A stretch of DNA of 64,000 bases, from positions 682,001-746,000 of the forward strand of contig NZ_FWFR01000002.1 of the NCBI RefSeq assembly GCF_900172325.1, given 5' to 3'. A program made the translations under genes and the position numbers. This DNA comes from Oceanibacterium hippocampi (lineage in GTDB: Bacteria; Pseudomonadota; Alphaproteobacteria; Sneathiellales; Sneathiellaceae). The notes under the pieces were generated by a model. The model made no database searches. It worked only from the letters and a program-made list of their open reading frames with translations, and had not been told where the DNA came from. Positions 1 through 64,000 of this stretch are shown here, one piece after another (the stretch's first letter is position 1; each line of letters opens with the position of its first letter).

Positions 1-1
1 C

Positions 2-253
2 GACGCCGCCTACAAGTGGATCAACTTCGTCCTGCAGCCGGAAATCGTGAAGCTGATGTCCGCCAGCACAGGCGCCATTGCCGCGATCAAGGGCGGCAAG
101 GACCTGATGCCGGAGGAAAAGAAGGCGGCTATCAATGCCGCGTTCACCGACGCCGACATCGCGAACCTGCAGTTCTTCGCTAACATTCCTCCGGGTGTTG
201 AGGACATGGAAGGCAAGGCGCTAGAGAAGATCAAGGCCGCGACCGGCGGTTGA
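2..253 (+). CDS. ABC transporter solute-binding protein, polyamine (PotD) type, C-terminal fragment
   Basis: Only the last 83 residues are present; the gene begins before the window. The frame opens with DAAYKWINFVLQPEI, the end-of-lobe segment typical of PotD/PotF-like periplasmic binding proteins, and ends at TGA 251-253. The protein would capture a polyamine or related cation in the periplasm and deliver it to the permeases encoded downstream. A strong hairpin follows at 275-308 and then the ATPase, so this is the first part of one importer operon. The substrate cannot be judged from the fragment. Confidence 0.85.
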   Translation, partial: DAAYKWINFVLQPEIVKLMSASTGAIAAIKGGKDLMPEEKKAAINAAFTDADIANLQFFANIPPGVEDMEGKALEKIKAATGG

Positions 254-274
254 TCTTCCGGCATCGAGAACGCG

Positions 275-308
275 GAATGCCGCCCCGGCCCCGGTCGGGG
301 CGGCATTC
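275..308 (+). terminator. Intercistronic stem-loop between binding protein and ATPase genes
   Basis: A perfect 13-bp inverted repeat: GAATGCCGCCCCG at 275-287 and its complement at 296-308, with an 8-nt loop. No T-run follows, so it is more likely an attenuator or a 3' mRNA stabiliser than a full terminator. Such hairpins after binding-protein genes commonly let the cell make more binding protein than membrane components (inference). Confidence 0.7.
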
Positions 309-349
309 TCGCCGTTTCGGGGATCCCTGCCCTATCGACGGACCAGCCC

Positions 350-1480
350 ATGACCTCCAAGCCTGACTTCGATCTCGAATGCAGCAATGTATCGAAGACC
401 TTCGGCCCGGTGCGCGCGGTCGATGACGTCTCGTTCGAAATCCCGAGCGGCTCCTTCTTCTCGATCCTCGGCCCTTCGGGCTGCGGGAAGACGACGCTGA
501 TGCGGATGATCGCCGGATTCGAGAACCCGACCGCCGGCGACATCCGGATCAAGGGCATGTCCGTGCTCGGCACGCCGCCCAACCGGCGGAACGTGAAGAT
601 GGTGTTCCAGCACCTCGCGCTGTTCCCGATGATGAACGTCTACGAGAATATCGCCTACGGCCTGCGCTGCGCCGGCGCCGGAAAGGCCGAGATCGCGACC
701 AAGGTGAAGGACGTGCTGGAACGGATCGCCCTTCCCGACGTCGGCGAACGCGAGATCCACCAGCTTTCCGGCGGCCAGAAGCAGCGCATCGCGATTGCCC
801 GCTGCATGGTACTCGATCCCGATGTGCTGCTGCTCGACGAACCGCTCGGCGCGCTCGACCTGAAGCTGCGCGAGGCCATGAAGATCGAGCTGAAACTGCT
901 GCAGCACCAGTTCAACACGACCTTCGTCTACATCACCCATGACCAGTCCGAAGCGCTCGTCATGTCCGACCATGTCGCGGTGATGAACTCGGGCCGCTTC
1001 GAACAGATCGGCACGCCCCAACAGCTCTATCACAAGCCGGCAAGCGCCTTCGTGGCCGGGTTCGTCGGCGATGCCAACCGCTGGAACGGCCGGGTCGCCG
1101 AGGCCCGCGACGGCCGCGCCCGGGTCGAGACGAGCGCCGGCCTGACCCTCACCTGCACGCCCGGGTCCGGCCAGACCTTTCGTCCCGGCGATGCGGTCGA
1201 GATCTTCGTCCGCCCGGAATTCATCCGCACCAGCGCCCGCAACGGGCAGGACGCGGCGAACGACGGGGCGGGTGACGACGGTCTCGAGGGGATCGTCGAC
1301 AGCCTGCTGTTCAACGGCGCCAACAGCCGCGCCCTCGTCCGGCCACCGCAGGGAGAACCGATCGAGGCCGACATCACGCTGACCGGCGGACCGGAGGACA
1401 TCCGTCCCGGCGAGACGGTCCGCCTGTCTTGGTCGCCCGACCAGGCACTCTGCTTCGCGGTCGGCACGGCCCCGCGATGA
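350..1480 (+). CDS. ABC transporter ATP-binding protein, PotA type
   Basis: A 376-residue ATPase of a polyamine-type importer. Walker A GPSGCGKTT lies at about residues 41-49, the Q-loop region reads VFQHLALFP, the signature is LSGGQKQR, and Walker B is VLLLDEP followed by a THDQSEA switch. The C-terminal third (from about residue 235) is a TOBE-type beta domain, which binds regulators or substrate in this family. It ends in an ATGA overlap with the first permease, which indicates translational coupling. The ATG start follows a 96-nt gap containing the hairpin at 275-308. Confidence 0.93.
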   Translation: MTSKPDFDLECSNVSKTFGPVRAVDDVSFEIPSGSFFSILGPSGCGKTTLMRMIAGFENPTAGDIRIKGMSVLGTPPNRRNVKMVFQHLALFPMMNVYENIAYGLRCAGAGKAEIATKVKDVLERIALPDVGEREIHQLSGGQKQRIAIARCMVLDPDVLLLDEPLGALDLKLREAMKIELKLLQHQFNTTFVYITHDQSEALVMSDHVAVMNSGRFEQIGTPQQLYHKPASAFVAGFVGDANRWNGRVAEARDGRARVETSAGLTLTCTPGSGQTFRPGDAVEIFVRPEFIRTSARNGQDAANDGAGDDGLEGIVDSLLFNGANSRALVRPPQGEPIEADITLTGGPEDIRPGETVRLSWSPDQALCFAVGTAPR

Positions 1481-2346
1481 ACCAGGCGGATTTCAAGCGG
1501 CTCTCGCTGATCCTGCTGTTCATGCCGTTCGCGCTCTGGATCCTGCTGCTCATCATCCTGCCCCATATCGGCATGGGCGTCCTGGCGCTGCGCGAGAAGG
1601 TCGGGCCGCGGGTCTATGAATTCGGCTTCGGCAACTTCATCGACTTCGCCATGGAGCCGATCTACTGGAACATCCTGTTCCGCACCGGCTCGATGTCGCT
1701 GCTGGTCACCGCGCTGGCGCTGATCGCCGGCTTCCCGATCGCCTATTACATCGCCAAGATCGCCGGCCGCCGCTCGCGCGGGGCGCTGTTCCTGGTTTGC
1801 CTGATCCCGCTCTGGGTCAGCGACTTGATCCGCGCCTTTGGCTGGATCCTGCTGCTCCGCGAGACCGGGGTGGTGTCGAGCACGCTGCTGTGGCTGGGCC
1901 TCGTCGATGCCCCGGTCGAGATGCTCTACAACGACATCACGGTGGTGATCGGCCTGGTCTACACGGTGATCCTGTTCATGATCGTGCCGTTGGTCTCGAC
2001 GCTGGACGGCATGGACAACGCGATGATCGAGGCGGGCTACAACCTCGGCGGCAATGGCTGGACGGTGCTCCGGCGGATCATCGTTCCCTATGCCATGCCG
2101 GGCATCATTTCCGGCTGCATCATCGTCTTCATGCTGACCGCCGGCAGCTACCTGACGCCGATCCTGCTCGGCGGCAAGAATTCGAGCTGGTTCACCGAGA
2201 CGATCTACGAGCAGTTCATCACCCGCTACAACTGGGAATCCGGAGCCGCGTTCGGCTTCCTGCTGCTCGCTTTCACCTCGTTCGTCGTCTGGCTCGGCCT
2301 GAAGCTCTCAGGCCAGACGCTGGCCGGCACGGTCGCGCGGAACTGA
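1477..2346 (+). CDS. ABC transporter permease, PotB type
   Basis: A 289-residue inner-membrane permease. The start is the ATG at 1477, which overlaps the ATPase stop (ATGA); a longer frame upstream would lie inside the ATPase gene. It has a long N-terminal hydrophobic segment (LILLFMPFALWILLLIILP), about six membrane spans and an EAA-type loop near residues 185-200 (EAGYNLGGNG), where the ATPase docks. It forms a heterodimer with the product of 2360-3220. Confidence 0.92.
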   Translation: MNQADFKRLSLILLFMPFALWILLLIILPHIGMGVLALREKVGPRVYEFGFGNFIDFAMEPIYWNILFRTGSMSLLVTALALIAGFPIAYYIAKIAGRRSRGALFLVCLIPLWVSDLIRAFGWILLLRETGVVSSTLLWLGLVDAPVEMLYNDITVVIGLVYTVILFMIVPLVSTLDGMDNAMIEAGYNLGGNGWTVLRRIIVPYAMPGIISGCIIVFMLTAGSYLTPILLGGKNSSWFTETIYEQFITRYNWESGAAFGFLLLAFTSFVVWLGLKLSGQTLAGTVARN

Positions 2347-2359
2347 GGGGGGCGGCCGG

Positions 2360-3220
2360 ATGCTCGATCAGGAAAAGAACTGGGGGATGCTGCTCGGCTA
2401 CCGCCTTTACGTGCTCGCCTTCTTCATCTTCCTCGCGGCGCCGCTGGTCGCGGCCGGCACCTTCGCGTTCAACGACTCGCTGTTCCCGGCCCTCCCCTGG
2501 CAAGGCTTCACCTTCGACTGGTTCTTCAACGACACCGAACCGAAGCTCGGCATGTTCCACGACCGCCGCCTGCTGCGCGGCCTCTATTATTCCTTCATCA
2601 TCGCGACCGCGGTGTCCGGGCTGTCGGTCTTCGTCGGCACCTGCAACGCCTTCCTGTTCACGCGGCGCGAGTTCCCGGCGAAGAATTTCTTCTACATCAT
2701 GATGATCGTCCCGCTCGTTATTCCGGGCGTCATTCTCGGCATCTCGATCCTGGTCTTCGTCAGCTCGATCGCCAACGGGATCGAGGAAAGCTACGGGATC
2801 GAGCTGGAATTCATGCGGCCGGGCATCCTGCTCGTCGTGCTCGGCCAGTTCTCCTTCATCACCACCATCACGACGCTGGTGATCATCGCCCGGCTGAAGA
2901 AGTTCGACGGGGCGATGGAAGAGGCCGCGCTCAACCTCGGGGCGAGCCGGGCGCGCGTGCTGATGACGATCACCCTGCCCTTCCTGCGCCCGGCGATGAT
3001 CGCGGCCGGGATCGTGGCCTTCCTGGTCTCGTTCGAGAACTTCAATACGACGCTGTTCCTGGTCGGATCGGAATCGCCGCTCACCATCACGATGTTCGAC
3101 CGCATGGCCAAGGTCGGCTCGACACCGGTGCTGAACGCGGTCTCCTTCTTCCTGATCGTCGGCTCCGGCCTGCTCGCACTCATATCCATCCTGATCCAGC
3201 GGGACCGGTCGAGCGAATAG
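2360..3220 (+). CDS. ABC transporter permease, PotC type
   Basis: A 286-residue second permease of the same importer, starting 13 nt after PotB. It has the N-terminal membrane anchor, several later spans and the EAA loop EEAALNLGASRARV, where the ATPase contacts the permease. Its coupled position after PotA and PotB completes the import complex. The FNDSLFPALPWQGFTFDWF stretch near the N terminus is typical of PotC-like proteins. Confidence 0.92.
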   Translation: MLDQEKNWGMLLGYRLYVLAFFIFLAAPLVAAGTFAFNDSLFPALPWQGFTFDWFFNDTEPKLGMFHDRRLLRGLYYSFIIATAVSGLSVFVGTCNAFLFTRREFPAKNFFYIMMIVPLVIPGVILGISILVFVSSIANGIEESYGIELEFMRPGILLVVLGQFSFITTITTLVIIARLKKFDGAMEEAALNLGASRARVLMTITLPFLRPAMIAAGIVAFLVSFENFNTTLFLVGSESPLTITMFDRMAKVGSTPVLNAVSFFLIVGSGLLALISILIQRDRSSE

Positions 3221-3227
3221 GCCGCAG

Positions 3228-4844
3228 ATGGCACGATACGACTACATCATCGTCGGCGCCGGCTCGGCGGGATCGGTACTGGCCGCCCGGCTGACCGAGA
3301 GCGGCCGCAACAAGGTGCTGCTGCTGGAGGCCGGTCCCGACGATCGTCGCTTCTGGATCCAGGTCCCGGTCGGCTACGGCAAGTCGTTCTACGACCCCCG
3401 CGTCAACTGGATGTACATGACAGAGCCGGTGCCGGAACTCGCCGGCCGGGCGAGCTACTGGCCACGCGGCAAGGTGCTCGGCGGGTCCAGCTCGATCAAT
3501 GCCATGGTCTATATCCGCGGCCAGGCCGAGGATTTCGAGGACTGGAAGGCGGCCGGGAACCGGGGCTGGGGATGGGACGACGTGCTGCCGCTCTACAAGC
3601 GCATGGAAAGCCACGCCTGGGGCGAGAGCGACTATCACGGCGGCGCCGGCCCGCTCCACATCAAGGCGCCGACGACCGAACTGCACCCGATCTGCGAGCA
3701 CTTCCTCGCCGCCTGCGAGGAAGCCGGCCTCAGCCGCAATCCGGACTTCAACGGCGCCAGCCAGGAAGGCGTCGGCACCTTTCACATCACCGTCAAGGAC
3801 GGCATGCGGATGTCGGCCTCGCGCGCCTATCTCTGGCCGGCGCGGCGTCGGGCGAACCTGCATATCGTGACCGGGGCCGAGGCGACGCGGATCCTGTTCG
3901 ACGGACGCCGGGCAAGCGGCATCGAATATGTCCGGCGGGGGCGGACCGAGCACGCCCGGGCAGGCGCCGAGATCATTCTCGCCGCCGGTGCGGTGAACAC
4001 GCCGAAGCTGCTGCTGCTGTCCGGCGTCGGCCCGGCGGACGAACTGCGTTCGCTCGGGATCGAACCGCTGCTCGACAGCCCGGCGGTCGGCCGCCATCTG
4101 CAGGACCATTTCGACGTCGGCCTGATCTACCGTTCGACCGTGCCGACGCTCAACAACCAGCTCCATCCCTGGTGGGGCAAATACTGGGCCGGATCGCGCT
4201 ACCTGCTGACCCGGGGCGGCCCGCTGGCGCTCAGCCTGAACCAGGCGGGCGGCTTCATCCGCAGCCGGCCCGGTCTGGCCCGGCCCAACGTCCAGGTCTA
4301 TTTCTCGCCGCTCAGCTATCTCAAGGCGCCGCCGGGGACGCGGCCGCTGATGAACCCGGATCCCTACCCGGCCTTCAATATCAGCGTCTCGGCCTGCCGG
4401 CCGACGAGCCGGGGGCTGCTTCGGCTCCGCTCGGCCGACCCCGCAGAGAGCCCGGAGATCCGCCCGGGCTACCTGGCCACCGAGCATGACCGGCAGGAGG
4501 TTCTGGAGGGCCTCCGATTCCTGCGCCGGCTGGCGGCGACACCGACGATGCAACGGCTGATAGCGGAGGAGATCGAACCCCGCCCGCACGGCGACGACGA
4601 CGAGGCCCTGCTCGCCCATGCGCGCGCCCACGGCGTCACCGTGTTTCACCCGGCGGGCAGTTGCCGGATGGGCCCCGACCCGGCGGATTCGGTGGTCGAT
4701 CCGACGTTGCGGGTGCATGGACTGGACGGCATCCGCGTCGCCGATGCCTCTATCTTCCCGACCCTGCCGTCCGGCAACACCAACGCGCCGGCGATCATGA
4801 CCGGCGAGAAGGCCAGCCAGCTCATCCTCGGGAACGCCGCCTAG
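3228..4844 (+). CDS. GMC-family FAD oxidoreductase (choline dehydrogenase-like)
   Basis: A 538-residue flavoprotein of the glucose-methanol-choline family, which oxidises alcohols to aldehydes. The N-terminal FAD motif is YIIVGAGSAGSVLAARL, the GMC signature PRGKVLGGSSSINAMVYIRG is present, and the C-terminal catalytic region reads FHPAGSCRMG with the closing LPSGNTNAPAIM segment. It starts 7 nt after the PotC-like permease, so it probably acts on the imported compound (inference). Its TAG stop at 4842-4844 shares the palindrome CTAG with the stop of the convergent biotin carboxylase gene. BetA and other alcohol dehydrogenases share these motifs, so the substrate is open. Confidence 0.9.
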   Translation: MARYDYIIVGAGSAGSVLAARLTESGRNKVLLLEAGPDDRRFWIQVPVGYGKSFYDPRVNWMYMTEPVPELAGRASYWPRGKVLGGSSSINAMVYIRGQAEDFEDWKAAGNRGWGWDDVLPLYKRMESHAWGESDYHGGAGPLHIKAPTTELHPICEHFLAACEEAGLSRNPDFNGASQEGVGTFHITVKDGMRMSASRAYLWPARRRANLHIVTGAEATRILFDGRRASGIEYVRRGRTEHARAGAEIILAAGAVNTPKLLLLSGVGPADELRSLGIEPLLDSPAVGRHLQDHFDVGLIYRSTVPTLNNQLHPWWGKYWAGSRYLLTRGGPLALSLNQAGGFIRSRPGLARPNVQVYFSPLSYLKAPPGTRPLMNPDPYPAFNISVSACRPTSRGLLRLRSADPAESPEIRPGYLATEHDRQEVLEGLRFLRRLAATPTMQRLIAEEIEPRPHGDDDEALLAHARAHGVTVFHPAGSCRMGPDPADSVVDPTLRVHGLDGIRVADASIFPTLPSGNTNAPAIMTGEKASQLILGNAA

Positions 4845-6214
4845 GCGTCCACGCGCGCCCGGACGAGTTCGCCCAAGTTGGTCTCCACGAAATTCGTGCA
4901 GACCGCGCCGGCCCGATAGTCCGCGTGGCCGAGGATATTCAGGAGAAAGCCGAGGTTGCTCGACAGCCCCTCGATCCGCGTCGCCCGCAAGGCGGCCTCG
5001 AGTTTCGCGATCGCGGCCGCACGGTCGGCGCCGTAGGCGATCACCTTGGCGATCATCGGATCGTAATAGGGGCTGACCGCGTCGCCCTGGCGGACGCCGC
5101 TGTCGACCCGCACGCCGGCCATCTCCGTCGGCAGGACCAGCGTCTCAAGCGTCCCCGGCTGGGGCAGGAAGCCCTTCTCCGGCCGCTCGGCGTAGAGCCG
5201 CGCCTCGATGGCGACGCCGTTCGGCGCCTGCGACTCCAGCAGCGCGTCGGAGGTCTCACCGAATGCCAGGGCGAGCTGGCGGGCGACCAGATCGATACCG
5301 AGGATCATCTCGGTCACGCCATGTTCGACCTGGATCCGGGTATTCATCTCCAGGAAATAGAAATCGCCGCTGTCATCGTCGACGATGAACTCGACCGTGC
5401 CGGCGCCACGATAGTTCTCCGCCCGGGCCAATGCCGCCGCGGCCTCGCACATGGCCACGCGCCGCGCCTCGGACAAGCCGGCGGCGGGCGCCTCCTCGAT
5501 CACCTTCTGGAAACGCCGCTGCACCGAGCAGTCCCGTTCCCAGAAAGCCTGCGCCCGGCCGTCGCCGGTGCCGAAGACCTGGACCTCGACATGCCGGGCC
5601 CGGCGAATGAACCGTTCGAGATAGACCTTGCCGTCGCCGAACAGCCGCTCCGCCTGCCCGTGCGTGGCGTTCACGGCGGCCGCGAGCTTGGCGGGATCGT
5701 CGACCCGCCGCATGCCGATGCCGCCGCCGCCATTCGCCGCCTTCACGAGAAGCGGAAAGCCGATCCCGGCCGCGGCGCCGAGCAGCGCGTCCATGTCGCC
5801 GCCGTCGAACGGCTCGCTGGCCGGCAGCACGGCAACGCCGGCCGCATGCGCGATCCAGCGCGCCCGTTCCTTGTCGCCCATCTTGCGGATGGTCTCCGGC
5901 GCCGGGCCGATCCAGACCAGGCCGGCCGCCTCGACCGCTTCGGCGAAGGCCGCGTTCTCCGACAGGAATCCATAGCCCGGATGGATCGCGCTGGCCCCTG
6001 TCCGCGCCGCTGCGTTCAGGATCGCATCGACATCGAGATAGCTTTTCGCCGCCGGCGCCTCGCCAACCAGGACGGCCTCGTCCGCCGACGCGACATGCAG
6101 GGCCGAGGCGTCGGCTTCGGAATAGACCGCCACCGTCGCGATGCCCGCCTCCCGGCAGCTTCGCATGATGCGGCAGGCGATCTCGCCACGATTGGCGACC
6201 AGGACTTTCTTCAT
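4841..6214 (-). CDS. Biotin carboxylase subunit (AccC-like), no linked carboxyltransferase
   Basis: A 457-residue ATP-grasp enzyme of the biotin carboxylase family, which uses ATP and bicarbonate to carboxylate biotin on a carrier protein. It starts at MKKVLVANRGEIACRI (ATG at 6214). The glycine-rich ATP loop NGGGGIGM and the catalytic segment FLEMNTRIQVEHGVTE are visible; the usual proline after EH is Gly. Its length matches a single AccC subunit, with no biotinyl domain, and no carrier or carboxyltransferase gene lies in the window. It is last in the operon behind MaoC and the acyl-CoA dehydrogenase-like gene. The carboxylase it serves must be encoded elsewhere, or the protein has another role. 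Confidence 0.9.
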   Translation of the reverse strand: MKKVLVANRGEIACRIMRSCREAGIATVAVYSEADASALHVASADEAVLVGEAPAAKSYLDVDAILNAAARTGASAIHPGYGFLSENAAFAEAVEAAGLVWIGPAPETIRKMGDKERARWIAHAAGVAVLPASEPFDGGDMDALLGAAAGIGFPLLVKAANGGGGIGMRRVDDPAKLAAAVNATHGQAERLFGDGKVYLERFIRRARHVEVQVFGTGDGRAQAFWERDCSVQRRFQKVIEEAPAAGLSEARRVAMCEAAAALARAENYRGAGTVEFIVDDDSGDFYFLEMNTRIQVEHGVTEMILGIDLVARQLALAFGETSDALLESQAPNGVAIEARLYAERPEKGFLPQPGTLETLVLPTEMAGVRVDSGVRQGDAVSPYYDPMIAKVIAYGADRAAAIAKLEAALRATRIEGLSSNLGFLLNILGHADYRAGAVCTNFVETNLGELVRARVDA

Positions 6215-6281
6215 GACGAATCTCCGTTCAGGCCGGCAAAACATTGATCTTGCGGCCGTTCGTGAGGTCAGATGACGGATA

Positions 6282-6719
6282 TCAGGCGGCCGGCAGTCGG
6301 ACGGTGGCCGCCCCCCGGATGACAAGCCTGTCGACGACATAGCCGTCGAGTTCCAGCCGGCAGTCCCCGTTGACGGGGGATCCGTTCTTCTCGGTGATGT
6401 TGCCCTTGAACACGACCACATCCCCTGGCCTGACCGGGGACAGGAAGCGACTGCGTATGTCCCTGACCAGGGCGCCCGGCCCGGCCCATTCGGTCACCGC
6501 CTGGGCCAGCATGCCCATCGTCAGCATGCCGTGGGCGATCACGCCGCCCAGGCCGGCCTCGATCGAGAAATGGTGATCATAATGAATGCGGTTGAAGTCG
6601 CCCGATGCGCCCGCATACATCGCGAGCTGCATCGTCGTCACCGGCGGCTTGGAGAACTCGAAACGATCGCCGACATTGACCGCCTCGAAACTGCGCCTTT
6701 CGGTTTGCCCGGATGTCAT
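6282..6719 (-). CDS. MaoC-like dehydratase ((R)-specific enoyl-CoA hydratase type)
   Basis: A 145-residue single hot-dog domain. The hydratase motif GDFNRIHYD supplies the expected Asp (residue 41) and His (residue 46), followed by VIAHGMLTMGM, the usual helix over the CoA pocket. It would hydrate an enoyl-CoA, giving the (R)-3-hydroxy ester. It sits 14 nt after the acyl-CoA-dehydrogenase-like gene and 67 nt before the biotin carboxylase gene, in one minus-strand operon. A second, MaoC_N-type protein is at 21200-21661. Confidence 0.88.
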   Translation of the reverse strand: MTSGQTERRSFEAVNVGDRFEFSKPPVTTMQLAMYAGASGDFNRIHYDHHFSIEAGLGGVIAHGMLTMGMLAQAVTEWAGPGALVRDIRSRFLSPVRPGDVVVFKGNITEKNGSPVNGDCRLELDGYVVDRLVIRGAATVRLPAA

Positions 6720-6733
6720 CGCGCAGGCCCTCC

Positions 6734-7897
6734 CTATCGCTGCAAGGTTGAATCGAAGCCCTCGCCGAACGCCGCCTGGCCGAGGATCTGCGCCGAGCGG
6801 TCGTGACCGGCGTGCAGCACGTGGGTTTCCAGATCCCGGATGTAGCGGCTGAGCGGGAACTCGTCGAACATCGCCGTCGAGCCGGCCGCGTGAATGATCT
6901 TGTGGGAATTCTCGAAGGCGACTTGGGCGGCCATCGATTTCGCGGCGATCGACAGCAACTCCGCCTCGACGACGCTCTTGGTCTTCCAGGCCCGGATCGC
7001 ATCGTGGAACAGCGCTTCCGCGGCCTTGAGCGCGATGCTCATTTCACCGGTCCGAAGCTGGATGATGCCGTCGCTGCCCTTGCCCCTGCCGCCGACATAA
7101 TCGATGTACCAGTCGAACATGCCTTCCGCGGTGCCGAGATAGTTCGCCGCGAACCCCAGGTGGAACTTGCCCTGCAACCGGCTCCGCGGGAACGCGCCCG
7201 GCCCGCCGAACACATCCTTCTGTTCGATGAACACGTCGTCGAGGGTGATGATCGGGCTCGATGCCGTCCGCATACCGGCCGGCCGATACCAGTCCAGATC
7301 GATGCTCACGCCCTTCATGTCGGGCCTGACGAGAATCATCTGGTGGTTGTCCAGGTAGTCCTCGACCCCGGCGATCGCGGCGAAGATGATCGCGAACGCC
7401 ATCGTCGGGCCGTTCGTGGCGTAATTCTTCTCGCCGCGAACGATGAACCCGCCATCGGTCGGCGTCGCCGTCGTGTTCATCTTGTACATGTGCCGGCGCT
7501 TGGCCTCGGAACCGACGAAGGAGCTCAGGAAGGGCTTCTCCATCATCGGTTCCAGGTACCGCTTGCGCTGGTCGTCGGTCGCCATCAGGTCCATCGCCCA
7601 GACGACGTGGTTCTGGACCTGGCAGCAATGCGCCGTGCCGCTGCAGCCGCGGGCAATGACGCGAATCGCCTGCAGGTAGGTCGCGGGATCGTCGGTATCG
7701 AGATTGGAGCCCTTGCCGCCCCGCTCCTTCGAGAGCGTGGTCGTCAGCCAGCCGCCTTCGAACAGCTGCTGGATATTCTCGTCCGGCATGTCCGCATTCT
7801 CGTCGTACTTGCGGCCGCGCGGACGGAACTCCTCGACGGACATCCGATGAAGTTCCTGGATCGGCGCACTGTTCAGCGCCTCGACCGGGTCGATCAT
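6734..7897 (-). CDS. Acyl-CoA dehydrogenase-fold flavoprotein, probably group D flavin monooxygenase (DszC/HsaA-like)
   Basis: A 387-residue protein with the acyl-CoA dehydrogenase fold. Its C-terminal region reads HAAGSTAMFDEFPLSRYIRD followed by HVLHAGHDRS. A true dehydrogenase would have a TIYEGT-type segment with the catalytic Glu here. The His/Arg-rich version is typical of group D two-component monooxygenases such as DszC and HsaA, which hydroxylate using reduced flavin from a reductase; a candidate reductase is encoded at 23022-23537. It is first in the minus-strand operon ending at 4841, and a perfect palindrome (7915-7926) lies just upstream. The fold assignment is firm; the monooxygenase role is inferred. 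Confidence 0.8.
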   Translation of the reverse strand: MIDPVEALNSAPIQELHRMSVEEFRPRGRKYDENADMPDENIQQLFEGGWLTTTLSKERGGKGSNLDTDDPATYLQAIRVIARGCSGTAHCCQVQNHVVWAMDLMATDDQRKRYLEPMMEKPFLSSFVGSEAKRRHMYKMNTTATPTDGGFIVRGEKNYATNGPTMAFAIIFAAIAGVEDYLDNHQMILVRPDMKGVSIDLDWYRPAGMRTASSPIITLDDVFIEQKDVFGGPGAFPRSRLQGKFHLGFAANYLGTAEGMFDWYIDYVGGRGKGSDGIIQLRTGEMSIALKAAEALFHDAIRAWKTKSVVEAELLSIAAKSMAAQVAFENSHKIIHAAGSTAMFDEFPLSRYIRDLETHVLHAGHDRSAQILGQAAFGEGFDSTLQR

Positions 7898-7914
7898 TGT
7901 CTTCTCCCTGGATA

Positions 7915-7926
7915 CTGCAATTGCAG
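7915..7926. promoter_or_regulatory. Palindromic operator candidate CTGCAATTGCAG
   Basis: A perfect 12-bp palindrome 17 nt upstream of the start codon of the 6734-7897 gene. Its TGCAATTGC core recurs at 28235-28251 upstream of the PrpD-like gene, and related ATTG/CAAT repeats precede other operons of the cluster. It is a candidate binding site for the MocR-type regulator at 16809-18224 (inference). Confidence 0.5.
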
Positions 7927-7952
7927 ACGATGTTTCTCTGAAGGCCGCCGAA

Positions 7953-9590
7953 CTAGCCGGTCTGGCTTTCCCGGGTGGCGCGGTCCTTGAGCGCGAGCTT
8001 CTTGATCTTGCCGCTGCCGGTGATCGGCCATTCGTCGATGAAATCGACGAAGCGGGGCACCTTGTAGCTGGCGATATGCGCCCGGCAGTGCTGGATCACC
8101 GCATCCCCGTCGACCGTCGCGCCCGGCTCGACCTCGACGAAGGCATAGGCCACCTCCCCCATGCGGTCGTCCGGCACGCCGACCACGGCGACCTCGCGGA
8201 TTCCGGGGAAATTCTTGATGAAATTCTCGACCTCAAGGGTCGCCACATTGAAACCGCCGGGCTTGATCATTTCCTTGATGCGGCCGCGAAACATCAGCCG
8301 CCCGTCGTCCCGGATGACGCCGATATCGCCGGTCTTGAGCCAGCCGTCGGCGGTGCGCGAGGCGGCCGTCTCCTCGGGCAGGTTGTAGTAGCCGGGCGTC
8401 ACCGTGTAGGCGTTGACCTGGATTTCGCCCATCGTGTCGATGTCGAGTTCGGCGTCGGTATCGGCGTCGGCGATGCGGATCCGGACCTCGGGCATCGGCA
8501 GGCCGCAGGTCTCGATACGCACATCGATCGGATCGCTCCAGAAGCTCCGGCAAACGGCATTCGACGTCTCCGAAAGCCCGTAGACGTTCGTCAGATGCGC
8601 CACGCCGAGATAGTCGACCAGCCACTGGAACGAATCCCGCCTGAGCGGCGCTCCCGTGCCGGTGCGCAGGGTCGAAAGGTCGTAACGGTCGCGCGAGGCG
8701 AAATTCCGGAGATCCCGCACGATGGGCTCGACATAGAAGCTCATCGTGATTTTCTCGGCTTCCACCGTCTCGCAGAAGCGCGCGGCGTCGAAGCCATCGC
8801 CCATGAGAACGATGGCGCCGCCGGCGAGAAAGGGAGACAGCGTGAACGACGTTCCGGTCGCGCTGAACAGCGAAACCGACGCCAGGTAGCGGTCGTCTGG
8901 TCCGAGGCCCATCCGCGCGATGGTATTGAAGTTGTTCTGCAGCAGCGCCGAATGGCGCACCTGGGCGCCCTTCGGGAACGACGTCGTGCCGGAGGTGTAC
9001 ATGATCTGCGCGATATCGTCGGGCGCGACCCGGCCGGCGATCGTTTCGAAAACCGAATCCCGCTCGCCCAGCACGCTTCCGAGTTCCTCGACGGATTCGA
9101 AGGGGGTGACGCTCTCCGGAATACGGTCGCCGAAGCCGATGACCCGCTTCAGATCAGGCAGAACCTCGCTCTGCCAGCCGTTACGCACATACCCGGCATG
9201 GTCGGGATCGACCTTGCCGAGGATGTCATAGTAGTCGACCGTTGCGATGCCGGCCGACATGATCAGCGTCGTGGCCCGGCTCTGCGAGAGAATGAAGCCG
9301 ATTTCCTCGTCCCGGAAACGGGTATTCACCGGTACCAGCGTCGCCCCCATGGCGGGGATCGCCCAGCGTGCGATCAGCCATTCCAGGCAGTCGGGTGCCC
9401 AAAGCGCGACATTATCGCCCGGACGAACCCCCAGTTCGATCATGCCCCGTGCCATCGCCCTCGCGCGGGCGGCAAGATCGGCGAAACTCAACCGTTGCTC
9501 ACCGGCAACGATCGCGGTCCGCTCTCCATGCTCGCCTGCGCCCCATTTCAGGGCATCCCAGAAGGTCTTCGTACGCCAGTCGGTCGACAC
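7953..9590 (-). CDS. AMP-forming acyl-CoA synthetase (class I adenylate-forming)
   Basis: A 545-residue ligase that activates a carboxylic acid to its CoA thioester through an acyl-adenylate. Motifs are IMYTSGTTSFPKG (P-loop), VYGLSETSN (A5 region), a TGDIG motif and a C-terminal GSGKIKKLALKD with the catalytic Lys. The start is a GTG at 9590, with AGGAGAG placed 9 nt upstream; a longer frame would run into the SDR gene. It follows the SDR by 29 nt and is co-transcribed with it. The substrate is unknown; cluster context suggests a cyclic or branched acid. Confidence 0.92.
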   Translation of the reverse strand: MSTDWRTKTFWDALKWGAGEHGERTAIVAGEQRLSFADLAARARAMARGMIELGVRPGDNVALWAPDCLEWLIARWAIPAMGATLVPVNTRFRDEEIGFILSQSRATTLIMSAGIATVDYYDILGKVDPDHAGYVRNGWQSEVLPDLKRVIGFGDRIPESVTPFESVEELGSVLGERDSVFETIAGRVAPDDIAQIMYTSGTTSFPKGAQVRHSALLQNNFNTIARMGLGPDDRYLASVSLFSATGTSFTLSPFLAGGAIVLMGDGFDAARFCETVEAEKITMSFYVEPIVRDLRNFASRDRYDLSTLRTGTGAPLRRDSFQWLVDYLGVAHLTNVYGLSETSNAVCRSFWSDPIDVRIETCGLPMPEVRIRIADADTDAELDIDTMGEIQVNAYTVTPGYYNLPEETAASRTADGWLKTGDIGVIRDDGRLMFRGRIKEMIKPGGFNVATLEVENFIKNFPGIREVAVVGVPDDRMGEVAYAFVEVEPGATVDGDAVIQHCRAHIASYKVPRFVDFIDEWPITGSGKIKKLALKDRATRESQTG

Positions 9591-9619
9591 GGTTCGGTCT
9601 CTCCTCTCAGCCCGCTCGC

Positions 9620-10393
9620 CTAGCGGCGCGTTTCCGGGCCGCCACTGACGTAGACGATCTGGCCGCTGACGAATCCGGCCTCGTCGCTGCACAGGAAGGC
9701 GACGACATTGGCGACGTCTTCCGGCTTGCCAACCCGCCTGACCGCGATGTTCTTGGCGCGCTCCGCCTTGAAGTCCTCCGGGTCGAAGCCGCGCCGGCGT
9801 GCCGAGGCGCGGGTCATCTCCGTGTCGATGAAACCCGGCGCGACGCAGTTGACGTTGATGTTGTAGCGACCGAGTTCGAGCGCGAGTGTCCGGGTGAAGC
9901 CCTGGAGACCGGCCTTCGCCGTCGAGTAATTGACCTGGCCGCGATTGCCGAGCGCCGAGGTCGAGGAGATATTGACGATCTTGCCATAGGCGTTGTCGAC
10001 CATGACCCGCTGCGCCGCGCGCGAGCAGACGAAGGCGCCGCGCAGATGGACGTTCATGACCGTGTCCCAGTCATCTTCCTGCATCTTGAAGATGAGGTTG
10101 TCCCGGGTAACGCCGGCGTTGTTGACGAGGATGTCGAGGCCGCCGAGTTGCTTGACGATCTCGTCGAACGTCGCGTCGACCCGGGCCGGATCGGCGACAT
10201 CGCACTCGAAGGCCATGGCCTTCACGCCATGCTCGGCGGCGATCGCCTCCGCCGCCGCCTGCGCGGTCGCGATGTCGAGATCGAGGATCGCCACATTGGC
10301 GCCATCACGTGCGAACGTCGCCGCGGTCTCCCGACCGATACCCCCACCGCCACCGGTCACCACCGCTGTCCTGCCCGCGAACCGATTACCCAT
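9620..10393 (-). CDS. Short-chain dehydrogenase/reductase (FabG-like)
   Basis: A 257-residue NAD(P)-dependent oxidoreductase. The Rossmann motif is VTGGGGGIGRE, NNAG is present, and the catalytic Ser and Tyr-x3-Lys read NISSTSA and YSTAK. It likely interconverts a 3-hydroxyacyl-CoA and its ketone. Two adjacent starts exist, GTG 10396 and ATG 10393; the GAGG ribosome-binding sequence is 7 nt from the ATG, so the ATG is preferred. It is the first gene of the operon with the CoA ligase. Its promoter region holds the ATTGCA/TGCAAT repeat at 10487-10510. Confidence 0.92.
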   Translation of the reverse strand: MGNRFAGRTAVVTGGGGGIGRETAATFARDGANVAILDLDIATAQAAAEAIAAEHGVKAMAFECDVADPARVDATFDEIVKQLGGLDILVNNAGVTRDNLIFKMQEDDWDTVMNVHLRGAFVCSRAAQRVMVDNAYGKIVNISSTSALGNRGQVNYSTAKAGLQGFTRTLALELGRYNINVNCVAPGFIDTEMTRASARRRGFDPEDFKAERAKNIAVRRVGKPEDVANVVAFLCSDEAGFVSGQIVYVSGGPETRR

Positions 10394-10486
10394 CACGTTG
10401 CCTCATCCGTTACTTTTTCTATCACCCTGACGCACGCGACCGACACTCGGGGTGATTACCGAATCCGGCGCATAATGTACCCCTAT

Positions 10487-10510
10487 ATTGCAACACTATT
10501 TGTATGCAAT
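10487..10510. promoter_or_regulatory. Operator candidate: ATTGCA-N12-TGCAAT inverted repeat
   Basis: The 176-nt gap between the SDR start and the stop of the ribBX gene contains an AT-rich island with the inverted repeat ATTGCA (10487-10492) and TGCAAT (10505-10510). It lies about 95-115 nt upstream of the SDR start codon. The half-sites match those in other promoters of the cluster. No FMN or other riboswitch consensus is visible in this gap. Confidence 0.45.
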
Positions 10511-10569
10511 GTCACGCCTCAAATAGGATCATTTGACCGAGGCAAGCCCGGCAGCCACAGGATCGGGGT

Positions 10570-11736
10570 TCATATGGCTTCGCGGCCGACGACCGTCAGT
10601 CCGTATCCCTCAAGCCCGGCAATTGTCCGGCTGCTGTTCGTCAACAGCACCATTTCCCGCACGTCAAGGTCGGCGAGAATCTGCGCCCCGGTGCCGTAGT
10701 CGCGCAGATTGCTGCCGCTTTTCTGCAGCATTGTCTCGCGCTGCCCAAGCACCTCCGACGGGCTGTGGTTGTGCGCTTCGCGGATCAGGACAATCACACC
10801 GCAGCCGATCTCGCCGATTCTCTCCATCGCCCGGTAGAGTTCGCCGCCGTTCTCGTAGGATAGGTCACCCACGATATCGTCGAACAGGTTGACCGCATGG
10901 ACGCGCACATGGGTCGGGCGGGCAGGATCGGGATCGCCCTTGATCAGCGCGACATGCTCGACGCCATCGACGCTGTTGAGATAGACCACCAGCTTGAAAC
11001 GGCCGCCGTGCCGGCTGTCCACCTCGCGCTCGACAACCCGCCTGATCAGCTTCTCGTTGCGCCGCCGATAGGCGATGAGATTCGCGATCGAGGCGATCTT
11101 CAGGCCATGTCGCTCGGCAACCTTGATCAGGTCCGGCAGGCGCGCCATCGTTCCGTCATCGTTCATGATCTCGCAGATCACGCCGGCCGGCACGAGCCCC
11201 GCCAGCCGCGCGAGGTCGACCGCCGCCTCGGTATGGCCGGCGCGAACCAGAACGCCGCCGTCCCGCGCCTGAAGCGGGAAGACATGGCCTGGCCTCGCCA
11301 GGTCGTTCCGCCCCTTTGTCGGATCGATCGCGACCGAGATGGTACGCGCCCGGTCAGCCGCCGAGATACCGGTCGTGACACCCTCGCGCGCCTCGATCGA
11401 CGCCGTGAAAGCGGTGCCGTATCGACCGCCCGAATTGGGCGACATGGGCGGCAGGGCCAACTCGGCGACCCGCTGGCTGGTCAGCGACAGGCAAATCAGT
11501 CCGCGCCCGTGGCGCGCCATGAAATTGATCGCGGCGGCATCGGCGAACTCGGCGGCGATGATGAAATCGCCTTCATTCTCGCGGTCTTCGTCGTCAATCA
11601 GGATGACCATCCGACCCTGCCGGATGTCGGCGATGACATCGCCGATCGGCGACAGCGGCGAAGAGTTCGCGCCGGCGCCCTCGTCCTGCAAAACAACGTG
11701 ATCGCCGGCCTCGCCGGCATCGCCCCGGAATGTCAC
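10570..11736 (-). CDS. ribBX: 3,4-dihydroxy-2-butanone-4-phosphate synthase fused to a degenerate GTP cyclohydrolase II domain (RibBX type)
   Basis: A 388-residue protein. The N-terminal half (about 30-225) is a complete RibB domain: DDEDRENEGDFI holds the acidic metal ligands, HTEAAVDLARLAGL is the C-terminal catalytic block. It makes the four-carbon precursor of riboflavin from ribulose 5-phosphate. The C-terminal half aligns with RibA but lacks the zinc cysteines: where RibA has HSECLTGDVFGS then RCDCG, this protein reads HAVNLFDDIVGD and no Cys. It therefore cannot bind zinc as RibA does and resembles RibBX proteins described in Shewanella. GTG start at 11736, AGGAG 8 nt upstream. The location inside a flavoenzyme-rich cluster suggests locally induced flavin supply. 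Confidence 0.88.
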   Translation of the reverse strand: MTFRGDAGEAGDHVVLQDEGAGANSSPLSPIGDVIADIRQGRMVILIDDEDRENEGDFIIAAEFADAAAINFMARHGRGLICLSLTSQRVAELALPPMSPNSGGRYGTAFTASIEAREGVTTGISAADRARTISVAIDPTKGRNDLARPGHVFPLQARDGGVLVRAGHTEAAVDLARLAGLVPAGVICEIMNDDGTMARLPDLIKVAERHGLKIASIANLIAYRRRNEKLIRRVVEREVDSRHGGRFKLVVYLNSVDGVEHVALIKGDPDPARPTHVRVHAVNLFDDIVGDLSYENGGELYRAMERIGEIGCGVIVLIREAHNHSPSEVLGQRETMLQKSGSNLRDYGTGAQILADLDVREMVLLTNSSRTIAGLEGYGLTVVGREAI

Positions 11737-11760
11737 GCCTCAGGCTCCTGCGACCCAATT

Positions 11761-11820
11761 ATCGTAGCGATTCTCATCTAATGACTCGTTCATTGTAGCA
11801 ATTGATGTCAATATTGTAAT
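11761..11820. promoter_or_regulatory. Phased operator candidates in the ribBX/MFS divergent promoter
   Basis: The 114-nt divergent region holds ATCGTAGCGAT (11761-11771) and ATTGTAGCAAT (11792-11802). Each has 4-bp inverted arms around a TAG centre, and they lie 31 bp apart, close to three helical turns. A third partial element, AATATTGTAAT, is at 11810-11820. They could bind a regulator controlling both genes. Confidence 0.5.
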
Positions 11821-11850
11821 CATCCAAATACGCGTACGGAAGACCTGATC

Positions 11851-13137
11851 TTGCTCACCGAGCCTCAAAAATCCACGAAGCAGGCTGTATCGCCGCTCCG
11901 CAGCAGCCAGTTCGTGACGATGTTCATCGTGCTTTGCGTCCTGTTCTCGCTCGGCCAGTTTCACCGCAGCGCCGGCGCCGTGCTGTCGCCGGTATTCGTA
12001 GAGGAATTCGTGCTGAGCGCCGCCCAGGTCGGCCTCGTCATCGGCGGGATGTTCATCGTCCAGGGCCTGCTGCAGGTTCCGTCGGGCGTTCTGCTGGACC
12101 GTTATGGGACCCGTCGCGTGCTGCCGACAATGGCGCTGGCCGCGGTCGTCGGCTGCTTCCTGATCGGCCTGGCAGAGAGCTGGTTTCTGGTGCTGATCGG
12201 CCGCGCGCTTCTCGGCGTGGGTTTCGCGACCTCGATGCTCGGCTCCTATTCCGTCTTCGTCCGCTGGACGACACCCGAACTCATCGGCACCGTTACCGGC
12301 CGTTTCCTGTTCTTCGGCGGCACCGGGGCGCTGCTCGCGACGTTCCCGCTGGCCTGGCTGATCGAGGTCTTCGACTGGCGTTCCGTCTTTCTGGTCCTCG
12401 GCGGCATCACCCTTGTCGCGACGATCTTCACCTTCGTCGTCGTCCGCGATTCGCCCGATGACGACGTCCCGGACGTGGCAGCGCCGCAGAAGACGCTGAT
12501 CGGCAGCGTCCTCGGGCTCTGGGTCGTGCTCAAGGATCGCCGGATCTGGCCGGCGCTGATGATCGCGCCGTTCCTCTACAGCCCGCTGCAGGTTCTGATC
12601 GGCCTCTGGGCCGGGCCCTTTTTCAAGGACGTGCACCAGATCGGCGCCATCGACCGCAGCTACATCCTGCTCATGATGGTGCTCGGCTCGAATTTCGGGA
12701 TGTTGTTCTACGGCCCGATCGAACGCTTCTTCAACACGCGGCGCAACGTGATCCTCGCCGCAACGGGGCTGATCTCCGCGGGATTTCTGTCAGTGGCCCT
12801 ATTCGGCTATTCCAGCGTCTGGCTGTCCGCGACGCTCTTCCTCGTCATCACCGTGGTAGCGCCTTTCTTCGTCGTCGTTCTCGTGCACAGCCAGGTGATG
12901 TTTCCGCCGGAGTACGCCAACCGGGTCGTATCCCTCGTCAACCTGTTCTCGATATCCGGCGTGTTCTTGAACCAGTACCTGACAGGCAGCCTGATCGACG
13001 CGGTCACCGACGACCCGACCGTCACCGGGTCGGTGGCCGGTTATCGTCTCGTTTTCGCCTACATGGCAGCGGTCTACCTAGCGATCACGCTTGTCTACAG
13101 CCGTACCAGGGACATTCCGCCGCGGAGCGCGAAATAG
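11851..13137 (+). CDS. Major facilitator superfamily transporter
   Basis: A 428-residue membrane protein with about twelve hydrophobic spans. The loop between spans 2 and 3 carries LLDRYGTRRVL, an MFS motif A variant. The start is a TTG at 11851 with GGAAGA 7 nt upstream; the first ATG lies inside the first span, so TTG is preferred. It is transcribed divergently from ribBX, sharing the phased operators at 11761-11820, and probably imports the cluster's substrate or exports a product (inference). Confidence 0.88.
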   Translation: MLTEPQKSTKQAVSPLRSSQFVTMFIVLCVLFSLGQFHRSAGAVLSPVFVEEFVLSAAQVGLVIGGMFIVQGLLQVPSGVLLDRYGTRRVLPTMALAAVVGCFLIGLAESWFLVLIGRALLGVGFATSMLGSYSVFVRWTTPELIGTVTGRFLFFGGTGALLATFPLAWLIEVFDWRSVFLVLGGITLVATIFTFVVVRDSPDDDVPDVAAPQKTLIGSVLGLWVVLKDRRIWPALMIAPFLYSPLQVLIGLWAGPFFKDVHQIGAIDRSYILLMMVLGSNFGMLFYGPIERFFNTRRNVILAATGLISAGFLSVALFGYSSVWLSATLFLVITVVAPFFVVVLVHSQVMFPPEYANRVVSLVNLFSISGVFLNQYLTGSLIDAVTDDPTVTGSVAGYRLVFAYMAAVYLAITLVYSRTRDIPPRSAK

Positions 13138-13160
13138 GGCGCGGCGCCGGGCGCGACGAA

Positions 13161-13174
13161 GGCGTCCGGACGCC
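13161..13174. terminator. Palindrome between convergent genes
   Basis: The 49-nt gap between the convergent MFS and membrane-protein genes contains the perfect palindrome GGCGTCCGGACGCC. It could act as a weak bidirectional stop; no T-tract is present. Confidence 0.3.
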
Positions 13175-13186
13175 GCCCTGCCCGCC

Positions 13187-14623
13187 TCACAGGAGCCAGC
13201 GGTTGAGCACCGAGATATAGGCCGCGCCGACGATCAGGCCGCCGAACGAATAGAGCCCGTTCAGGCGCCACGAAACATACCAGGGCGAGCGCTCCAGAAT
13301 CCGGCTCATGAAAAGCGTCAGTCCGGACGTCGGCGTCGAGGCGGTCCCGACGCCCCAGAGCAGCCCCATGCACAGCCCCAGGCTGACATCGTGAACGCCG
13401 ATCGCCTCGCCCGGAAAGACCTGCCCGAGCAGCACGATCAGCACCAGCGGATGGATCATTAGCATCGTGCAGACCAGCATCACCGCCAGCAGCAGGTAGA
13501 TCGCCAGCCAGCCGACAATGCCGAGATCCAGCAGCAACGTGGCTACCATCTCCGGGTCGATCGCCGTCGCCAGGGCATAGCCGAGAAAATTCGCTGAGAA
13601 GAAAAGCACGATCTCGGCGCGGAGATTGCAGACGTTCACGATCACTCTGTCCGCCATGCGGGACATGGTGCCACCGGACGCCGAACGGACCAGGAGCCAC
13701 TGCCAGACGATCGAGATGAGCGGCAGAACAAGGAACAGCGCGATCGGCGTCGAGATCGACAAGCTCTCCGACGCGATCAGGATCAGGCCGACGATGACAA
13801 AGGCCAGGAACCCGATCCGCGCGATGACCGGGCCTTCGAGCCTCCTCGCCGGCACGGCGGCCGGCGTCGGACCGGCGGCGGCGCCCTTGCTGTCCCGGCC
13901 CGGACGGTTCATGACCCGGTCGAACAGCCAGCCATAGCCGAGCAGCAGGAAAGCGAGAGGCATTCCCGGGACCGCCAGTTCAAGCCATCCGAGTTGCGGC
14001 AACACGTACATGACCACGGCAATGGCGACGAAGAGCGGCGACCAGAAGGCGGCGAGCGCGAAGCCGCGGATCATCGCGCAGGCCATGCGCTCGCGGGCCT
14101 CCTGGTCCTTCTGTCCGATCAGGAAGGTCGAGAGCAGGCTGAGCGTCGCGAAATTCGTCACTGCGCCGAAAAAATGCGCCGCGAAGGTCAAGGTCGCGTA
14201 GCGCCGGCCAGCGGGCTGGTTGACGACGAACTCGCGCGCTGCCCGGATCGACGGGCTGTTGACGGCCGGATACTGAAGAAAGGCGACCGACGCGAACAAT
14301 GCGCCGAAGATCAGGGTCCCCTCGGCGGCGCGTTTCACGACGGCGAGGTAGTCGCCCGATGGAAACACCGCCAGGAGACCGACCGTACCGAGAATCGCCC
14401 CCGTCATCAGATGCAGCCGGGGCACGCGGACGAATTCGAAGGCGGCGAAGGCGCCAAGCGCAAGCGTGGCCGCGGTTGTCGCGACAGGAAGTTTCCACAA
14501 CAGGCCGACGGTCGTCAGGGAAACGCAGAGAAGAAGCAATGACGTCGCGACATAATCGCGGACGGCAACCGGCGCGGCCTGCGCCAGACTCGGCGGATCG
14601 GAAAGGGCCGGGGCGTCAGACAT
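13187..14623 (-). CDS. Polytopic membrane protein, putative organic-acid transporter
   Basis: A 478-residue protein with about twelve hydrophobic segments and a charged, Pro/Ala-rich cytoplasmic loop near residues 240-265. The repeated GVGTASTPTSGLTLF and NFATLSLLSTFLIG segments look like re-entrant or helix-break regions of ion-coupled carboxylate carriers (DASS/CitMHS-like architecture), but I do not recognise a specific family. It starts 30 nt after the CoA ligase gene stop, so uptake and CoA activation of the same acid are probably coupled. The ribosome binding site is weak. Confidence 0.7.
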   Translation of the reverse strand: MSDAPALSDPPSLAQAAPVAVRDYVATSLLLLCVSLTTVGLLWKLPVATTAATLALGAFAAFEFVRVPRLHLMTGAILGTVGLLAVFPSGDYLAVVKRAAEGTLIFGALFASVAFLQYPAVNSPSIRAAREFVVNQPAGRRYATLTFAAHFFGAVTNFATLSLLSTFLIGQKDQEARERMACAMIRGFALAAFWSPLFVAIAVVMYVLPQLGWLELAVPGMPLAFLLLGYGWLFDRVMNRPGRDSKGAAAGPTPAAVPARRLEGPVIARIGFLAFVIVGLILIASESLSISTPIALFLVLPLISIVWQWLLVRSASGGTMSRMADRVIVNVCNLRAEIVLFFSANFLGYALATAIDPEMVATLLLDLGIVGWLAIYLLLAVMLVCTMLMIHPLVLIVLLGQVFPGEAIGVHDVSLGLCMGLLWGVGTASTPTSGLTLFMSRILERSPWYVSWRLNGLYSFGGLIVGAAYISVLNRWLL

Positions 14624-14653
14624 CGCGGCCCGACATGGCGTCGCCGAGGACGT

Positions 14654-16312
14654 TCATGCGCCGGCGCGCTGGGTCTGTTGTTTGTTCCGGCCGACCGGCG
14701 CCGGCAGGCCGAGACGTTCGGCCGCCATTTCGCGCAGTCTGAACTTCTGCACTTTCCCGGTGCCCGAGGTCAGCGGGAACGTATCGACGAAGAAGACATG
14801 GCCCGGCATCTTGAAGCCGGCCAGCTTCGGCTTCAGGAAGGCGATCAGTTCGTCCGCGGTCAGACCGGCGCCATCCTTCAGGATGACGAACACCGCGCCG
14901 ATCATGTCGGCCAGCGGATCGGGCACACCGACGACCGACGACGCGGCGACCGCCGGATGGCGGTTGACGACCTGCTCGATCTCCTCCGGGAAAACGTTGA
15001 AGCCGCGCGACTTGTAACCGTCGCCCAGGCGCCCGAAAAGGCGGACCCGGCCGGTCGCGTCCAGTTGCCCGAGATCGCCGGTCCGGAACCAGCCGTCGTC
15101 CCTCAGGCAGGCGGCGGTTTCCGCCGGCTTCTTGTAGTATCCAGCCATCGTGCAATAGCCGCGCACCCAGATCTCGCCCGGACTGTCGGGCGGCAGTTCG
15201 TCGAGCGTCTCGCTGTCGACGATCTTGATCTCGACATCGGGCAGCGCCCAACCCTGAGTCGTGTGGCGAATATCGCGCGGATCGTCCCAGCGGTTGCGCG
15301 TCGCCACCGTGGTGGTTTCGGTCAGTCCGTAGCCGGTCATCACGCCGGGAACGCCGATGACGTCGGCGACGGCGTCGAGGACCGCCGGATCGATCGAGAG
15401 CGTGTAGGAGATCCGCAGCGACGACCGGTCATACTTGTCGAAATCCGGATGCCTGATCAGCTGATCGACGGAGAGCGCGAGCAGATGGATGCCGGTGACC
15501 TTCTCCTTCTCGATCGCGCGGAGACAGGCGCCGGCATCGAACTGCTCGCCGATCACCTGCCGGGCGCCACGAACGAGATACGGCAGCACGCCGTTAAGCG
15601 TCGCCATGGAGCCGAACAGCGGAATCGCCATGTAAAGGACGTCGTCCTCGGTGAGATCGACGCGATCGCCGATATCCCAGGCCTTCCGCCAGACGCAGTG
15701 GGTGATCATCGCGCCCTTGGGCAGGGCCGTGGTCCCGGAACTGTAGACGATGCTTCCGGGTTTGCTGCCGTCGCGTTCCATCGGCGGCATCGGCAAATCG
15801 GCCGGACCGGGCTTCGACCAGTCGAGAGCGCCCGAATACCGCTCATCGAACGGGTCGACGGCGATCACATAGGCGAGTTCGGGCAATTGTTCGCTGCCGA
15901 GCTTGCCGGGCTCTCCGGTCAGAAGGGCGGGCGCCAGTTCGCTCAATTCGCCGAGAACATCGCGAAACGCACCGTCGCCCGGCACGATGACCGCCCGGCT
16001 GTCCGACTGCGCCAGCTGGTAGGCGAGTTCATCCTTCCGGAGACGGGTATTGAGCATGACGGCGACCAGGCCCATCTGCGAGGCGCCCAGCCAGTACCAG
16101 ATGAATTCAGGCCGGTTCGGCAACAGGATCGCGACCTTGTCATCCGGCCGCAGCCCCAGCGAGGCGAAGCGTGCCGACGCCCGGTCGACCTGGACCTTCA
16201 CATCGGCAAACGAGTAGCGCTCGTCGCGAAAGACGACCGCCTCACGGTCGCCGTAACGCTCGGCGACAAGTGAGATGCTCTCCGCGTATGTCAGATCTCG
16301 GAACGGATTCAC
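14654..16312 (-). CDS. AMP-forming acyl-CoA synthetase
   Basis: A 552-residue adenylate-forming ligase with IVYSSGTTALPKG (P-loop), GYGLTETTT, TGDLG and the C-terminal GTGKVQKFRLRE containing the catalytic Lys. It makes a CoA thioester from an acid, ATP and CoA. The start is a GTG at 16312, preceded by GAGGGG about 7 nt upstream. The frame stays open to 16498, but that extension is Arg-rich and has no recognisable domain, so it is excluded. It is the second CoA ligase of the cluster and sits upstream of a putative acid carrier; MocR is divergent. Confidence 0.91.
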   Translation of the reverse strand: MNPFRDLTYAESISLVAERYGDREAVVFRDERYSFADVKVQVDRASARFASLGLRPDDKVAILLPNRPEFIWYWLGASQMGLVAVMLNTRLRKDELAYQLAQSDSRAVIVPGDGAFRDVLGELSELAPALLTGEPGKLGSEQLPELAYVIAVDPFDERYSGALDWSKPGPADLPMPPMERDGSKPGSIVYSSGTTALPKGAMITHCVWRKAWDIGDRVDLTEDDVLYMAIPLFGSMATLNGVLPYLVRGARQVIGEQFDAGACLRAIEKEKVTGIHLLALSVDQLIRHPDFDKYDRSSLRISYTLSIDPAVLDAVADVIGVPGVMTGYGLTETTTVATRNRWDDPRDIRHTTQGWALPDVEIKIVDSETLDELPPDSPGEIWVRGYCTMAGYYKKPAETAACLRDDGWFRTGDLGQLDATGRVRLFGRLGDGYKSRGFNVFPEEIEQVVNRHPAVAASSVVGVPDPLADMIGAVFVILKDGAGLTADELIAFLKPKLAGFKMPGHVFFVDTFPLTSGTGKVQKFRLREMAAERLGLPAPVGRNKQQTQRAGA

Positions 16313-16767
16313 GACGCTGCCCCTCAGGCCCTTGCCAATACTCCTGGGTCGGCCGGGACGCGCTTCAGCAAATCGAACGACTGTACGTTCATCGTTTCGC
16401 GGCACATCCGGAACGGGCCGGCGAAATCGAGCTTCGGCGTTCAGCCCGGCAACCGACACGCTTTCACCGACGGAGCCAACCTTGACATTCGAAGGCAAAA
16501 GCGCTGTTTACACGAGGGCGCGAGGCGCAGGGCGCGAAAGATGCACGCGATACGCGCATTCGGCCCGGCCCGCGAAATTTGCACCTCTTCCGTACGAACG
16601 ACTCGCCATCTCGATGACGACACATTGCAGAAGATTGCCCATTTTCTCGGTTTCTGATATATTTCCCGAGTTTAGCTAGGGTTACAGAGTATTCTTGCGT
16701 CCCTCGCCCTTCGTTGTCACATCATATGGCGGTTTCAATTAGGGCGCAATGTCACAATCAAGGTGGT
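16313..16767. other. Intergenic region, no gene recognised
   Basis: 455 nt between the divergent CoA ligase and MocR genes. Frames are open on both strands in the first 190 nt, but their residues are Arg/Ala-rich and match no domain. From about 16620 the base composition becomes AT-rich; CTCGG and CCGAG arms around a TTTCTGATATATTTC loop are visible near 16644-16670. Otherwise I see nothing to annotate. Confidence 0.5.
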
Positions 16768-16798
16768 TATAATTTATCGAGATTGCGGTAGTTACAAT
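16768..16798 (+). promoter_or_regulatory. MocR promoter and autoregulatory operator candidate
   Basis: A consensus -10 box TATAAT is at 16768-16773. Just after the expected transcription start lies ATTGCGGTAGTTACAAT (16782-16798), with ATTG/CAAT inverted ends, 10 nt before the ATG. A site between transcription start and the coding region suits autorepression. No good -35 box is seen, as is common for activator-dependent promoters. Confidence 0.5.
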
Positions 16799-16808
16799 AG
16801 CACCGCAT

Positions 16809-18224
16809 ATGGAGGAACCTCTATTGAGCCTTGACCGAGTCATGTGGGTACCTGACATCTCGACGATCGGCGGACCGCGATATCTTGCCCTGGCGAGCGC
16901 GATCGCGGAATCCATCAACAACGGCGAACTTCCGGCCGGGGCGCAACTGCCGCCGCAACGGGACCTGGCCGAAAAGCTCGGCGTTACCGTCGGGACGGTG
17001 GGGCGCGCCTACATGGTGGCCAAGAAACGCGAGCTGGTCTCGGGCGAAGTCGGCCGCGGCACCTTCGTGCGCGGCCACGCAGGCAAGAGCACATTCGGCA
17101 ATTACATCCCCGAACGCAAACCCGGCATGATCGACCTGGCGTGCTACCGCATTCCCGTCGACGAGATTCCCGAAACGATCTCCGGCGTCATCGCCGATGT
17201 CGCCGATCACACGGTCCTGCTGCCGCTCATCGACTATCCGCCGCCAGCCGGCTACATCACCCACCGGACGGCCGGCGCCACCTGGATCAAGCGCAGCGGC
17301 CTCGACGTGCCGCCCGAACAGGTCATCGCCTGCAACGGCGGACAGCAGGCGATCCTGACGGCGCTCTTTGCCCTTTCCGGCCTTGGCGGTCCGGTCCTCA
17401 CCGAGCAGGTGACCTATTCGGGCTTCAAGTCCCTCGCGGCACTTCAGAACCTCGAACTGGAAGGGGTCGAGATGGATGCCGAGGGCATGATCCCGGAAGC
17501 CCTCGACGAGGCCGCCAAGACATCCGGCGGCATGATCGTCTATATCCAGCCGACGGTTCAGAACCCGACCGGTCATTCGATGTCCGAGAAGCGGCGCGAA
17601 AAGATCGCCGCGGTGGCCCGGGCCAACGATCTCATCCTGATCGAGGACGATGTCGCCGCCGCCGGCCTGACCGATCGCCCCATGCCGATCGCGACCCTTG
17701 CGCCCGAACGGACGATCTACATCACCAGCCTGTCCAAATGCGTCAGCCCGGCCCTTCGCGTGGGCTTCATGGCGGCGCCGCCGAAGCTCGCCGAACAACT
17801 GTCGAACACGCTTCACTCGCTCGCGCTCGCGATGTCGCCTTTGACCCTGGAAGCGGCGTCGCTGCTGATCATGGGGGGCGGCGCCGCGGCCATCGCCGAA
17901 CAGAACACCCGCGAACTGGCGCGCCGCCACGTGATGGCCCGGGAGGAACTGGGCGGCCTGGATCTGCGCAGCCACCCGGCGGCTTTCTTCTCCTGGCTGC
18001 AGTTGCCCGGGCACTGGACGTCGGCGGAATTCGCCGAGACGGCTCAGAAATCCGGCGTTTCGGTCGCGCGCGCCGAACATTTCCATATCGGTTCGACGGA
18101 GCCGCCGCGCGCGGTCAGGATATCCCTGAACCCGCAGGCGAGCGTCAACGTGCTGCTCGACGGTCTGCGCATTCTCCGCCGGATCGCCGAGGAAAAGCCC
18201 AGCCCGCGCCTGGCCGTCATCTGA
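16809..18224 (+). CDS. MocR-type transcriptional regulator (GntR HTH fused to aminotransferase-like domain)
   Basis: A 471-residue regulator. Residues about 25-90 form a GntR winged helix (GELPAGAQLPPQRDLAEKLG), and the rest has the fold-type I aminotransferase layout: NPTG at 252-255, an acidic EDD near 279-281 and TSLSKC with the PLP Lys at 310. The PLP domain of such proteins senses amino compounds or PLP adducts. The ATG has no ribosome binding site, while GGAGGA lies 6 nt before a TTG at 16824, so translation may begin five codons later. It is central in the cluster and the likely controller of the ATTG/CAAT sites (inference). Confidence 0.9.
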   Translation: MEEPLLSLDRVMWVPDISTIGGPRYLALASAIAESINNGELPAGAQLPPQRDLAEKLGVTVGTVGRAYMVAKKRELVSGEVGRGTFVRGHAGKSTFGNYIPERKPGMIDLACYRIPVDEIPETISGVIADVADHTVLLPLIDYPPPAGYITHRTAGATWIKRSGLDVPPEQVIACNGGQQAILTALFALSGLGGPVLTEQVTYSGFKSLAALQNLELEGVEMDAEGMIPEALDEAAKTSGGMIVYIQPTVQNPTGHSMSEKRREKIAAVARANDLILIEDDVAAAGLTDRPMPIATLAPERTIYITSLSKCVSPALRVGFMAAPPKLAEQLSNTLHSLALAMSPLTLEAASLLIMGGGAAAIAEQNTRELARRHVMAREELGGLDLRSHPAAFFSWLQLPGHWTSAEFAETAQKSGVSVARAEHFHIGSTEPPRAVRISLNPQASVNVLLDGLRILRRIAEEKPSPRLAVI

Positions 18225-18296
18225 CGCCACGCGGGACGGGCGGCACCGGCCGTTCGACCGTCGAGGCCGCAACGGATGGCATAACGGTGACGAAAC

Positions 18297-18319
18297 GGGC
18301 GCCGTGCGCGACGGCGCCC
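18297..18319. terminator. Hairpin between convergent MocR and thiolase genes
   Basis: Perfect 9-bp arms GGGCGCCGT (18297-18305) and ACGGCGCCC (18311-18319) around a GCGCG loop, in the 114-nt gap between two convergent stops. The stem is strong but lacks a T-run. It is a likely bidirectional transcription stop. Confidence 0.6.
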
Positions 18320-18338
18320 CGTTCCGTCTGTCCGCGGA

Positions 18339-19541
18339 CTAGACGCCCATCCGGCCGATGATCGCGACCGAGCAGACATTCTGGTGCGGCGCACCGCCCA
18401 GATTGTGTGTCAGGCCCAGTTTCGGGCTCTCGACCTGGCGCTGATCGGCCCGCCCGAGCATCTGCAGATAGAGCTCGTAGACCATGCGCAGGCCGGAAGA
18501 CCCGATCGGGTGTCCGAAACATTTCAGGCCGCCGTCGATCTGGCAGGGCAGGTCGCCGTCGGAATCATAGAAGCCGTCGAGCACGTCCTTCACGGCACCG
18601 CCCTCGGGCGACAGGTAGAGGTCTTCCATGGTGACCAGTTCGGTCACCGAGAAGCAGTCATGCACCTCCGCGAGATCGATCTCCTTCCGGGGATTGCGGA
18701 TGCCCGCCTCCTCGTAAGCCCGCTTGCTCGCGATCCGTGCCGTCATGAAATGGCTGCCGTCCCAGGAATTGTGGCCGGCCTCGGTACCGTTCGAAACCGA
18801 GAGCTGCAGCGCCTTGACGGTGATCATGTCCTTCTTGCCGAGCGCCTTGGCGATCTCGGGCGTGGTGACGATGGCGCAGGCGGCGCCATCGCTGACGCCG
18901 CAGCAATCGAAGATGCCGAGAGGCTCGGCAACCGTCGGCGCGCGCAGCACCTGTTCCTCGGTGATCTTGTTGCGAAGATGGGCCTTCGGGTTCTTGGCCC
19001 CGTTGGCGTGGCTTTTCACCGAGATGTGCGCCATCGCCCGCTTGAGCTCGGCCGGGTCGATGCCGTGCTTGGTGCTGTAGGCGGTCGCGAGCTGGGCGAA
19101 GGAGCCCGGCGCCGAGTAGTTCGCCCACCACATCGAGTTGAGCGTGCCCCGGCTGCGCTGCGGCAGGCCGCCGTAACCGGTATCCTTGAGCTTCTCCACG
19201 CCAAGCGCCAGGGCGATATCGCAGGCGCCCGAGGCAACGGCATAGACCGCGCCGCGCAGCGCTTCGGATCCGCTGGCGCAGAAATTCTCGACCCGGGTCA
19301 CCGGGATGAACGGCAATCGCAGGGCGACGGAAAGCGGGATGCCGCCCTTGCCGACATGGATCTCCTCGATGGCCGTCGCCAGCCATGCCGCCTGGATCTC
19401 CTTGTAGTCGATCCCGGCATCGGCGATGCATTCCTCGAAGGCCTCGACCATGAGGTCTTCCGAGTCGCAATCCCAGCGCTCGCCGAATTTCGAGCAGCCC
19501 ATGCCGATGATTGCGACTTTGTCCTTGATACCGCTAGCCAT
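18339..19541 (-). CDS. Thiolase-family protein (archaeal/SCPx type) paired with an HMG-CoA-synthase-like/DUF35 protein
   Basis: A 400-residue thiolase-fold protein. The nucleophile motif VENFCASGSEA places Cys at 88; His residues lie in HDCFSVTE (294) and CFGHPIG (344). The second active-site Cys motif of classical thiolases (CIGGGMG) is absent and the C terminus reads GGAPHQNVCSVAI, as in archaeal and SCPx-type thiolases. Its start overlaps the stop of the upstream 488-residue gene by 8 bp. In archaea a thiolase, an HMG-CoA synthase and a DUF35 protein form one complex that channels acyl-CoA; the same three parts meet here. It could cleave or form a 3-ketoacyl-CoA, or act as an aldolase like the steroid Ltp2 proteins. 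Confidence 0.88.
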   Translation of the reverse strand: MASGIKDKVAIIGMGCSKFGERWDCDSEDLMVEAFEECIADAGIDYKEIQAAWLATAIEEIHVGKGGIPLSVALRLPFIPVTRVENFCASGSEALRGAVYAVASGACDIALALGVEKLKDTGYGGLPQRSRGTLNSMWWANYSAPGSFAQLATAYSTKHGIDPAELKRAMAHISVKSHANGAKNPKAHLRNKITEEQVLRAPTVAEPLGIFDCCGVSDGAACAIVTTPEIAKALGKKDMITVKALQLSVSNGTEAGHNSWDGSHFMTARIASKRAYEEAGIRNPRKEIDLAEVHDCFSVTELVTMEDLYLSPEGGAVKDVLDGFYDSDGDLPCQIDGGLKCFGHPIGSSGLRMVYELYLQMLGRADQRQVESPKLGLTHNLGGAPHQNVCSVAIIGRMGV

Positions 19542-21000
19542 CGATCGCCCCCTCGCCCGCCTGCACTGGCGCGGCTTTCCAGAAATAGCGCCGGAACCCG
19601 CGCTGATTGTCGAAGTCCTTGATCCGGAACATCATGCGGACGTCCTGTCCGACCGCGACGCCTCCGACATCGGCGTCCGTGAAATTCGCGAGAAACCGGC
19701 CGCCACCGTCGAACTGGATCATGCCGTAGTGAAGCGGCGGATCCGGGCAATAGGTCAGGTGGTCCGCCGACCAGGTCATGATCTTTGCCGGCACATCCGC
19801 GAAGCGGAACGGCTTCTGCGTGTTCGTCTTGTTGCAGTTCGGGTTGACGCAAACGCGCGAGCGCGGGAACTGGTGCGTGCCGCAGGCATCGCACTCGCCG
19901 CCGACGAGGCCGAACAGCATGTCCCGGCGCCGGTAGAGCTGGGTCAGCGCCGTCTGGTTGTCCAGTTCGGCACGCATCCCCTTTTCCCGGTCGACCAGTT
20001 CGTTGAACGACATGAACTTGTTGTAGTTCGTCTCTTCCCGCCGCCGCGCCAGATAGCCGGTAACGCCGTTTGCCGGCTTGCGGTCGGCGATCCGTTCGGT
20101 GGCCCGGAAGACCAGGACGTCGCAGCCCTGCCCGAACGAAGCGACGACCAGCACCTGGCCGGGCGCGGCATCCTCGAGCGCGCGCGACAGCAGCACGAGC
20201 GGATGGGCACAGCCGGTCATGCCGACGGCGCCGTCAAGCGGGTCCGCGAGCTTCTCCGGGGCGATCCCGGTCATCTGCGCGATCTTCTCGGGCACCCGTT
20301 TCAGTGTCGCGGGCGCGATCAGGACATCGACCGCGCCACCGTCGATCCCGGCCTTCTCCAGCGCCGCCGAGATCGCCCGCGGCATGATCTTCAGATAGCC
20401 CTCGTCGCGGATCCAGCGCTCTTCCCAGTTGTAGTCGAAGTCCCTGTTCTGTCCCCGATAGTGATCGACGAAGTCGACCGACGTGGAATGACGCGCCAGG
20501 AGCTCGGCAACAACGTCGTCAGTGCCGACCGTGAAGGCCGCGGCGCCGTCCCCGAAGATCATCTCCTGCTGGGCCGCGGCCCGCGTGCGCCGGGTTTCGC
20601 TCGCGACGACAAGGATGTTCCCGGTCGTTCCGCCGGCATCGAGCGCGGCGACCAGCGCGGCTGTTCCCGCCCGTTGCGACGAGGTGATGTCGATCGTCGA
20701 AAGATCCTCGTCCAGGTCGAGCGCCGCGGCGACGATCCCCGCGTTCTGGCGATCCGCGAAGGGCAGCGTGGTCGAGCCGAGGTAGATCGCGGCGAGCGGC
20801 CCGCCGCTCTCGCACGACAGGCAGTCGCGGGCGGCCTCGACCGCGAGCGTCACGGCGTCCTCGTCCCAGTTGCAGATGCTGCGCTCGCCCTTGGCAAGCC
20901 CGCGCAGTCCCGGCTGTATCCAGCCGTTGGCCTCTGCGATGCTTTTCCGCGACAAGCGCAGTCGCGGGATATAGCCGCCGAAGGCTGTCAGTCCGATCAT
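19534..21000 (-). CDS. HMG-CoA synthase-like domain fused to DUF35 zinc-ribbon/OB-fold; catalytic Cys replaced by Gln
   Basis: A 488-residue fusion. Residues 1-305 have the KAS III/HMG-CoA synthase fold, closest in pattern to archaeal synthases. The nucleophile segment normally reads ACKAGTAA; here it is SSQRAGTAA, so Gln109 stands where Cys acts, and the catalytic Glu of GSES is Thr (GSTT, 75-78). Residues 365-475 form a DUF35 module with a Cys4 zinc ribbon (C370, C373, C384, C389) and an OB-fold that binds CoA esters. The start chosen is ATG 21000, with GAGGGA 5-6 nt upstream; ATG 21012 is also possible. It is translationally coupled to the thiolase. It may be a scaffold or a decarboxylase-like variant; true HMG-CoA synthesis is unlikely. 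Confidence 0.87.
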   Translation of the reverse strand: MIGLTAFGGYIPRLRLSRKSIAEANGWIQPGLRGLAKGERSICNWDEDAVTLAVEAARDCLSCESGGPLAAIYLGSTTLPFADRQNAGIVAAALDLDEDLSTIDITSSQRAGTAALVAALDAGGTTGNILVVASETRRTRAAAQQEMIFGDGAAAFTVGTDDVVAELLARHSTSVDFVDHYRGQNRDFDYNWEERWIRDEGYLKIMPRAISAALEKAGIDGGAVDVLIAPATLKRVPEKIAQMTGIAPEKLADPLDGAVGMTGCAHPLVLLSRALEDAAPGQVLVVASFGQGCDVLVFRATERIADRKPANGVTGYLARRREETNYNKFMSFNELVDREKGMRAELDNQTALTQLYRRRDMLFGLVGGECDACGTHQFPRSRVCVNPNCNKTNTQKPFRFADVPAKIMTWSADHLTYCPDPPLHYGMIQFDGGGRFLANFTDADVGGVAVGQDVRMMFRIKDFDNQRGFRRYFWKAAPVQAGEGAIDG

Positions 21001-21122
21001 AGCTTCCCTCATGCCCCTTCCGGCCCGACGTCCGCGAAGACCCAGGCGGCAGCAGCCGCCGAATGGGTCTGCCCTGCACGCCGCAACCGGGTCAAACTGT
21101 CAGGTCCGACCTTTGCATCGAT

Positions 21123-21157
21123 ATTGTGCCCATTGCAAGTCAAACAATGGGAACAAT
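21123..21157. promoter_or_regulatory. Long inverted-repeat operator candidate
   Basis: ATTGTGCCCATTG (21123-21135) and CAATGGGAACAAT (21145-21157) form 13-bp arms with a single mismatch and a 9-nt spacer. It lies about 120 nt upstream of the HMG-CoA-synthase-like gene, in a 199-nt gap after the MaoC_N gene. It is the clearest operator-like structure of the cluster. Confidence 0.6.
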
Positions 21158-21199
21158 TTTCCGATCCGTCCGGCCCCGAAGCGCCGGCGACGGACCGCG

Positions 21200-21661
21200 T
21201 CATTTCTTCAGTTCGTTGCCCGCCTCACGATAGACGGTGCTCCGCGCGATGGAGAAGACATGCTTGCCGTCGGCATCCTCGCCACGGATCTCCTGGTGCA
21301 GGATCTCCATCCGGCCCGACTTGCCCGACTTTTCCTGGACATCGCGGAAGATCACCCGGCAGGTCAGCACATCGCCGGCCACGACCGGGCGCGAATAGGT
21401 GAAATGCTGCTCGCCGGCCAGGATCCGCCGGCGGTCGAGATCGCGCGTCCAGACCGGTTCCTCGGGCGGATAGAAGGTAACCGGGAAGGTCGGCGGCGCG
21501 ATGATCCCGGCGTAACCCTGCGCCTGTGCGGCCGCAGCGTCGCGGTATACCGGGTTCGGATCGCCGATCGCCTCGGCAAACTTGCGGATCGCCCCCTTCT
21601 CCACCTCGACCGTGTAGGGGCCGAATTCCGAACCGATAAGCGAACGGTCGATCTCAGTCAT
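21200..21661 (-). CDS. MaoC_N/FAS1-type dehydratase domain protein (HadA-like)
   Basis: A 153-residue hot-dog protein. The pattern IGSEFGPYTVEVEKGAIRKFAEAIGD then NPVYRD and IAPPTFPVTF is that of the MaoC N-terminal dehydratase family (HadA-type). These subunits usually need a second hot-dog partner carrying the catalytic Asp/His; the MaoC protein at 6282-6719 could supply it (inference). It starts 9 nt after the acyl-CoA dehydrogenase gene and is co-transcribed with it. Confidence 0.87.
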   Translation of the reverse strand: MTEIDRSLIGSEFGPYTVEVEKGAIRKFAEAIGDPNPVYRDAAAAQAQGYAGIIAPPTFPVTFYPPEEPVWTRDLDRRRILAGEQHFTYSRPVVAGDVLTCRVIFRDVQEKSGKSGRMEILHQEIRGEDADGKHVFSIARSTVYREAGNELKK

Positions 21662-21670
21662 GACGCACGC

Positions 21671-22825
21671 TCAATCCTTCTTCCACTGGCTGATCTTTCG
21701 ATCGAGGATCCGCGCCGCGATCATGTTCTTGTGAATCTGCATGGTGCCGCCGTAAATCGAGCCGCCGCGGACCTCGGCGTAGCGGTGCGCCAGCGGATAT
21801 TCCTTGGTGTAGCCGTTCGCCCCGAGGATCTGGATCGCGTCGTCGCAGATCTCCTTGGCCGCCTTCGCGACGAAGACCTTGGCGATCGAGGTTTCGAGCG
21901 CTTCCGGCAGCCCGGTCGCCTGGGCCGTCGCGGCGGCCCGGTAAGTCAGCAACTGCGCCGCGTCGAGCTTGACCCGCATGTCCGCGAGCATCCACTGGAT
22001 GCCCTGGAAATCGCAGATCTCCCGGTTGAACTGACGCCGCTGTTGGGAATAGTCGAGGGCATATTCGTATGACGCCTGTGCCGAACCCAGCATGCGGGAG
22101 ATGCTGCCGAGCCGCTCGGCGTTATAGACGCTGATCAGTTTCCCGAAGGCATTGCCGTCGAGCAGGATGTTCGATTTCGGCACCCGGCAATCGTCGAAAT
22201 AGAGCTCGAACAGCAGTTCGTCCGCCATGTTGACGGTGCCCTTCGAATGCTGGAAGCCCGGCGCGTCGTGCGGCACGATCACGGCGCCGATGTCGGACGC
22301 CCGCCCGGTCGTGCCGAAGCGGCAATAGAGCACCGTGTAGTCGTTGACGTTGACGGCGCTGACGAACTGCTTCGAGCCGTTGATGACGACCTCGTCACCG
22401 ACGATTTCCGCGCGTGTCCGCATGGCGGTCGCCGCCGAGCCCGCCTCCGGCTCGGTCATGCCGATGGAAATGCCGATCTCGCCCGAACAGATGCCGCGAA
22501 TGTATTTCTCGCGCTGCTCCGCCGTGCCGTAGGCCTCGATCGCGCCGCAGGCGCCGGTCGAGGTGCGGTGCGCCAGGCCGCCACAAAGCGGCGAGCAGGC
22601 ATGCAGCGCCTGGATCACCAGCAGGGTGTCAAGGAGCGGCAGCCCGACGCCGCCAAGCTCCGCCGGCATGTTGAGACCGAGGAGGCCCTGCTCGGCCATG
22701 ACCCGCCGCAGCGCCCGGACGCCCTCGACGCTGCCATCCGCGGCATAGGGTTCGAGCACGCGGCGATAGGCCTCACGCGCGGCCTCCACGAGCTCACGCT
22801 GACGATCGGTTAACGCGAAATCCAC
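21671..22825 (-). CDS. Acyl-CoA dehydrogenase
   Basis: A 384-residue FAD-dependent dehydrogenase. TEPEAGSAATAMRTRAE and INGSKQFVS are typical middle-domain motifs, and GANGYTKEYPLAHRYAEVRG is the usual C-terminal block. The classical catalytic Glu in IYEGT is replaced by Gly (SIYGGTMQI). A Glu in NAERLGSISRM sits where isovaleryl-CoA dehydrogenase-type enzymes place their base, so activity is still expected, perhaps on a branched or cyclic acyl-CoA. It is divergent from the flavin reductase gene across an AT-rich promoter region. Confidence 0.91.
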   Translation of the reverse strand: MDFALTDRQRELVEAAREAYRRVLEPYAADGSVEGVRALRRVMAEQGLLGLNMPAELGGVGLPLLDTLLVIQALHACSPLCGGLAHRTSTGACGAIEAYGTAEQREKYIRGICSGEIGISIGMTEPEAGSAATAMRTRAEIVGDEVVINGSKQFVSAVNVNDYTVLYCRFGTTGRASDIGAVIVPHDAPGFQHSKGTVNMADELLFELYFDDCRVPKSNILLDGNAFGKLISVYNAERLGSISRMLGSAQASYEYALDYSQQRRQFNREICDFQGIQWMLADMRVKLDAAQLLTYRAAATAQATGLPEALETSIAKVFVAKAAKEICDDAIQILGANGYTKEYPLAHRYAEVRGGSIYGGTMQIHKNMIAARILDRKISQWKKD

Positions 22826-22898
22826 GCTGCCTCCTGATGTCCGGCGGCCCGCCGCACGGTTCGATCTGACACAAAAGCAATCACAACATTGTACCTAT

Positions 22899-22925
22899 CA
22901 ATAACGCCCAATTTGGCATTTATTG
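22899..22925. promoter_or_regulatory. Operator candidate in ACAD/flavin reductase divergent promoter
   Basis: CAATAACGCC (22899-22908) and GGCATTTATTG (22915-22925) are inverted arms around CAATTT, with one extra base in the right arm. They lie in the AT-rich part of the 196-nt divergent region, which also has ACATTGT and TTGCGATAC elements. A shared site would control both transcripts. Confidence 0.5.
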
Positions 22926-23021
22926 TCAATACAAGTTGCGATACATTTTGGTCCATCAACGGTCGTCATCGGCTCCGTGATCGCATGACGGGCGACGACA
23001 TCAATCAGAAAGTGGTGCCCG

Positions 23022-23537
23022 GTGACGGATGTATCCGCGGAAGACTTCAAGATGGGAATGCGGCAGCTCGCGGCCGCGGTGAACGTCATTTCCGTGATGG
23101 CGGACGGCTCGCCGCACGGCATGCTGGCGACAGCGGTCTGCTCCGTATGCGCCGCACCGCCGACGCTGCTCATCTGCGTCAACCAGAGCGCCTCGATGCA
23201 TCGGGCGATCCGGGAGCGCGGGCATTTCGGTGTCAGCGTTCTCGCCGAGCACCAGTTCGAAACCGCCCATCATTTCATGTCGAAGGTCGCGAGCGAGCGC
23301 TTCACGACCTGCGACTGGGACACGCTCGCGACCGGCGCACCGGCGCTTGCCGGTGCCCTGGTGAATTTCGACTGCGAGGTCGAATCCGAGGTGAATGTCG
23401 GAACGCATACCATCTATTTCGGCCGCGTCGTGGCGCTCCGCCGCGCGGAGAACGGCCCGCCACTGCTTTATCACGACGGCAACTACGCGGCGCTCGGCCA
23501 GACGCCGCTGCCGGGCATGGCCGCGAAACAATGCTGA
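23022..23537 (+). CDS. Flavin reductase-like domain protein (two-component monooxygenase reductase)
   Basis: A 171-residue protein of the flavin reductase (HpaC/HsaB-like) family: MRQLAAAVNVISVMADG, HGMLATAVCSVCAAPPTLLICVN and a conserved GTHTIYFGRVVAL near the C terminus. It supplies reduced FMN or FAD to an oxygenase. The best partner is the group D-type protein at 6734-7897. The GTG at 23022 is chosen; an ATG ten codons later (23052) is possible. It is first of three plus-strand genes and precedes the KsdD-like flavoprotein by 28 nt. Confidence 0.88.
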   Translation: MTDVSAEDFKMGMRQLAAAVNVISVMADGSPHGMLATAVCSVCAAPPTLLICVNQSASMHRAIRERGHFGVSVLAEHQFETAHHFMSKVASERFTTCDWDTLATGAPALAGALVNFDCEVESEVNVGTHTIYFGRVVALRRAENGPPLLYHDGNYAALGQTPLPGMAAKQC

Positions 23538-23565
23538 TCGGCGCCGATCGCGGAAGTCCGGCGCC

Positions 23566-25152
23566 ATGAGGCTGTCGCAGATCGAGCGCTGGGACCTCGA
23601 AACCGGGGTCCTGGTCATCGGCTTTGGCGCGGCGGGCGGGGTCGCGGCGATCGAGGCGCACGACCACGGCTCCGAGGTCATGGTGCTCGAGAAAATGGCC
23701 TTTCCGGGCGGGCTGTCGGCGGTCTCCGCCGGCGGCATCCGGGTCTCGGACAATGCCGACGAGGCATTCCGCTATCTGCGGGCGATCTGCGAGGATCGCA
23801 CCCCGGAGGACATGCTCCGCGTGCTCGCCGACGGCATGGTCGAGGTGCCGGACTACCTGCGCCGTCTCGCCGCGCTCAACGGGGCCACGATCAAGGTCAC
23901 GCCGGCGCTCGGCAACTATCCCCTGCCCGGCTGCGAATCGCTCGCCTATTGCGAGGTTTCCGTCGTTCCAGAACTCGAGAACGGCGACCGCTACCACGCG
24001 ACGCACGCGACCAAGAACGGCGGCCGGCTCTTCAAGCTGCTGGAGGACAATGTCGAGAGCCGCGGCATTCCCGTCCACTACCGCACGGCGGCGAAGGAAC
24101 TGATCGTCGACGGCGACGGCGCGGTCCGCGGCGTGGTCGCGGAATCGGACGGCCGGATGCTGAATATCCGGGCCGCCCGGGCGGTAATCCTGACCTGTGG
24201 CGGCTTCGAGAACGACGACGAGATGAAGCGGCAGTATCTCCAGGCGAAGCCGGTCCTGACCGGTTCGTTCGCCGGGAATACCGGTGACGGGATCCGCATG
24301 GCCCAGGCGGCCGGCGCCGACCTCTGGCACATGTGGCATTACCACGGCCCCTACGGCATGAAGGATCCGACCGGCGAGTTCCCCTTCGCGCTGTATCTGA
24401 AGGCGGTGCCGATGTGGACGCCCGGCTATCCCGACAGCGTCTCCGACCTCGGCATCGTCGACAACAAGGGCAAGCCGCTGTCGCAGAAGGCGCTCGCCAG
24501 GATGGCGTGGATCGTTGTGGACCAGGACGGCCGGCGCTTCATGGACGAATACCCGCCCTATCCGGGCGACATGGGCGTCCGTCCGTTCGATGCCTACGAT
24601 TCGAAGCGCCAGAAGTTCCCCCGCATTCCCGCCCACATGATCTTCGACGAGAACGGGCGGAAGATGTACGCCATGGGCCGCACGGCTTACAACGATCCGG
24701 ACGCGCATTTCGACTGGAGCGCCGACAACCTCGAGGAAGTCGCGCGCGGCATCTTCGAGAAGGCGGACAGCCTCGAGGAACTCGCCAACCTCATGAACGT
24801 CGACCCCGGGACACTGGCGAAGACGATCGAGGACTGGAACGCCCATGTCGCCGCCGGCTTCGACCCGGATCACGGGCGGCAGCCCGACACGATGGTCCCG
24901 ATCGACACGCCGCCCTACTATTTCGGTCGTGTCTACCCGGTGGTGATCAATACCCAGGGCGGCCCCCGGCACAATGTGCGCCAGGAAATCGTCAACCCCT
25001 TCGGCCAGCCGATCCCGCGCCTCTATGCGGCCGGCGAACTGGGCAGCGTTTTCGGGCATCTCTATGTGAGCGGCGGCAATCTCGCCGAATGCGTCGTCGG
25101 CGGCTGGATCGCCGGGCGCGAAGCCAGCGCCCTCGAGGCTTGGGAGACGTAA
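23566..25152 (+). CDS. FAD-dependent oxidoreductase, fumarate reductase/3-ketosteroid dehydrogenase-like
   Basis: A 528-residue FAD_binding_2 protein. The dinucleotide motif VLVIGFGAAGGVAAIEA and an LEKMAFPGG stretch mark the FAD domain; QGGPRHN and LYAAGELGSVFGHLYVSGGN form the C-terminal FAD block. Relatives introduce or reduce C=C bonds next to a carbonyl (KsdD, urocanate or fumarate reductases). It starts at ATG 23566; frames further upstream lie in the flavin reductase gene. Its stop is immediately followed by the enoyl-CoA hydratase start, showing tight coupling. A ring-desaturating role fits the cluster but is inferred. Confidence 0.88.
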   Translation: MRLSQIERWDLETGVLVIGFGAAGGVAAIEAHDHGSEVMVLEKMAFPGGLSAVSAGGIRVSDNADEAFRYLRAICEDRTPEDMLRVLADGMVEVPDYLRRLAALNGATIKVTPALGNYPLPGCESLAYCEVSVVPELENGDRYHATHATKNGGRLFKLLEDNVESRGIPVHYRTAAKELIVDGDGAVRGVVAESDGRMLNIRAARAVILTCGGFENDDEMKRQYLQAKPVLTGSFAGNTGDGIRMAQAAGADLWHMWHYHGPYGMKDPTGEFPFALYLKAVPMWTPGYPDSVSDLGIVDNKGKPLSQKALARMAWIVVDQDGRRFMDEYPPYPGDMGVRPFDAYDSKRQKFPRIPAHMIFDENGRKMYAMGRTAYNDPDAHFDWSADNLEEVARGIFEKADSLEELANLMNVDPGTLAKTIEDWNAHVAAGFDPDHGRQPDTMVPIDTPPYYFGRVYPVVINTQGGPRHNVRQEIVNPFGQPIPRLYAAGELGSVFGHLYVSGGNLAECVVGGWIAGREASALEAWET

Positions 25153-25905
25153 GTGTCGGAAATGCAAGATTACCTGATCGTCGAGGATCTCGGCCGGACC
25201 CGGATCCTCACGATCAATCGGCCCGACAAGCTCAACGCGTTGAACCGTGCCCTCGTCGAGGGCCTGACCGCGGCGCTGGTCGGCGCCGAGCGGGATCCGG
25301 CGATCGTGAACATCCTTCTGACCGGCTCGCCGAAGGCATTCTCGGCCGGCGTCGATCTCAAGGAAACCGCGAAACTCGAGAACGAGCCCCAGTTCGAAGC
25401 GCACGCCGGGCGGGTCGCCGAACTGTTCCTCACGCTGAACCGCATGAGCAAGCCGACCTTCGCCGCCGTCGAGGGCTATGCGCTGGGCGGCGGCTGCGGC
25501 CTCGCGCTCGCCTGCGACATCATCGTCGCCGGCAGCGAGGCGACCTTCGGTTACCCGGAAATTACCCGCGGCCTGATGCCGGCGCTGGTGACGCCCAACC
25601 TCGTGCAGCGTGCCGGCCGCCGCAAGGCCTTCGAGTTCCTGGCCTTCGGCCGTCGCTACAGCGCCGCCGACATGATGGCTGCCGGCCTCGCCAATGCCGT
25701 TGTTCCGGCCGGCACGGCAAGGGACGAGGCCCTGCGCTGGGCCGAAAGCTCCGGTGCCGGCGATCCGCAGATCTTCGCCTGGATCAAGGAACTCATCACC
25801 GTCAGCGAGACCGACGGCCTCGAGGCCGGCCTCAACCGGGCGCGCGAACTGAACGCCACGTCCCGTCGCCTCGCCCGATCCCGGAAGGGTGGCCCAGACG
25901 CCTGA
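25153..25905 (+). CDS. Enoyl-CoA hydratase/isomerase (crotonase family)
   Basis: A 250-residue crotonase-fold enzyme. The oxyanion region is GYALGGGCGLALACDI, and both catalytic glutamates of a hydratase appear to be present (E136 in FGYPEI, E161 in AFEFL). It would add water to an enoyl-CoA or cleave a ring 1,3-diketone. The GTG start directly follows the TAA of the upstream gene, with GGGAG 6 nt before it. A strong hairpin terminates the operon at 25908-25942. Confidence 0.91.
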   Translation: MSEMQDYLIVEDLGRTRILTINRPDKLNALNRALVEGLTAALVGAERDPAIVNILLTGSPKAFSAGVDLKETAKLENEPQFEAHAGRVAELFLTLNRMSKPTFAAVEGYALGGGCGLALACDIIVAGSEATFGYPEITRGLMPALVTPNLVQRAGRRKAFEFLAFGRRYSAADMMAAGLANAVVPAGTARDEALRWAESSGAGDPQIFAWIKELITVSETDGLEAGLNRARELNATSRRLARSRKGGPDA

Positions 25906-25907
25906 CG

Positions 25908-25942
25908 GGCCGGAAACTTCCGCCTCGACGGAAGTCCCGGCC
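25908..25942. terminator. Bidirectional terminator hairpin
   Basis: ACTTCCG (25916-25922) pairs with CGGAAGT (25929-25935) around CCTCGA, and outer GGCCGG (25908-25913) pairs with CCGGCC (25937-25942). It lies in the 49-nt gap between the convergent enoyl-CoA hydratase and SDR genes. Confidence 0.7.
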
Positions 25943-25954
25943 GCCAGGGCGGTC

Positions 25955-26740
25955 CTAGAGCGACGCCGTCCCGCCGCCGTCGACCTGCAGGACGATGCCG
26001 GTCACGAAGCCGGACAGGCCCGACGCGAGGTAAAGCGCGGCATCGGCGATATCACCGACCTCCGACATCTCGCCCAGCGGATTGGCCGCGCTTGACCCGC
26101 TGCGTTCCGGGTTTCCGGACTTGGCGGCGATCGCCCGGTTGGCCGCGGCAATCACCTCGTAGCGCGGCGATCGCACCGGGCCCGGCGCGATCGCGTTCAC
26201 GCGAATGCCGCGCGGGCCGTAAATGTTCGCCAGCCCCTTGGTCAGCGTGTTGACCGCGCCGTTCGAACAGCTCCCCGCCAGATGCGATGGCGAATTCGGC
26301 TGATGCCCGCCGCGACCGGAGACATTGATGATGGACCCGGTGCCCTGCTTCGACATGTGCGGCAGCACGGCACGGGCGGTCCGCATGTAGCCAAGCACCT
26401 TCGCGTCCAGAACGGCCATCCAGTCGTCGTCCGACAGCTTGTCGAGTTCGGCGAAGATCGGGCAGGTCGTCGAATTGACGAGGATATCGATCCGGCCGAA
26501 TTTGCCGATCAGGTCAGCCGCCGCCGCGTCGACTTGCGGACGATCGGTCACGTCGATGACGGACACCGTGGCCCGGGCACTTGCCGGCAGCGCGTCGGCG
26601 ACCTCGGCAAGTGACGCCTCATTTCGACCGGAGAGTACAACGGAGGCGCCTTCGGCCGCGAAGCGACGGCAGGTCTCCGCTCCGATCGCGCCGGCCGCGC
26701 CGACCACCCAGGCGACCTTGCCGTCCAACATGCCACTCAT
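25955..26740 (-). CDS. SDR-family protein lacking the catalytic Tyr-x3-Lys dyad
   Basis: A 261-residue Rossmann protein with a cofactor motif GAAGAIGAE, a NST version of the NNAG motif and a C-terminal VLQVDGGGTASL. Where active SDRs have YSASK, this sequence reads GSCSN (156-160), so both Tyr and Lys are missing; the upstream Ser (NVSGRGG, about 141) remains. It may bind a CoA ester or NAD without classic redox chemistry, or use another base. It follows the MmgE/PrpD-type gene by 24 nt in the same minus-strand operon. Confidence 0.85.
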   Translation of the reverse strand: MSGMLDGKVAWVVGAAGAIGAETCRRFAAEGASVVLSGRNEASLAEVADALPASARATVSVIDVTDRPQVDAAAADLIGKFGRIDILVNSTTCPIFAELDKLSDDDWMAVLDAKVLGYMRTARAVLPHMSKQGTGSIINVSGRGGHQPNSPSHLAGSCSNGAVNTLTKGLANIYGPRGIRVNAIAPGPVRSPRYEVIAAANRAIAAKSGNPERSGSSAANPLGEMSEVGDIADAALYLASGLSGFVTGIVLQVDGGGTASL

Positions 26741-26764
26741 CTCGTCTCTCCCCCAGTTTTGTGA

Positions 26765-28141
26765 TTACGAAACCGCGTCGTCGAACAAGGCCGACGCATG
26801 CCCGTCGCGCAGGCCGAGCAACTGCTGCAGGCAGTTCTCGGCGGCGGCGGTACCGAGCGGCTGGTGGCCGCGCCCCAGGCAATCCAGCGCCTTCAGGCGT
26901 AGCGCCGCATCGGCATCGTCTCCGAATGCCGCATTGGGCACGTCGGCGACATGCAGCGAGAAATTCTCGCCACCCTTGAGCGTGATCGACACCGTCGCCG
27001 GGGCGACATGTCCCTTGAGGTCATCGAAGATGCCGACCTCGATCGCCTGGGCACGGCGCACCCTTTCCGCCGCAGCCGCCTTGCCCGGCTCGATATCGGC
27101 CAGCGTCATGCCCCCGCCATCGAGGGCGCAGACCGCCGCGTAGGCGGCCGAGAATTGCGCGGCAACCTGCGGATCGCGCCCGGGATCGTAGGGCCCGCCG
27201 ATCAGGCGATGCATGTAATCCGTCACGGTGATGCCGATCGACGCGGTATCGTCGAGGTCGATCCGATGCTGTTCCTTCAGACGGCGCGCGGCATCGATCA
27301 CGACATGCGTGCAGAGGCACGCCGGATATTTCTTGATCACCGCCTGGTCGAAGACGAACGCCGTGCCAATGCCCTCGACGACCGCCGTCGGCGAGCCTTC
27401 CTCGTAAAGCGCGAACAAGCCGGCCGCCCCGTCCAGGTACCGGCGCGCGCCGGTAACGCCGCGCTCGGCGAGTTGGGCGGCGAGCAATCCGGCACGAATC
27501 GCGAACGCGGTCTGGAATCGCTTGGCGAGTGCCGGCTCGAAAATCGCCTGCTTGGTACCCGAGGTCTGGGCGAGCGCCAGGCCGAACGCGTTATGGGTCT
27601 GCTCGGCGCTCAACCCGAGCAGCCGCGCTGCCGTCGCGGTCGCGCCGAAGATCCCGTAGATCGACGGCGTGAACCAGTTCGACCTGCGCGGCGTGGCCAG
27701 CGATACCCGGCTCATCACCTCGCTTCCGACGATATGCGCCTGGACGATCCGCTCTCCGCTCGCGCCGATGTCGGCGCCGAGCGCGAGGGCGATCGGCACG
27801 GTGATCGCCGCCGGATGGAGAAGTGACGACTGGTGAACGCTGTCGAAATCGAGGGCGGCGGCGGCGACGCCATTGACGAAAGCGGCCTGGGCGGCCGACA
27901 CCCTCTCGCCCCGGCCCCAGATCCGGGCGGCCGGCCTACCCCCTTCGGCGAGCACGAGTTCGGTCGCCTCAGCAACGCCATCGGCGGCACTGCCTGCCCA
28001 GCCGACCGCAACGGTGTCGGCAATCTGGCGCGTCGCCGTCTCCCAGCCGGCCGGCGTGAGCCCCGACAGATCATCGAGGGCGGTGAACGCCGCCAGCCGG
28101 GCGTTTGCGTCCACATCGTTTCCGGGTCGCGCCTCATCCAT
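26765..28141 (-). CDS. MmgE/PrpD family protein (2-methylcitrate dehydratase-like)
   Basis: A 458-residue member of the MmgE/PrpD family. FVNGVAAAALDFDSVHQSSLLHPA near residues 80-105 is the family's typical early motif (usually DxDD.H with HP.a), and FTPSIYGIFGATATAARLLGLS follows. Members dehydrate methylcitrate or act on tartrate, aconitate or itaconate-like acids. The ATG at 28141 is chosen since GGGGGA sits 7 nt upstream; an earlier ATG at 28192 would lie close to the likely promoter. The TGCAATTGC-type site is at 28235-28251. It heads the operon with the atypical SDR. Confidence 0.87.
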   Translation of the reverse strand: MDEARPGNDVDANARLAAFTALDDLSGLTPAGWETATRQIADTVAVGWAGSAADGVAEATELVLAEGGRPAARIWGRGERVSAAQAAFVNGVAAAALDFDSVHQSSLLHPAAITVPIALALGADIGASGERIVQAHIVGSEVMSRVSLATPRRSNWFTPSIYGIFGATATAARLLGLSAEQTHNAFGLALAQTSGTKQAIFEPALAKRFQTAFAIRAGLLAAQLAERGVTGARRYLDGAAGLFALYEEGSPTAVVEGIGTAFVFDQAVIKKYPACLCTHVVIDAARRLKEQHRIDLDDTASIGITVTDYMHRLIGGPYDPGRDPQVAAQFSAAYAAVCALDGGGMTLADIEPGKAAAAERVRRAQAIEVGIFDDLKGHVAPATVSITLKGGENFSLHVADVPNAAFGDDADAALRLKALDCLGRGHQPLGTAAAENCLQQLLGLRDGHASALFDDAVS

Positions 28142-28234
28142 CGCCAAATCCCCCGATCCGGGCCCGCTGGCGGGCCGAAAACAGTCAAGCATATTGCACA
28201 GCTCTTCTTATAACATTGTCTGCTTTTTGTAGAG

Positions 28235-28251
28235 ATTGCAATTGCCACAAT
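28235..28251. promoter_or_regulatory. Operator candidate upstream of MmgE/PrpD gene
   Basis: ATTGCAATTGCCACAAT contains the TGCAATTGC core found at 7915-7926 and has ATTG/CAAT ends. It lies in an AT-rich island (28199-28262) between the PrpD-type start and the flavoprotein gene at 28336. Confidence 0.5.
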
Positions 28252-28335
28252 TTTGATGAAACAGCAGAGATCAGCGCGATGCCGCCGCGTGCGGCGGCAA
28301 TACCGGCGATCTTTCAGTGCGCCGAAGGGGTGGTG

Positions 28336-29643
28336 TCAGAGCCCGAGGCCGTCACGCCAGCGATAGAACGCAACGGACGCGGCAAGGAACCACGGTTTGC
28401 CGTTGTACAGCGGACGGGTCTGGAAGCGGATCCCGTCGAGCGCCGTGCGCCCCTCGGCCCGGCCGAGGATCTTCTGCCCGACACGGGTGCCGAGATAGCC
28501 CGCCATCGACACGCCGGAGCCGCAATAGCCCATCGCGTAATGGACGCCGTCACGGCTGCCGGTATGGGCGAGCGTGTCGAAGGTATAGGCGACCAGCCCC
28601 ATCCAGGAATGGCTGACCCGGCTGCCGGCGAGTTCCGGGAACAGCCGCACCAGGTCCCGGTGCAACAGCGTGCCGCTCCGCCTCGGATCCGTCTCGCCGC
28701 TGGTCACCCGGCCGCCGAACAGGATGCGCGTCCGGTCCGGCGACGGCCGGTAGTAATAGACCACCTTCCGGCTGTCGCTGACGATGCGGTCGGTCGGCAT
28801 GACCCGGTCCATGACCGCCTTCGGCAGCGGTTCGGTGGCGATGATGTAGCTGCCGATCGGGATCACCCGGCGCCGCAGCCAGGGCGTCGGCCGGCCGGTA
28901 TAACCGTTGGTCGCGACGACGACATCGCGGGCCAGAACCGACCCCTTCGCGGTCGAAAGGCGATGGCCGCCGCCTTCGCGATCGATCCCGTTTACCCGGC
29001 AATGGGGGATGATGGTCGCCCCTGCTGCCCGGGCCCGCTCGAGCAGGCCCTGGTGATAGCGGCCGGGGTCGAGCGAGGCGTGCTTCTCGTAGACCACGCC
29101 GCCGTGATAGCGCTCGCTGCCGGTCTCGCGGCCCTGCTCGGCCCGCGGCACGACATGGGCCGGGACTTCCAGGCCCTTCGGCTGGGCGCCGACGGCGCGC
29201 GCCATCAACTCGTACTGTCGCGGGTTATGCGCGGCGTGGAATCGGCCAGGCACGGTGAAGTCGCAATCGATCTTCTCGGCCGCGATGAATTCGCCGATCC
29301 AGGCAAGCGCGTTGTGCCCTTCCTTCAGGATCGCGAAGGCCGCCTCCGGCCCGTGCAGGCGGCTCAGTTCCTCGTAGCCCGGCTTGATCGACGTGCTGAT
29401 CTGCCCGCCATTCCGCGAACTGCAGCCCCAGCCCGCGTCCTCGGCATCCAGGATGAGAGTCGAACGGCCTGCACGCGCCGTTTCAAGCGCGGCACAAAGC
29501 CCGGTGTAGCCCGAGCCGACGATCGCGACATCGACGCTTGACGGCAACGATGGCGCATCGAGGCGCGGTCGCGGCGACCGCTCCCACCAGTAGGGTTCCG
29601 CCTTGTAATCGGCCGTGAACAGATCCGCCACTTGTGCCTGCAC
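28336..29643 (-). CDS. FAD-dependent amine oxidoreductase, DAO/PuuB (gamma-glutamylputrescine oxidase) type
   Basis: A 435-residue protein of the D-amino-acid-oxidase superfamily. VDVAIVGSGYTGLCAALETAR is the FAD motif, preceded by a YWWERSPRP segment, and GWGCSSRNGGQIS matches the family site where flavin is held in PuuB/OrdL-like oxidases. It probably oxidises an amine or N-methyl compound to an imine. The GTG at 29643 is preferred (GGGG 7 nt upstream); a TTG at 29676 has its ribosome-binding sequence directly abutting. The gene stands alone, next to no transporter. Confidence 0.85.
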   Translation of the reverse strand: MQAQVADLFTADYKAEPYWWERSPRPRLDAPSLPSSVDVAIVGSGYTGLCAALETARAGRSTLILDAEDAGWGCSSRNGGQISTSIKPGYEELSRLHGPEAAFAILKEGHNALAWIGEFIAAEKIDCDFTVPGRFHAAHNPRQYELMARAVGAQPKGLEVPAHVVPRAEQGRETGSERYHGGVVYEKHASLDPGRYHQGLLERARAAGATIIPHCRVNGIDREGGGHRLSTAKGSVLARDVVVATNGYTGRPTPWLRRRVIPIGSYIIATEPLPKAVMDRVMPTDRIVSDSRKVVYYYRPSPDRTRILFGGRVTSGETDPRRSGTLLHRDLVRLFPELAGSRVSHSWMGLVAYTFDTLAHTGSRDGVHYAMGYCGSGVSMAGYLGTRVGQKILGRAEGRTALDGIRFQTRPLYNGKPWFLAASVAFYRWRDGLGL

Positions 29644-29826
29644 GAATGAGCCCCGGCCCTGCTGGCCGGCCGGCAATCCTCCCCGCGCCGCATCGCGGCG
29701 ATAAGGGCCATTCCGGAAATGTTAGCAGACCATCCGGCGGGCATCGCCCCGGAACGAAACGCACGCCTGCCTGTTGCTACCGTTACCCGTGAAGGGCAAT
29801 GGCAAGCAACGCCGATGGAGGACGCA

Positions 29827-30009
29827 ATGCCCGCTGAATCGAAAGCCCAGCAAAAGGCGGCCGGTGCCGCGCTCGCCGCCAAGCGCGGCGAGGAGAAGGT
29901 CGGCAACCTGGTCGGAGCCGCGAAGTCGATGTACGATTCGATGACCGAGGAGGAGCTGGAGGAACTCGCCTCCACGGAACGAACGGGCCTGCCGGACAAG
30001 AAGGGCTGA
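29827..30009 (+). CDS. DUF3008 small protein
   Basis: A 60-residue, highly charged protein beginning MPAESKAQQKAAGAALAAKR and ending ELASTERTGLPDKK, the full-length pattern of the DUF3008 family common in proteobacteria. The ATG at 29827 is set by GGAGG 5 nt upstream and by family length. The function is unknown; the SMYDSMTEEEL helix is the most conserved part. It seems to be monocistronic. Confidence 0.88.
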   Translation: MPAESKAQQKAAGAALAAKRGEEKVGNLVGAAKSMYDSMTEEELEELASTERTGLPDKKG

Positions 30010-30111
30010 GCGGCAGCGGGGCGGAACCTCGTGACTCCATGACCCGGACGGGTATTTTCGTCGTACCCCTGCGCGCCGCGCGCCGAGGCGCCCGTCCAGT
30101 CAGTGTTCCGA

Positions 30112-31329
30112 ATGACCGCCACCATCGCCAACAGCATTGCCGTCATCGGCGTTACCGCCGTCACGACGTTCATCCTGTTCCAGCCGCGTATCGTCGGGTC
30201 GTCGGCCTGGCGGGCCACGGTGACGCCTCTCGCCTCGATCATCGGCAGCGGATTTCTCATTCTCGGCCCGCTGCTCGACCGGACCTACGGTGCCTACGCG
30301 GTGCTCGCGATGGCGCTCTTGTGCGCGGCCGCCTACGCCTTCGGCAGCGCGATCCGTTTCAACATCCGGCAACTGGCAAGCGAGACCGGAATCGGCCGCG
30401 TGGCCGGGCGCCTGGACCGGCTCTCCTCCTGGGCGCTGGCCTTCGCCTATGTCGTCTCGGTCGCCTATTACGTCCGGCTGTTCGGATCCTTCGCGGTCGA
30501 ACTGACACCGGTCAACGACGCCGAACATGCCAGACTGGTCACGACAGCGGTGCTCGCCGCAATCGGCCTTTACGGCCTGATCCGGGGCCTGCGCGCGCTC
30601 GAACATGTCGAGCAGGTTGCGGTTGGCCTGAAGCTCGGCATCATCGCCGGCCTGATCGTCGGACTCGCCTTCTACCTGGTCGAACTGAACGGCGGCGGCA
30701 CCCTGCCCGAACCGTCGCTGCCGACACTTGACCGGCATGGCATCCTTGTCGGCTTCGGCTTGCTGATCACCGTGCAGGGCTTCGAGACCTCGCGTTACCT
30801 GGGCGCCGAATACGATGCCGAGACACGCATCCGCACCATGCGCAACGCCCAGCTCATCGCCACCGCGATCTACCTTGTCTATATCGCGCTCAGTTCCGCC
30901 GTGTTCCCCGGCATCGCGAGCAATGTCAGCGAAACCGCGATCATCGACCTGACGCGGGTGGTCGCGCCGATCCTGCCGGTCCTGCTGATCGTCGCGGCGC
31001 TGGCCGCGCAACTGAGCGCCGCGCTCGCCGACACCAACGGCGGCGGCGGCCTGTTCGAGGAGATGTCCGGCGCGCGCTTCCGGGCCACGGCGGCCTACGT
31101 CCTCATCACGGGCCTCGCGATCGTCCTCGTCTGGGTCGCCGACATCTTCGAGATCATCAGCTATGCCTCGCGGGCCTTCGCCGTCTATTACGCGCTGCAG
31201 GCGGCAGTCGCGACGATGACCGCGCTGGGCGCCCGGAAGCGCCCCGGCGGCCTGCTCCGGGTCGGATTCTTCGCCTTCCTGACGCTGCTCGCCGGGGCGA
31301 TCGCCGCGGTTGGCATCCCCGCCGAGTGA
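30112..31329 (+). CDS. APC-superfamily-like integral membrane protein, putative permease
   Basis: A 405-residue protein with about ten to eleven hydrophobic spans. SIIGSGFLILGPLL near residue 40 recalls the unwound helix 1 of amino acid/polyamine permeases, and VQGFETSRYLGAEYDAETRI is a conserved cytoplasmic segment in related proteins. A GTG at 30103 is an alternative start; neither has a strong ribosome binding site. The substrate is unknown and neighbours give no hint. Confidence 0.72.
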   Translation: MTATIANSIAVIGVTAVTTFILFQPRIVGSSAWRATVTPLASIIGSGFLILGPLLDRTYGAYAVLAMALLCAAAYAFGSAIRFNIRQLASETGIGRVAGRLDRLSSWALAFAYVVSVAYYVRLFGSFAVELTPVNDAEHARLVTTAVLAAIGLYGLIRGLRALEHVEQVAVGLKLGIIAGLIVGLAFYLVELNGGGTLPEPSLPTLDRHGILVGFGLLITVQGFETSRYLGAEYDAETRIRTMRNAQLIATAIYLVYIALSSAVFPGIASNVSETAIIDLTRVVAPILPVLLIVAALAAQLSAALADTNGGGGLFEEMSGARFRATAAYVLITGLAIVLVWVADIFEIISYASRAFAVYYALQAAVATMTALGARKRPGGLLRVGFFAFLTLLAGAIAAVGIPAE

Positions 31330-31446
31330 TCGTCCGGGCGAACGGGTGATCGCTGTGCTCCGGCCATGCTATAGGGTGATCCCGACATGCACAGCGCCGA
31401 TCGCCGCCGTCGCGACTTCGATCGCGCAACTCATACGGAGTGTCAC

Positions 31447-32025
31447 ATGACGTCAGAGCCCGCCTTCCCGATCAGCCGCTTCCCGGTGCCCGACATCGCG
31501 GACATGCCCGACGACATACGCGAGCGCATCCTTGCCGTGCAGGAGAAGTCCGGCTTCATCCCGAACGTGTTCCTGGCACTGGCGCACCGGCCGGACGAGT
31601 TCCGCGCCTTCTTCGCCTATCACGACGCGCTGATGGACAAGCCCGGCAACCTGACGAAGGCCGAGCGCGAGATGATCGTCGTGGCCACCAGCGCCGCCAA
31701 CCAGTGCCAGTATTGCGTGGTTGCCCACGGCGCGATCCTGCGGATCCGGGCGAAGAACCCGCTCGTCGCCGACCAGATCGCCAGCAACTACCGCAAGGCC
31801 GACATCACGGCACGCCAGAAGGCGATGCTCGATTTCGCCATGAAGGTATCGGCGCGGGCCCAGGAAGTCGGCGACGCGGACTTCAGCACCCTCGCCGGGC
31901 ACGGCTTCGACGAGGACGACATATGGGACATCGCGGCGATCGCCTCCTTCTTCGGCCTATCGAACCGCCTCGCCAACGTTTCCAGCATGCGGCCGAACGA
32001 CGAGTTCTACAACCTCGGCCGCTAG
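31447..32025 (+). CDS. AhpD-like / peroxidase-related carboxymuconolactone decarboxylase-family protein
   Basis: A 192-residue protein with the CxxC-H redox motif CQYCVVAH (C87, C90, H94) in a helical context, as in AhpD and the uncharacterised peroxidase-related family. It likely reduces peroxides with a thiol donor. The start is ATG 31447 with GGAG 6 nt upstream. The next genes (MarR, secreted protein, redoxin) also suggest redox defence. Confidence 0.88.
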   Translation: MTSEPAFPISRFPVPDIADMPDDIRERILAVQEKSGFIPNVFLALAHRPDEFRAFFAYHDALMDKPGNLTKAEREMIVVATSAANQCQYCVVAHGAILRIRAKNPLVADQIASNYRKADITARQKAMLDFAMKVSARAQEVGDADFSTLAGHGFDEDDIWDIAAIASFFGLSNRLANVSSMRPNDEFYNLGR

Positions 32026-32084
32026 TCCCCGGTTCCTCTCGCGGGCGGTTTCCATGCCGCCCGCATGACCATCGCAGGGAAATG

Positions 32085-32118
32085 TTGACATGCAGGGGGA
32101 TTTTATTTAGGAGTCCTA
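32085..32118 (+). promoter_or_regulatory. MarR promoter with palindromic operator over the ribosome binding site
   Basis: A consensus -35 TTGACA is at 32085-32090. The palindrome TAGGAGTCCTA (TAGGA/TCCTA arms, central G) is at 32108-32118 and includes the AGGAG ribosome binding sequence of the MarR gene. The same 11-mer precedes the next gene at 32778-32788. Confidence 0.6.
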
Positions 32119-32121
32119 CTC

Positions 32122-32718
32122 ATGAGCACGTTCGACGCCATCTCCGAGCCCCTCGCCCAGCGCCTTGCCGACGGTCTTTCCCGGCTCGGCGCGGTCGCCC
32201 GCCAGATCGACTGGCAGGCCGCGGAGGCCGAGGGCCTGACACCCACGCAAGCCGATATCCTGCGGTTCGTGGCGAGCCGCCCGGCGGGTGTGCGGCTGGC
32301 CGCGGCAGCGGGCCATGCCGGGGTCCGCAGCGCGACGGCGAGCGACGCGGTAACGGCGCTGCAACGCAAGGCGCTGGTCCGGAAACAGTCCGACGCGAGC
32401 GACGGCCGCGCGATCCTGCTGAAGGCCACCCGTGACGGGCAGGCTCTCGCGGCCCGCTGGCCGGCATCCTACGCGCCGGTCGTCGCCGGGCTCGATGCCG
32501 ACGACCAGGAGGCAATGCTCCATCTGGTGATGGAAATGATCCGCCACCTGCACCGCCGGAACCTGATCGCGCCGCAGCGCAGTTGCGTCACCTGCAAGTA
32601 TTTCCGCGAGAATGTGGCGCCCGGATCGGGCGAGCCGCATCGCTGCGCCTTCGTCGATGCCCCGATGGCCGACCGCCATCTCCGCGTCGATTGCCCTGAA
32701 CACGTGGCTGCCGCCTGA
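32122..32718 (+). CDS. MarR-family regulator with C-terminal four-cysteine extension
   Basis: A 198-residue protein. Residues about 35-105 form the winged helix (LTPTQADILRFVA, SATASDAVTALQRKALV, SDGRAILLKAT). After about residue 150 comes an extension with Cys155, Cys158, Cys175 and Cys191 (CVTC, HRCAF, DCPEH), unusual for MarR, which could bind a metal or Fe-S cluster or form disulfides. Both this gene and the downstream secreted-protein gene have the TAGGAGTCCTA palindrome over their ribosome binding sites, so it likely represses itself and the operon, with release on redox or metal change (inference). Confidence 0.85.
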   Translation: MSTFDAISEPLAQRLADGLSRLGAVARQIDWQAAEAEGLTPTQADILRFVASRPAGVRLAAAAGHAGVRSATASDAVTALQRKALVRKQSDASDGRAILLKATRDGQALAARWPASYAPVVAGLDADDQEAMLHLVMEMIRHLHRRNLIAPQRSCVTCKYFRENVAPGSGEPHRCAFVDAPMADRHLRVDCPEHVAAA

Positions 32719-32777
32719 AGTCGTTACCCGCCGTCGGACCGCATGGCCCGATCTCCCCTGTTCATGTCCCATTTGAT

Positions 32778-32788
32778 TAGGAGTCCTA
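32778..32788 (+). promoter_or_regulatory. Second TAGGAGTCCTA operator
   Basis: An exact copy of the 11-bp palindrome at 32108-32118, located 4 nt before the start codon of the secreted-protein gene and containing its AGGAG. The flanks are also shared (T/ATTAGGAGTCCTA then pyrimidines). Confidence 0.6.
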
Positions 32789-32792
32789 TTCT

Positions 32793-33542
32793 ATGAAACG
32801 GCAAACCCTTCTTCGGACCGGCCTGATCGCCGGCGTCCTCGGCCTCGGCGCCAGCACCGCATTTGCCCACGGGCCGGGCGGCATCACCGCGCCGTCCGGG
32901 GCCGGCGTCACGGCGCCCTTCGACATCGTCCATGCAAAGATCTCGACCGAGGGCAGCCTGGCGGTGTTTCATATGGCCGTGTCGGGCAAGGCCGGAAGTT
33001 CGACGCCGGCACCGTCGGGCAAGCTCGCCGGATCGGAGGTGTTCTCCTATGTCTGGCCAACCACGATCGACGCCGCCGAAGTCGGCTTCGAGAAAGGAGC
33101 CGGTATCCTGTCTTTCGCCGTGACCGCCCATCCTGATTTCGACGATACGCCGCTGTTCGACGAGAATGGCGACGGCAAGCTCGATAACGACGGCGACCTC
33201 TGGCACAGCCACTGGGTCGTGCTCGTCCCCGACGAGGCCTGCGGCCCCGGCAGTCTCAAGGTCCGGGACATCCCGGAAGGCACCCGGCCCCGCCTCCCCC
33301 GCACCTGGCCGGGCCTGCCCATCCTGATCGACAGCCCCGGCTGGTCGCCGGTGATCACCGGCGATACGGTGGAGGTCCGCGTCCCCTTCGACGATATCGG
33401 CGTGGTCGAGGCCGCCGGCTTCGACGGGGTGACCGCCGGGCTCCGCGTCAACCAGAGCGTCCATGCCCCGCTGCTTTGCGTCACCGACGTCTTCGACGTG
33501 GCCTCGGGCGATCTCTCGCTGCCGGGACGGGTGAACAAGTGA
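32793..33542 (+). CDS. Secreted protein of unknown function with an EF-hand-like loop
   Basis: A 249-residue protein with a signal peptide (MKRQTLLRTG then a hydrophobic core, likely cleaved after AFA at about 25). Residues 128-139 (DENGDGKLDNDG) resemble a calcium-binding EF-hand loop. His residues are present in WHSHW and early HGPGG. I do not recognise the family. It ends in a GTGA overlap with the redoxin gene and is expressed from the MarR-linked operator, so a periplasmic role in metal or redox handling is plausible. Confidence 0.75.
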   Translation: MKRQTLLRTGLIAGVLGLGASTAFAHGPGGITAPSGAGVTAPFDIVHAKISTEGSLAVFHMAVSGKAGSSTPAPSGKLAGSEVFSYVWPTTIDAAEVGFEKGAGILSFAVTAHPDFDDTPLFDENGDGKLDNDGDLWHSHWVVLVPDEACGPGSLKVRDIPEGTRPRLPRTWPGLPILIDSPGWSPVITGDTVEVRVPFDDIGVVEAAGFDGVTAGLRVNQSVHAPLLCVTDVFDVASGDLSLPGRVNK

Positions 33543-34060
33543 CCGCACCGGAGTGGCGCATCAGCGAATGGCTGAACAGTCCCGAGCCGCTCCGGCTGGA
33601 AGCGCAGCGCGGCCGCGTGGTGGTCGCCTGCGCCTTCCAGATGCTCTGCCCCGGCTGCGTCTCGCACGCGCTGCCGCAGATGAAGGAGGCGCACCAGCTC
33701 TTCGCTCCGCTCGGCGTGACCGTGGTCGGGCTGCATACGGTGTTCGAGCATCATGCGGCCATGACGCCGACGGCGCTCAAGGCTTTCCTGCATGAGTACC
33801 GGATCGGCTTCCCGGTCGGCATCGACACCCCCGGCACCGGCGGCGACCCGATGCCGCAGACCATGCGCGCCTACGGGATGCAGGGCACTCCGACGCTGCT
33901 GCTCTACGACCGGGCCGGGAACCTGCGACGCCAGGTCTTCGGACATGTCTCCGACCTCCGCCTCGGCGCCGAGATCATGTCGCTCCTGAACGATACCCGG
34001 ATGGCCGACGGCGCCGGCGACGACGGGACCGACGGACCCGCCTGTAGCGTTCCGGACTGA
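33539..34060 (+). CDS. Redoxin (TlpA/AhpC-TSA-like) with CxxC
   Basis: A 173-residue thioredoxin-fold protein. FQMLCPGCVSHALPQ contains C37 and C40, and GMQGTPTLLLYDRAG gives the cis-Pro loop. There is no signal peptide, so it acts in the cytoplasm. The GTG start overlaps the TGA of the secreted-protein gene (GTGA). It would reduce disulfides or peroxides, in line with the neighbouring AhpD-like gene. Confidence 0.86.
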   Translation: MTAPEWRISEWLNSPEPLRLEAQRGRVVVACAFQMLCPGCVSHALPQMKEAHQLFAPLGVTVVGLHTVFEHHAAMTPTALKAFLHEYRIGFPVGIDTPGTGGDPMPQTMRAYGMQGTPTLLLYDRAGNLRRQVFGHVSDLRLGAEIMSLLNDTRMADGAGDDGTDGPACSVPD

Positions 34061-34077
34061 CCGGACGGATTGTCGCA

Positions 34078-34098
34078 CGGCGGATTTTTTCCCCGCCG
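34078..34098 (+). terminator. Weak hairpin after the redoxin gene
   Basis: CGGCGG (34078-34083) and CCGCCG (34093-34098) flank a loop with six T residues. It lies 17 nt after the redoxin stop and may end the MarR operon. Confidence 0.35.
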
Positions 34099-34200
34099 AG
34101 TCTCGCGATATCGGCGGAAAGCACCTACATCAGGTCGGCAACCGGGTAGCGCGGAGACCGGTGTCCGGTCGCGCGTACCGTCGGAGATGTCGGAGGTGAC

Positions 34201-35112
34201 GTGGCAGATCCCTATGAAACGCTGGGCGTCGAGCGGACGGCTTCGCAGGAGGAGATCCGCAAGGCCTACCGGCGTCTGGCGAAGAAGCTGCACCCGGACC
34301 TCAACCCGGGGAACGCGGCCGCCGAGGCGCGCTTCAAGGAAGCTTCAAGCGCCTATTCCCTGCTCTCCGACGCGGAGAAGCGCCGACGGTTCGACGCCGG
34401 CGAGATCGATGAATCCGGCGCCGAGCAGCAACGCCAGCGCTATTACAGAGACTATGCCGGGGCCGGTGCCGGGGCGGACGACGCCTATGCCAATCCGTCC
34501 GGCTTCGCCGACTTCGCCGAGACCGACGACATCCTCGCCGAACTGTTCCGGCGCCAGGCCGAACAGGCCCGGCGCGCGCCCGGCGCCGACCTCTATTTCC
34601 GCCTTGCGATCGACTTTCTGGATGCAGTGAACGGCGCCACCAGGCGCCTGACCCTGCCGCAGGGCGGATCGATCGACGTGACAATCCCGCCGGGCGTCCA
34701 GGACGGCCAGATCCTCCGGCTGCGCGGCAAGGGCGCGCCGTCCCGCGGCGAGGGCAAGCCCGGCGACGCGCTGGTCGAGATCTCGATCCGGCCGCACCGT
34801 CATTTCACCCGCGATGGCGACGATATCCACCTCGAGCTGCCGATTTCCCTGAAGGAAGCCGTGCTCGGCGCGCGCGTCCGCGTGCCCACGCCATCCGGTT
34901 CCGTCGTCCTGACGATCCCTAAGGGCTCGAACAACGGTTCGGTGCTGCGCCTGAAGGGCAAGGGCGCCCGCCGTCGGGCCGGCGGCCAGGGCGACGAATT
35001 CATCCGCCTGAAGGTCGTGCTGCCGAGCGGGCCCGAACCGGAACTGGAAAGCTTCCTGGCCGGATGGACGCCGCAACGGGACGATGACCCAAGACGGGAC
35101 ATGCAGCCATGA
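34201..35112 (+). CDS. cbpA: DnaJ-family co-chaperone CbpA
   Basis: A 303-residue type II J-protein. The J domain spans residues 1-70 with HPD at 31-33, followed by a linker rich in Ala/Gly/Asp and the C-terminal substrate-binding beta domains ([34 protein letters not shown]). It lacks the zinc-finger cysteines of DnaJ, which is the CbpA layout. It stimulates DnaK ATPase. GTG start with GGAGG about 7 nt upstream; ATGA overlap with the modulator gene. Confidence 0.93.
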
Positions 35113-35414
35113 TCATCAGCAAGGTCGAATTCCTCGTTCGCTCGGATCTCGATCAGCAGACCCTCGATGTCTGGCTGGCCGAGGAGTGGCTGATGCCGCG
35201 CCTGGCGGCTGACGAACCGCAGTTCTCCGAGGCCGATCTGGCCAGGGCGCAGCTGATCCACGAACTGAAGCGGGATCTCGGCGTGAACGACGAAGGAGTC
35301 GGCGTGATCCTCGGCCTGCTCGACCAGGTGCACGGCCTGCGCCGGGCGCTGGCGGATGTTCTGCGCACCTCGCGCGCGCACCCGGCTTCCGACGACGAGG
35401 CGGATCGGTCCTGA
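35109..35414 (+). CDS. cbpM: Chaperone modulator CbpM
   Basis: A 101-residue MerR-like small protein ([21 protein letters not shown]-type helix: [15 protein letters not shown], then [19 protein letters not shown]). CbpM binds the J domain of CbpA and inhibits it. The overlap with cbpA and the conserved pairing support the call. The C-terminal tail is acidic and disordered. Confidence 0.88.
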
Positions 35415-35535
35415 GGGCACGGGCCGGCGGACCCGGACTGGCCCGATGCGCGAAGTTGCGGCAGACAGGGCACGGATCGTGTAGTCTGCAACGCAGGGGG
35501 GCCGGCGGCTGCCACTCGGCAGCGGGAGGCTGCGC

Positions 35536-36537
35536 ATGACTGCTGAATTGGCGTTGCGACGGGAGGTGGCACGGTTTCAGACGCCCAGCCTGCGGCGAAG
35601 CCTGTTCCAGGTCGCCACCTCGTTCGGCGGTTTCTTCGCGACCTGCGGGGCCATGTACGGACTGGTCGACGTTTCCTGCTGGCTGGCGCTCGCGCTGGCC
35701 CCGCTCGCCGCGGGTTTCCTGGTCCGCATCTTCATCATCCAGCATGATTGCGGACATCTCTCGTTTTTCCGGTCGCGCCGCGCCAACACCCTCGTCGGGA
35801 CGGCCTGCAGCCTGCTGACGCTGGCCCCCTACGCCTCCTGGCGGCGCCAGCACGCCGGCCATCACGCGGTCTGGAACAACCTGGACCGGCGGGAAAGCGG
35901 TGCCGATATCTATTCGTCCTGCCTGACGATTGCCGAGTATCGCCGGCTGAGCCGCGGCGGACGCTTCTGGTATCGGGCAACCCGCCATCCGCTGGTCGCC
36001 AACGTGCTCCTGCCGCCGCTCGTCTTCATGCTGCTCTACCGGCTTCCGTTCGACATGCCGAAGCCGTGGCGCAAGGAACGCAGGATGGTGCATCTCACCA
36101 GCCTGGCGCTGGTCGCCATGCTGATCGGCCTCGGCCAGCTTCTCGGCTACGACCGGGTGTCAATCGTTCAGCTGCCGGTGCTGACACTCGCGGCGATCGC
36201 CGGGGTCTGGCTGTTCGCGGTCCAGCATCGTGGCGAGACGATCCGCTGGTTCCGGCACGACGCCTGGGACGCCACGACCGCGGCCATGCAGAGCGCGACC
36301 TGTCTTCGCCTGCCACGCATCCTGCAGTGGTTCACCGGCAACATCGGCTTCCATCATGTCCACCACCTGAACCCGGGCGTGCCGAACTACCGGCTGCAGG
36401 AATGCCATGACCGCATCGCCGTGGGCCGGGACATCCCGACCCTTTCCTTCTGGCAGGGCCAGCGGGCGCTTGGCTTCGCACTGTGGGACGAGAAGCGCGC
36501 CAGGATGGCGACCTTCCGGGAAGCGGCGCGGGCCTAG
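35536..36537 (+). CDS. Membrane fatty acid desaturase
   Basis: A 333-residue membrane enzyme with the three histidine boxes that hold the di-iron centre: HDCGH (70-74), HAGHH (106-110) and HHVHH (about 275-279). Hydrophobic spans separate them. It introduces a double bond in acyl-lipid or acyl chains. Its TAG stop shares CTAG with the stop of the convergent TetR gene. The regiospecificity cannot be judged; the layout resembles DesA/omega-type desaturases. Confidence 0.9.
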   Translation: MTAELALRREVARFQTPSLRRSLFQVATSFGGFFATCGAMYGLVDVSCWLALALAPLAAGFLVRIFIIQHDCGHLSFFRSRRANTLVGTACSLLTLAPYASWRRQHAGHHAVWNNLDRRESGADIYSSCLTIAEYRRLSRGGRFWYRATRHPLVANVLLPPLVFMLLYRLPFDMPKPWRKERRMVHLTSLALVAMLIGLGQLLGYDRVSIVQLPVLTLAAIAGVWLFAVQHRGETIRWFRHDAWDATTAAMQSATCLRLPRILQWFTGNIGFHHVHHLNPGVPNYRLQECHDRIAVGRDIPTLSFWQGQRALGFALWDEKRARMATFREAARA

Positions 36538-37193
36538 CGAGCGCCGACGGCGTGAAGCACGAACTCGACGATCTGTGCGCGCCTTTCGGCGATCGCCTCG
36601 GGTGAGCCGAGCGGCCGGCAGAAAACCCGGCTCAACGTGTGATTGTTGGCAAAGTAGAAGAAGGCCATTCCGGCCATCGACAGATAGACATGCAACGGAT
36701 CCAGGCCCTGCCGGAATACACCCTCGTCCATGCCCCGCCTGAGCGTTTCCGAAAGGATCTCGATGATCGGCCGGTTCAGGTCGCCAACCTGGACCGAGTC
36801 GTTCAGATGCCGGGCGCCATGGGCATTCTCGTCGGCAACAAGCGCGACGAACTCCGGATTCTCCGCGAGATAGTCGAAGGAAAACTCGATCAGCCGGCGG
36901 AGCGCCGTCTCGGCCGGCAGGCTGGACAGTTCCAGCGCCTGCTCGCGCTCCCGGATTTCGCGATAGATGTCCTCGAGCACCGCGGTGTAGAGGCCTTCCT
37001 TGCTGCCGAAGTAATGGTACACGAGCTGCTTGTTGATATTCGCCCGACGGGCAATGTCATGCACCCGCGCGCCCTGCAGGCCGCCCGCGGCGAACGCCGC
37101 CCGCGCCGCCGTGAGCAGATTCTCCCGCGAATTCTCGGCCGATCCGTCGCTTCGGCCGGGCGGTTGCCCGCTTCCTGCTAGCTTGTTTGCCAT
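36534..37193 (-). CDS. TetR-family regulator (RutR/YcdC-like)
   Basis: A 219-residue repressor. The helix-turn-helix is at about residues 40-75 (VHDIARRANINKQLVYHYFGSKEGLYTAVL), and the ligand domain resembles the YcdC/RutR type. It is divergent from the isochorismatase/ABC/nitrilase operon. A palindrome at 37198-37212 covers its 5' leader and could serve both directions. RutR controls pyrimidine use with a RutB isochorismatase-type enzyme; the parallel is suggestive only. Confidence 0.88.
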   Translation of the reverse strand: MANKLAGSGQPPGRSDGSAENSRENLLTAARAAFAAGGLQGARVHDIARRANINKQLVYHYFGSKEGLYTAVLEDIYREIREREQALELSSLPAETALRRLIEFSFDYLAENPEFVALVADENAHGARHLNDSVQVGDLNRPIIEILSETLRRGMDEGVFRQGLDPLHVYLSMAGMAFFYFANNHTLSRVFCRPLGSPEAIAERRAQIVEFVLHAVGAR

Positions 37194-37197
37194 CGAT

Positions 37198-37212
37198 CAA
37201 CCAAACGGTTGG
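37198..37212. promoter_or_regulatory. TetR operator candidate
   Basis: CAACCAAACGGTTGG is a quasi-palindrome (CCAA/TTGG arms, 37201-37212, extended by CAA on the left) directly upstream of the TetR start codon. Such sequences are typical operators of TetR regulators in rhizobia-like genomes. The rest of the 133-nt gap shows no clear promoter boxes. Confidence 0.55.
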
Positions 37213-37326
37213 ACATCATTGACTCCTTATTTAGCCTACCCCATGGTGATCTGCAAAGGCCGGTCCGGGTAATGCCGGATCGGTGATCGGACACAGAGAA
37301 CAAAACGATTGTTGGAGGTCCAATTG

Positions 37327-37971
37327 GTGGCAAGCGAACCGGCAATCGCAGCGGATGTCGCGCCGGCGGAGCGGCTGCGCGATCCGGCCTTGCTGATCGT
37401 CGACATGCAGAACGATTTCGTGCGCCCGGGCGCGCCGCTCGAAGTGCCCGACGCGATCGCCACGATCGCCCCGATCCGGCGTCTGCTCGATGCGTTCCGC
37501 GCGCGACGCCGCCCGGTCGTGTTCACCCGCTTTCTTGCCCGGGAAGAGCCCGACCTGCTCTGGCTCTGGTCGCCGCAATGCCGGCCGGACACGAAGTGCT
37601 GCTGGAAAGACCATCGCCGCGCCTACGGCGATACCCGGGACCTGCTCGGCTGCGCCGACGTCATCGACGAACTGGCGCCCGAGTCGGACGAGATCATCAT
37701 CGACAAGTACGGCTACGGCGCCTTTCACGGGACCGACCTCGATAGCCGCTTGCGCGCGCTCGGCGTCGGTTCGCTGCTGGTCACCGGCACGGTCACCCAG
37801 ATATGCGTCGAGGAAACGGCGCGCGAGGCCTTCCATCACGGCTATCGCACGACGATGGTGAGCGATGCGGTTTCGTCCTTCGCGCCAGACCTGCACGACG
37901 CGGCGCTCACGAACTTCGGCATGAAGTTCGGCTGGGTCGCCGACACCGAGACGGTCCTGTCGTGGCTCTAG
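37327..37971 (+). CDS. Isochorismatase-family cysteine hydrolase (amidase)
   Basis: A 214-residue hydrolase with the Asp/Lys/Cys triad: IVDMQNDF (D26), DKYGYGAFHGTDL (K127) and TGTVTQICVE (C160). Members deamidate small amides (maleamate, biuret, ureidoacrylate, nicotinamide). The GTG at 37327 is preferred, with GGAGG 8 nt upstream; a TTG at 37324 is also possible. It is the first gene of the TetR-linked operon, overlapping the permease by 10 bp, so the imported compound probably bears an amide or carbamoyl group (inference). Confidence 0.9.
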   Translation: MASEPAIAADVAPAERLRDPALLIVDMQNDFVRPGAPLEVPDAIATIAPIRRLLDAFRARRRPVVFTRFLAREEPDLLWLWSPQCRPDTKCCWKDHRRAYGDTRDLLGCADVIDELAPESDEIIIDKYGYGAFHGTDLDSRLRALGVGSLLVTGTVTQICVEETAREAFHHGYRTTMVSDAVSSFAPDLHDAALTNFGMKFGWVADTETVLSWL

Positions 37972-38915
37972 CCCGCGGGTGCGCCCGCCTCGATCTGGAA
38001 TCCACGGGCGTCTGGCTTCTGCTGGCCGGCGCGGTACTGGCGGCCGCCGTGACCATCCCGACCTTCCGCGACCCGGCCAATCTGGTCAACGTCCTGCGCC
38101 AGTCGAGCGTGCTCGGCATTCTCGCCATCGGCCAAACCTTCGTGATCGCGGCCGGCATGCTGGACCTGAGCATCGGCATGCTGACCGGGCTCGTCGTCGT
38201 GCTCGCCTGCTGGCTGCTCGAAGCCGATCCGTCGATCGCCTACACGCTCGCCGTCGCGGCGATGATGATCCTGCTTGGTGCGTCGGTCGGGCTCGTGAAC
38301 GGCACGCTGGTGAACCGGCTGAAGCTGCATCCGCTGATCCTCACCTTCGGCATGCTCTCGATCCTCCAGGGCCTGATCTTCACCTTCACCGATCGGAGCG
38401 TCGGCAGCGCCTCGCCGCTGTTGCAATCGATCGCCAATGACAGCCTGTGGGGCATCCCGCTCTCGACCATCCTGCTCGCGGTCGTGCTGGTGCTGTCCCA
38501 TCTGGCCTTCACCCGGACCCGCTTCGGCTATCACCTGGTCGCCGCCGGCGGCAATCCCGAGAGCGCGCGCCGCGCCGGCATCAATGTCGCGGCTATCCGG
38601 CTCGCCTGCTTCGTCATTTCGGGCGCCTTCGCCGGCCTCGCCGGCCTGCTGCTGGCCGGCCGCCTCGGAACCGGCTATCCGCTCGCGGGCAGCGGCCTCG
38701 AACTCGACGCCATCGTCGCCGTGGTCCTCGGCGGCACGGCGCTGGCGGGCGGCCGCGGCAGCGTCGTCCGCTCGATCGCCGGGGTGCTCGCGCTCGCCAT
38801 TATCTCCAACGTTCTCAACCTGCTCGGCGTCTCGGCCTTCGTGCAGATGTTCGTCAAGGGACTGATCGTCGTCGTCGCGATCCTCGTCAACCAGCCGCGG
38901 CGGGAAAACCCATGA
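37962..38915 (+). CDS. ABC transporter permease, ribose/sugar (RbsC) type
   Basis: A 317-residue permease with about nine hydrophobic spans. IAAGMLDLSIGM and the C-terminal VLGGTALAGGRGSVVRSIAGV are conserved RbsC-family segments. The GTG start at 37962 overlaps the isochorismatase gene by 10 bp, and its end overlaps the second permease (ATGA). The family moves sugars, but also nucleosides and other polar rings. Confidence 0.89.
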   Translation: MALARGCARLDLESTGVWLLLAGAVLAAAVTIPTFRDPANLVNVLRQSSVLGILAIGQTFVIAAGMLDLSIGMLTGLVVVLACWLLEADPSIAYTLAVAAMMILLGASVGLVNGTLVNRLKLHPLILTFGMLSILQGLIFTFTDRSVGSASPLLQSIANDSLWGIPLSTILLAVVLVLSHLAFTRTRFGYHLVAAGGNPESARRAGINVAAIRLACFVISGAFAGLAGLLLAGRLGTGYPLAGSGLELDAIVAVVLGGTALAGGRGSVVRSIAGVLALAIISNVLNLLGVSAFVQMFVKGLIVVVAILVNQPRRENP

Positions 38916-39880
38916 GCACGCTCGATCTGCTCCGGAACGAGGCAACGACCCGCTTCCTGGCGCGGAACGCGATCTTCGCGGTCCTGCTGCTGGTCTTCTG
39001 CCTGGCGGTCGCGATCTCCGACGCCTTCCTGCAGCCGCTCTACATCTTCAACGTGGTGCGCCAGGTCGCGCCGGTCGGCATCGCCGCCATCGGCGTGACC
39101 TTCGTCATGATCCTGGGCGGCGTCGATCTATCGGTCGGCGCGGTGATCTCGCTGACCTCGGTATTTTGCGCCGTGCAGATGGGCGGCGACGCCGACAACA
39201 CCGCCTTCGCCCTGCTCGCCGCCTGCGCCATCGGCGCGGCGATCGGCACGGTCAATGGCATCGCGGCCGCCTTTACCCGGGTTTCCCCCTTCATCCTGAC
39301 GCTCGGCACCGGGATTGCCGTTCTCGGGCTGACGCAGATCTATTCCGGCGGCACCGCGCGCGGCATCGTCGCCCCCGGGTTCCGCGAGTTCTTCAATTTC
39401 CGGATCGGCGGCATCGTCCCGGTCCTGGCGCTCGCCCTGGCGGCCCTGACGGCGGTCGGGCTGCTGATCCAGCACAAGACGATCTTCGGCCGGCAGCTCT
39501 TCCTGGTCGGCAGCAACCGCCGCGCGGCCAACCTGTCGGGCCTGCCGACCGCCCGGGTCACGGTGCTCGCCTATGCCCTGTCCGGGCTGTTCGGCGCCTT
39601 CGCCGGGATCGCCCTGCTCGCCCGGTCGGGCGTTTCCAACACCCTGTCCGGCCAGGGCCTGGAGTTCCAGGTTCTCGCCGCGGTCGTTCTCGGCGGCACG
39701 ACATTCGAAGGCGGCCGCGGCGGCATCGCCGGCACGATCGCCGGCGTGCTCGTCCTCGTGATTGCCTTCAACCTCGTGAATATCAGCGGGCTGCCCTATG
39801 CCATGCAGCTCGTCGTGATGGGCACGATCATCATCCTTGCCTCGGCGGTTTACGGTCAGATCAGCGCCAGGTCGGGTTAA
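38912..39880 (+). CDS. ABC transporter permease, RbsC type, second subunit
   Basis: A 322-residue permease. FVMILGGVDLSVGAVISL and VVLGGTTFEGGRGGIAGTIAGV are the RbsC signatures. Two different permeases in one operon indicate a heterodimeric channel. The start is ATG 38912 in an ATGA overlap; earlier open frame is inside the first permease. The binding-protein gene follows after 39 nt. Confidence 0.9.
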   Translation: MSTLDLLRNEATTRFLARNAIFAVLLLVFCLAVAISDAFLQPLYIFNVVRQVAPVGIAAIGVTFVMILGGVDLSVGAVISLTSVFCAVQMGGDADNTAFALLAACAIGAAIGTVNGIAAAFTRVSPFILTLGTGIAVLGLTQIYSGGTARGIVAPGFREFFNFRIGGIVPVLALALAALTAVGLLIQHKTIFGRQLFLVGSNRRAANLSGLPTARVTVLAYALSGLFGAFAGIALLARSGVSNTLSGQGLEFQVLAAVVLGGTTFEGGRGGIAGTIAGVLVLVIAFNLVNISGLPYAMQLVVMGTIIILASAVYGQISARSG

Positions 39881-39919
39881 CGCGTTCAGTCAAACCAGAA
39901 GCAGAGGGAGTGCCACACC

Positions 39920-40981
39920 ATGAGAATCGCGCGACGCCTATTTCTCTCCATCAGCGCCCTGGCCGCGCTCGGCCTGATGGCCGGCCCGGGCCATGCCGAC
40001 CAGGCATCGGACGCGGCGCAGACCAAGAAGGCGGCCGAGATGGTCGACACCAGCGCCTTCAAGAAGGACGGCCCCTACAAGATCGGCGTTTCGGCCGGCT
40101 ACCTGGCCAATTCCTGGGTCGTCTTCGCCCTCCAGCACGTCCGCTGGGAAGCCTCGAAGCATGCGGACGTCACCAACGTCATCGTGACCGACGCCTCCTT
40201 CAACCCAACCAAGCAGATCTCCGATATCGAGGATCTGCTGCGCCAGGACATCGACCTGCTGATCTACTGGCCGGTCGATGACAGCGCGATCGCCAGCGTG
40301 CTCAAGCGGGCGGTCGATGCCGGCGTTCCGACCGTGCAGGCGGGCGGCGGTTTCAGCGACACCCCGGGCACCGTCTCCAATGCCTACATCAGCCAGTGGA
40401 CGCTCGGCGAGATGGTCGCCCGCAAGCTGATGGCCGACCTCGGCGGCAAGGGCAAGATCATCGCCATGCTGCCGATCGCCGGCACCACCGCCGCCGTCGA
40501 CCAGCTCGACGCGCTTCAGACGGTCCTGAAGGAATTCCCGGACGTGGAACTCGTCAGCACCGAATATGGCGACTGGAACCGCGCCAAGGCCAAGCAGATC
40601 ACCGAGAACCTGCTGCAGCGCTTCCCGAAGATCGACGGCGTGTTCTCGCCCGCCGGTCAGATGTCGATCGGTATCGCCGAGGCTTTCGACGAGGCAGGCC
40701 GCCTCGGTGAAGTCACGATGTCCCCGGGCGACGAGTACAACGGCTGGCTGAAATGGGTTGCCAAGCATGGCCAGGGCGGTGCCGTGACCTTCCCGACCCG
40801 CGCCGGCCAGGAAGCGGTCAAGATCGGCATGGCGATCCTCAAGGGCGAGCCGGTCAAGCGCGGCGTGGCGGTCCCGTCGGTCTACATCTCACCGGCCGAG
40901 ATCTCCAAGTACGCCGACATGGAGGCGCCCGACGACTGGTGGTCGAGCGAGCTTCCTGCCGAGTTCCTGCCGAAGCAGTAA
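39920..40981 (+). CDS. Periplasmic binding protein, sugar (RbsB/Peripla_BP_4) type
   Basis: A 353-residue protein with a signal peptide (MRIARRLFLSISALAALGLM, cleavage near GHA-DQ at 26). The mature part has the sugar-binding fold (YKIGVSAGYLANSW, QISDIEDLLRQDIDLLIYWP). It starts 7-8 nt after GAGGGAG. It delivers the ligand to the two permeases. Ligand type is unknown; the operon's amidases argue against a simple sugar. Confidence 0.9.
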   Translation: MRIARRLFLSISALAALGLMAGPGHADQASDAAQTKKAAEMVDTSAFKKDGPYKIGVSAGYLANSWVVFALQHVRWEASKHADVTNVIVTDASFNPTKQISDIEDLLRQDIDLLIYWPVDDSAIASVLKRAVDAGVPTVQAGGGFSDTPGTVSNAYISQWTLGEMVARKLMADLGGKGKIIAMLPIAGTTAAVDQLDALQTVLKEFPDVELVSTEYGDWNRAKAKQITENLLQRFPKIDGVFSPAGQMSIGIAEAFDEAGRLGEVTMSPGDEYNGWLKWVAKHGQGGAVTFPTRAGQEAVKIGMAILKGEPVKRGVAVPSVYISPAEISKYADMEAPDDWWSSELPAEFLPKQ

Positions 40982-40996
40982 CGAGTACGTCACGTA

Positions 40997-42520
40997 ATGA
41001 ACCACGGTCACACGCCCCTCCTTTCGGTTAGCGCGCTATCCAAACGCTATCCGGGCGTCGTGGCGCTTAACGGCGTGGATCTCACCGCGGATGCGGGCGA
41101 GGTCCACGCCCTCGTGGGCGCGAACGGGGCGGGAAAATCCACCCTGATGAACCTGCTGTCCGGCGCCCAGTCACCGAGCGGCGGCGAGATCCGCATCGCC
41201 GGCCAGTCGATGCAGTTCGCCGGCCCGTCGGCGGCGCAGGAACAGGGGATCGCTACCGTCTACCAGGAGTTCAGCCTGGTCCCCCAATTGTCCGTGTCCC
41301 GCAATATCTATCTGGGCCGCGAGCCGAAGGGCGCGCTGGGCCTGATCGACGGTCGGGCACTGCGGACGCAAACGATCGCGCTACTGGAACGCTTCGGGCT
41401 GAAGCTCGACCCGGATGCCGAGGTCTCGACGCTGAGCGTGGCCGAACAGCAGCTCGTCGAAATCGCCCGCGCCCTCTCCTTCGAGGGCCGCATCCTGATC
41501 CTGGATGAGCCGACCGCCGTGCTGTCGCTGGCCGAACAGGAAAACCTGTTCGCGATCATTCGCCAGCTCAGGCGCGACGGCATGCTGATCCTCTATGTCT
41601 CGCACTACCTGAAGGAGGTACTGGCGATCGCCGATCAGGTGACGGTGCTCCGGGACGGCGAGAAGATCGCGACGCGCCTCACGAAAGGGCTCACCGTCGA
41701 TGCACTCGTCGAGACGATGACCGGCGCGAGCGGCGCCTTCGACAAGGCGGCCGCGCCCCGCACCATGCGCGACGAACCGCCCTATCTCGTCAGCTACCAG
41801 GCCGACACCGGAACCAGCACGCTCACCCTCGCGGCCGGCGAGATCGTTGGCGTCGCCGGACTGGTCGGATCGGGCCGCACGACCTTTGCCAAGGCGCTCA
41901 CCGGCAATCCGCTGCCGACTGCCATCGCCGACATCCGGCGCGCCGGCGAGAGCTTCCGCTTCGCCTCCCCCCGCGCGGCGATGCGCGAGGGGTTCGTCTA
42001 TATCACCGAGGACCGGAAGCGCGACGGTATCTTCACCGAACTCGACATCGTCGCCAACGCGACCGCCTCGGCGCTGAACCGCCTCGGACGGGGGCCGCTG
42101 CGTGATGTCCGGCGGGAAAAGGCCGCGGCATCGGACATGCTGACGCGGCTCCGCCTGGTGGCCAGCAGTCTCGGCGCACCGATCGGCAAGCTGAGCGGCG
42201 GCAATCAGCAGAAGGTGCTGATCGGGCGCGCCCTCCTGACCGAGCCCCGCGTGCTGGTCTGCGACGAGCCGACGCGCGGCATCGATGTCGGCGCCAAGGC
42301 GGAAATTCACGAGATCCTGCGTGACCTCGCGGCAAGCGGCGTCGCCATCCTGGTGGTCTCGTCCGAAACCGAGGAACTGCTGGCGCTCGCCCACCGTATC
42401 GTCGTCATGCACGAGCGCTGCTTCGTCGCCGAAATGCCCGTCGAGGAAGCGGACGACATGAGGATCCTGCTCGCCGCTTCGGGCGGCGCGGAAGTCATGG
42501 AGAAAAACAATGGGAACTGA
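40997..42520 (+). CDS. ABC transporter ATP-binding protein, RbsA-like tandem ATPase
   Basis: A 507-residue double ATPase. The N-terminal half has a canonical Walker A (GANGAGKST), signature LSVAEQQLVEIARAL and Walker B ILILDEPTAVL. The second half has the degenerate Walker A GLVGSGRTT usual for RbsA second domains, and signature LSGGNQQKVLIGRAL. It powers the importer formed with the two permeases. It overlaps the nitrilase gene by 11 bp. Confidence 0.91.
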   Translation: MNHGHTPLLSVSALSKRYPGVVALNGVDLTADAGEVHALVGANGAGKSTLMNLLSGAQSPSGGEIRIAGQSMQFAGPSAAQEQGIATVYQEFSLVPQLSVSRNIYLGREPKGALGLIDGRALRTQTIALLERFGLKLDPDAEVSTLSVAEQQLVEIARALSFEGRILILDEPTAVLSLAEQENLFAIIRQLRRDGMLILYVSHYLKEVLAIADQVTVLRDGEKIATRLTKGLTVDALVETMTGASGAFDKAAAPRTMRDEPPYLVSYQADTGTSTLTLAAGEIVGVAGLVGSGRTTFAKALTGNPLPTAIADIRRAGESFRFASPRAAMREGFVYITEDRKRDGIFTELDIVANATASALNRLGRGPLRDVRREKAAASDMLTRLRLVASSLGAPIGKLSGGNQQKVLIGRALLTEPRVLVCDEPTRGIDVGAKAEIHEILRDLAASGVAILVVSSETEELLALAHRIVVMHERCFVAEMPVEEADDMRILLAASGGAEVMEKNNGN

Positions 42521-43349
42521 AACGCGTCTTCCGGCCGGGCCGGTGCGCGTCGCGGCCGGGCAGATGCATTGCGTGCCCGGCGATGTCGACGCCAATCTCG
42601 CCACCATCGAGGCGCTGGCGCAACTAGCTGCCCGCGACGGCGTGAAGCTCCTAGTCGTGCCGGAAATGGCGACCACCGGATATTTCATCGCCGACCGCCT
42701 CGACGGTCTCGCGGAGCCGGAGGATGGCCCGACGGCAATCCGGCTGGCGGCAATCGCGAAGGCCGCCGGCCTCTACCTCACGGTCGGTTTCGTGCTGGCG
42801 GACGGCGGGAAGATCTATGACGCGCAGCTCCTGTTCGGCCCGGAAGGACGGCGTCTGGCGACCTATCGCAAGGCCCACCTGTTTTCGGCCGAGCGCGAAT
42901 GGTTCAGCGCCGGCGACACCCCGATGGTGGTCGAGACCGACATCGGCCGGATCGGCCTGACGATCTGCTACGACCTGCTGTTTCCGGAATATGTCCGGCG
43001 ACTGGTCGACCTCGGCGCCGACATCATCCTCAACAGCACCAACTGGATCACCAACGACTTCCAGCGCGACGTCTGGGGCTGGAGCGGCCCGACCGTTCAG
43101 TCCCTCGCCGCGACCCGGGCGCTCGAGAACGGGGTCTGGCTCGCCATGGCCAGTTGCGTCGGTCCGGAGTGGGAATTCGATTCGATCGGCCATTCCTGCG
43201 TCGTCGCGCCGTCCGGCAGGATCCTGGCTTCGCTCGGCCACAGCCACGGCATCGCCGCCGCCGACGTGGTCTACCACAGCGACGACCTGGACCGCTGGAA
43301 GGCGGTCGCCACCTATCTCGCCGATCGCCGGCCGGAACTCTATCGCTGA
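42510..43349 (+). CDS. Carbon-nitrogen hydrolase (nitrilase superfamily amidase)
   Basis: A 279-residue hydrolase with the Glu-Lys-Cys triad: VVPEMATTG (E52), YRKAHLF (K121) and TICYDLLFPE (C153). It cleaves an amide, carbamoyl or nitrile. ATG 42510 has GGAG 8 nt upstream and overlaps the ATPase gene. With the isochorismatase at the front, the operon encodes two C-N hydrolases for one imported compound. N-carbamoyl or di-amide substrates fit. Confidence 0.91.
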   Translation: MGTETRLPAGPVRVAAGQMHCVPGDVDANLATIEALAQLAARDGVKLLVVPEMATTGYFIADRLDGLAEPEDGPTAIRLAAIAKAAGLYLTVGFVLADGGKIYDAQLLFGPEGRRLATYRKAHLFSAEREWFSAGDTPMVVETDIGRIGLTICYDLLFPEYVRRLVDLGADIILNSTNWITNDFQRDVWGWSGPTVQSLAATRALENGVWLAMASCVGPEWEFDSIGHSCVVAPSGRILASLGHSHGIAAADVVYHSDDLDRWKAVATYLADRRPELYR

Positions 43350-43371
43350 TCGCCGCGCGGTCGCCCGACCG

Positions 43372-44130
43372 CTAGGCCCGGTGCTCGGGATTCTCGTAGT
43401 CGAAGCGGCAGCCCGCCTTCCAGGCCTCGCGGTCGTTGCCGTGGTTCGGGATTCCGCCAAGTTCCTTGAGCATTCGCGCGAGGTGCATCAGGTTCCAGGT
43501 CATGATCGTGGCGTTGCGCTGCGTGAACTCGTTGTCGAACCCGGCCGGACCGTTGTCCAGTTCGTCGCCGTAGGACGGCCCCGGGCCGGCCTCGCCGATC
43601 CAGCCGCAATCGGCCTGCGGCGGAATGACGTAGCCCAGATGCTGCAGGGCGTAGAGCACGCTCATGGCGCAATGCTTGACCCCGTCCTCGTTACCGGTAA
43701 CGACAACGCCGCCGACCTTGCCGTAGAACAGGCTCTGGCCCCTGTCGTTGAGCATCCCTGACATCGCGTAGAGCCGTTCGATGACGATCCGGCAAACCGA
43801 GCTCTCCTCGCCCAGCCAGATCGGCGTGCCGACGATCAGGATGTCGGCCTGTCGGATCTTCTCCCATAGCGTTGGCCAGTCGTCGCGTTCCCAGCCATGC
43901 TCGGTCATGTCCGGATAGACGCCGTAGGCGATCTGGTGCCCGGCGGCGTGGATATGCTCCACGGAAACGCCGTTCCGGCTCATTATTTCCTCGGCCACCG
44001 AGAGCAGGAGGCGGGTGTGGGACTGTTCCGCCTGTTTCTTGAGCGAGCAGTTCACGACCACGGCGCGGAGCCCGGAATAGTCGCTGCGGTTCTCGTCGCA
44101 GAGTCTGATCTGTCGTTCGTTGAGGGGCAT
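43372..44130 (-). CDS. Flavodoxin-fold NAD(P)H-dependent FMN reductase
   Basis: A 252-residue protein. VVVNCSLKK and TPIWLGEESSVCRIVIERLYA are flavodoxin/NAD(P)H:FMN reductase motifs for FMN phosphate and ring binding; GVVVTGNEDGVKH is also typical. It transfers electrons from NAD(P)H to FMN or a quinone. The ATG at 44130 is clear (AGGAGG 6 nt upstream). It is monocistronic and divergent from the GNAT-hydrolase fusion. Confidence 0.88.
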   Translation of the reverse strand: MPLNERQIRLCDENRSDYSGLRAVVVNCSLKKQAEQSHTRLLLSVAEEIMSRNGVSVEHIHAAGHQIAYGVYPDMTEHGWERDDWPTLWEKIRQADILIVGTPIWLGEESSVCRIVIERLYAMSGMLNDRGQSLFYGKVGGVVVTGNEDGVKHCAMSVLYALQHLGYVIPPQADCGWIGEAGPGPSYGDELDNGPAGFDNEFTQRNATIMTWNLMHLARMLKELGGIPNHGNDREAWKAGCRFDYENPEHRA

Positions 44131-44298
44131 GGATTTCCTCCTGTTTCCGAATCGGAATGACGCCCCTTCATTTAGGCAGCGATGCCCCCGGCCTTGTACC
44201 GGGGCCCTGCGCACGATCCCGTGAACGAACGCGGTCGATTGACACGCCCGACGAATCGGCTATGCGGTTCCGCGACCGATGTTGCCCTGGAAACCGAC

Positions 44299-45651
44299 AT
44301 GAAGATCAGCGCCTACGACCCCCGGGATGCCGGCCGCCTCGCCGAACTCTATACAGCGTCGGTGCACGGCCTCGCGCATACCCGCTATCGCCCCGCACAG
44401 CTCGCCGCCTGGGCGCCGCAACCGCCCGATCATGACGCATGGCGGCGACGGCTGGACGAGATCACGGTCCTTGTCGCGGAACTCGACGGCGAGCTGGCCG
44501 GCTTCATCGGCTACGCCGATGATGGTCACATCGACCTGCTGTTCGTGTCCCCGGCTTTCCCGCGCCGGGGCATAGCGACGGCACTCTATCGCGATGCGGA
44601 AACCCGCCTGAAGCGCCTTGGCGTGACCGCGTTCCACACCGAGGCAAGCGAACTGGCGCGCCCGTTCTTCGAGCGTCAGGGGTTTCATGTCGAGGCGCCC
44701 GAGACCGTCAGCCGCGGCGGGGTCGCGCTGCGGCGCTACCGTATGCGGAAGCTTGGCAGCCTCGTTCGGCCGGCGGAGCGGCGGGAGCAATTGCGCCTGA
44801 GTGATGGGCGGACCCTCGCCTGGCACGAATGGGGCTCCGAAGACGGCCTGCCGGTCATCTTCTGCACCGGCGCTGGAATGAGCGGTGCGCTCGGCTTCGG
44901 CCATGACGCGCTGCGTCATTTCGGTGTCCGGCTGCTCGCCGTCGATCGGCCTGGATTGGGGGACTCAAGTCCGCATCCGGGCAAGTCGCTGAAGAGCTGG
45001 TCGGCGGACATCGCCGAAATGACGAAGGCCCGGTCACTCGCAACATGTCGCGCGGTCGGCTTCTCGCAGGGCGCGCCCTTCGCGCTGGCGCTGGCCGCCG
45101 CGGGCGTCGTCGAGCGGATCGCCGTCGTCTCGGGACAGGACGACCTTGGCGATCCCGCGCTCTATCCACTCCTGCCGGCCGAGGTTCAGAGGCTCGTTGC
45201 CTCCGCGCGCGACGATGCCGACGGCTTCGTCGATCATCTTGCTGGCGTGGCGAGCGCCGACTGGCTGTGGGGCATGATCTCCGCGATGAGCGCCGAGGCC
45301 GACCGCCGCATCTACCTGTCGCCGGAATTCTCCGGTCTCTACCGGACCGCGCTGGAACAGGGATTCCGACAGGGCGCGGCCGGCTATGCGCGCGACACCG
45401 CGAACGCGCTCGGCCGCTGGCCGTTCACATCCGGGGAGATCGGGGTGCCCGTCGACCTCTGGTACGGCGCCCTGGACACCAGCCCGGTCCATTCGCCCGA
45501 TTTTGGCCGCACGCTCGCGGCGCGGCTTGCCCGGGCGACCCGAACCGAGGACGAGGACGCCGGCAGCGCGATCCTCTGGACCCGTGCCGACGATATCCTC
45601 GCCCTGCTGGTGTCGGACCAGGATCGCCCGCGCCCGGTCAGCTCCAGGTGA
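44299..45651 (+). CDS. Fusion of GNAT N-acetyltransferase and alpha/beta hydrolase
   Basis: A 450-residue two-domain protein. Residues 1-150 form a GNAT domain (MKISAYDPRDAGRLAELYT, then FVSPAFPRRGIATALYRDAE with the acetyl-CoA pyrophosphate loop). Residues 165-450 form an alpha/beta hydrolase with VGFSQGAP (nucleophile S256), and DRPGLGDS ahead of it. The GNAT part resembles YafP/PhnO-like small acetyltransferases. Fusion of an acetyl-donor enzyme to a hydrolase is uncommon. The 3' end overlaps the convergent hydrolase gene by 14 bp. Confidence 0.87.
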   Translation: MKISAYDPRDAGRLAELYTASVHGLAHTRYRPAQLAAWAPQPPDHDAWRRRLDEITVLVAELDGELAGFIGYADDGHIDLLFVSPAFPRRGIATALYRDAETRLKRLGVTAFHTEASELARPFFERQGFHVEAPETVSRGGVALRRYRMRKLGSLVRPAERREQLRLSDGRTLAWHEWGSEDGLPVIFCTGAGMSGALGFGHDALRHFGVRLLAVDRPGLGDSSPHPGKSLKSWSADIAEMTKARSLATCRAVGFSQGAPFALALAAAGVVERIAVVSGQDDLGDPALYPLLPAEVQRLVASARDDADGFVDHLAGVASADWLWGMISAMSAEADRRIYLSPEFSGLYRTALEQGFRQGAAGYARDTANALGRWPFTSGEIGVPVDLWYGALDTSPVHSPDFGRTLAARLARATRTEDEDAGSAILWTRADDILALLVSDQDRPRPVSSR

Positions 45652-46486
45652 CGCCCGGGGCCTGGAAGCGACGGGTATGACCGGCGAGGAAATCCAGGAT
45701 GATCGGCTCGAACCAGTCGGGCCGCTCGATATAGGGCGTGTGGTTGACGTTGCTCAGCACAACGAGGTCGGCCTTCGTCAGCACCGCGCGTGCCTTCCGT
45801 CCCTCTTCGACCGACACCGACTTGTCATCCTCGCCCCAGATCAGCAGCAGCGGGAAACGGCCCTGGAGTTTCGCGAGCCCGTCGAGAACCAGATCGTCGT
45901 TGTAGCCGGCCGCCATGTAATCCGCGAAGGCATTGAGCGAATCGACCGCACCCGGCGAGGTATTGACCTTCACGTCCTCGAGCACGAGTTCGTCGGTCAC
46001 GAATTTCGGATCGGTGAAGACCCGCAGCAACCGGGAACGCATGGCCTCGAGGCTCATGTCGGCGATACCGGCCTTGACCGCGACGGGGCGCTCCGGCGGG
46101 ATCGGGTAGAAGCCGAGGCTGCCGATCATGGTCAGCGCCGTGACCCGTTCCGGATGGGCGCAGGCCAGCGCACCCACGACATGGCCGCCGACCGACGTGC
46201 CGATCAGCACGGCTTTCTCGATGCCGAGGACATCCATCAGCCCCAGGACGAAATCGCGGTATCCACCGATCGACTGGCCGTGCGCCGGGTTCTTGGTCGC
46301 GAACCCGTGTCCCGGCATGTCGGGGACGTAAACCTGATACCCCTGGGCGGCGATCTTTTCCGCCGTCGCCTTGAGCCGATCCGCGCGCGAGGTCAGGCCG
46401 TGGATCAGGAAAACCGGCGGACCCTCGGTGCCGGCAACGAAAAGCCGGGTAACGACCGGACCGACCGCGATGGGATAGCAGATCAT
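45638..46486 (-). CDS. Alpha/beta hydrolase (N-formylmaleamate deformylase/NicD-like candidate)
   Basis: A 282-residue alpha/beta hydrolase: VFLIHGLTS oxyanion segment, IGTSVGGHV with nucleophile S98, DMPGHGFA, GEDDKSV acid region and NVNHTPYIE with the catalytic His. It follows the NicX-like gene by 16 nt, the arrangement of nicX/nicD in nicotinate degradation, where NicD hydrolyses the N-formyl amide made by ring cleavage. Ordinary ester hydrolase activity is equally compatible with sequence alone. Confidence 0.86.
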   Translation of the reverse strand: MICYPIAVGPVVTRLFVAGTEGPPVFLIHGLTSRADRLKATAEKIAAQGYQVYVPDMPGHGFATKNPAHGQSIGGYRDFVLGLMDVLGIEKAVLIGTSVGGHVVGALACAHPERVTALTMIGSLGFYPIPPERPVAVKAGIADMSLEAMRSRLLRVFTDPKFVTDELVLEDVKVNTSPGAVDSLNAFADYMAAGYNDDLVLDGLAKLQGRFPLLLIWGEDDKSVSVEEGRKARAVLTKADLVVLSNVNHTPYIERPDWFEPIILDFLAGHTRRFQAPGVTWS

Positions 46487-46502
46487 CGGAAGAGCCTTTC
46501 AA

Positions 46503-47549
46503 TCACGAGTAAATCAGCTGGACTGCCCGGGCACGTTCGGCCAGCGCCGGCGGGCCCACAATGATGCCATTCTCGAGGATGGTCTTGCCGTCGATGACCA
46601 GGGTCTGGCGCATGATGATTCCGTCCGGATGGTTCTCGCCGCCGCCCGGCTCCCACCAGGGTTTGCCGAGGCCGATCGCGTTGGCGCCGGGCACCCGGAT
46701 ATCCTCGATGAAGCAATTGCCGCGATAGCGCGCGGCAGGATTGAGCCCGACGGAAAAATGGATCACGTAGCCGTAGCCGTCGCCCCCGCCGGCGCGGCGT
46801 AGCGCCCGATCCATCACGGCAGCCTCGGGTCCCCGTTCGGCAATACCGCGGACCAGCCCGTCGACCTCGAGCGTCAACGGCGTGGCAAGCGGCGTGTAAT
46901 ATTCGTGCATGGCCGCCGTCACGCGAATGGTCCCGCGCACCGATTCCAGTTCGGGCAACAGCACGACGGAACCGGGCACCGTGTTCATGCCCGGCACATT
47001 CGCCTGCCGCCTCTTGCCCTGGGTGCCCTTCGACAACACGAAACTGACGTCGGTGCCGAGCGGATCGGTGACCCGGCACTCCTTGCCCTCGGCCTTCGCG
47101 ATCAATTCGTCGAGTGCCGATTGCAGGGCGAACAGGCTGTCAAGGTCGACCCCGCCATAGAGCCGGGCCAGCGCCGCGCCGTCGACCCCGCCTGCGCCCA
47201 GGCAACGGACCCGCCCGGCCTTGAGTGCGAGGTCATGCGCGTCCGAGCCGGCGAGGAACGGATGCGTCAGGTCGATCCAGGCATCCGCCTCCTTCATGGC
47301 CGCGGCAAGGGTATCCGGGACATAGGGATCAGCGAGTTTTCCCTGGAACGGCAGCTTGGGGATCATCGCCAGCATCGGCCGGCCGCCGGCATTGGCGGCG
47401 GCGTTCATGATCGCCTCGATCGCCGCCATGTCGGTCGACGTGTCGGCGGTGAGCAGCAGCCCCTCGCCCGCCGAGAGCGCCATGTGGTCGGTGACCAGGA
47501 GATGCGCTGCCCGCTGCAGCGCCGGACCATGCGGTGAGAATCCCGTCAT
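46503..47549 (-). CDS. NicX/M29-superfamily protein, putative dihydroxypyridine-type ring-cleaving dioxygenase
   Basis: A 348-residue protein with the aminopeptidase-T/NicX layout. C-terminal metal ligands match NicX: a His in YVIHFSVGLNP (H264) and the HxD pair in ENHPDG (H307, D309). The IPTEE glutamates that mark M29 peptidases are absent; the corresponding segment is NTVPGSVVLLPE. This suggests a mononuclear iron oxygenase like 2,5-dihydroxypyridine 5,6-dioxygenase. ATG 47549 has GGAG 8 nt upstream. The gene sits between importer ATPase and alpha/beta hydrolase in one operon. Confidence 0.78.
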   Translation of the reverse strand: MTGFSPHGPALQRAAHLLVTDHMALSAGEGLLLTADTSTDMAAIEAIMNAAANAGGRPMLAMIPKLPFQGKLADPYVPDTLAAAMKEADAWIDLTHPFLAGSDAHDLALKAGRVRCLGAGGVDGAALARLYGGVDLDSLFALQSALDELIAKAEGKECRVTDPLGTDVSFVLSKGTQGKRRQANVPGMNTVPGSVVLLPELESVRGTIRVTAAMHEYYTPLATPLTLEVDGLVRGIAERGPEAAVMDRALRRAGGGDGYGYVIHFSVGLNPAARYRGNCFIEDIRVPGANAIGLGKPWWEPGGGENHPDGIIMRQTLVIDGKTILENGIIVGPPALAERARAVQLIYS

Positions 47550-47563
47550 ACCAGTCGCTCCGT

Positions 47564-48277
47564 TCAGTGTGTCGATCCGTCCTGGCCGAGATAGAGGGCA
47601 GCCATATCCGGATTTGCCAGAATGTCGCTCGCCTTGCCCTGCATGACGACGCGGCCAAGATCGAGGATGTAGCCTCGATCGCTGATCTCCAGGCTCTGCC
47701 GGGCGCGCTGTTCGATCACCAGGGCCGCGACACCCAGACCCGGCAGTCGCCTGATATGATCGAAGACCTGGGCCGCGAGCGCCGGCGAGAGCGCCGCCGT
47801 CGGCTCGTCGAGAACCAGCAGTTTGGGATTCGGCATAAGCGCCCGCGCAAAGGCCAGTTGCTGGCGTTCGCCGCCCGACAGCGCGCCGGCGCGGACCATC
47901 CGCCGTTCGGCGAGGCCGGGGAACAGCGCCATCATCTCGGCTACCCGGGACTTCCGGTTCCGGACGCCGGCCATGACCTGGAGATTCTCCAGCACCGTCA
48001 GTGACGGAAAGACATTGGCGACCTGTGGCACGTAACCAAGCCCGAGCGAGACCCGGGTCTCCGGCGCTAGGCGGATGATATCTCGGCCGTCGAATTCGAC
48101 GACCCCGCGACAGCGCGGAATGATCCCGGTGACCGTCTTGGCAACGGTCGACTTGCCCGCCCCGTTGGTCCCGGCGACGGTGACGATCTCGGCCGCCTCG
48201 ACATGGATCGCGATCCCGCTGACGATGTCGATCTCGCCATAGCCGGCCGCGATGTCCCTGAGTTCGAGCAGGCTCAA
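47564..48277 (-). CDS. livF: Branched-chain-type ABC transporter ATP-binding protein LivF
   Basis: A 237-residue ATPase with Walker A AGTNGAGKST, signature LSGGERQQLAFARAL, Walker B LLVLDEPTAAL. Its size and order after LivG fit LivF. The start overlaps the LivG stop (ATGA). It gives energy for the importer encoded by 47564-52016. Confidence 0.9.
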   Translation of the reverse strand: MSLLELRDIAAGYGEIDIVSGIAIHVEAAEIVTVAGTNGAGKSTVAKTVTGIIPRCRGVVEFDGRDIIRLAPETRVSLGLGYVPQVANVFPSLTVLENLQVMAGVRNRKSRVAEMMALFPGLAERRMVRAGALSGGERQQLAFARALMPNPKLLVLDEPTAALSPALAAQVFDHIRRLPGLGVAALVIEQRARQSLEISDRGYILDLGRVVMQGKASDILANPDMAALYLGQDGSTH

Positions 48278-49032
48278 ACCGCACCTCCCGTGTAGGCTTC
48301 GCGAACAACCGGATCAGCCAGCACATCGGCCGGCGTGCCGTCCATGAGCATGCGCCCCCGGTCCATCGCGTAGAGATGTCCGACCAGTCGCGACAGCGCC
48401 GCCAGGTTGTGCTCGACGATCAGGAAACCAATGCCCTGCCCGTTCAGGGTGCGGATATGGTCGGAGATCTCCTCCTGCAACACCGGATTGACGCCGGCGA
48501 ACGGTTCGTCGAGCAGGATCATCTTCGGCTCGGCCATCAGCACCCGACCCAGCTCGATCAGCTTTCTCTGGCCGCCCGAGACCTGGCCGGCGAGCGAATC
48601 CCGAACCGCGTTCAGATTGAGGAAATCGATGATGGCATCGGCCCGCTCGCGGATCGCGGCCTGTTCGGCCCGGGCGGCGCCGGCGCCGAAAAAGGCGCCC
48701 CAAAGCGTCTCGCCACGTTGACCCGGTGCGGCGGCGGCGAGATTCTCGCGAACGGTCAACTTGCTGAACGGGCGTGGAACCTGGAAGGTGCGCATCAGCC
48801 CGCGGCGTGCCCGCGCGACCGGCCCGGTGCTTCCCAAGGGGCTGTCGGCGAAACGGACCTCCCCGCCGTCGGCGGGCTCGAACCCGCTGACCACGGCGAA
48901 CAGTGTGCTCTTGCCGGCCCCATTGGGTCCGATCAGGCCAATGAGCCCGCCATCCGGCACTTCCATCGACACATTGTCGAGGACGCGGACACCGCCCAGC
49001 CACTTGTCGACGTTGCTGATCCGCAGGCTCAT
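48274..49032 (-). CDS. livG: Branched-chain-type ABC transporter ATP-binding protein LivG
   Basis: A 252-residue ATPase with Walker A GPNGAGKST, signature VSGGQRKLIELGRVL and the LivG-type long insertion after RTFQVPRPF. ATG 49032 overlaps the LivM stop. A longer upstream frame, Arg-rich and lacking motifs, was excluded. Confidence 0.9.
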   Translation of the reverse strand: MSLRISNVDKWLGGVRVLDNVSMEVPDGGLIGLIGPNGAGKSTLFAVVSGFEPADGGEVRFADSPLGSTGPVARARRGLMRTFQVPRPFSKLTVRENLAAAAPGQRGETLWGAFFGAGAARAEQAAIRERADAIIDFLNLNAVRDSLAGQVSGGQRKLIELGRVLMAEPKMILLDEPFAGVNPVLQEEISDHIRTLNGQGIGFLIVEHNLAALSRLVGHLYAMDRGRMLMDGTPADVLADPVVREAYTGGAV

Positions 49033-49916
49033 GACTCGTCCCGCTTCACCATCAGCCCGTTCGGCCGGTAGAGCACGAAAAGCACGAGCAGGAGTCCGAC
49101 CAGCGCGAGGCGCAGACTGGCCATCTCGACCTGCATGACGTTCGGCAGCAGATCGCGCACGACGCGCGAGCCTTCCAGAATACCGATCAGCACCCCGGCC
49201 CCCACGAGCGAGCCGCTGATCGACCCGGCCCCGCCCAGGATCATCGCCATCCAGACGTAGAAGGTCACCAGCGGCAGGAACTGATCGGGAACGATGTAAT
49301 TCATGTAATGGGCGTAGAGCGCACCGGCGATACCGGCGATGGCAGCCCCGATCATGAAGACGCGCACCTTGACCCCGGCCGGGTTCTTGCCCAGCGCCTT
49401 GACGGCCACCTCGTCGTCCCGGATCGCCTGGATCAGCCTGCCGAACGGGCTCCGCACCAGATGGCGGATCAGCAGGATCGCCAGTACCACCGCCGTCACG
49501 ACGAGGGCGAGATAGGCGAGTTCCGCGTTGCCGCCGATTCCCAGCGAGGCGAAGGGGCGCGGAATGCCGGGCAGGCCCTGCACCCCGTTGGTCAGCCATT
49601 CCTCGGCCGTGATGACCACCCTGACGATCTCCGAGAAGGCAAGGGTGACGATTGCCAGGTAATCCTCGCGAAGGCGCAGCGCGAGAAGACCGAGCGGCCA
49701 GGCCGCCAGCGCGGCGAGGGCCGCGGCGGCCGTAAAGCCGACGACATAGGGCATGCCGTTCAGCGAGCAGAGCGCCGCCGCGTAGGCGCCGATCGCAAAG
49801 AAGCCGACATGGCCGAAATTGATCAGCCCGGTGAAGCCGAAATGCAGGTTGAGGCTGAGTGTCAGCAGCGCGTAGATGCAGAAGACGATGGCGACAGCTG
49901 TAATATAGGCCAGCAT
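49029..49916 (-). CDS. livM: Branched-chain-type ABC transporter permease LivM
   Basis: A 295-residue permease beginning MLAYITAVAIVFCIYALLTLSLN-like, shown by MLAYITAVAIV and LNLHFGFTGLINFGHVGFFAIGAYAAA, the LivM signature. RLREDYLAIVTLAFSEIVR is the ATPase-coupling loop. ATG 49916 shares one base with the LivH stop (TGATG). Confidence 0.91.
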   Translation of the reverse strand: MLAYITAVAIVFCIYALLTLSLNLHFGFTGLINFGHVGFFAIGAYAAALCSLNGMPYVVGFTAAAALAALAAWPLGLLALRLREDYLAIVTLAFSEIVRVVITAEEWLTNGVQGLPGIPRPFASLGIGGNAELAYLALVVTAVVLAILLIRHLVRSPFGRLIQAIRDDEVAVKALGKNPAGVKVRVFMIGAAIAGIAGALYAHYMNYIVPDQFLPLVTFYVWMAMILGGAGSISGSLVGAGVLIGILEGSRVVRDLLPNVMQVEMASLRLALVGLLLVLFVLYRPNGLMVKRDES

Positions 49917-50791
49917 CAGCGCACCCGTTCCACGCGACCGAACAGACCCGCGGGCCTGACCGCCAGGATCACCACCAGCACCATGAAGGCCAGCCCGATC
50001 TTGTAGGTGAAGCCGAGCACCGGCGTCGACATCTCCTGGGCAATGCCGACGACCATGGCGGCCAGCACCGCGCCGGCCGGGCTCCCCACGCCGCCGAGAA
50101 CGGCAGCCGCGAAGGCGGGCAGCAACATGTTCCACCCCATTTCGGGCATCACCACGGTGCGCACGCCAAGGACCATTCCGGCGACACCGGTGACGAAACC
50201 GACCAGCAGCCACATGACGAGATAAACCCGGTCGACGTTGATGCCGCTTGTCCGCGCGAGCGTCAGATCGTCGGCCACCGCCCGCATCTGCCGACCGATG
50301 GGCGACAGGAAGAGGATCGCCATGACCAGCAGGACGCAGACGAGCGCGACCCCGCCGAGCCAGAGATCGTAGGATTGCACCGGTATGCCGGCGATCATGA
50401 TCGGCCGCACGATCGGAAGCTGGAACACATACTGGTCGTGTCCGGCGAAGAACGACAGCACGCTGCGCACCAGGATCGCCAGCCCGATCGAGGCCAGCAG
50501 CGGCGCCAGCATGCCGCGACCGCGCAACGCGCGGAACACGAACAGATACAGGGCCAGTGACAAGGCCATGCTGGCGCCGACGGCAGCCAGCCCTTGCAGC
50601 CAGAGACTGCGCAGGCCGGACTGCTGCACGGCGATCCCGGCATAGGCGCCGACCGTCATGAGATCGCCGGTGGTCGCGTTCGGGAAACGTCCGACCGCGA
50701 ACACCAGGTTGATGGCCAGCGCCGCGAGGCCGATTGTCAGCCCCTCGACCGCGCCGTTGATCGCGAGGCCTACATAGTACGCGTACCCCAT
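49916..50791 (-). CDS. livH: Branched-chain-type ABC transporter permease LivH
   Basis: A 291-residue permease. NGAVEGLTIGLAALAINLVFAVG and ATTGDLMTVGAYAG are LivH features; RTSGINVDRVYLVMW is the coupling loop. It starts 7 nt after the binding-protein gene stop. With LivM it forms the membrane channel. Confidence 0.91.
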   Translation of the reverse strand: MGYAYYVGLAINGAVEGLTIGLAALAINLVFAVGRFPNATTGDLMTVGAYAGIAVQQSGLRSLWLQGLAAVGASMALSLALYLFVFRALRGRGMLAPLLASIGLAILVRSVLSFFAGHDQYVFQLPIVRPIMIAGIPVQSYDLWLGGVALVCVLLVMAILFLSPIGRQMRAVADDLTLARTSGINVDRVYLVMWLLVGFVTGVAGMVLGVRTVVMPEMGWNMLLPAFAAAVLGGVGSPAGAVLAAMVVGIAQEMSTPVLGFTYKIGLAFMVLVVILAVRPAGLFGRVERVR

Positions 50792-50798
50792 ACCCGCA

Positions 50799-52016
50799 CT
50801 AAAGCGACAGCATGTACTGGTACTCGAGCGCGCCGCTCCGCAACTTGGACAGTTTAAAGAGCGGTTTCACGTCGCCATGTTCGTCGAAGTCGAGCGGGCC
50901 GGACGCACCCTCGTAATTGATCTCTTCGCCCGCGGCGAGCAGCTTCTTGCCTTCGGCAAAACCGCTCACCACTTTGCCGCCCGGATTGGACACCTTCCGG
51001 AGATTGGCGGCGATCTTGGTGTTGTCGGCGCCGGGGCCGGCCGCCTCGATCGCCAGCGCCGTGCACTGAACCATGTCGTAGGCGCAGGACGCGTAGAAAT
51101 TCTCGCCGACGTCGCTCCCCATCTCGTCCTGGTAACGCTTCGAGAAATGGGCATAGGCGGAACTGTCGAGCGACGAGACATAGTCCACCGCCATCAGCCC
51201 CTCGACCGCCTCGGCGCCGAGCGATTCGGAAAGCTTCGGCGCAATCGCGTAGCCCGGACCGATGAACCGGACATCCGAACCCATCTGCCGCGCCTCCCGC
51301 ACGATGATCGTCGTGTCCGGCAGGTAGGAACCGAGCATGATGATCTCGGGCTTGGCTGCCAGGATCTGCTGCAGCTCCGATCGATAACCCGGTCGATTGG
51401 GCTCGTAGACCACCTCCGCGACCAGCGAATGGCCCTTCTCCTCCCACCCGGACTTCACGCCGGCGACGAGATCGCGGCCGGAGGCATTGTTGAAGGCCAT
51501 GGTGGCGACCCGGGTCAGTCCCTCTTTCTCGATGACGCCGGAGATCGCCCGGCCGCTACGAATACCCGTCGTCGAATAGCGATAGACGAGATCCTTCGTA
51601 TCGAGCGTCGAAATCGACGCGGCGCCCGAGTTGGTCATCAGGATGACGTTCGCTGCATCTGTCAGCGGCATGATCGCAAGGGTGACGCCCGACGACCATG
51701 TCCCGAATATCGCGTCGACCTTGTTCACCTCGATCAGCTTCTTGGCGGCGAGCACACCGGCCTCCGGCGCGGTCTGGGTATCTTCCGCAAAGACCTCGAA
51801 CATGCGGCCGGCCGCGCCGCCCGCATCGTTGACTTCCTGTGCCGCGAACAGAATGGTTTTCTGCGTGCCGCTGCCATACGGGCTGCCCGCGCCGGTAATC
51901 GGATTGAGCGCACCGATCCGGTAGGGTTCGGCCGCCCGTGCAAAGCCGACGGGGGCCATCGCCGCCGCCAGGCTGGCCGCGCCGGTGAGCATGATTTCGC
52001 GTCGATTGAATCGCAT
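50799..52016 (-). CDS. ABC transporter substrate-binding protein, branched-chain (Peripla_BP_6) type
   Basis: A 405-residue periplasmic protein. The N terminus MRFNRREIMLTGAASLAAAM has a twin-arginine-like motif (RREIML) with a likely cleavage near ARA-AE. IGALNPITGAGSPYGSGT and VDAIFGTWSSGVTLAIMPL are typical of Leu/Ile/Val, amide and aromatic-acid binding proteins. It heads a seven-gene operon that continues with a NicX-like enzyme, so the ligand may be a heteroaromatic acid (inference). Promoter: AT-rich 52017-52263. Confidence 0.9.
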   Translation of the reverse strand: MRFNRREIMLTGAASLAAAMAPVGFARAAEPYRIGALNPITGAGSPYGSGTQKTILFAAQEVNDAGGAAGRMFEVFAEDTQTAPEAGVLAAKKLIEVNKVDAIFGTWSSGVTLAIMPLTDAANVILMTNSGAASISTLDTKDLVYRYSTTGIRSGRAISGVIEKEGLTRVATMAFNNASGRDLVAGVKSGWEEKGHSLVAEVVYEPNRPGYRSELQQILAAKPEIIMLGSYLPDTTIIVREARQMGSDVRFIGPGYAIAPKLSESLGAEAVEGLMAVDYVSSLDSSAYAHFSKRYQDEMGSDVGENFYASCAYDMVQCTALAIEAAGPGADNTKIAANLRKVSNPGGKVVSGFAEGKKLLAAGEEINYEGASGPLDFDEHGDVKPLFKLSKLRSGALEYQYMLSL

Positions 52017-52192
52017 CCCAAACGCCTCCTGATTGATTTAGGGCCTCGCACCAGCCCATTTTTTGTATGACAATCCTAAACTGAGAATGTCATCATGTTC
52101 AAACATTTTATCAACAAATTACTAGCAAAAAGTATTTGTATTCAACTCATCGGTTTGGCATGATATACCATCTGGCGCGCCTCCAACACCAA

Positions 52193-52222
52193 CTTAAGGT
52201 TTTGATATCCCAATATCTTAAG
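52193..52222. promoter_or_regulatory. Nested inverted repeats in the divergent importer/Rieske promoter
   Basis: GATATCCCAATATC (52204-52217; arms GATAT/ATATC) lies between two CTTAAG copies (52193-52198, 52217-52222). It is 42-71 nt before the Rieske gene start, in a 247-nt AT-rich region that is divergent from the importer operon. The LysR regulator at 53568-54506 is a candidate binder. Confidence 0.5.
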
Positions 52223-52263
52223 CACAGGAGGCTGTCGTTTATCGGGTACGGGGGTAAATCGAT

Positions 52264-53421
52264 ATGACTATTGAAGCTGGATCGGATGGATCACGCTTAA
52301 AAATTGAAATCTCATCTATCAGACAACCTCTGACTGAGGCATCTCATCTCCCATCCGATTACTACACTTCCCCCGAGATCTTCCGACTGGAACAGGAACG
52401 CCTGTTCATGCGCGACTGGATTTGCGTGGCGCGCGAGGAGGAAATCGCCGAGCCGGGCGACTTCCTGACCCTGAACATCATCGACGAACCCGTCGTTGTT
52501 GCGCGGAACGAGGCCGGAAACGTCAGCGCCTTCTCGAATGTCTGCCAGCACCGCGGCGTGGCCGTCGTCCAGGGGCGCGGCAACCGCAAACGTTTCTCCT
52601 GCCCCTATCATGCCTGGTCCTACGATCTCGACGGCAAGCTCGTCGCCGCGCCGCATATGGGCGAAGCCACCGGCTTCGACCCCAAGACCTGCCGCATGCC
52701 GCAGCTGGGCGTCGGCCTGTGGGGTGGCTTCGTCTTCATCAACCTCGCGGACGAGCCGATGCCGTTCAGCGACTTCATCGGACGATTCGCCGAGGAGTTC
52801 GACTATCTGAGACTGCAGGATTGCCGTCTGGCGGAGCGGATCGAGTTCGACTTGCCGTGCAACTGGAAATTCGTGGCCGAGAATCTCCTGGACGCCTACC
52901 ACGCCCGCGTCGCCCATGCGAAATCGTTCGGAAAATACCGGGACACGGTCGACTACTTCAAGGATCTGCCCGGGCAGGACGGCCTGTTCGGCGAATACAA
53001 TTCCTCGGCGCTCGTTCCCGGCGGCCAGAGCCTGTTCGGCAACATGCCATGGCTGGAGGACAAGCCATCGACCTTCGCCTGTCTCGGCCACCTGCCGCCG
53101 AATCTGCAGCTGTTCGGCCGCTGTGACAACGCGGTCTGGGACGCCATCTGGCCGATCAACCCGGATCGGACGATCCTGCATCTGAACATCCTGTTCCCGA
53201 AGGACCTTTTCAAGCGCGACGACTTCAAGGCAAAGCTCGGGATCTACGCCGATTTCCAGAGGCAGGTGATCGAGGAAGACCGCGATCTGGTGACCTCGTT
53301 GCAGCGCGGCGCCTATTCCCGGAAATTCGTGCCGGGGCGGCTCTCCACCCTCGAGCATGGCATCTACAATCTCATCAACTACCAGATCGACCGGCTGTCG
53401 GACGCCGACGGCGCGACGTGA
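52264..53421 (+). CDS. Rieske-type non-haem iron oxygenase, alpha subunit
   Basis: A 385-residue oxygenase. The Rieske [2Fe-2S] ligands are CQHRG (C94, H96) and CPYHAW (C113, H116). The mononuclear iron motif ENLLDAYHARVAH gives D210, H213 and H218. It hydroxylates or demethylates aromatic or N-methylated compounds. No small subunit, ferredoxin or reductase gene is in the window, so electrons come from elsewhere. It is transcribed divergently from the importer/NicX-like operon and followed by a LysR gene. Confidence 0.91.
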   Translation: MTIEAGSDGSRLKIEISSIRQPLTEASHLPSDYYTSPEIFRLEQERLFMRDWICVAREEEIAEPGDFLTLNIIDEPVVVARNEAGNVSAFSNVCQHRGVAVVQGRGNRKRFSCPYHAWSYDLDGKLVAAPHMGEATGFDPKTCRMPQLGVGLWGGFVFINLADEPMPFSDFIGRFAEEFDYLRLQDCRLAERIEFDLPCNWKFVAENLLDAYHARVAHAKSFGKYRDTVDYFKDLPGQDGLFGEYNSSALVPGGQSLFGNMPWLEDKPSTFACLGHLPPNLQLFGRCDNAVWDAIWPINPDRTILHLNILFPKDLFKRDDFKAKLGIYADFQRQVIEEDRDLVTSLQRGAYSRKFVPGRLSTLEHGIYNLINYQIDRLSDADGAT

Positions 53422-53567
53422 CACGAACCACACTCGAGGCAGCGCCTCATTGAAGACGACCCCTTTCCCGGGGACGGTGGCGCCGCCCCCTTCCCGTTCG
53501 GAATACTGCCCGCCCGCCGACTTCGCGCTTGCGCCCGAGCCGGCCCTTGCATCAGTATTCCGGAACC

Positions 53568-54506
53568 ATGCACGACATAGACAATAATTTCCCGATAAAG
53601 TTCACCGTCAAGCATGTCCGCTATTTCGTCGCTGTGGGCCGTACCGGCAGCGTCACGAAGGCGGCGCAGACGCTGAACGTCTCGCAGCCCTCGATTTCGG
53701 CGGCAATCGCCCATCTCGAGCAGGTCTTCGGCATCCAGCTCTTCATCCGCCATCACGCGCAGGGGCTGTCGCTCACCCCGTCCGGGCGGCAACTGTTCGT
53801 CGAGGCGCAGCAGTTCCTGTCGAATGCCCGCGACCTGCAGCAACTGGGCGTCGAACTGAACGGGCGGCTGACCGGGCGGCTCGACATCGGCTGCTTCCCG
53901 ACCGCCGGCCCGGCCTACATGCCGAGCCGCATCAAGGGCTTCGCGGTCGAGCAGCCGGATGTCACGGTGGTCCTTCATGAAGGCCACCAGGAATTTCTGC
54001 TGAACGGGCTGACGAACGGCCGCTTCGAGATCGCGATCACCTACGACCTGCATATCGACCAGGCGGTCGTCTTCGAGCCGCTGCTGACCCTTCCCGCCTA
54101 CGTGATCGTGAGCGAGGATCACCGCTTCGCCGAACGGGCCTCGCTCGACCTCGCCGAACTGGTCGACGAGCCGCTGATCCTGCTCGATCTGCCGCTGTCG
54201 CGGGACTATTTCCTTTCGCTGTTCTTCAATGCCGGCCTGCGGCCAAAGATCGCCTACCAGACCACGTCGCTGGAAATGGTCCGCGGCCTCGTCGCCAACG
54301 GTCTCGGCTTCTCGCTGCTCAACTCGCGCGTCGCCATGACGCTCGCCCCGGACGGCAAGCCCTATCGCTGCATTCCGCTGGAGAACGACCCACCGGCGCT
54401 CCGGCTGGGCATCGTGCGGCTGTCGGAGGCTAAGCTGACGCGCAAGGCGGCAAGCTTCGTCGACTTTTGCCGCAGCTCGATCGGCGACGAGGAGATCCGG
54501 GCCTAG
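53568..54506 (+). CDS. LysR-family transcriptional regulator
   Basis: A 312-residue regulator. The HTH is KHVRYFVAVGRTGSVTKAA then VSQPSISAAIAHLEQVFG near residues 13-60, followed by a LysR effector domain beginning LTGRLDIGCFPT. The ATG at 53568 matches the usual LysR N terminus. It likely controls the adjacent Rieske gene and the divergent importer operon. Its stop is 5 nt from that of the convergent ArgE-like gene. Confidence 0.9.
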   Translation: MHDIDNNFPIKFTVKHVRYFVAVGRTGSVTKAAQTLNVSQPSISAAIAHLEQVFGIQLFIRHHAQGLSLTPSGRQLFVEAQQFLSNARDLQQLGVELNGRLTGRLDIGCFPTAGPAYMPSRIKGFAVEQPDVTVVLHEGHQEFLLNGLTNGRFEIAITYDLHIDQAVVFEPLLTLPAYVIVSEDHRFAERASLDLAELVDEPLILLDLPLSRDYFLSLFFNAGLRPKIAYQTTSLEMVRGLVANGLGFSLLNSRVAMTLAPDGKPYRCIPLENDPPALRLGIVRLSEAKLTRKAASFVDFCRSSIGDEEIRA

Positions 54507-54511
54507 GACGG

Positions 54512-55693
54512 CTAGCGCGGGACGCCGCCCGCGATCAGCCGCGCGGTCAGGCGCTCGAGAAAGCGGTCGCCGGCGGCGAACTGATCCTTCGCGATGAACT
54601 CGTCAGGCTTGTGGGCGTCGGAAATGTAGCCCGGCCCGCAAACCACCGTCGGGATCCCGGCGTCGCGCTGGAACAGGCCGGCCTCGGTGCCGAAATCGAC
54701 CTTGCCGAGCGCATTCGTGCCGGCCAGCCCCTGGACGAACTGGACCGCGTCATCGTCGGCCGGGATCTGCAGGCCGGGATAATCGATGGTGGTGTCGAAG
54801 TCGATGCCGCAGGCTTTCGAGACGGTCTGCATGCGCGGCTCCAGGCTGTCGCGCGCGAAGCTCCGGACATCCTCGGCGATCGCCGCCCCGTCATGGGCCG
54901 GGATGTAGCGGATCTCCCAGTCGAAGACGCATTCGTCGGGCACGATATTGAGCGCGGTTCCGCCCTGGATCGTGCCGACATGCACGGTCGAATGCGGCAC
55001 ACCGAAGCCCTCCTCGAACGGCCCGTCGGCTGCAAAGCGGCGCGCCATCTGCTTCATGTGCGCGATAAGCTCGGCGGCATACTCGACCGCGTTCACCCCC
55101 TGCGGCGCCAGGCCCGAGTGACAGCCGAGGCCGCGAACCCGGGTTCTGAAGGCGAACTTGCCCTTGTGGCCGTTGACCACCGACATCCCGGTCGGCTCGC
55201 CGACGATGCAGAGCCGCGGCCGTACCGGCAGGGTCGCGAGGACGGGAATGAGTTCGCGAACGCCGAGGCAGCCGACTTCCTCGTCATAGGAAAAGGCCAG
55301 GTGGACCGGCGCCTTGAGGTCGCTCGCAAGGAGCTCCGGCACCCGCGCCAGAACCAGCGCGATGAAGCCCTTCATGTCGGCGGTGCCGCGCCCGAACAGC
55401 TTGCCGTCCCGCTCGGCCAGCCGGAACGGCGGGTCCGTCCAGTCCTCGGCCACGGCGGGAACCACGTCGGTATGGCCGGAAAGTACGATGCCCGCGACAT
55501 CGCGCGGGCCGATCGTCGCCAGCAGGTCGGCCTTGCCGGTCGAGGGTCCGGACACGACCCGTGCCTCGACGCCATGCTCACCGAGATAGCTGGCGACATA
55601 TTCGATCAGTTCGATATTCGGCTTGTGACTGGTCGTGTCGAAGGCGACCAGGCGATCGAGGATCGCCGCCGCGCGGTCCGGGAAGGCGCTCAT
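54512..55693 (-). CDS. M20-family deacylase, ArgE (acetylornithine deacetylase)-like
   Basis: A 393-residue zinc hydrolase. Metal and catalytic motifs are LSGHTDVVP, GRGTADMKG, SYDEEVGCLG and DAHKPDEF. ArgE removes acetyl from N-acetylornithine; relatives remove N-acyl or N-formyl groups in catabolism. It overlaps the DUF1028 gene (ATGA), at the end of the HpaC/HpaB/RidA operon, so it likely releases an amine from an N-acyl intermediate rather than serving arginine synthesis (inference). Confidence 0.88.
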   Translation of the reverse strand: MSAFPDRAAAILDRLVAFDTTSHKPNIELIEYVASYLGEHGVEARVVSGPSTGKADLLATIGPRDVAGIVLSGHTDVVPAVAEDWTDPPFRLAERDGKLFGRGTADMKGFIALVLARVPELLASDLKAPVHLAFSYDEEVGCLGVRELIPVLATLPVRPRLCIVGEPTGMSVVNGHKGKFAFRTRVRGLGCHSGLAPQGVNAVEYAAELIAHMKQMARRFAADGPFEEGFGVPHSTVHVGTIQGGTALNIVPDECVFDWEIRYIPAHDGAAIAEDVRSFARDSLEPRMQTVSKACGIDFDTTIDYPGLQIPADDDAVQFVQGLAGTNALGKVDFGTEAGLFQRDAGIPTVVCGPGYISDAHKPDEFIAKDQFAAGDRFLERLTARLIAGGVPR

Positions 55694-56361
55694 CGGGCGT
55701 CGGCGGCGGTGAAGGATTCGGCCCGATCTGGATCGAGCGCGCGAACCAGATAGGCCTCGATCTGCGGCTCGTACTCGGTCCAGTTGGCGGCGATCCGGCC
55801 GAGCGGATCGTCATCCCAGTCGACCCTGAGATCGGCGATCGGCCAGCGCGCGCGGTCGGCCACCATGACGCCGGCGGAACGGACCGGCGATTCCTCGCCG
55901 CCGGCCGCGAGCCCGGCCCGGAGCCCGGCGATCAGGCGGGCGCCGAGATGGCCCTTCGAGGCGAGGAAGCCGGCGACGATCGCCCCCGGCACGCCGTCGT
56001 TCGACAAGAGATTCCCGACCGACACGCATCCCGGCCCCTCGGCGCTGGCGCTCAGGCCGAGCGCCTTGCCGCCGGTGAAATGCGCGGTCTCGCCCTTCGC
56101 GTCGACGAGCGCGAGCTGGCGCCATTCGCCATGCCCGGAACTCGCCACGAGGGCCTGCATGGCGGCGCCGGCGCCGACCCCGTCCTCGAGCATGTCGAGA
56201 GCGCGACGACCCAGGCGCGGATCGGTCACGTTCTGCGACAATGCCGCCCCGACCCCGGCACGGGCGAAGGCACAGCGGCTCGCCACGCAGATACTGGAGG
56301 ACGTCACCGCGACCCCCAGCATGCCGGTATCCGGGCACCGGGCCGCGATCGAGAATGTCAT
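55690..56361 (-). CDS. DUF1028 protein (Ntn-hydrolase-like)
   Basis: A 223-residue protein beginning MTFSIAARCPDTGMLGVAVT, the hallmark of the DUF1028 family. VGAALSQNVTDPRLG and FLASKGHLGARLIAGLRAG also fit. The fold is thought to be Ntn-hydrolase-like, but no activity is established. It is between RidA and the ArgE-like gene, a context of imine and amide handling. Confidence 0.9.
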   Translation of the reverse strand: MTFSIAARCPDTGMLGVAVTSSSICVASRCAFARAGVGAALSQNVTDPRLGRRALDMLEDGVGAGAAMQALVASSGHGEWRQLALVDAKGETAHFTGGKALGLSASAEGPGCVSVGNLLSNDGVPGAIVAGFLASKGHLGARLIAGLRAGLAAGGEESPVRSAGVMVADRARWPIADLRVDWDDDPLGRIAANWTEYEPQIEAYLVRALDPDRAESFTAADAR

Positions 56362-56373
56362 CCGGTCTTCCTT

Positions 56374-56790
56374 TCAGTCACGTCGATCCGGGATCACGGC
56401 GATCACGTCGATCTCCATCAGCCATTCGGCCTTTGCGAGCGCGCTCACCACGACACCGGTCGACACCGGATATACCCCCTTGAGCCGCTTTCCGACAGCC
56501 CTGTAAACGGGCTCCCTGTTTTTCGGATCAGTGAGATAGATGGTGATCTTGCAGATATCACCGAGCTCGGCGCCGGCATCGCCAAGCAGGGTCTCGACAT
56601 TCGTCATCGCCTGTTCGGCCTGCGCGCCCGGATCGTTTCCGCCGACGAGATTGCCGTCGAAATCGGTCCCGACCTGGCCGCGCAGGAAGACGATGTTTCC
56701 CGCCCGGACGACCTGGCACAGATCGTTGTCGAGATCCTGGTCCGGGTAGGTGTCCCTGGTATTGAACTTGCGAAAGCGATCGTGCGCCAT
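56374..56790 (-). CDS. RidA-family protein
   Basis: A 138-residue RidA/YjgF protein: VVRAGNIVFLRGQVGTDFDG, GDICKITIYLTDPKNREPVY and MEIDVIAVIP. The catalytic Arg of archetypal RidA (in PARSCVEV) is not conserved here: the equivalent is PVSTGVVV. It may bind an enamine or other small ligand without the standard deaminase chemistry. It is co-transcribed with HpaB- and DUF1028-type genes. Confidence 0.9.
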   Translation of the reverse strand: MAHDRFRKFNTRDTYPDQDLDNDLCQVVRAGNIVFLRGQVGTDFDGNLVGGNDPGAQAEQAMTNVETLLGDAGAELGDICKITIYLTDPKNREPVYRAVGKRLKGVYPVSTGVVVSALAKAEWLMEIDVIAVIPDRRD

Positions 56791-56803
56791 TCTGTCCTGC
56801 CGC

Positions 56804-58261
56804 CTATTTCACGCCCATGACGCGATCGGAGAGGTCCGCCGAGCGGCGAACGAAATCGAGCGGGCCGGAAAAATCGAAATTGTTGTAGACCGCGTTCAGA
56901 TGGGCGAATGGCGGCGACTGCGCGAAAAGCTCGAAGGTCAGGCGATGGCCCGCGTAGTCCGAGTTCAGTAGGTCGCGTGCATAGGCCAGGAGCTTGCGCC
57001 GGTCCTCGGCGACCCAGTTCTCGTTCACCGAGTAGTATTTCGCCAGCCAGGGCGCCAGTTCCGGATCGTCGAAGGCCGAGCTGTCCGGCGTCAGGCAGAT
57101 CTGGCCGCCGCAAAGCTCGCGGGCCAGATGCATCATCTCCGGCAGCTTGCTGATCGCCTGCACACGCCCGGTATAGAGCAGCGACTGGTTCGGCATCAGC
57201 AGGCCGGCCGGGCTCTTCTCGGCGAGCGCGATCGACGCCGTCAGATGGGCATTGATGGTCTCCCGCCAGCAGGCCAGCGTGGCCAGCTTCTCGCGGACCG
57301 CCTGCTGCTTGTCGAGGCCGGTCTGCCGGACGTTGTGGAGCGCCGTTCCGATCATCATGTCGGCGAGGGTGAGCACGCGCTGGACAAACGGGAAGGCGCT
57401 GTAGCGATGCAACGTGCTGCGGATGAAGGTCGCCGCCTTGGTGTGGCGGTAGAACAGCACGTCCTCCCACGGGATCAGGACATTGTCGAAGATCACCAGG
57501 GCGTCGATCTCGTCAAAGCGGTTGGCGAGCGGATAGTCCTTCGCCGTCCCGCGGCCGGCGAAGCCGCTCCGGCAGATATGCCGCAGGCCCTTCGCCCCCA
57601 GGTCCATGATGAAGCCGACCGCGTAGTCCGACAGCGCGTCGTCGCCCCAGTTCGCGATCGTCGGCTTGACGAATGCCTGGTTGGCGTAAGCCGCCGCCGT
57701 CTCGTACTTGGCGCCGCGCACGACGATGCCGGCATCGGTCTCCTTCACGACATGCAGCAGCATGTCGGGATCCTGGTCCTGCGGCCGCTTCGAGCGATCG
57801 CCCTTTGGATCGGTGTTGCCGGAGACGTGGAACGGATCGGCCCGAAGCGCGCGCGAGATATGCTTCTCGATATTGCGGGTGAACTGCGGATCGACGGCGT
57901 CGAGCACTTCCTTGCCGTCGTACAGCGACCAGACCTCGCCGATGGTTTCGTCGCCGACGCGAATGACCACGCCGCCGATATCCTTCATGACCGTGTCGAC
58001 GGCAACCCGCTTGTCTTCCCAGTCCTGGCGCTCGTGCGGCAGCCGGAGACCGATCGCGTTGCGGCTGTTCGTCTCCTCTTCCACGTAGCTCATGACGTCC
58101 TGATGCTGCTCGTCATGGGCCATGTCGTAGATGCGTGCCCGAACATCGACGATCGGCTTGAACGCCGGATGACTGGTGACGTCCTTGACCCGTTCGCCGC
58201 CGATCCAGACTTCGCGCCCGTCGCGGATCGACTCCCTGTACTCCTCGCCCGTTCTGATCAT
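56804..58261 (-). CDS. FADH2-dependent monooxygenase, 4-hydroxyphenylacetate 3-hydroxylase (HpaB) family
   Basis: A 485-residue oxygenase of the HpaB family, using reduced flavin from a reductase. It begins MIRTGEEYRESIRDGREVWI, has VVRGAKYETAAAYANQAFV and IPWEDVLFYRHTK as family blocks, and ends with a helical C-terminal domain. It hydroxylates an aromatic or other planar ring. Its partner reductase is 57 nt upstream. The chemistry of the downstream genes (RidA, deacylase) hints at a nitrogen-bearing substrate. Confidence 0.9.
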   Translation of the reverse strand: MIRTGEEYRESIRDGREVWIGGERVKDVTSHPAFKPIVDVRARIYDMAHDEQHQDVMSYVEEETNSRNAIGLRLPHERQDWEDKRVAVDTVMKDIGGVVIRVGDETIGEVWSLYDGKEVLDAVDPQFTRNIEKHISRALRADPFHVSGNTDPKGDRSKRPQDQDPDMLLHVVKETDAGIVVRGAKYETAAAYANQAFVKPTIANWGDDALSDYAVGFIMDLGAKGLRHICRSGFAGRGTAKDYPLANRFDEIDALVIFDNVLIPWEDVLFYRHTKAATFIRSTLHRYSAFPFVQRVLTLADMMIGTALHNVRQTGLDKQQAVREKLATLACWRETINAHLTASIALAEKSPAGLLMPNQSLLYTGRVQAISKLPEMMHLARELCGGQICLTPDSSAFDDPELAPWLAKYYSVNENWVAEDRRKLLAYARDLLNSDYAGHRLTFELFAQSPPFAHLNAVYNNFDFSGPLDFVRRSADLSDRVMGVK

Positions 58262-58318
58262 CTTCTTTACTGCTCCCGATCCGGAATTCTGGTTTCTCTG
58301 TTTCTCGTGGCGCGTCGA

Positions 58319-58837
58319 TTACGGGCTGAGTGCCATCGCCCGACAATAATTCTGGTTCGAATAGACCAGCGGACAGCCATCGGCGACGCGGATGGCGGCG
58401 ACTTCCCCGATGAAGATCGAGTGGGTCCCCTGGACGACGCTCTCCGTGAGCCGGCAATCGAAGCCGACAAGCGCGTCGCGCAGCATCGGGCTCCCGGTGA
58501 CGGCGGCATCCCATTCCCAGTCCGCGAAGCGCGCCGCTGGCGACTTGCCGGTCCGACCGGCGAAATCGTCCGCCACCATCCACTGGCTGTCCCGCAGCAG
58601 GCTGACCGCGAAGCAGCGGTTGGCGAGAATCGCCTTGGCAGTCCGGCTCTCGTAATAGACGCATACGAGCAACGAGGCGACGTCGGCGCTGACCGGAACC
58701 ATGGCGCTGACGGTCGCACCTTCGATACCGTCGCGCCCTTTCGTGGTAACGATGGTCACACCGGTCGCGGCGCGACGCATGCCATCCAGAAAGTCGTCCT
58801 TTGCGACAGGACTACGCATTGCTATTGGCTGCTGCAT
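58319..58837 (-). CDS. Flavin reductase (HpaC-like)
   Basis: A 172-residue flavin reductase: MRRAATGVTIVTTKGRDG, ATVSAMVPVSADVASLLVCV and GTHSIFIGEVAAI. It supplies FADH2/FMNH2 to the HpaB-type oxygenase. ATG 58837 is chosen over GTG 58849 because AAGGTG lies 8-9 nt before it. It is the first gene after an inverted repeat (58879-58923). Confidence 0.88.
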   Translation of the reverse strand: MQQPIAMRSPVAKDDFLDGMRRAATGVTIVTTKGRDGIEGATVSAMVPVSADVASLLVCVYYESRTAKAILANRCFAVSLLRDSQWMVADDFAGRTGKSPAARFADWEWDAAVTGSPMLRDALVGFDCRLTESVVQGTHSIFIGEVAAIRVADGCPLVYSNQNYCRAMALSP

Positions 58838-58878
58838 GAGGCGGTTCACCTTTTGCCATGAACCACTAAAGCCTAGAA

Positions 58879-58923
58879 GAAGCAGGGGTATTTGTTGAAT
58901 ATTAAAAACTTAATCCCTGCTTC
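58879..58923. promoter_or_regulatory. Inverted repeat between CoA ligase and HpaC genes
   Basis: Perfect 9-bp arms GAAGCAGGG (58879-58887) and CCCTGCTTC (58915-58923) separated by a 27-nt AT-rich segment. It fills most of the 94-nt gap between the CoA ligase stop and the HpaC start. It may be a terminator for the ligase transcript or an operator for the HpaC/HpaB promoter; the long AT-rich loop favours the latter. Confidence 0.5.
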
Positions 58924-58931
58924 CACTTTTC

Positions 58932-61085
58932 CTATTCAGCGACCTGCCTTGCATCATCCGGAACCACGACGGCACGGGCGTCGAGGGCCCGCACGCCCTG
59001 TCCCGACAGGCCGACGCCCAGCGGATTGATGTCGAGTTCGACGATCCGTGCCGCATGATCGTGGGCGAGCCAGCTCAGTGCGCTCATCGCCTCCGCGGCC
59101 GCGTCGATGTCGAGCGGCGCGCGCCCCCGGAAGCTCCCGAACAGGGGAGAGACCCGGAGCGTGCCGAGCAGTTCCCGGGCCCGGTCGACGCTGACCGGCG
59201 CGAGCGCCAGGACCACGTCGTCCATCAGTTCGACGAGGGTGCCGCCGGCCCCGCACATGACGACGGGTCCGAACTGCGGGTCGTTCTTCACGCCGAGGAT
59301 CAGTTCGAGTTCCGGCGCCCACATCTCCTGGACGACGCAACCCTCGAACAGGATCCCGGGTGCCGCCCGGGCGACCGCCTGTTCGATCTCGGCGAAAGCC
59401 GCGGCGACGGCATCGGCTTCGCCCAGGCCGAGCTTGACCGCGCCGATGTCGCTCTTGTGGATCAGGCCGCGGGCAACCGCCTTCATCACCACCGGGAAGC
59501 CGATCTTCTCCGCCGCCGCGACCGCCTTCGCGGCATCGGTTGCGACGATGTCGCCGGTCGTCGCGATCCCGTAGCGCTCCAGCAGATCCTTCACTTCCGG
59601 CTCGGTCAGCAGGTTCGACCCGCGCGCGGGCGCGAGCGGCGAAACCTGCTTCGGCAATGTCGCCGGGCGTGCCGCCCTGTCGGCCTGCCGCGTCCCGAAG
59701 CGGTAATAGCTGTCGGCGCCCTTGAGAACGCGGATGCAGTCGTCGACCCTGTCGAAATAGGGACAGCCGAGTTCGCGGAGCACGCGTCGGGGGCCGTCCG
59801 CAGCGCTGCCCGGGGTGACGACGAACACGAAGGGCTTGCCCGAGGCCAGCGCCGCCTTGCCGATGACCTCCGCCGTCCGCTCGTAGAAGGGCGCGGTCGT
59901 CAGGACGATCCAGAGCATCCCGACGTCCTCGTCACCGGCCATGATCCCGTAGGCCCGGCTCGCGCATTCGAAGGGGTCGGCGATGGTGCGACCGCCCAGA
60001 TCGATCGGGTTGTTGGCCTGGGGCGGCAGCAGGATCTCGCGCAGTTTCGCCCGCGTTTCCTCGCCCAGTCGGGCGAGCGGCAGGCCCGCCTCGGATACCC
60101 GGTCGACACCGATCCCGGCCCCGCCGCCCGAACTGGAGAAGACCGCGATCTTTCCGTTCTTCGGCGTCGGCCACTGCGCCAGGCAATGGGCAAGCTGGAT
60201 CATGCCGTCCGGATCGTCGAGCAGCACCACCCCGTGGTCGCGGCAGGCGGCCGAGAAGACGTCGTAGGAACCGGCAAGGCTCGCGGTGTGCGACTTGGCG
60301 GCGGCGATTCCGGCCTCGGTGCGACCGGTCTTTACCAGCAGCAGCGGCTTGCCGGCGCGCCGGGCCTCATCGGCGAGTTCGAGGAAGCGGGCCGGATCGC
60401 GCAGCCCCTCCATGTAGATGCAGATCGCCCGCGTCGCCTCGTCGGCGATCAGGAATTCGAGGAAATCGCAGATCTCCAGATCGGACTGGTTTCCGAGCGA
60501 TACGCAGGCGCTGAAGCCGATCCCGGAATCGTCGGCACGGTTGTACATCGACACCATCAGGGCGCCGCTCTGCGAGATCAGCCCGATAGGGCCGGCCTGC
60601 AGATGGTCGGTCTCAAGCACCAGCGACGAGGTCAGCGCCATGCGGTGATGCGGACTGATCAGGCCCATGCAGTTCGGGCCGACGATCCGCATGCCGGTAC
60701 GCCGGACGATGTCGAGCAGTTCGTCCTGCCGCCTCTCGCCCTCCTCGCCGGCCTCGGCGAAGCCCGTGGTCATGACGATGCAGGCCCCGACCCCCGCCTT
60801 GGCGCAATCCTCGACCGCGTCCACAAGGGTTTCCGGCGGCAGCGCCAGCAGGGCGACGTCGACCGCTTCTCCCGAGGCGGATATATGCGGCACGCAGGGC
60901 ACGCCGAAGACCGTCTCGCGTTTCGGATTGACCGGCACGATCCGGCCCTCGAAGCCGTGCTTGGTCAGGTAATACATGACCCGCCCGCCGAACTTCCCGA
61001 CGTCCTCGCTGGCGCCGATGACGGCGACCGAACGGGGCCGGAGAATGCGGGACGCGTCGAGGCGGTATTCGGCCTGCCGGGACAT
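58932..61085 (-). CDS. NDP-forming acyl-CoA synthetase (acetate-CoA ligase family, fused alpha/beta)
   Basis: A 717-residue protein with three parts: a CoA-binding domain (1-130, SVAVIGASEDVGKFGG), a succinyl-CoA ligase-like domain with the phospho-His segment AKSHTASLAGS near 280, and an ATP-grasp domain (490-717, GFPVVMKAVARGLIHKSDIGAVKL). It joins CoA to an acid with ATP or ADP turnover. ATG 61085 has GAGGAG 7 nt upstream, which overlaps the stop of the upstream dehydrogenase gene. A longer frame upstream is not supported. Confidence 0.9.
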   Translation of the reverse strand: MSRQAEYRLDASRILRPRSVAVIGASEDVGKFGGRVMYYLTKHGFEGRIVPVNPKRETVFGVPCVPHISASGEAVDVALLALPPETLVDAVEDCAKAGVGACIVMTTGFAEAGEEGERRQDELLDIVRRTGMRIVGPNCMGLISPHHRMALTSSLVLETDHLQAGPIGLISQSGALMVSMYNRADDSGIGFSACVSLGNQSDLEICDFLEFLIADEATRAICIYMEGLRDPARFLELADEARRAGKPLLLVKTGRTEAGIAAAKSHTASLAGSYDVFSAACRDHGVVLLDDPDGMIQLAHCLAQWPTPKNGKIAVFSSSGGGAGIGVDRVSEAGLPLARLGEETRAKLREILLPPQANNPIDLGGRTIADPFECASRAYGIMAGDEDVGMLWIVLTTAPFYERTAEVIGKAALASGKPFVFVVTPGSAADGPRRVLRELGCPYFDRVDDCIRVLKGADSYYRFGTRQADRAARPATLPKQVSPLAPARGSNLLTEPEVKDLLERYGIATTGDIVATDAAKAVAAAEKIGFPVVMKAVARGLIHKSDIGAVKLGLGEADAVAAAFAEIEQAVARAAPGILFEGCVVQEMWAPELELILGVKNDPQFGPVVMCGAGGTLVELMDDVVLALAPVSVDRARELLGTLRVSPLFGSFRGRAPLDIDAAAEAMSALSWLAHDHAARIVELDINPLGVGLSGQGVRALDARAVVVPDDARQVAE

Positions 61086-61096
61086 CGGGTTACTCC

Positions 61097-62239
61097 TCAA
61101 ACCAGCGCGGACATGCCGAATTCCTCGCGCCCGACGATCAGGCGCTGGATATCGGAGGTGCCGTCGATAACGGTGAGCATCATGGCTTCGCGCAACAGGC
61201 GCTCGACGCCGGCCGCCTCCGAGAGGCCATATGCACCCATCGTGCTCATGGCCGCGGTGCAGGCGGAAACGGCGGCTTCGGTGGCATAGACCTTCGCCAT
61301 CGATGCCTCGCGGGGGCAACGGCGGCCACTGTCGAGCACACGCAGGGATTCGATCGAAAGTGCGCGCGCGGCCTCGATCGCCGACGCCGCATCGGCGAGT
61401 TTCATCTGCACGCCCTGGAACTTGGCAAGCGGCCGGCCGAAGGCGGTGCGGTCTTTCGCATACTCGATGGCAAGGCGGACTGCCTCGCGGCCAAGTCCCG
61501 CCGCCTGCATGCCGAGCAGCGCCCGCGAGGCCTCGATGCCGCGCTTGAACCCCTCGACCCCGGCCCCGCTGTCACCGAGCAGCGAGCCATCGGGAATCGG
61601 CAGGTCGTTGAAGGCGACCTCGGCAAACGACTGGTTGCGGATACCGATGCAGGGCAGTTCGGTCGCCACCCAGGGAACCTCGGCGCGCTCGATGAACAGG
61701 CGGCTCATCAGCTTCGGTTTGGCCGTCGGGTCGGTGATGACGAGCACCGTCATGGCGTCGGCGATACCGCCGAGCTTGATCCATTTCTTGCGCCCGACCA
61801 GACGCTTGCCGCCGTCCTTCTCGACCAGTTCGGTGGTCATGCCACGCAGGTCCGATCCGGCCTGCGGCTCGGTGATCGCCGCCGTGGCAACGAGATCGCC
61901 GGCCAGCAGCCTCGGCAGCCACCGTTCCTTCTGCGCCTCGTTGCCGAGATAGAAGATCGAGCGCGGCGGAACGATCTCGCCGACCAGTACCGGCGAATGC
62001 GCAAGCGCCTCGAGCAGCAGGCCGTACTGCACGTAGGAGAGACCGGCGCCGCCGGCCTCCTTCGGGATCGTGCTGCCGAGATAGCCCATCGGCGCCAGCG
62101 CCTTGTAGACCTTGCGCATTTCCGCGTTCGTGAGGCGCTCGCCCGGCCCCTTCGAGGCCGCGATCGGCGCGACATATCTGGCGATGCGCTCGCGCGCTTC
62201 TTCCTGGATGCCGTCTTTCAGGCGATCGAGATCCTGCAT
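61097..62239 (-). CDS. Acyl-CoA dehydrogenase-like protein with Asp at the catalytic base position
   Basis: A 380-residue acyl-CoA dehydrogenase-fold protein: ITEPQAGSDLRG, RTAFGRPLAKFQGVQ and ERLLREAMMLTVIDGTSDIQR. The usual catalytic Glu of YEGT is Asp (IDGT), which may shift activity or specificity. ATG 62239 is chosen; frame extension upstream would run into the hydratase gene. It is between the enoyl-CoA hydratase and CoA ligase genes. Confidence 0.88.
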   Translation of the reverse strand: MQDLDRLKDGIQEEARERIARYVAPIAASKGPGERLTNAEMRKVYKALAPMGYLGSTIPKEAGGAGLSYVQYGLLLEALAHSPVLVGEIVPPRSIFYLGNEAQKERWLPRLLAGDLVATAAITEPQAGSDLRGMTTELVEKDGGKRLVGRKKWIKLGGIADAMTVLVITDPTAKPKLMSRLFIERAEVPWVATELPCIGIRNQSFAEVAFNDLPIPDGSLLGDSGAGVEGFKRGIEASRALLGMQAAGLGREAVRLAIEYAKDRTAFGRPLAKFQGVQMKLADAASAIEAARALSIESLRVLDSGRRCPREASMAKVYATEAAVSACTAAMSTMGAYGLSEAAGVERLLREAMMLTVIDGTSDIQRLIVGREEFGMSALV

Positions 62240-62264
62240 GTCCAACGCCGCGTCCTTCCCTTGC

Positions 62265-63050
62265 TCACTTACCGGTGAATACCGGCTTGCGCTTCTCCAT
62301 GAAGGCGCCAAGGCCCTCTTTCGCGTCCTGGGACGCGAAGATCTTCTGGGCCCATGCCTCTTCAAGCAGCGCCGCGCGGTCGAAGCCTTCCCGGCATTGC
62401 GCGCGAACCGCTTCCTTGATCGCCCGGATCGGCATCGGCGCGCCGCTGGCCAGCCGCTTGGCGACCCGATCGACCTCGGCCTCGAACGCCGCGTCGGGCA
62501 CGACCCGGCTGACGATGCCGAGCTCGAGCGCGCGTTCGGCCGAGATGTCCTCGCCGAGCAACAGGAGGTCCAGCGTGCGGTTGCGGCCGAGATAATTGAC
62601 CAGGCGGACCATGCCGACGCTCCACGACGGGATGATGCCGAGATAGACGTCGCCGGCGCGGAACTTCGCGGTATCGGAGGCGATGCGGATATCGCAGGGC
62701 CAGGCGATCCCGGTGCCGCCGCCGATGCACCAGCCGCGGATCGCGGCGATGATCACCTTCGGGAACATCTCGATCCGTTCGACCAGCGCCCGGCCGGCGT
62801 CACGAAGCCCCCGCCCCTCGCCGGCCGGGCCCTTCTCATGGCCGATATCGGCGCCGGCGCAGAACGCCCGTTCGCCGGCCCCGCGAAGCACGATGGCCCG
62901 TGTTTCGTCGCGGCCTTCCAATTCGTCGAAGGCCGCCATCAGGTCGTCGATCAGCCCCGGGGTCGCCAGGTTGAAGGGCGGCCGATTGATGGTGATCGTC
63001 GTGACGCCATCGTCGTGAGTCACAAGTATATTGTCGAAAGACACCGTCAT
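62265..63050 (-). CDS. Enoyl-CoA hydratase/isomerase-family protein, catalytic Glu positions changed
   Basis: A 261-residue crotonase-fold protein with GWCIGGGTGIAWPCDI as the oxyanion region. The two hydratase glutamates (PE and AME in crotonase) read GD (FRAGDVYLGIIP) and TLD, so both are Asp. Other crotonase reactions (decarboxylase, hydrolase, ring-opening) are possible. It is the first enzyme gene after the importer genes. Confidence 0.87.
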   Translation of the reverse strand: MTVSFDNILVTHDDGVTTITINRPPFNLATPGLIDDLMAAFDELEGRDETRAIVLRGAGERAFCAGADIGHEKGPAGEGRGLRDAGRALVERIEMFPKVIIAAIRGWCIGGGTGIAWPCDIRIASDTAKFRAGDVYLGIIPSWSVGMVRLVNYLGRNRTLDLLLLGEDISAERALELGIVSRVVPDAAFEAEVDRVAKRLASGAPMPIRAIKEAVRAQCREGFDRAALLEEAWAQKIFASQDAKEGLGAFMEKRKPVFTGK

Positions 63051-63066
63051 CGTCCTTTCGCAGGAG

Positions 63067-63843
63067 TTACTTGGTGAAGGTTTTCAGGCCGCCGATGCGA
63101 TCGAGGACCAGCACCAGGGCCAGGGACATCAGGATCAGCAGGGCGGACACCGCGGCGACGGTGGGGTCGACCTGATCGGACAGGTAGTTGTAGATCCGGA
63201 TCGGCAGGGTCTGGTGCGCCGGTCCGGTCATGAAGATCGTCACCGTCACCTCGTCGAAGGACATGATGAAGGCGAAGATGAAGCCGGCCGCGACGCCGCG
63301 CAGCGACATCGGAAGCGTCACCAGCCACATCGCCCGCAGGCGGCTGGCCCCGAGATTCATGGCTGCCCATTCGAGTTCGCGCGGCACATCGCGAAGCGCC
63401 GCGTCGATTGCCCGGATGGCGAACGGCGTCACCACGATGACATGGGTGAGCACCAGGCTGGTGAAGGAGTTGTAGAGCCCCATCCGGTTCAGGAACTGCA
63501 GCATCGCGATGCCGAACACCACCGCCGGGATGAGCAGCGGCGACATGAAGAAGGCATCGAGGATGCGGCGCCCGGGAAACACGAAGCGAACCAGCGAATA
63601 GGCGGCGAGGAAGCTGAACGCGGTGGCGATCAGCGACGACAGGACCGCCAGCCGGACGCTCAGGAAGAAGGCGTCGACGAACCCCGGATGCTCGAAGATC
63701 TGGCCGTACCAGCGCAGGCTGAACTCGTTGAACGGCAGCTTGAAGAACTCGTCCGGCGTGAACGACATCCAGACGATCAGGACGAGCGGCGCCAGCATGA
63801 AGACCGCGATCGCGTAGGCATATAGGCGAAAGAACAGTTTCAT
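63067..63843 (-). CDS. ABC transporter permease, PotC type
   Basis: A 258-residue permease. It begins MKLFFRLYAYAIAVFMLAPL and has the EAA-type loop ELEWAAMNLGASRLRAM. Its sequence differs from the PotC-type protein at 2360-3220, so it belongs to another importer. Its start overlaps the stop of the edge permease gene (ATGA). It is 16 nt from the hydratase gene downstream. Confidence 0.9.
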   Translation of the reverse strand: MKLFFRLYAYAIAVFMLAPLVLIVWMSFTPDEFFKLPFNEFSLRWYGQIFEHPGFVDAFFLSVRLAVLSSLIATAFSFLAAYSLVRFVFPGRRILDAFFMSPLLIPAVVFGIAMLQFLNRMGLYNSFTSLVLTHVIVVTPFAIRAIDAALRDVPRELEWAAMNLGASRLRAMWLVTLPMSLRGVAAGFIFAFIMSFDEVTVTIFMTGPAHQTLPIRIYNYLSDQVDPTVAAVSALLILMSLALVLVLDRIGGLKTFTK

Positions 63844-64000
63844 TCGAAAAGCACCTTTCGCTTGCCGCTCGCCGTGACCTTCTGGGACATCTGGACGAGC
63901 CCCATCGTGACCACCAGGAGAAGCACGGCCATGGCGGCGCCGAACGGCCAGTTGAGATCGACCAGATTGATCTCGTAGGCCAGGTAGGACATGACCCTGA
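63840..64000 (-). CDS. ABC transporter permease, PotB type, C-terminal fragment
   Basis: The last 53 residues of a permease running off the right edge (SYLAYEINLVDLNWPFGAAM, then a membrane segment LLLVVTMGLVQM and a basic tail). This is the usual PotB-like C terminus and it precedes the PotC-type gene. The start and upstream genes lie outside the window. Confidence 0.85.
   Translation of the reverse strand, partial: RVMSYLAYEINLVDLNWPFGAAMAVLLLVVTMGLVQMSQKVTASGKRKVLFE

Follow-up and report, generated by a model that had tools for sequence, protein, structure and literature searches.

Results

The window analyzed here, a 64-kb stretch of Oceanibacterium hippocampi DNA (64,000 nucleotides), carries two genes that overlap by 8 bp (19534-19541), as the earlier note on this DNA had reported; both are on the minus strand, a point absent from the note. 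The gene lying upstream in the direction of transcription (19534..21012) encodes P0001, a protein of 492 amino acids that was recognized from profile matches and an AlphaFold2 model as a fusion of an HMG-CoA-synthase-like half with a DUF35 half, and the second gene (18339..19541) encodes P0002, an SCP2-type thiolase of 400 amino acids, which scored 703.5 bits against the NCBIfam model PRK06157 (NF004810; cut-off, 403) and is predicted to have thiolase activity. The pair had been delimited as 18339-21000, of which the left limit stands and the right one is to be corrected to 21012.

The pair is preceded on the same strand by the genes of an acyl-CoA dehydrogenase (21671..22825; 384 amino acids; PF00441, PF02770, and PF02771), which is the first of the cluster, and of a MaoC/FAS1_DH-like half-hot-dog protein (21200..21661; 153 amino acids; PF13452, 119 bits), the transcription order on the minus strand being acyl-CoA dehydrogenase, MaoC-like protein, P0001, and P0002. 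In the MaoC-like protein, a half hot-dog of the FAS1_DH/HadA-like kind, GDPNPVY stands in place of the GDxNPxH of catalytic hydratases, a motif that was found in no protein of the 64-kb window, and the MaoC-like protein may represent a non-catalytic half, with its partner encoded elsewhere. A MocR/GntR-type protein encoded on the plus strand (16809..18224; PF00392 and PF00155), for which the nearest NCBIfam model was EhuR at 423.9 bits, below the cut-off of 480, is a possible local regulator, and an AMP-binding acyl-CoA ligase encoded beyond it on the minus strand (14654..16498; 614 amino acids as listed, with an uncertain start) may be linked to the cluster. A divergent cluster beside the pair (23022-25905, plus strand) encodes a flavin reductase, an FAD_binding_2 oxidoreductase, and an enoyl-CoA hydratase, and could serve in the same degradative pathway as the pair.

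A second complete pair of a fused gene and a thiolase gene was found in the same genome (L004; G000:C16:602451-605101), also with Gln at the position of the catalytic Cys, the fused proteins of the two pairs being 55% and the thiolases 73% identical. Because this second pair and more than 500 homologous loci carry the same design, it represents more than a chance arrangement. Outside both fused pairs, the genome encodes four more DUF35 zinc ribbons (G000:C7:215389, C7:258904, C7:311126, and C6:962191), which are likely partners of other thiolase-fold enzymes.

The synthase half of P0001 (residues 5-341; 19990..21000, minus strand) is a thiolase-superfamily domain of the HMGS/KAS III-like type, as indicated by NF003274 and by a structural match to 6ESQ_I. 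Its predicted fold is that of an archaeal-type HMG-CoA synthase, the catalytic Cys, Glu, and His of which it lacks, and it also stays below the cut-offs of the models of that enzyme, with 170 bits over residues 5-339 against the archaeal model NF003274 (equivalog cut-off, 244) and 123 bits against TIGR00748 (cut-off, 353). Alignment with the HMGCS of 6ESQ placed SSQRAGTAAL against ACKAGTAGI in the Cys region, LGSTTLPF against VGSESHPY in the Glu region, and IAPATLKR against FHQPNGKF in the His region. The Cys is thereby replaced by Gln113 (codon 20674..20676, minus strand), the Glu by Thr in the pair Thr81-Thr82 (codons 20767..20772, minus strand; GSTT for GSES), and the His by Pro234 (codon 20311..20313, minus strand), so that all three catalytic residues are gone. 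When bona fide FabH and MvaS were aligned to the same profile, their Cys fell at column 113 and their His at column 234; since true enzymes place these residues in exactly those columns, the substitutions are not alignment slips. The earlier note had read SSQRAGTAA for an ACKAGTAA-type site and GSTT for GSES, and realignment, by which it had said that its reading could be refuted, bore this out by placing neither a Cys nor a Glu at the active site; the loss of the His makes the damage wider than the note had described. These alignments support the view that the pseudo-synthase half, with Gln113 in place of the catalytic Cys, would be unable to form the acyl-Cys intermediate, as had been proposed.

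The AlphaFold2 model of P0001 was built from 53 sequences, with a pLDDT of 88 and a pTM of 0.91. Its best structural match by VIA-align was 6ESQ_I, the HMGCS subunit of the archaeal complex (Z 45.5, 1.8 A over 333 residues), followed by PhlA (9SKH, Z 44.3; 5M3K, Z 42.7) and the MucABC subunit (9VBO, Z 41.4), and lower matches were obtained with free-standing HMG-CoA synthases (Z 36.8) and FabH (Z about 34-35). As the 6ESQ, PhlA, and MucABC chains outrank the free-standing synthases and FabH, the closest structures are subunits of multi-component thiolase-fold complexes.

The C-terminal half of P0001 (residues 356-484; 19561..19947, minus strand) was confirmed to be a DUF35 module with a rubredoxin-like zinc ribbon and an OB fold, both PF12172 and PF01796 being matched above cut-off; the zf-ChsH2 and OB_ChsH2_C matches above the Pfam cut-offs cover residues 369-463. 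The zinc-ribbon cysteines are C374, C377, C388, and C393 (19834..19893, minus strand), of which C374 is present in 90 and the other three in 79-81 of 92 dereplicated homologues. About one-tenth of the family has only the first of these cysteines (C, T, S, and then K or N; for example, L013:1471-2961), and zinc has probably been lost from the DUF35 half of these proteins, judging from the missing ligands. The ribbon is degraded still further at the loci of Sphingopyxis and Novosphingobium (L121 and L129).

In the literature searched, no paper was found to name the fused family or assign a function to it, and it is a large, widespread, and uncharacterized family. A species-level scan with one genome per species gave at least 561 confirmed relatives, of which 80 were retained. 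In addition, the fused protein had matches in 39 plasmid records, with a query coverage of at least 80% in 35 of these, including records from Sphingobium, Novosphingobium, Variovorax, Azoarcus, Rhodococcus, Mycobacterium, Streptomyces, and haloarchaea; Actinomycetota and archaea were sampled through plasmid records only. Full-length homologues numbering 126 were aligned, and the 92 left after dereplication at 90% span Pseudomonadota, Actinomycetota, and one haloarchaeon. Cys was absent from position 113 in all 126 and in all 92, and Gln occupies the position in 71 of the 92. The haloarchaeal fused relative (L126:4001-5413), in which the fused gene comes after the thiolase gene, has Thr for the Cys and a VHQP motif that retains the catalytic His, possibly representing a less degraded state.

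The frequency of Gln113 would be consistent with a decarboxylase similar to KSQ domains, another role suggested by the earlier note, in which Gln113 would stabilize the carbanion derived from a malonyl-type CoA ester. However, the remaining homologues have L (7), M (5), R (4), A (2), or a single P, G, or H at this position, the conservation of which ranks at the 42nd percentile. Because the Gln is variable, Gln113 is not a catalytic residue of the KSQ type. Moreover, decarboxylating KS domains keep the catalytic His, whereas its position is occupied by Pro in 80 of the 92 homologues, which have not retained the KAS III Asn either. A decarboxylase of this kind is very improbable, and it was rejected on the grounds that the Gln is not conserved and the His is lost, the combination of a conserved Gln with a His not being found.

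Other residues of the pseudo-domain are strongly conserved, including R199 (92/92), T81 (90/92), H270 (85/92), and H184 (83/92), and this pattern may leave room for ligand binding or other chemistry there. The pocket might, for example, have taken on a new reaction or come to bind a regulatory ligand through these four residues, which we regard as quite unlikely: an Arg equivalent to R199 is present in archaeal HMGCS, we know of no catalytic motif composed of such a set, and a subunit interface would equally explain the conservation. By the alignments of the family and of its partner thiolases, described below, the pseudo-synthase half is free of selection for synthase chemistry, one subunit being predicted as catalytic and the other not.

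In the thiolase, the catalytic residues are intact. The nucleophile Cys88 (NFCASG; codon 19278..19280, minus strand) was invariant in all 108 adjacent partners and in all 54 left after dereplication. The HDCF motif (residues 294-297; 18651..18662, minus strand) was found in 106 of 106 partners, with H294, D295, and C296 in 54 of 54 dereplicated sequences, and His344 of the GHP motif (residues 343-345; 18507..18515, minus strand) in 102 of 102 partners and 53 of 53 dereplicated ones; N380 was likewise without exception among the 54 dereplicated partners. These residues are kept even in the partner thiolases of Rhodococcus, Mycobacterium, Streptomyces, and Haladaptatus, at 37-51% identity. The closest solved chains to P0002 were 7YVY and 6ESQ_A, and comparison with the thiolase chain of BbsAB gave a phmmer E value of 3.9e-40 and 144.7 bits with NF053628.

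The two genes are also tightly associated. Of the 123 loci with enough room, 108 have a thiolase gene directly after the fused gene and in the same orientation, and the other 15 comprise 11 in which a thiolase gene follows at a greater distance along that strand and 4 that are too short to judge. Genome-wide, PRK06157 thiolases and fused genes co-occur 1:1 in a set of 96 genomes, with two of each in the present genome (G000) and in G064, the exceptions (G017 and G024) being located at contig ends or else within partial genomes. A PRK06157 thiolase and a PF01796 domain are also present in Caulobacter vibrioides. The pairwise distances of the HMGS-like domain, DUF35, and thiolase are correlated with a Pearson r of 0.91-0.92 between the chains and 0.92 within the fused chain, which supports joint inheritance and is no proof of contact, as common ancestry alone could produce such values. 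At some loci (L051 and L116), an amidohydrolase-like gene, the product of which starts with VENR[IL]VHDADSHLMEL, sits between the fused gene and the thiolase gene. The loss of all synthase catalytic residues could be taken to mean that the fused gene is decaying and without function, which is scarcely credible and was rejected on the basis of conservation, given that its reading frame is intact over several phyla, that R199, G264, G267, and W478 are among its invariant residues, and that it is strictly paired with the thiolase.

The genes found near the pair across loci encode acyl-CoA dehydrogenases, MaoC proteins, HSD4-type SDRs, CoA ligases, and CoA transferases, as in L037, where the order is dehydrogenase, MaoC, fused gene, thiolase, SDR, and ligases, and these neighbors point to beta-oxidation-like degradation. 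The neighborhood is variable, and since in many loci no recognized gene other than the pair is conserved, it is unlikely that one substrate is shared by all.

Discussion

An HMGS-like subunit without catalytic residues has a precedent. As early as 2010, PhlA was termed an inactive member of the thiolase superfamily, beside the active PhlC and the DUF35 protein PhlB, and the same paper pointed out fusions of DUF35 to thiolase-superfamily domains (PMC2954200). The structure of PhlABC indicated that the chemistry is carried out by PhlC only, with all three subunits required, and that the Cys and Glu present in archaeal HMGCS are missing from PhlA (PMC6392133). An inactive HMGS-like subunit within a thiolase/DUF35 complex is therefore already described (PMC2954200; PMC6392133), a precedent that the earlier note had missed. 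In our alignment, the Cys site reads GKSG in PhlA and SENSG in the MucABC chain, neither of which has a Cys.

P0001 and P0002 resemble PhlA, PhlB, and their partner, as in the PhlABC Friedel-Crafts acylase (5M3K) and CsATase (9SKH), in having the synthase fold without Cys and Glu, linked to a DUF35 module and a thiolase-fold partner with an intact Cys. They differ in that PhlA and PhlB are separate proteins, whereas P0001 is a single chain that is about 26% identical to PhlA, and in that PhlABC C-acylates phenols, whereas the fused pair is found in contexts of acyl-CoA degradation. The MucABC acyltransferase of Streptococcus macacae (9VBO) likewise contains an HMGS-like subunit, with Glu instead of Cys at the nucleophile position, although its subunits are separate, its host and pathway are different, and the identity is 22%. 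The kinship to the archaeal thiolase/HMGCS/DUF35 complex (6ESQ) that had been noticed from the sequence is supported by the same three modules, a related thiolase, and the best match to the synthase half; however, the archaeal synthase, which produces HMG-CoA, has retained its Cys, Glu, and His, whereas P0001 lacks all three and is fused to DUF35. In the archaeal complex, residues of all three proteins bind CoA (PMC6392133). The benzoylsuccinyl-CoA thiolase BbsAB (7PXP) also partners a related thiolase chain with a DUF35 subunit in degradation, but it is a two-part assembly of DUF35 and thiolase, for which the text consulted mentions no HMGS-like subunit.

DUF35 proteins partner not only the thiolase BbsB but also the aldolases Ltp2 and Sal (PMC12329534), and they partner acylases as well (PMC6392133). 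The pair could accordingly catalyze another C-C reaction, either retro-aldol cleavage as in Ltp2/Sal or C-acylation as in PhlABC/MucABC, with the fused protein as a non-catalytic partner, and the HMGS-like subunit of PhlABC without an active-site Cys, as well as the SENSG of the MucABC chain, would fit such a role. This remains a minority reading, to which we give a small chance: the nucleophile Cys, HDCF, GHP, and NxGG were found in every thiolase partner examined, whereas in Sal the working motif is YDCY (PMC12329534), and the adjoining genes are those of acyl-CoA degradation and not of polyketide synthesis.

Taken together, the pair probably forms a two-chain thiolase/HMG-CoA-synthase/DUF35 complex in which the thiolase alone is catalytic. 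Through Cys88, HDCF, and His344, P0002 would split a 3-oxoacyl-CoA, or make one in the reverse direction, in a reaction of the Claisen type. P0001, in which a pseudo-synthase resembling PhlA is fused to a DUF35 resembling PhlB, would assemble with the thiolase, close its CoA-ester site, and probably set the substrate specificity, while contributing neither acyl-Cys nor aldol nor decarboxylation chemistry of its own. With the pair following the genes of an acyl-CoA dehydrogenase and a MaoC-like protein, the reaction would most likely be thiolysis within a degradation that resembles beta-oxidation, with a branched, cyclic, or aromatic acyl-CoA as the likely class of substrate. We infer the physical complex, the role at the CoA site, the direction of the reaction, and the substrate from the lost Cys, Glu, and His on one side, the intact thiolase site on the other, and the gene context; the previously suggested role of the synthase half as a scaffold holding the CoA ester is in this sense the best reading.

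With regard to evolution, a FastTree phylogeny with long branches and a distant root placed PhlA together with MucABC and the archaeal HMGCS, which has the Cys, and separated the fused family from them, with a support of 0.98, the haloarchaeal fused protein (L126) being unplaced. As a lead from a weakly rooted tree, this suggests that the catalytic Cys was lost more than once and that its loss in the fused family was independent of that in PhlA. A bolder proposal would be that the family of P0001, inactivated independently of PhlA, uses the emptied pocket with T81, H184, H270, and R199 in a new ligand-binding or catalytic role to gate a degradative thiolase, the chance of which we consider rather slim.

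For the family as a whole, annotations of the fused proteins as "hydroxymethylglutaryl-CoA synthase" or "3-oxoacyl-ACP synthase III" are probably wrong in functional terms. The pair with a catalytically dead synthase is compact, comprising only two genes, and is convenient for studying the reason that an inactive synthase is retained beside a thiolase, as well as the contribution of DUF35 and the synthase pocket to substrate choice. The dead HMG-CoA-synthase subunit of PhlABC is no quirk of one antibiotic pathway; in fused form, it is an obligate companion to a thiolase of the degradative type and is found in bacterial genomes by the hundreds.
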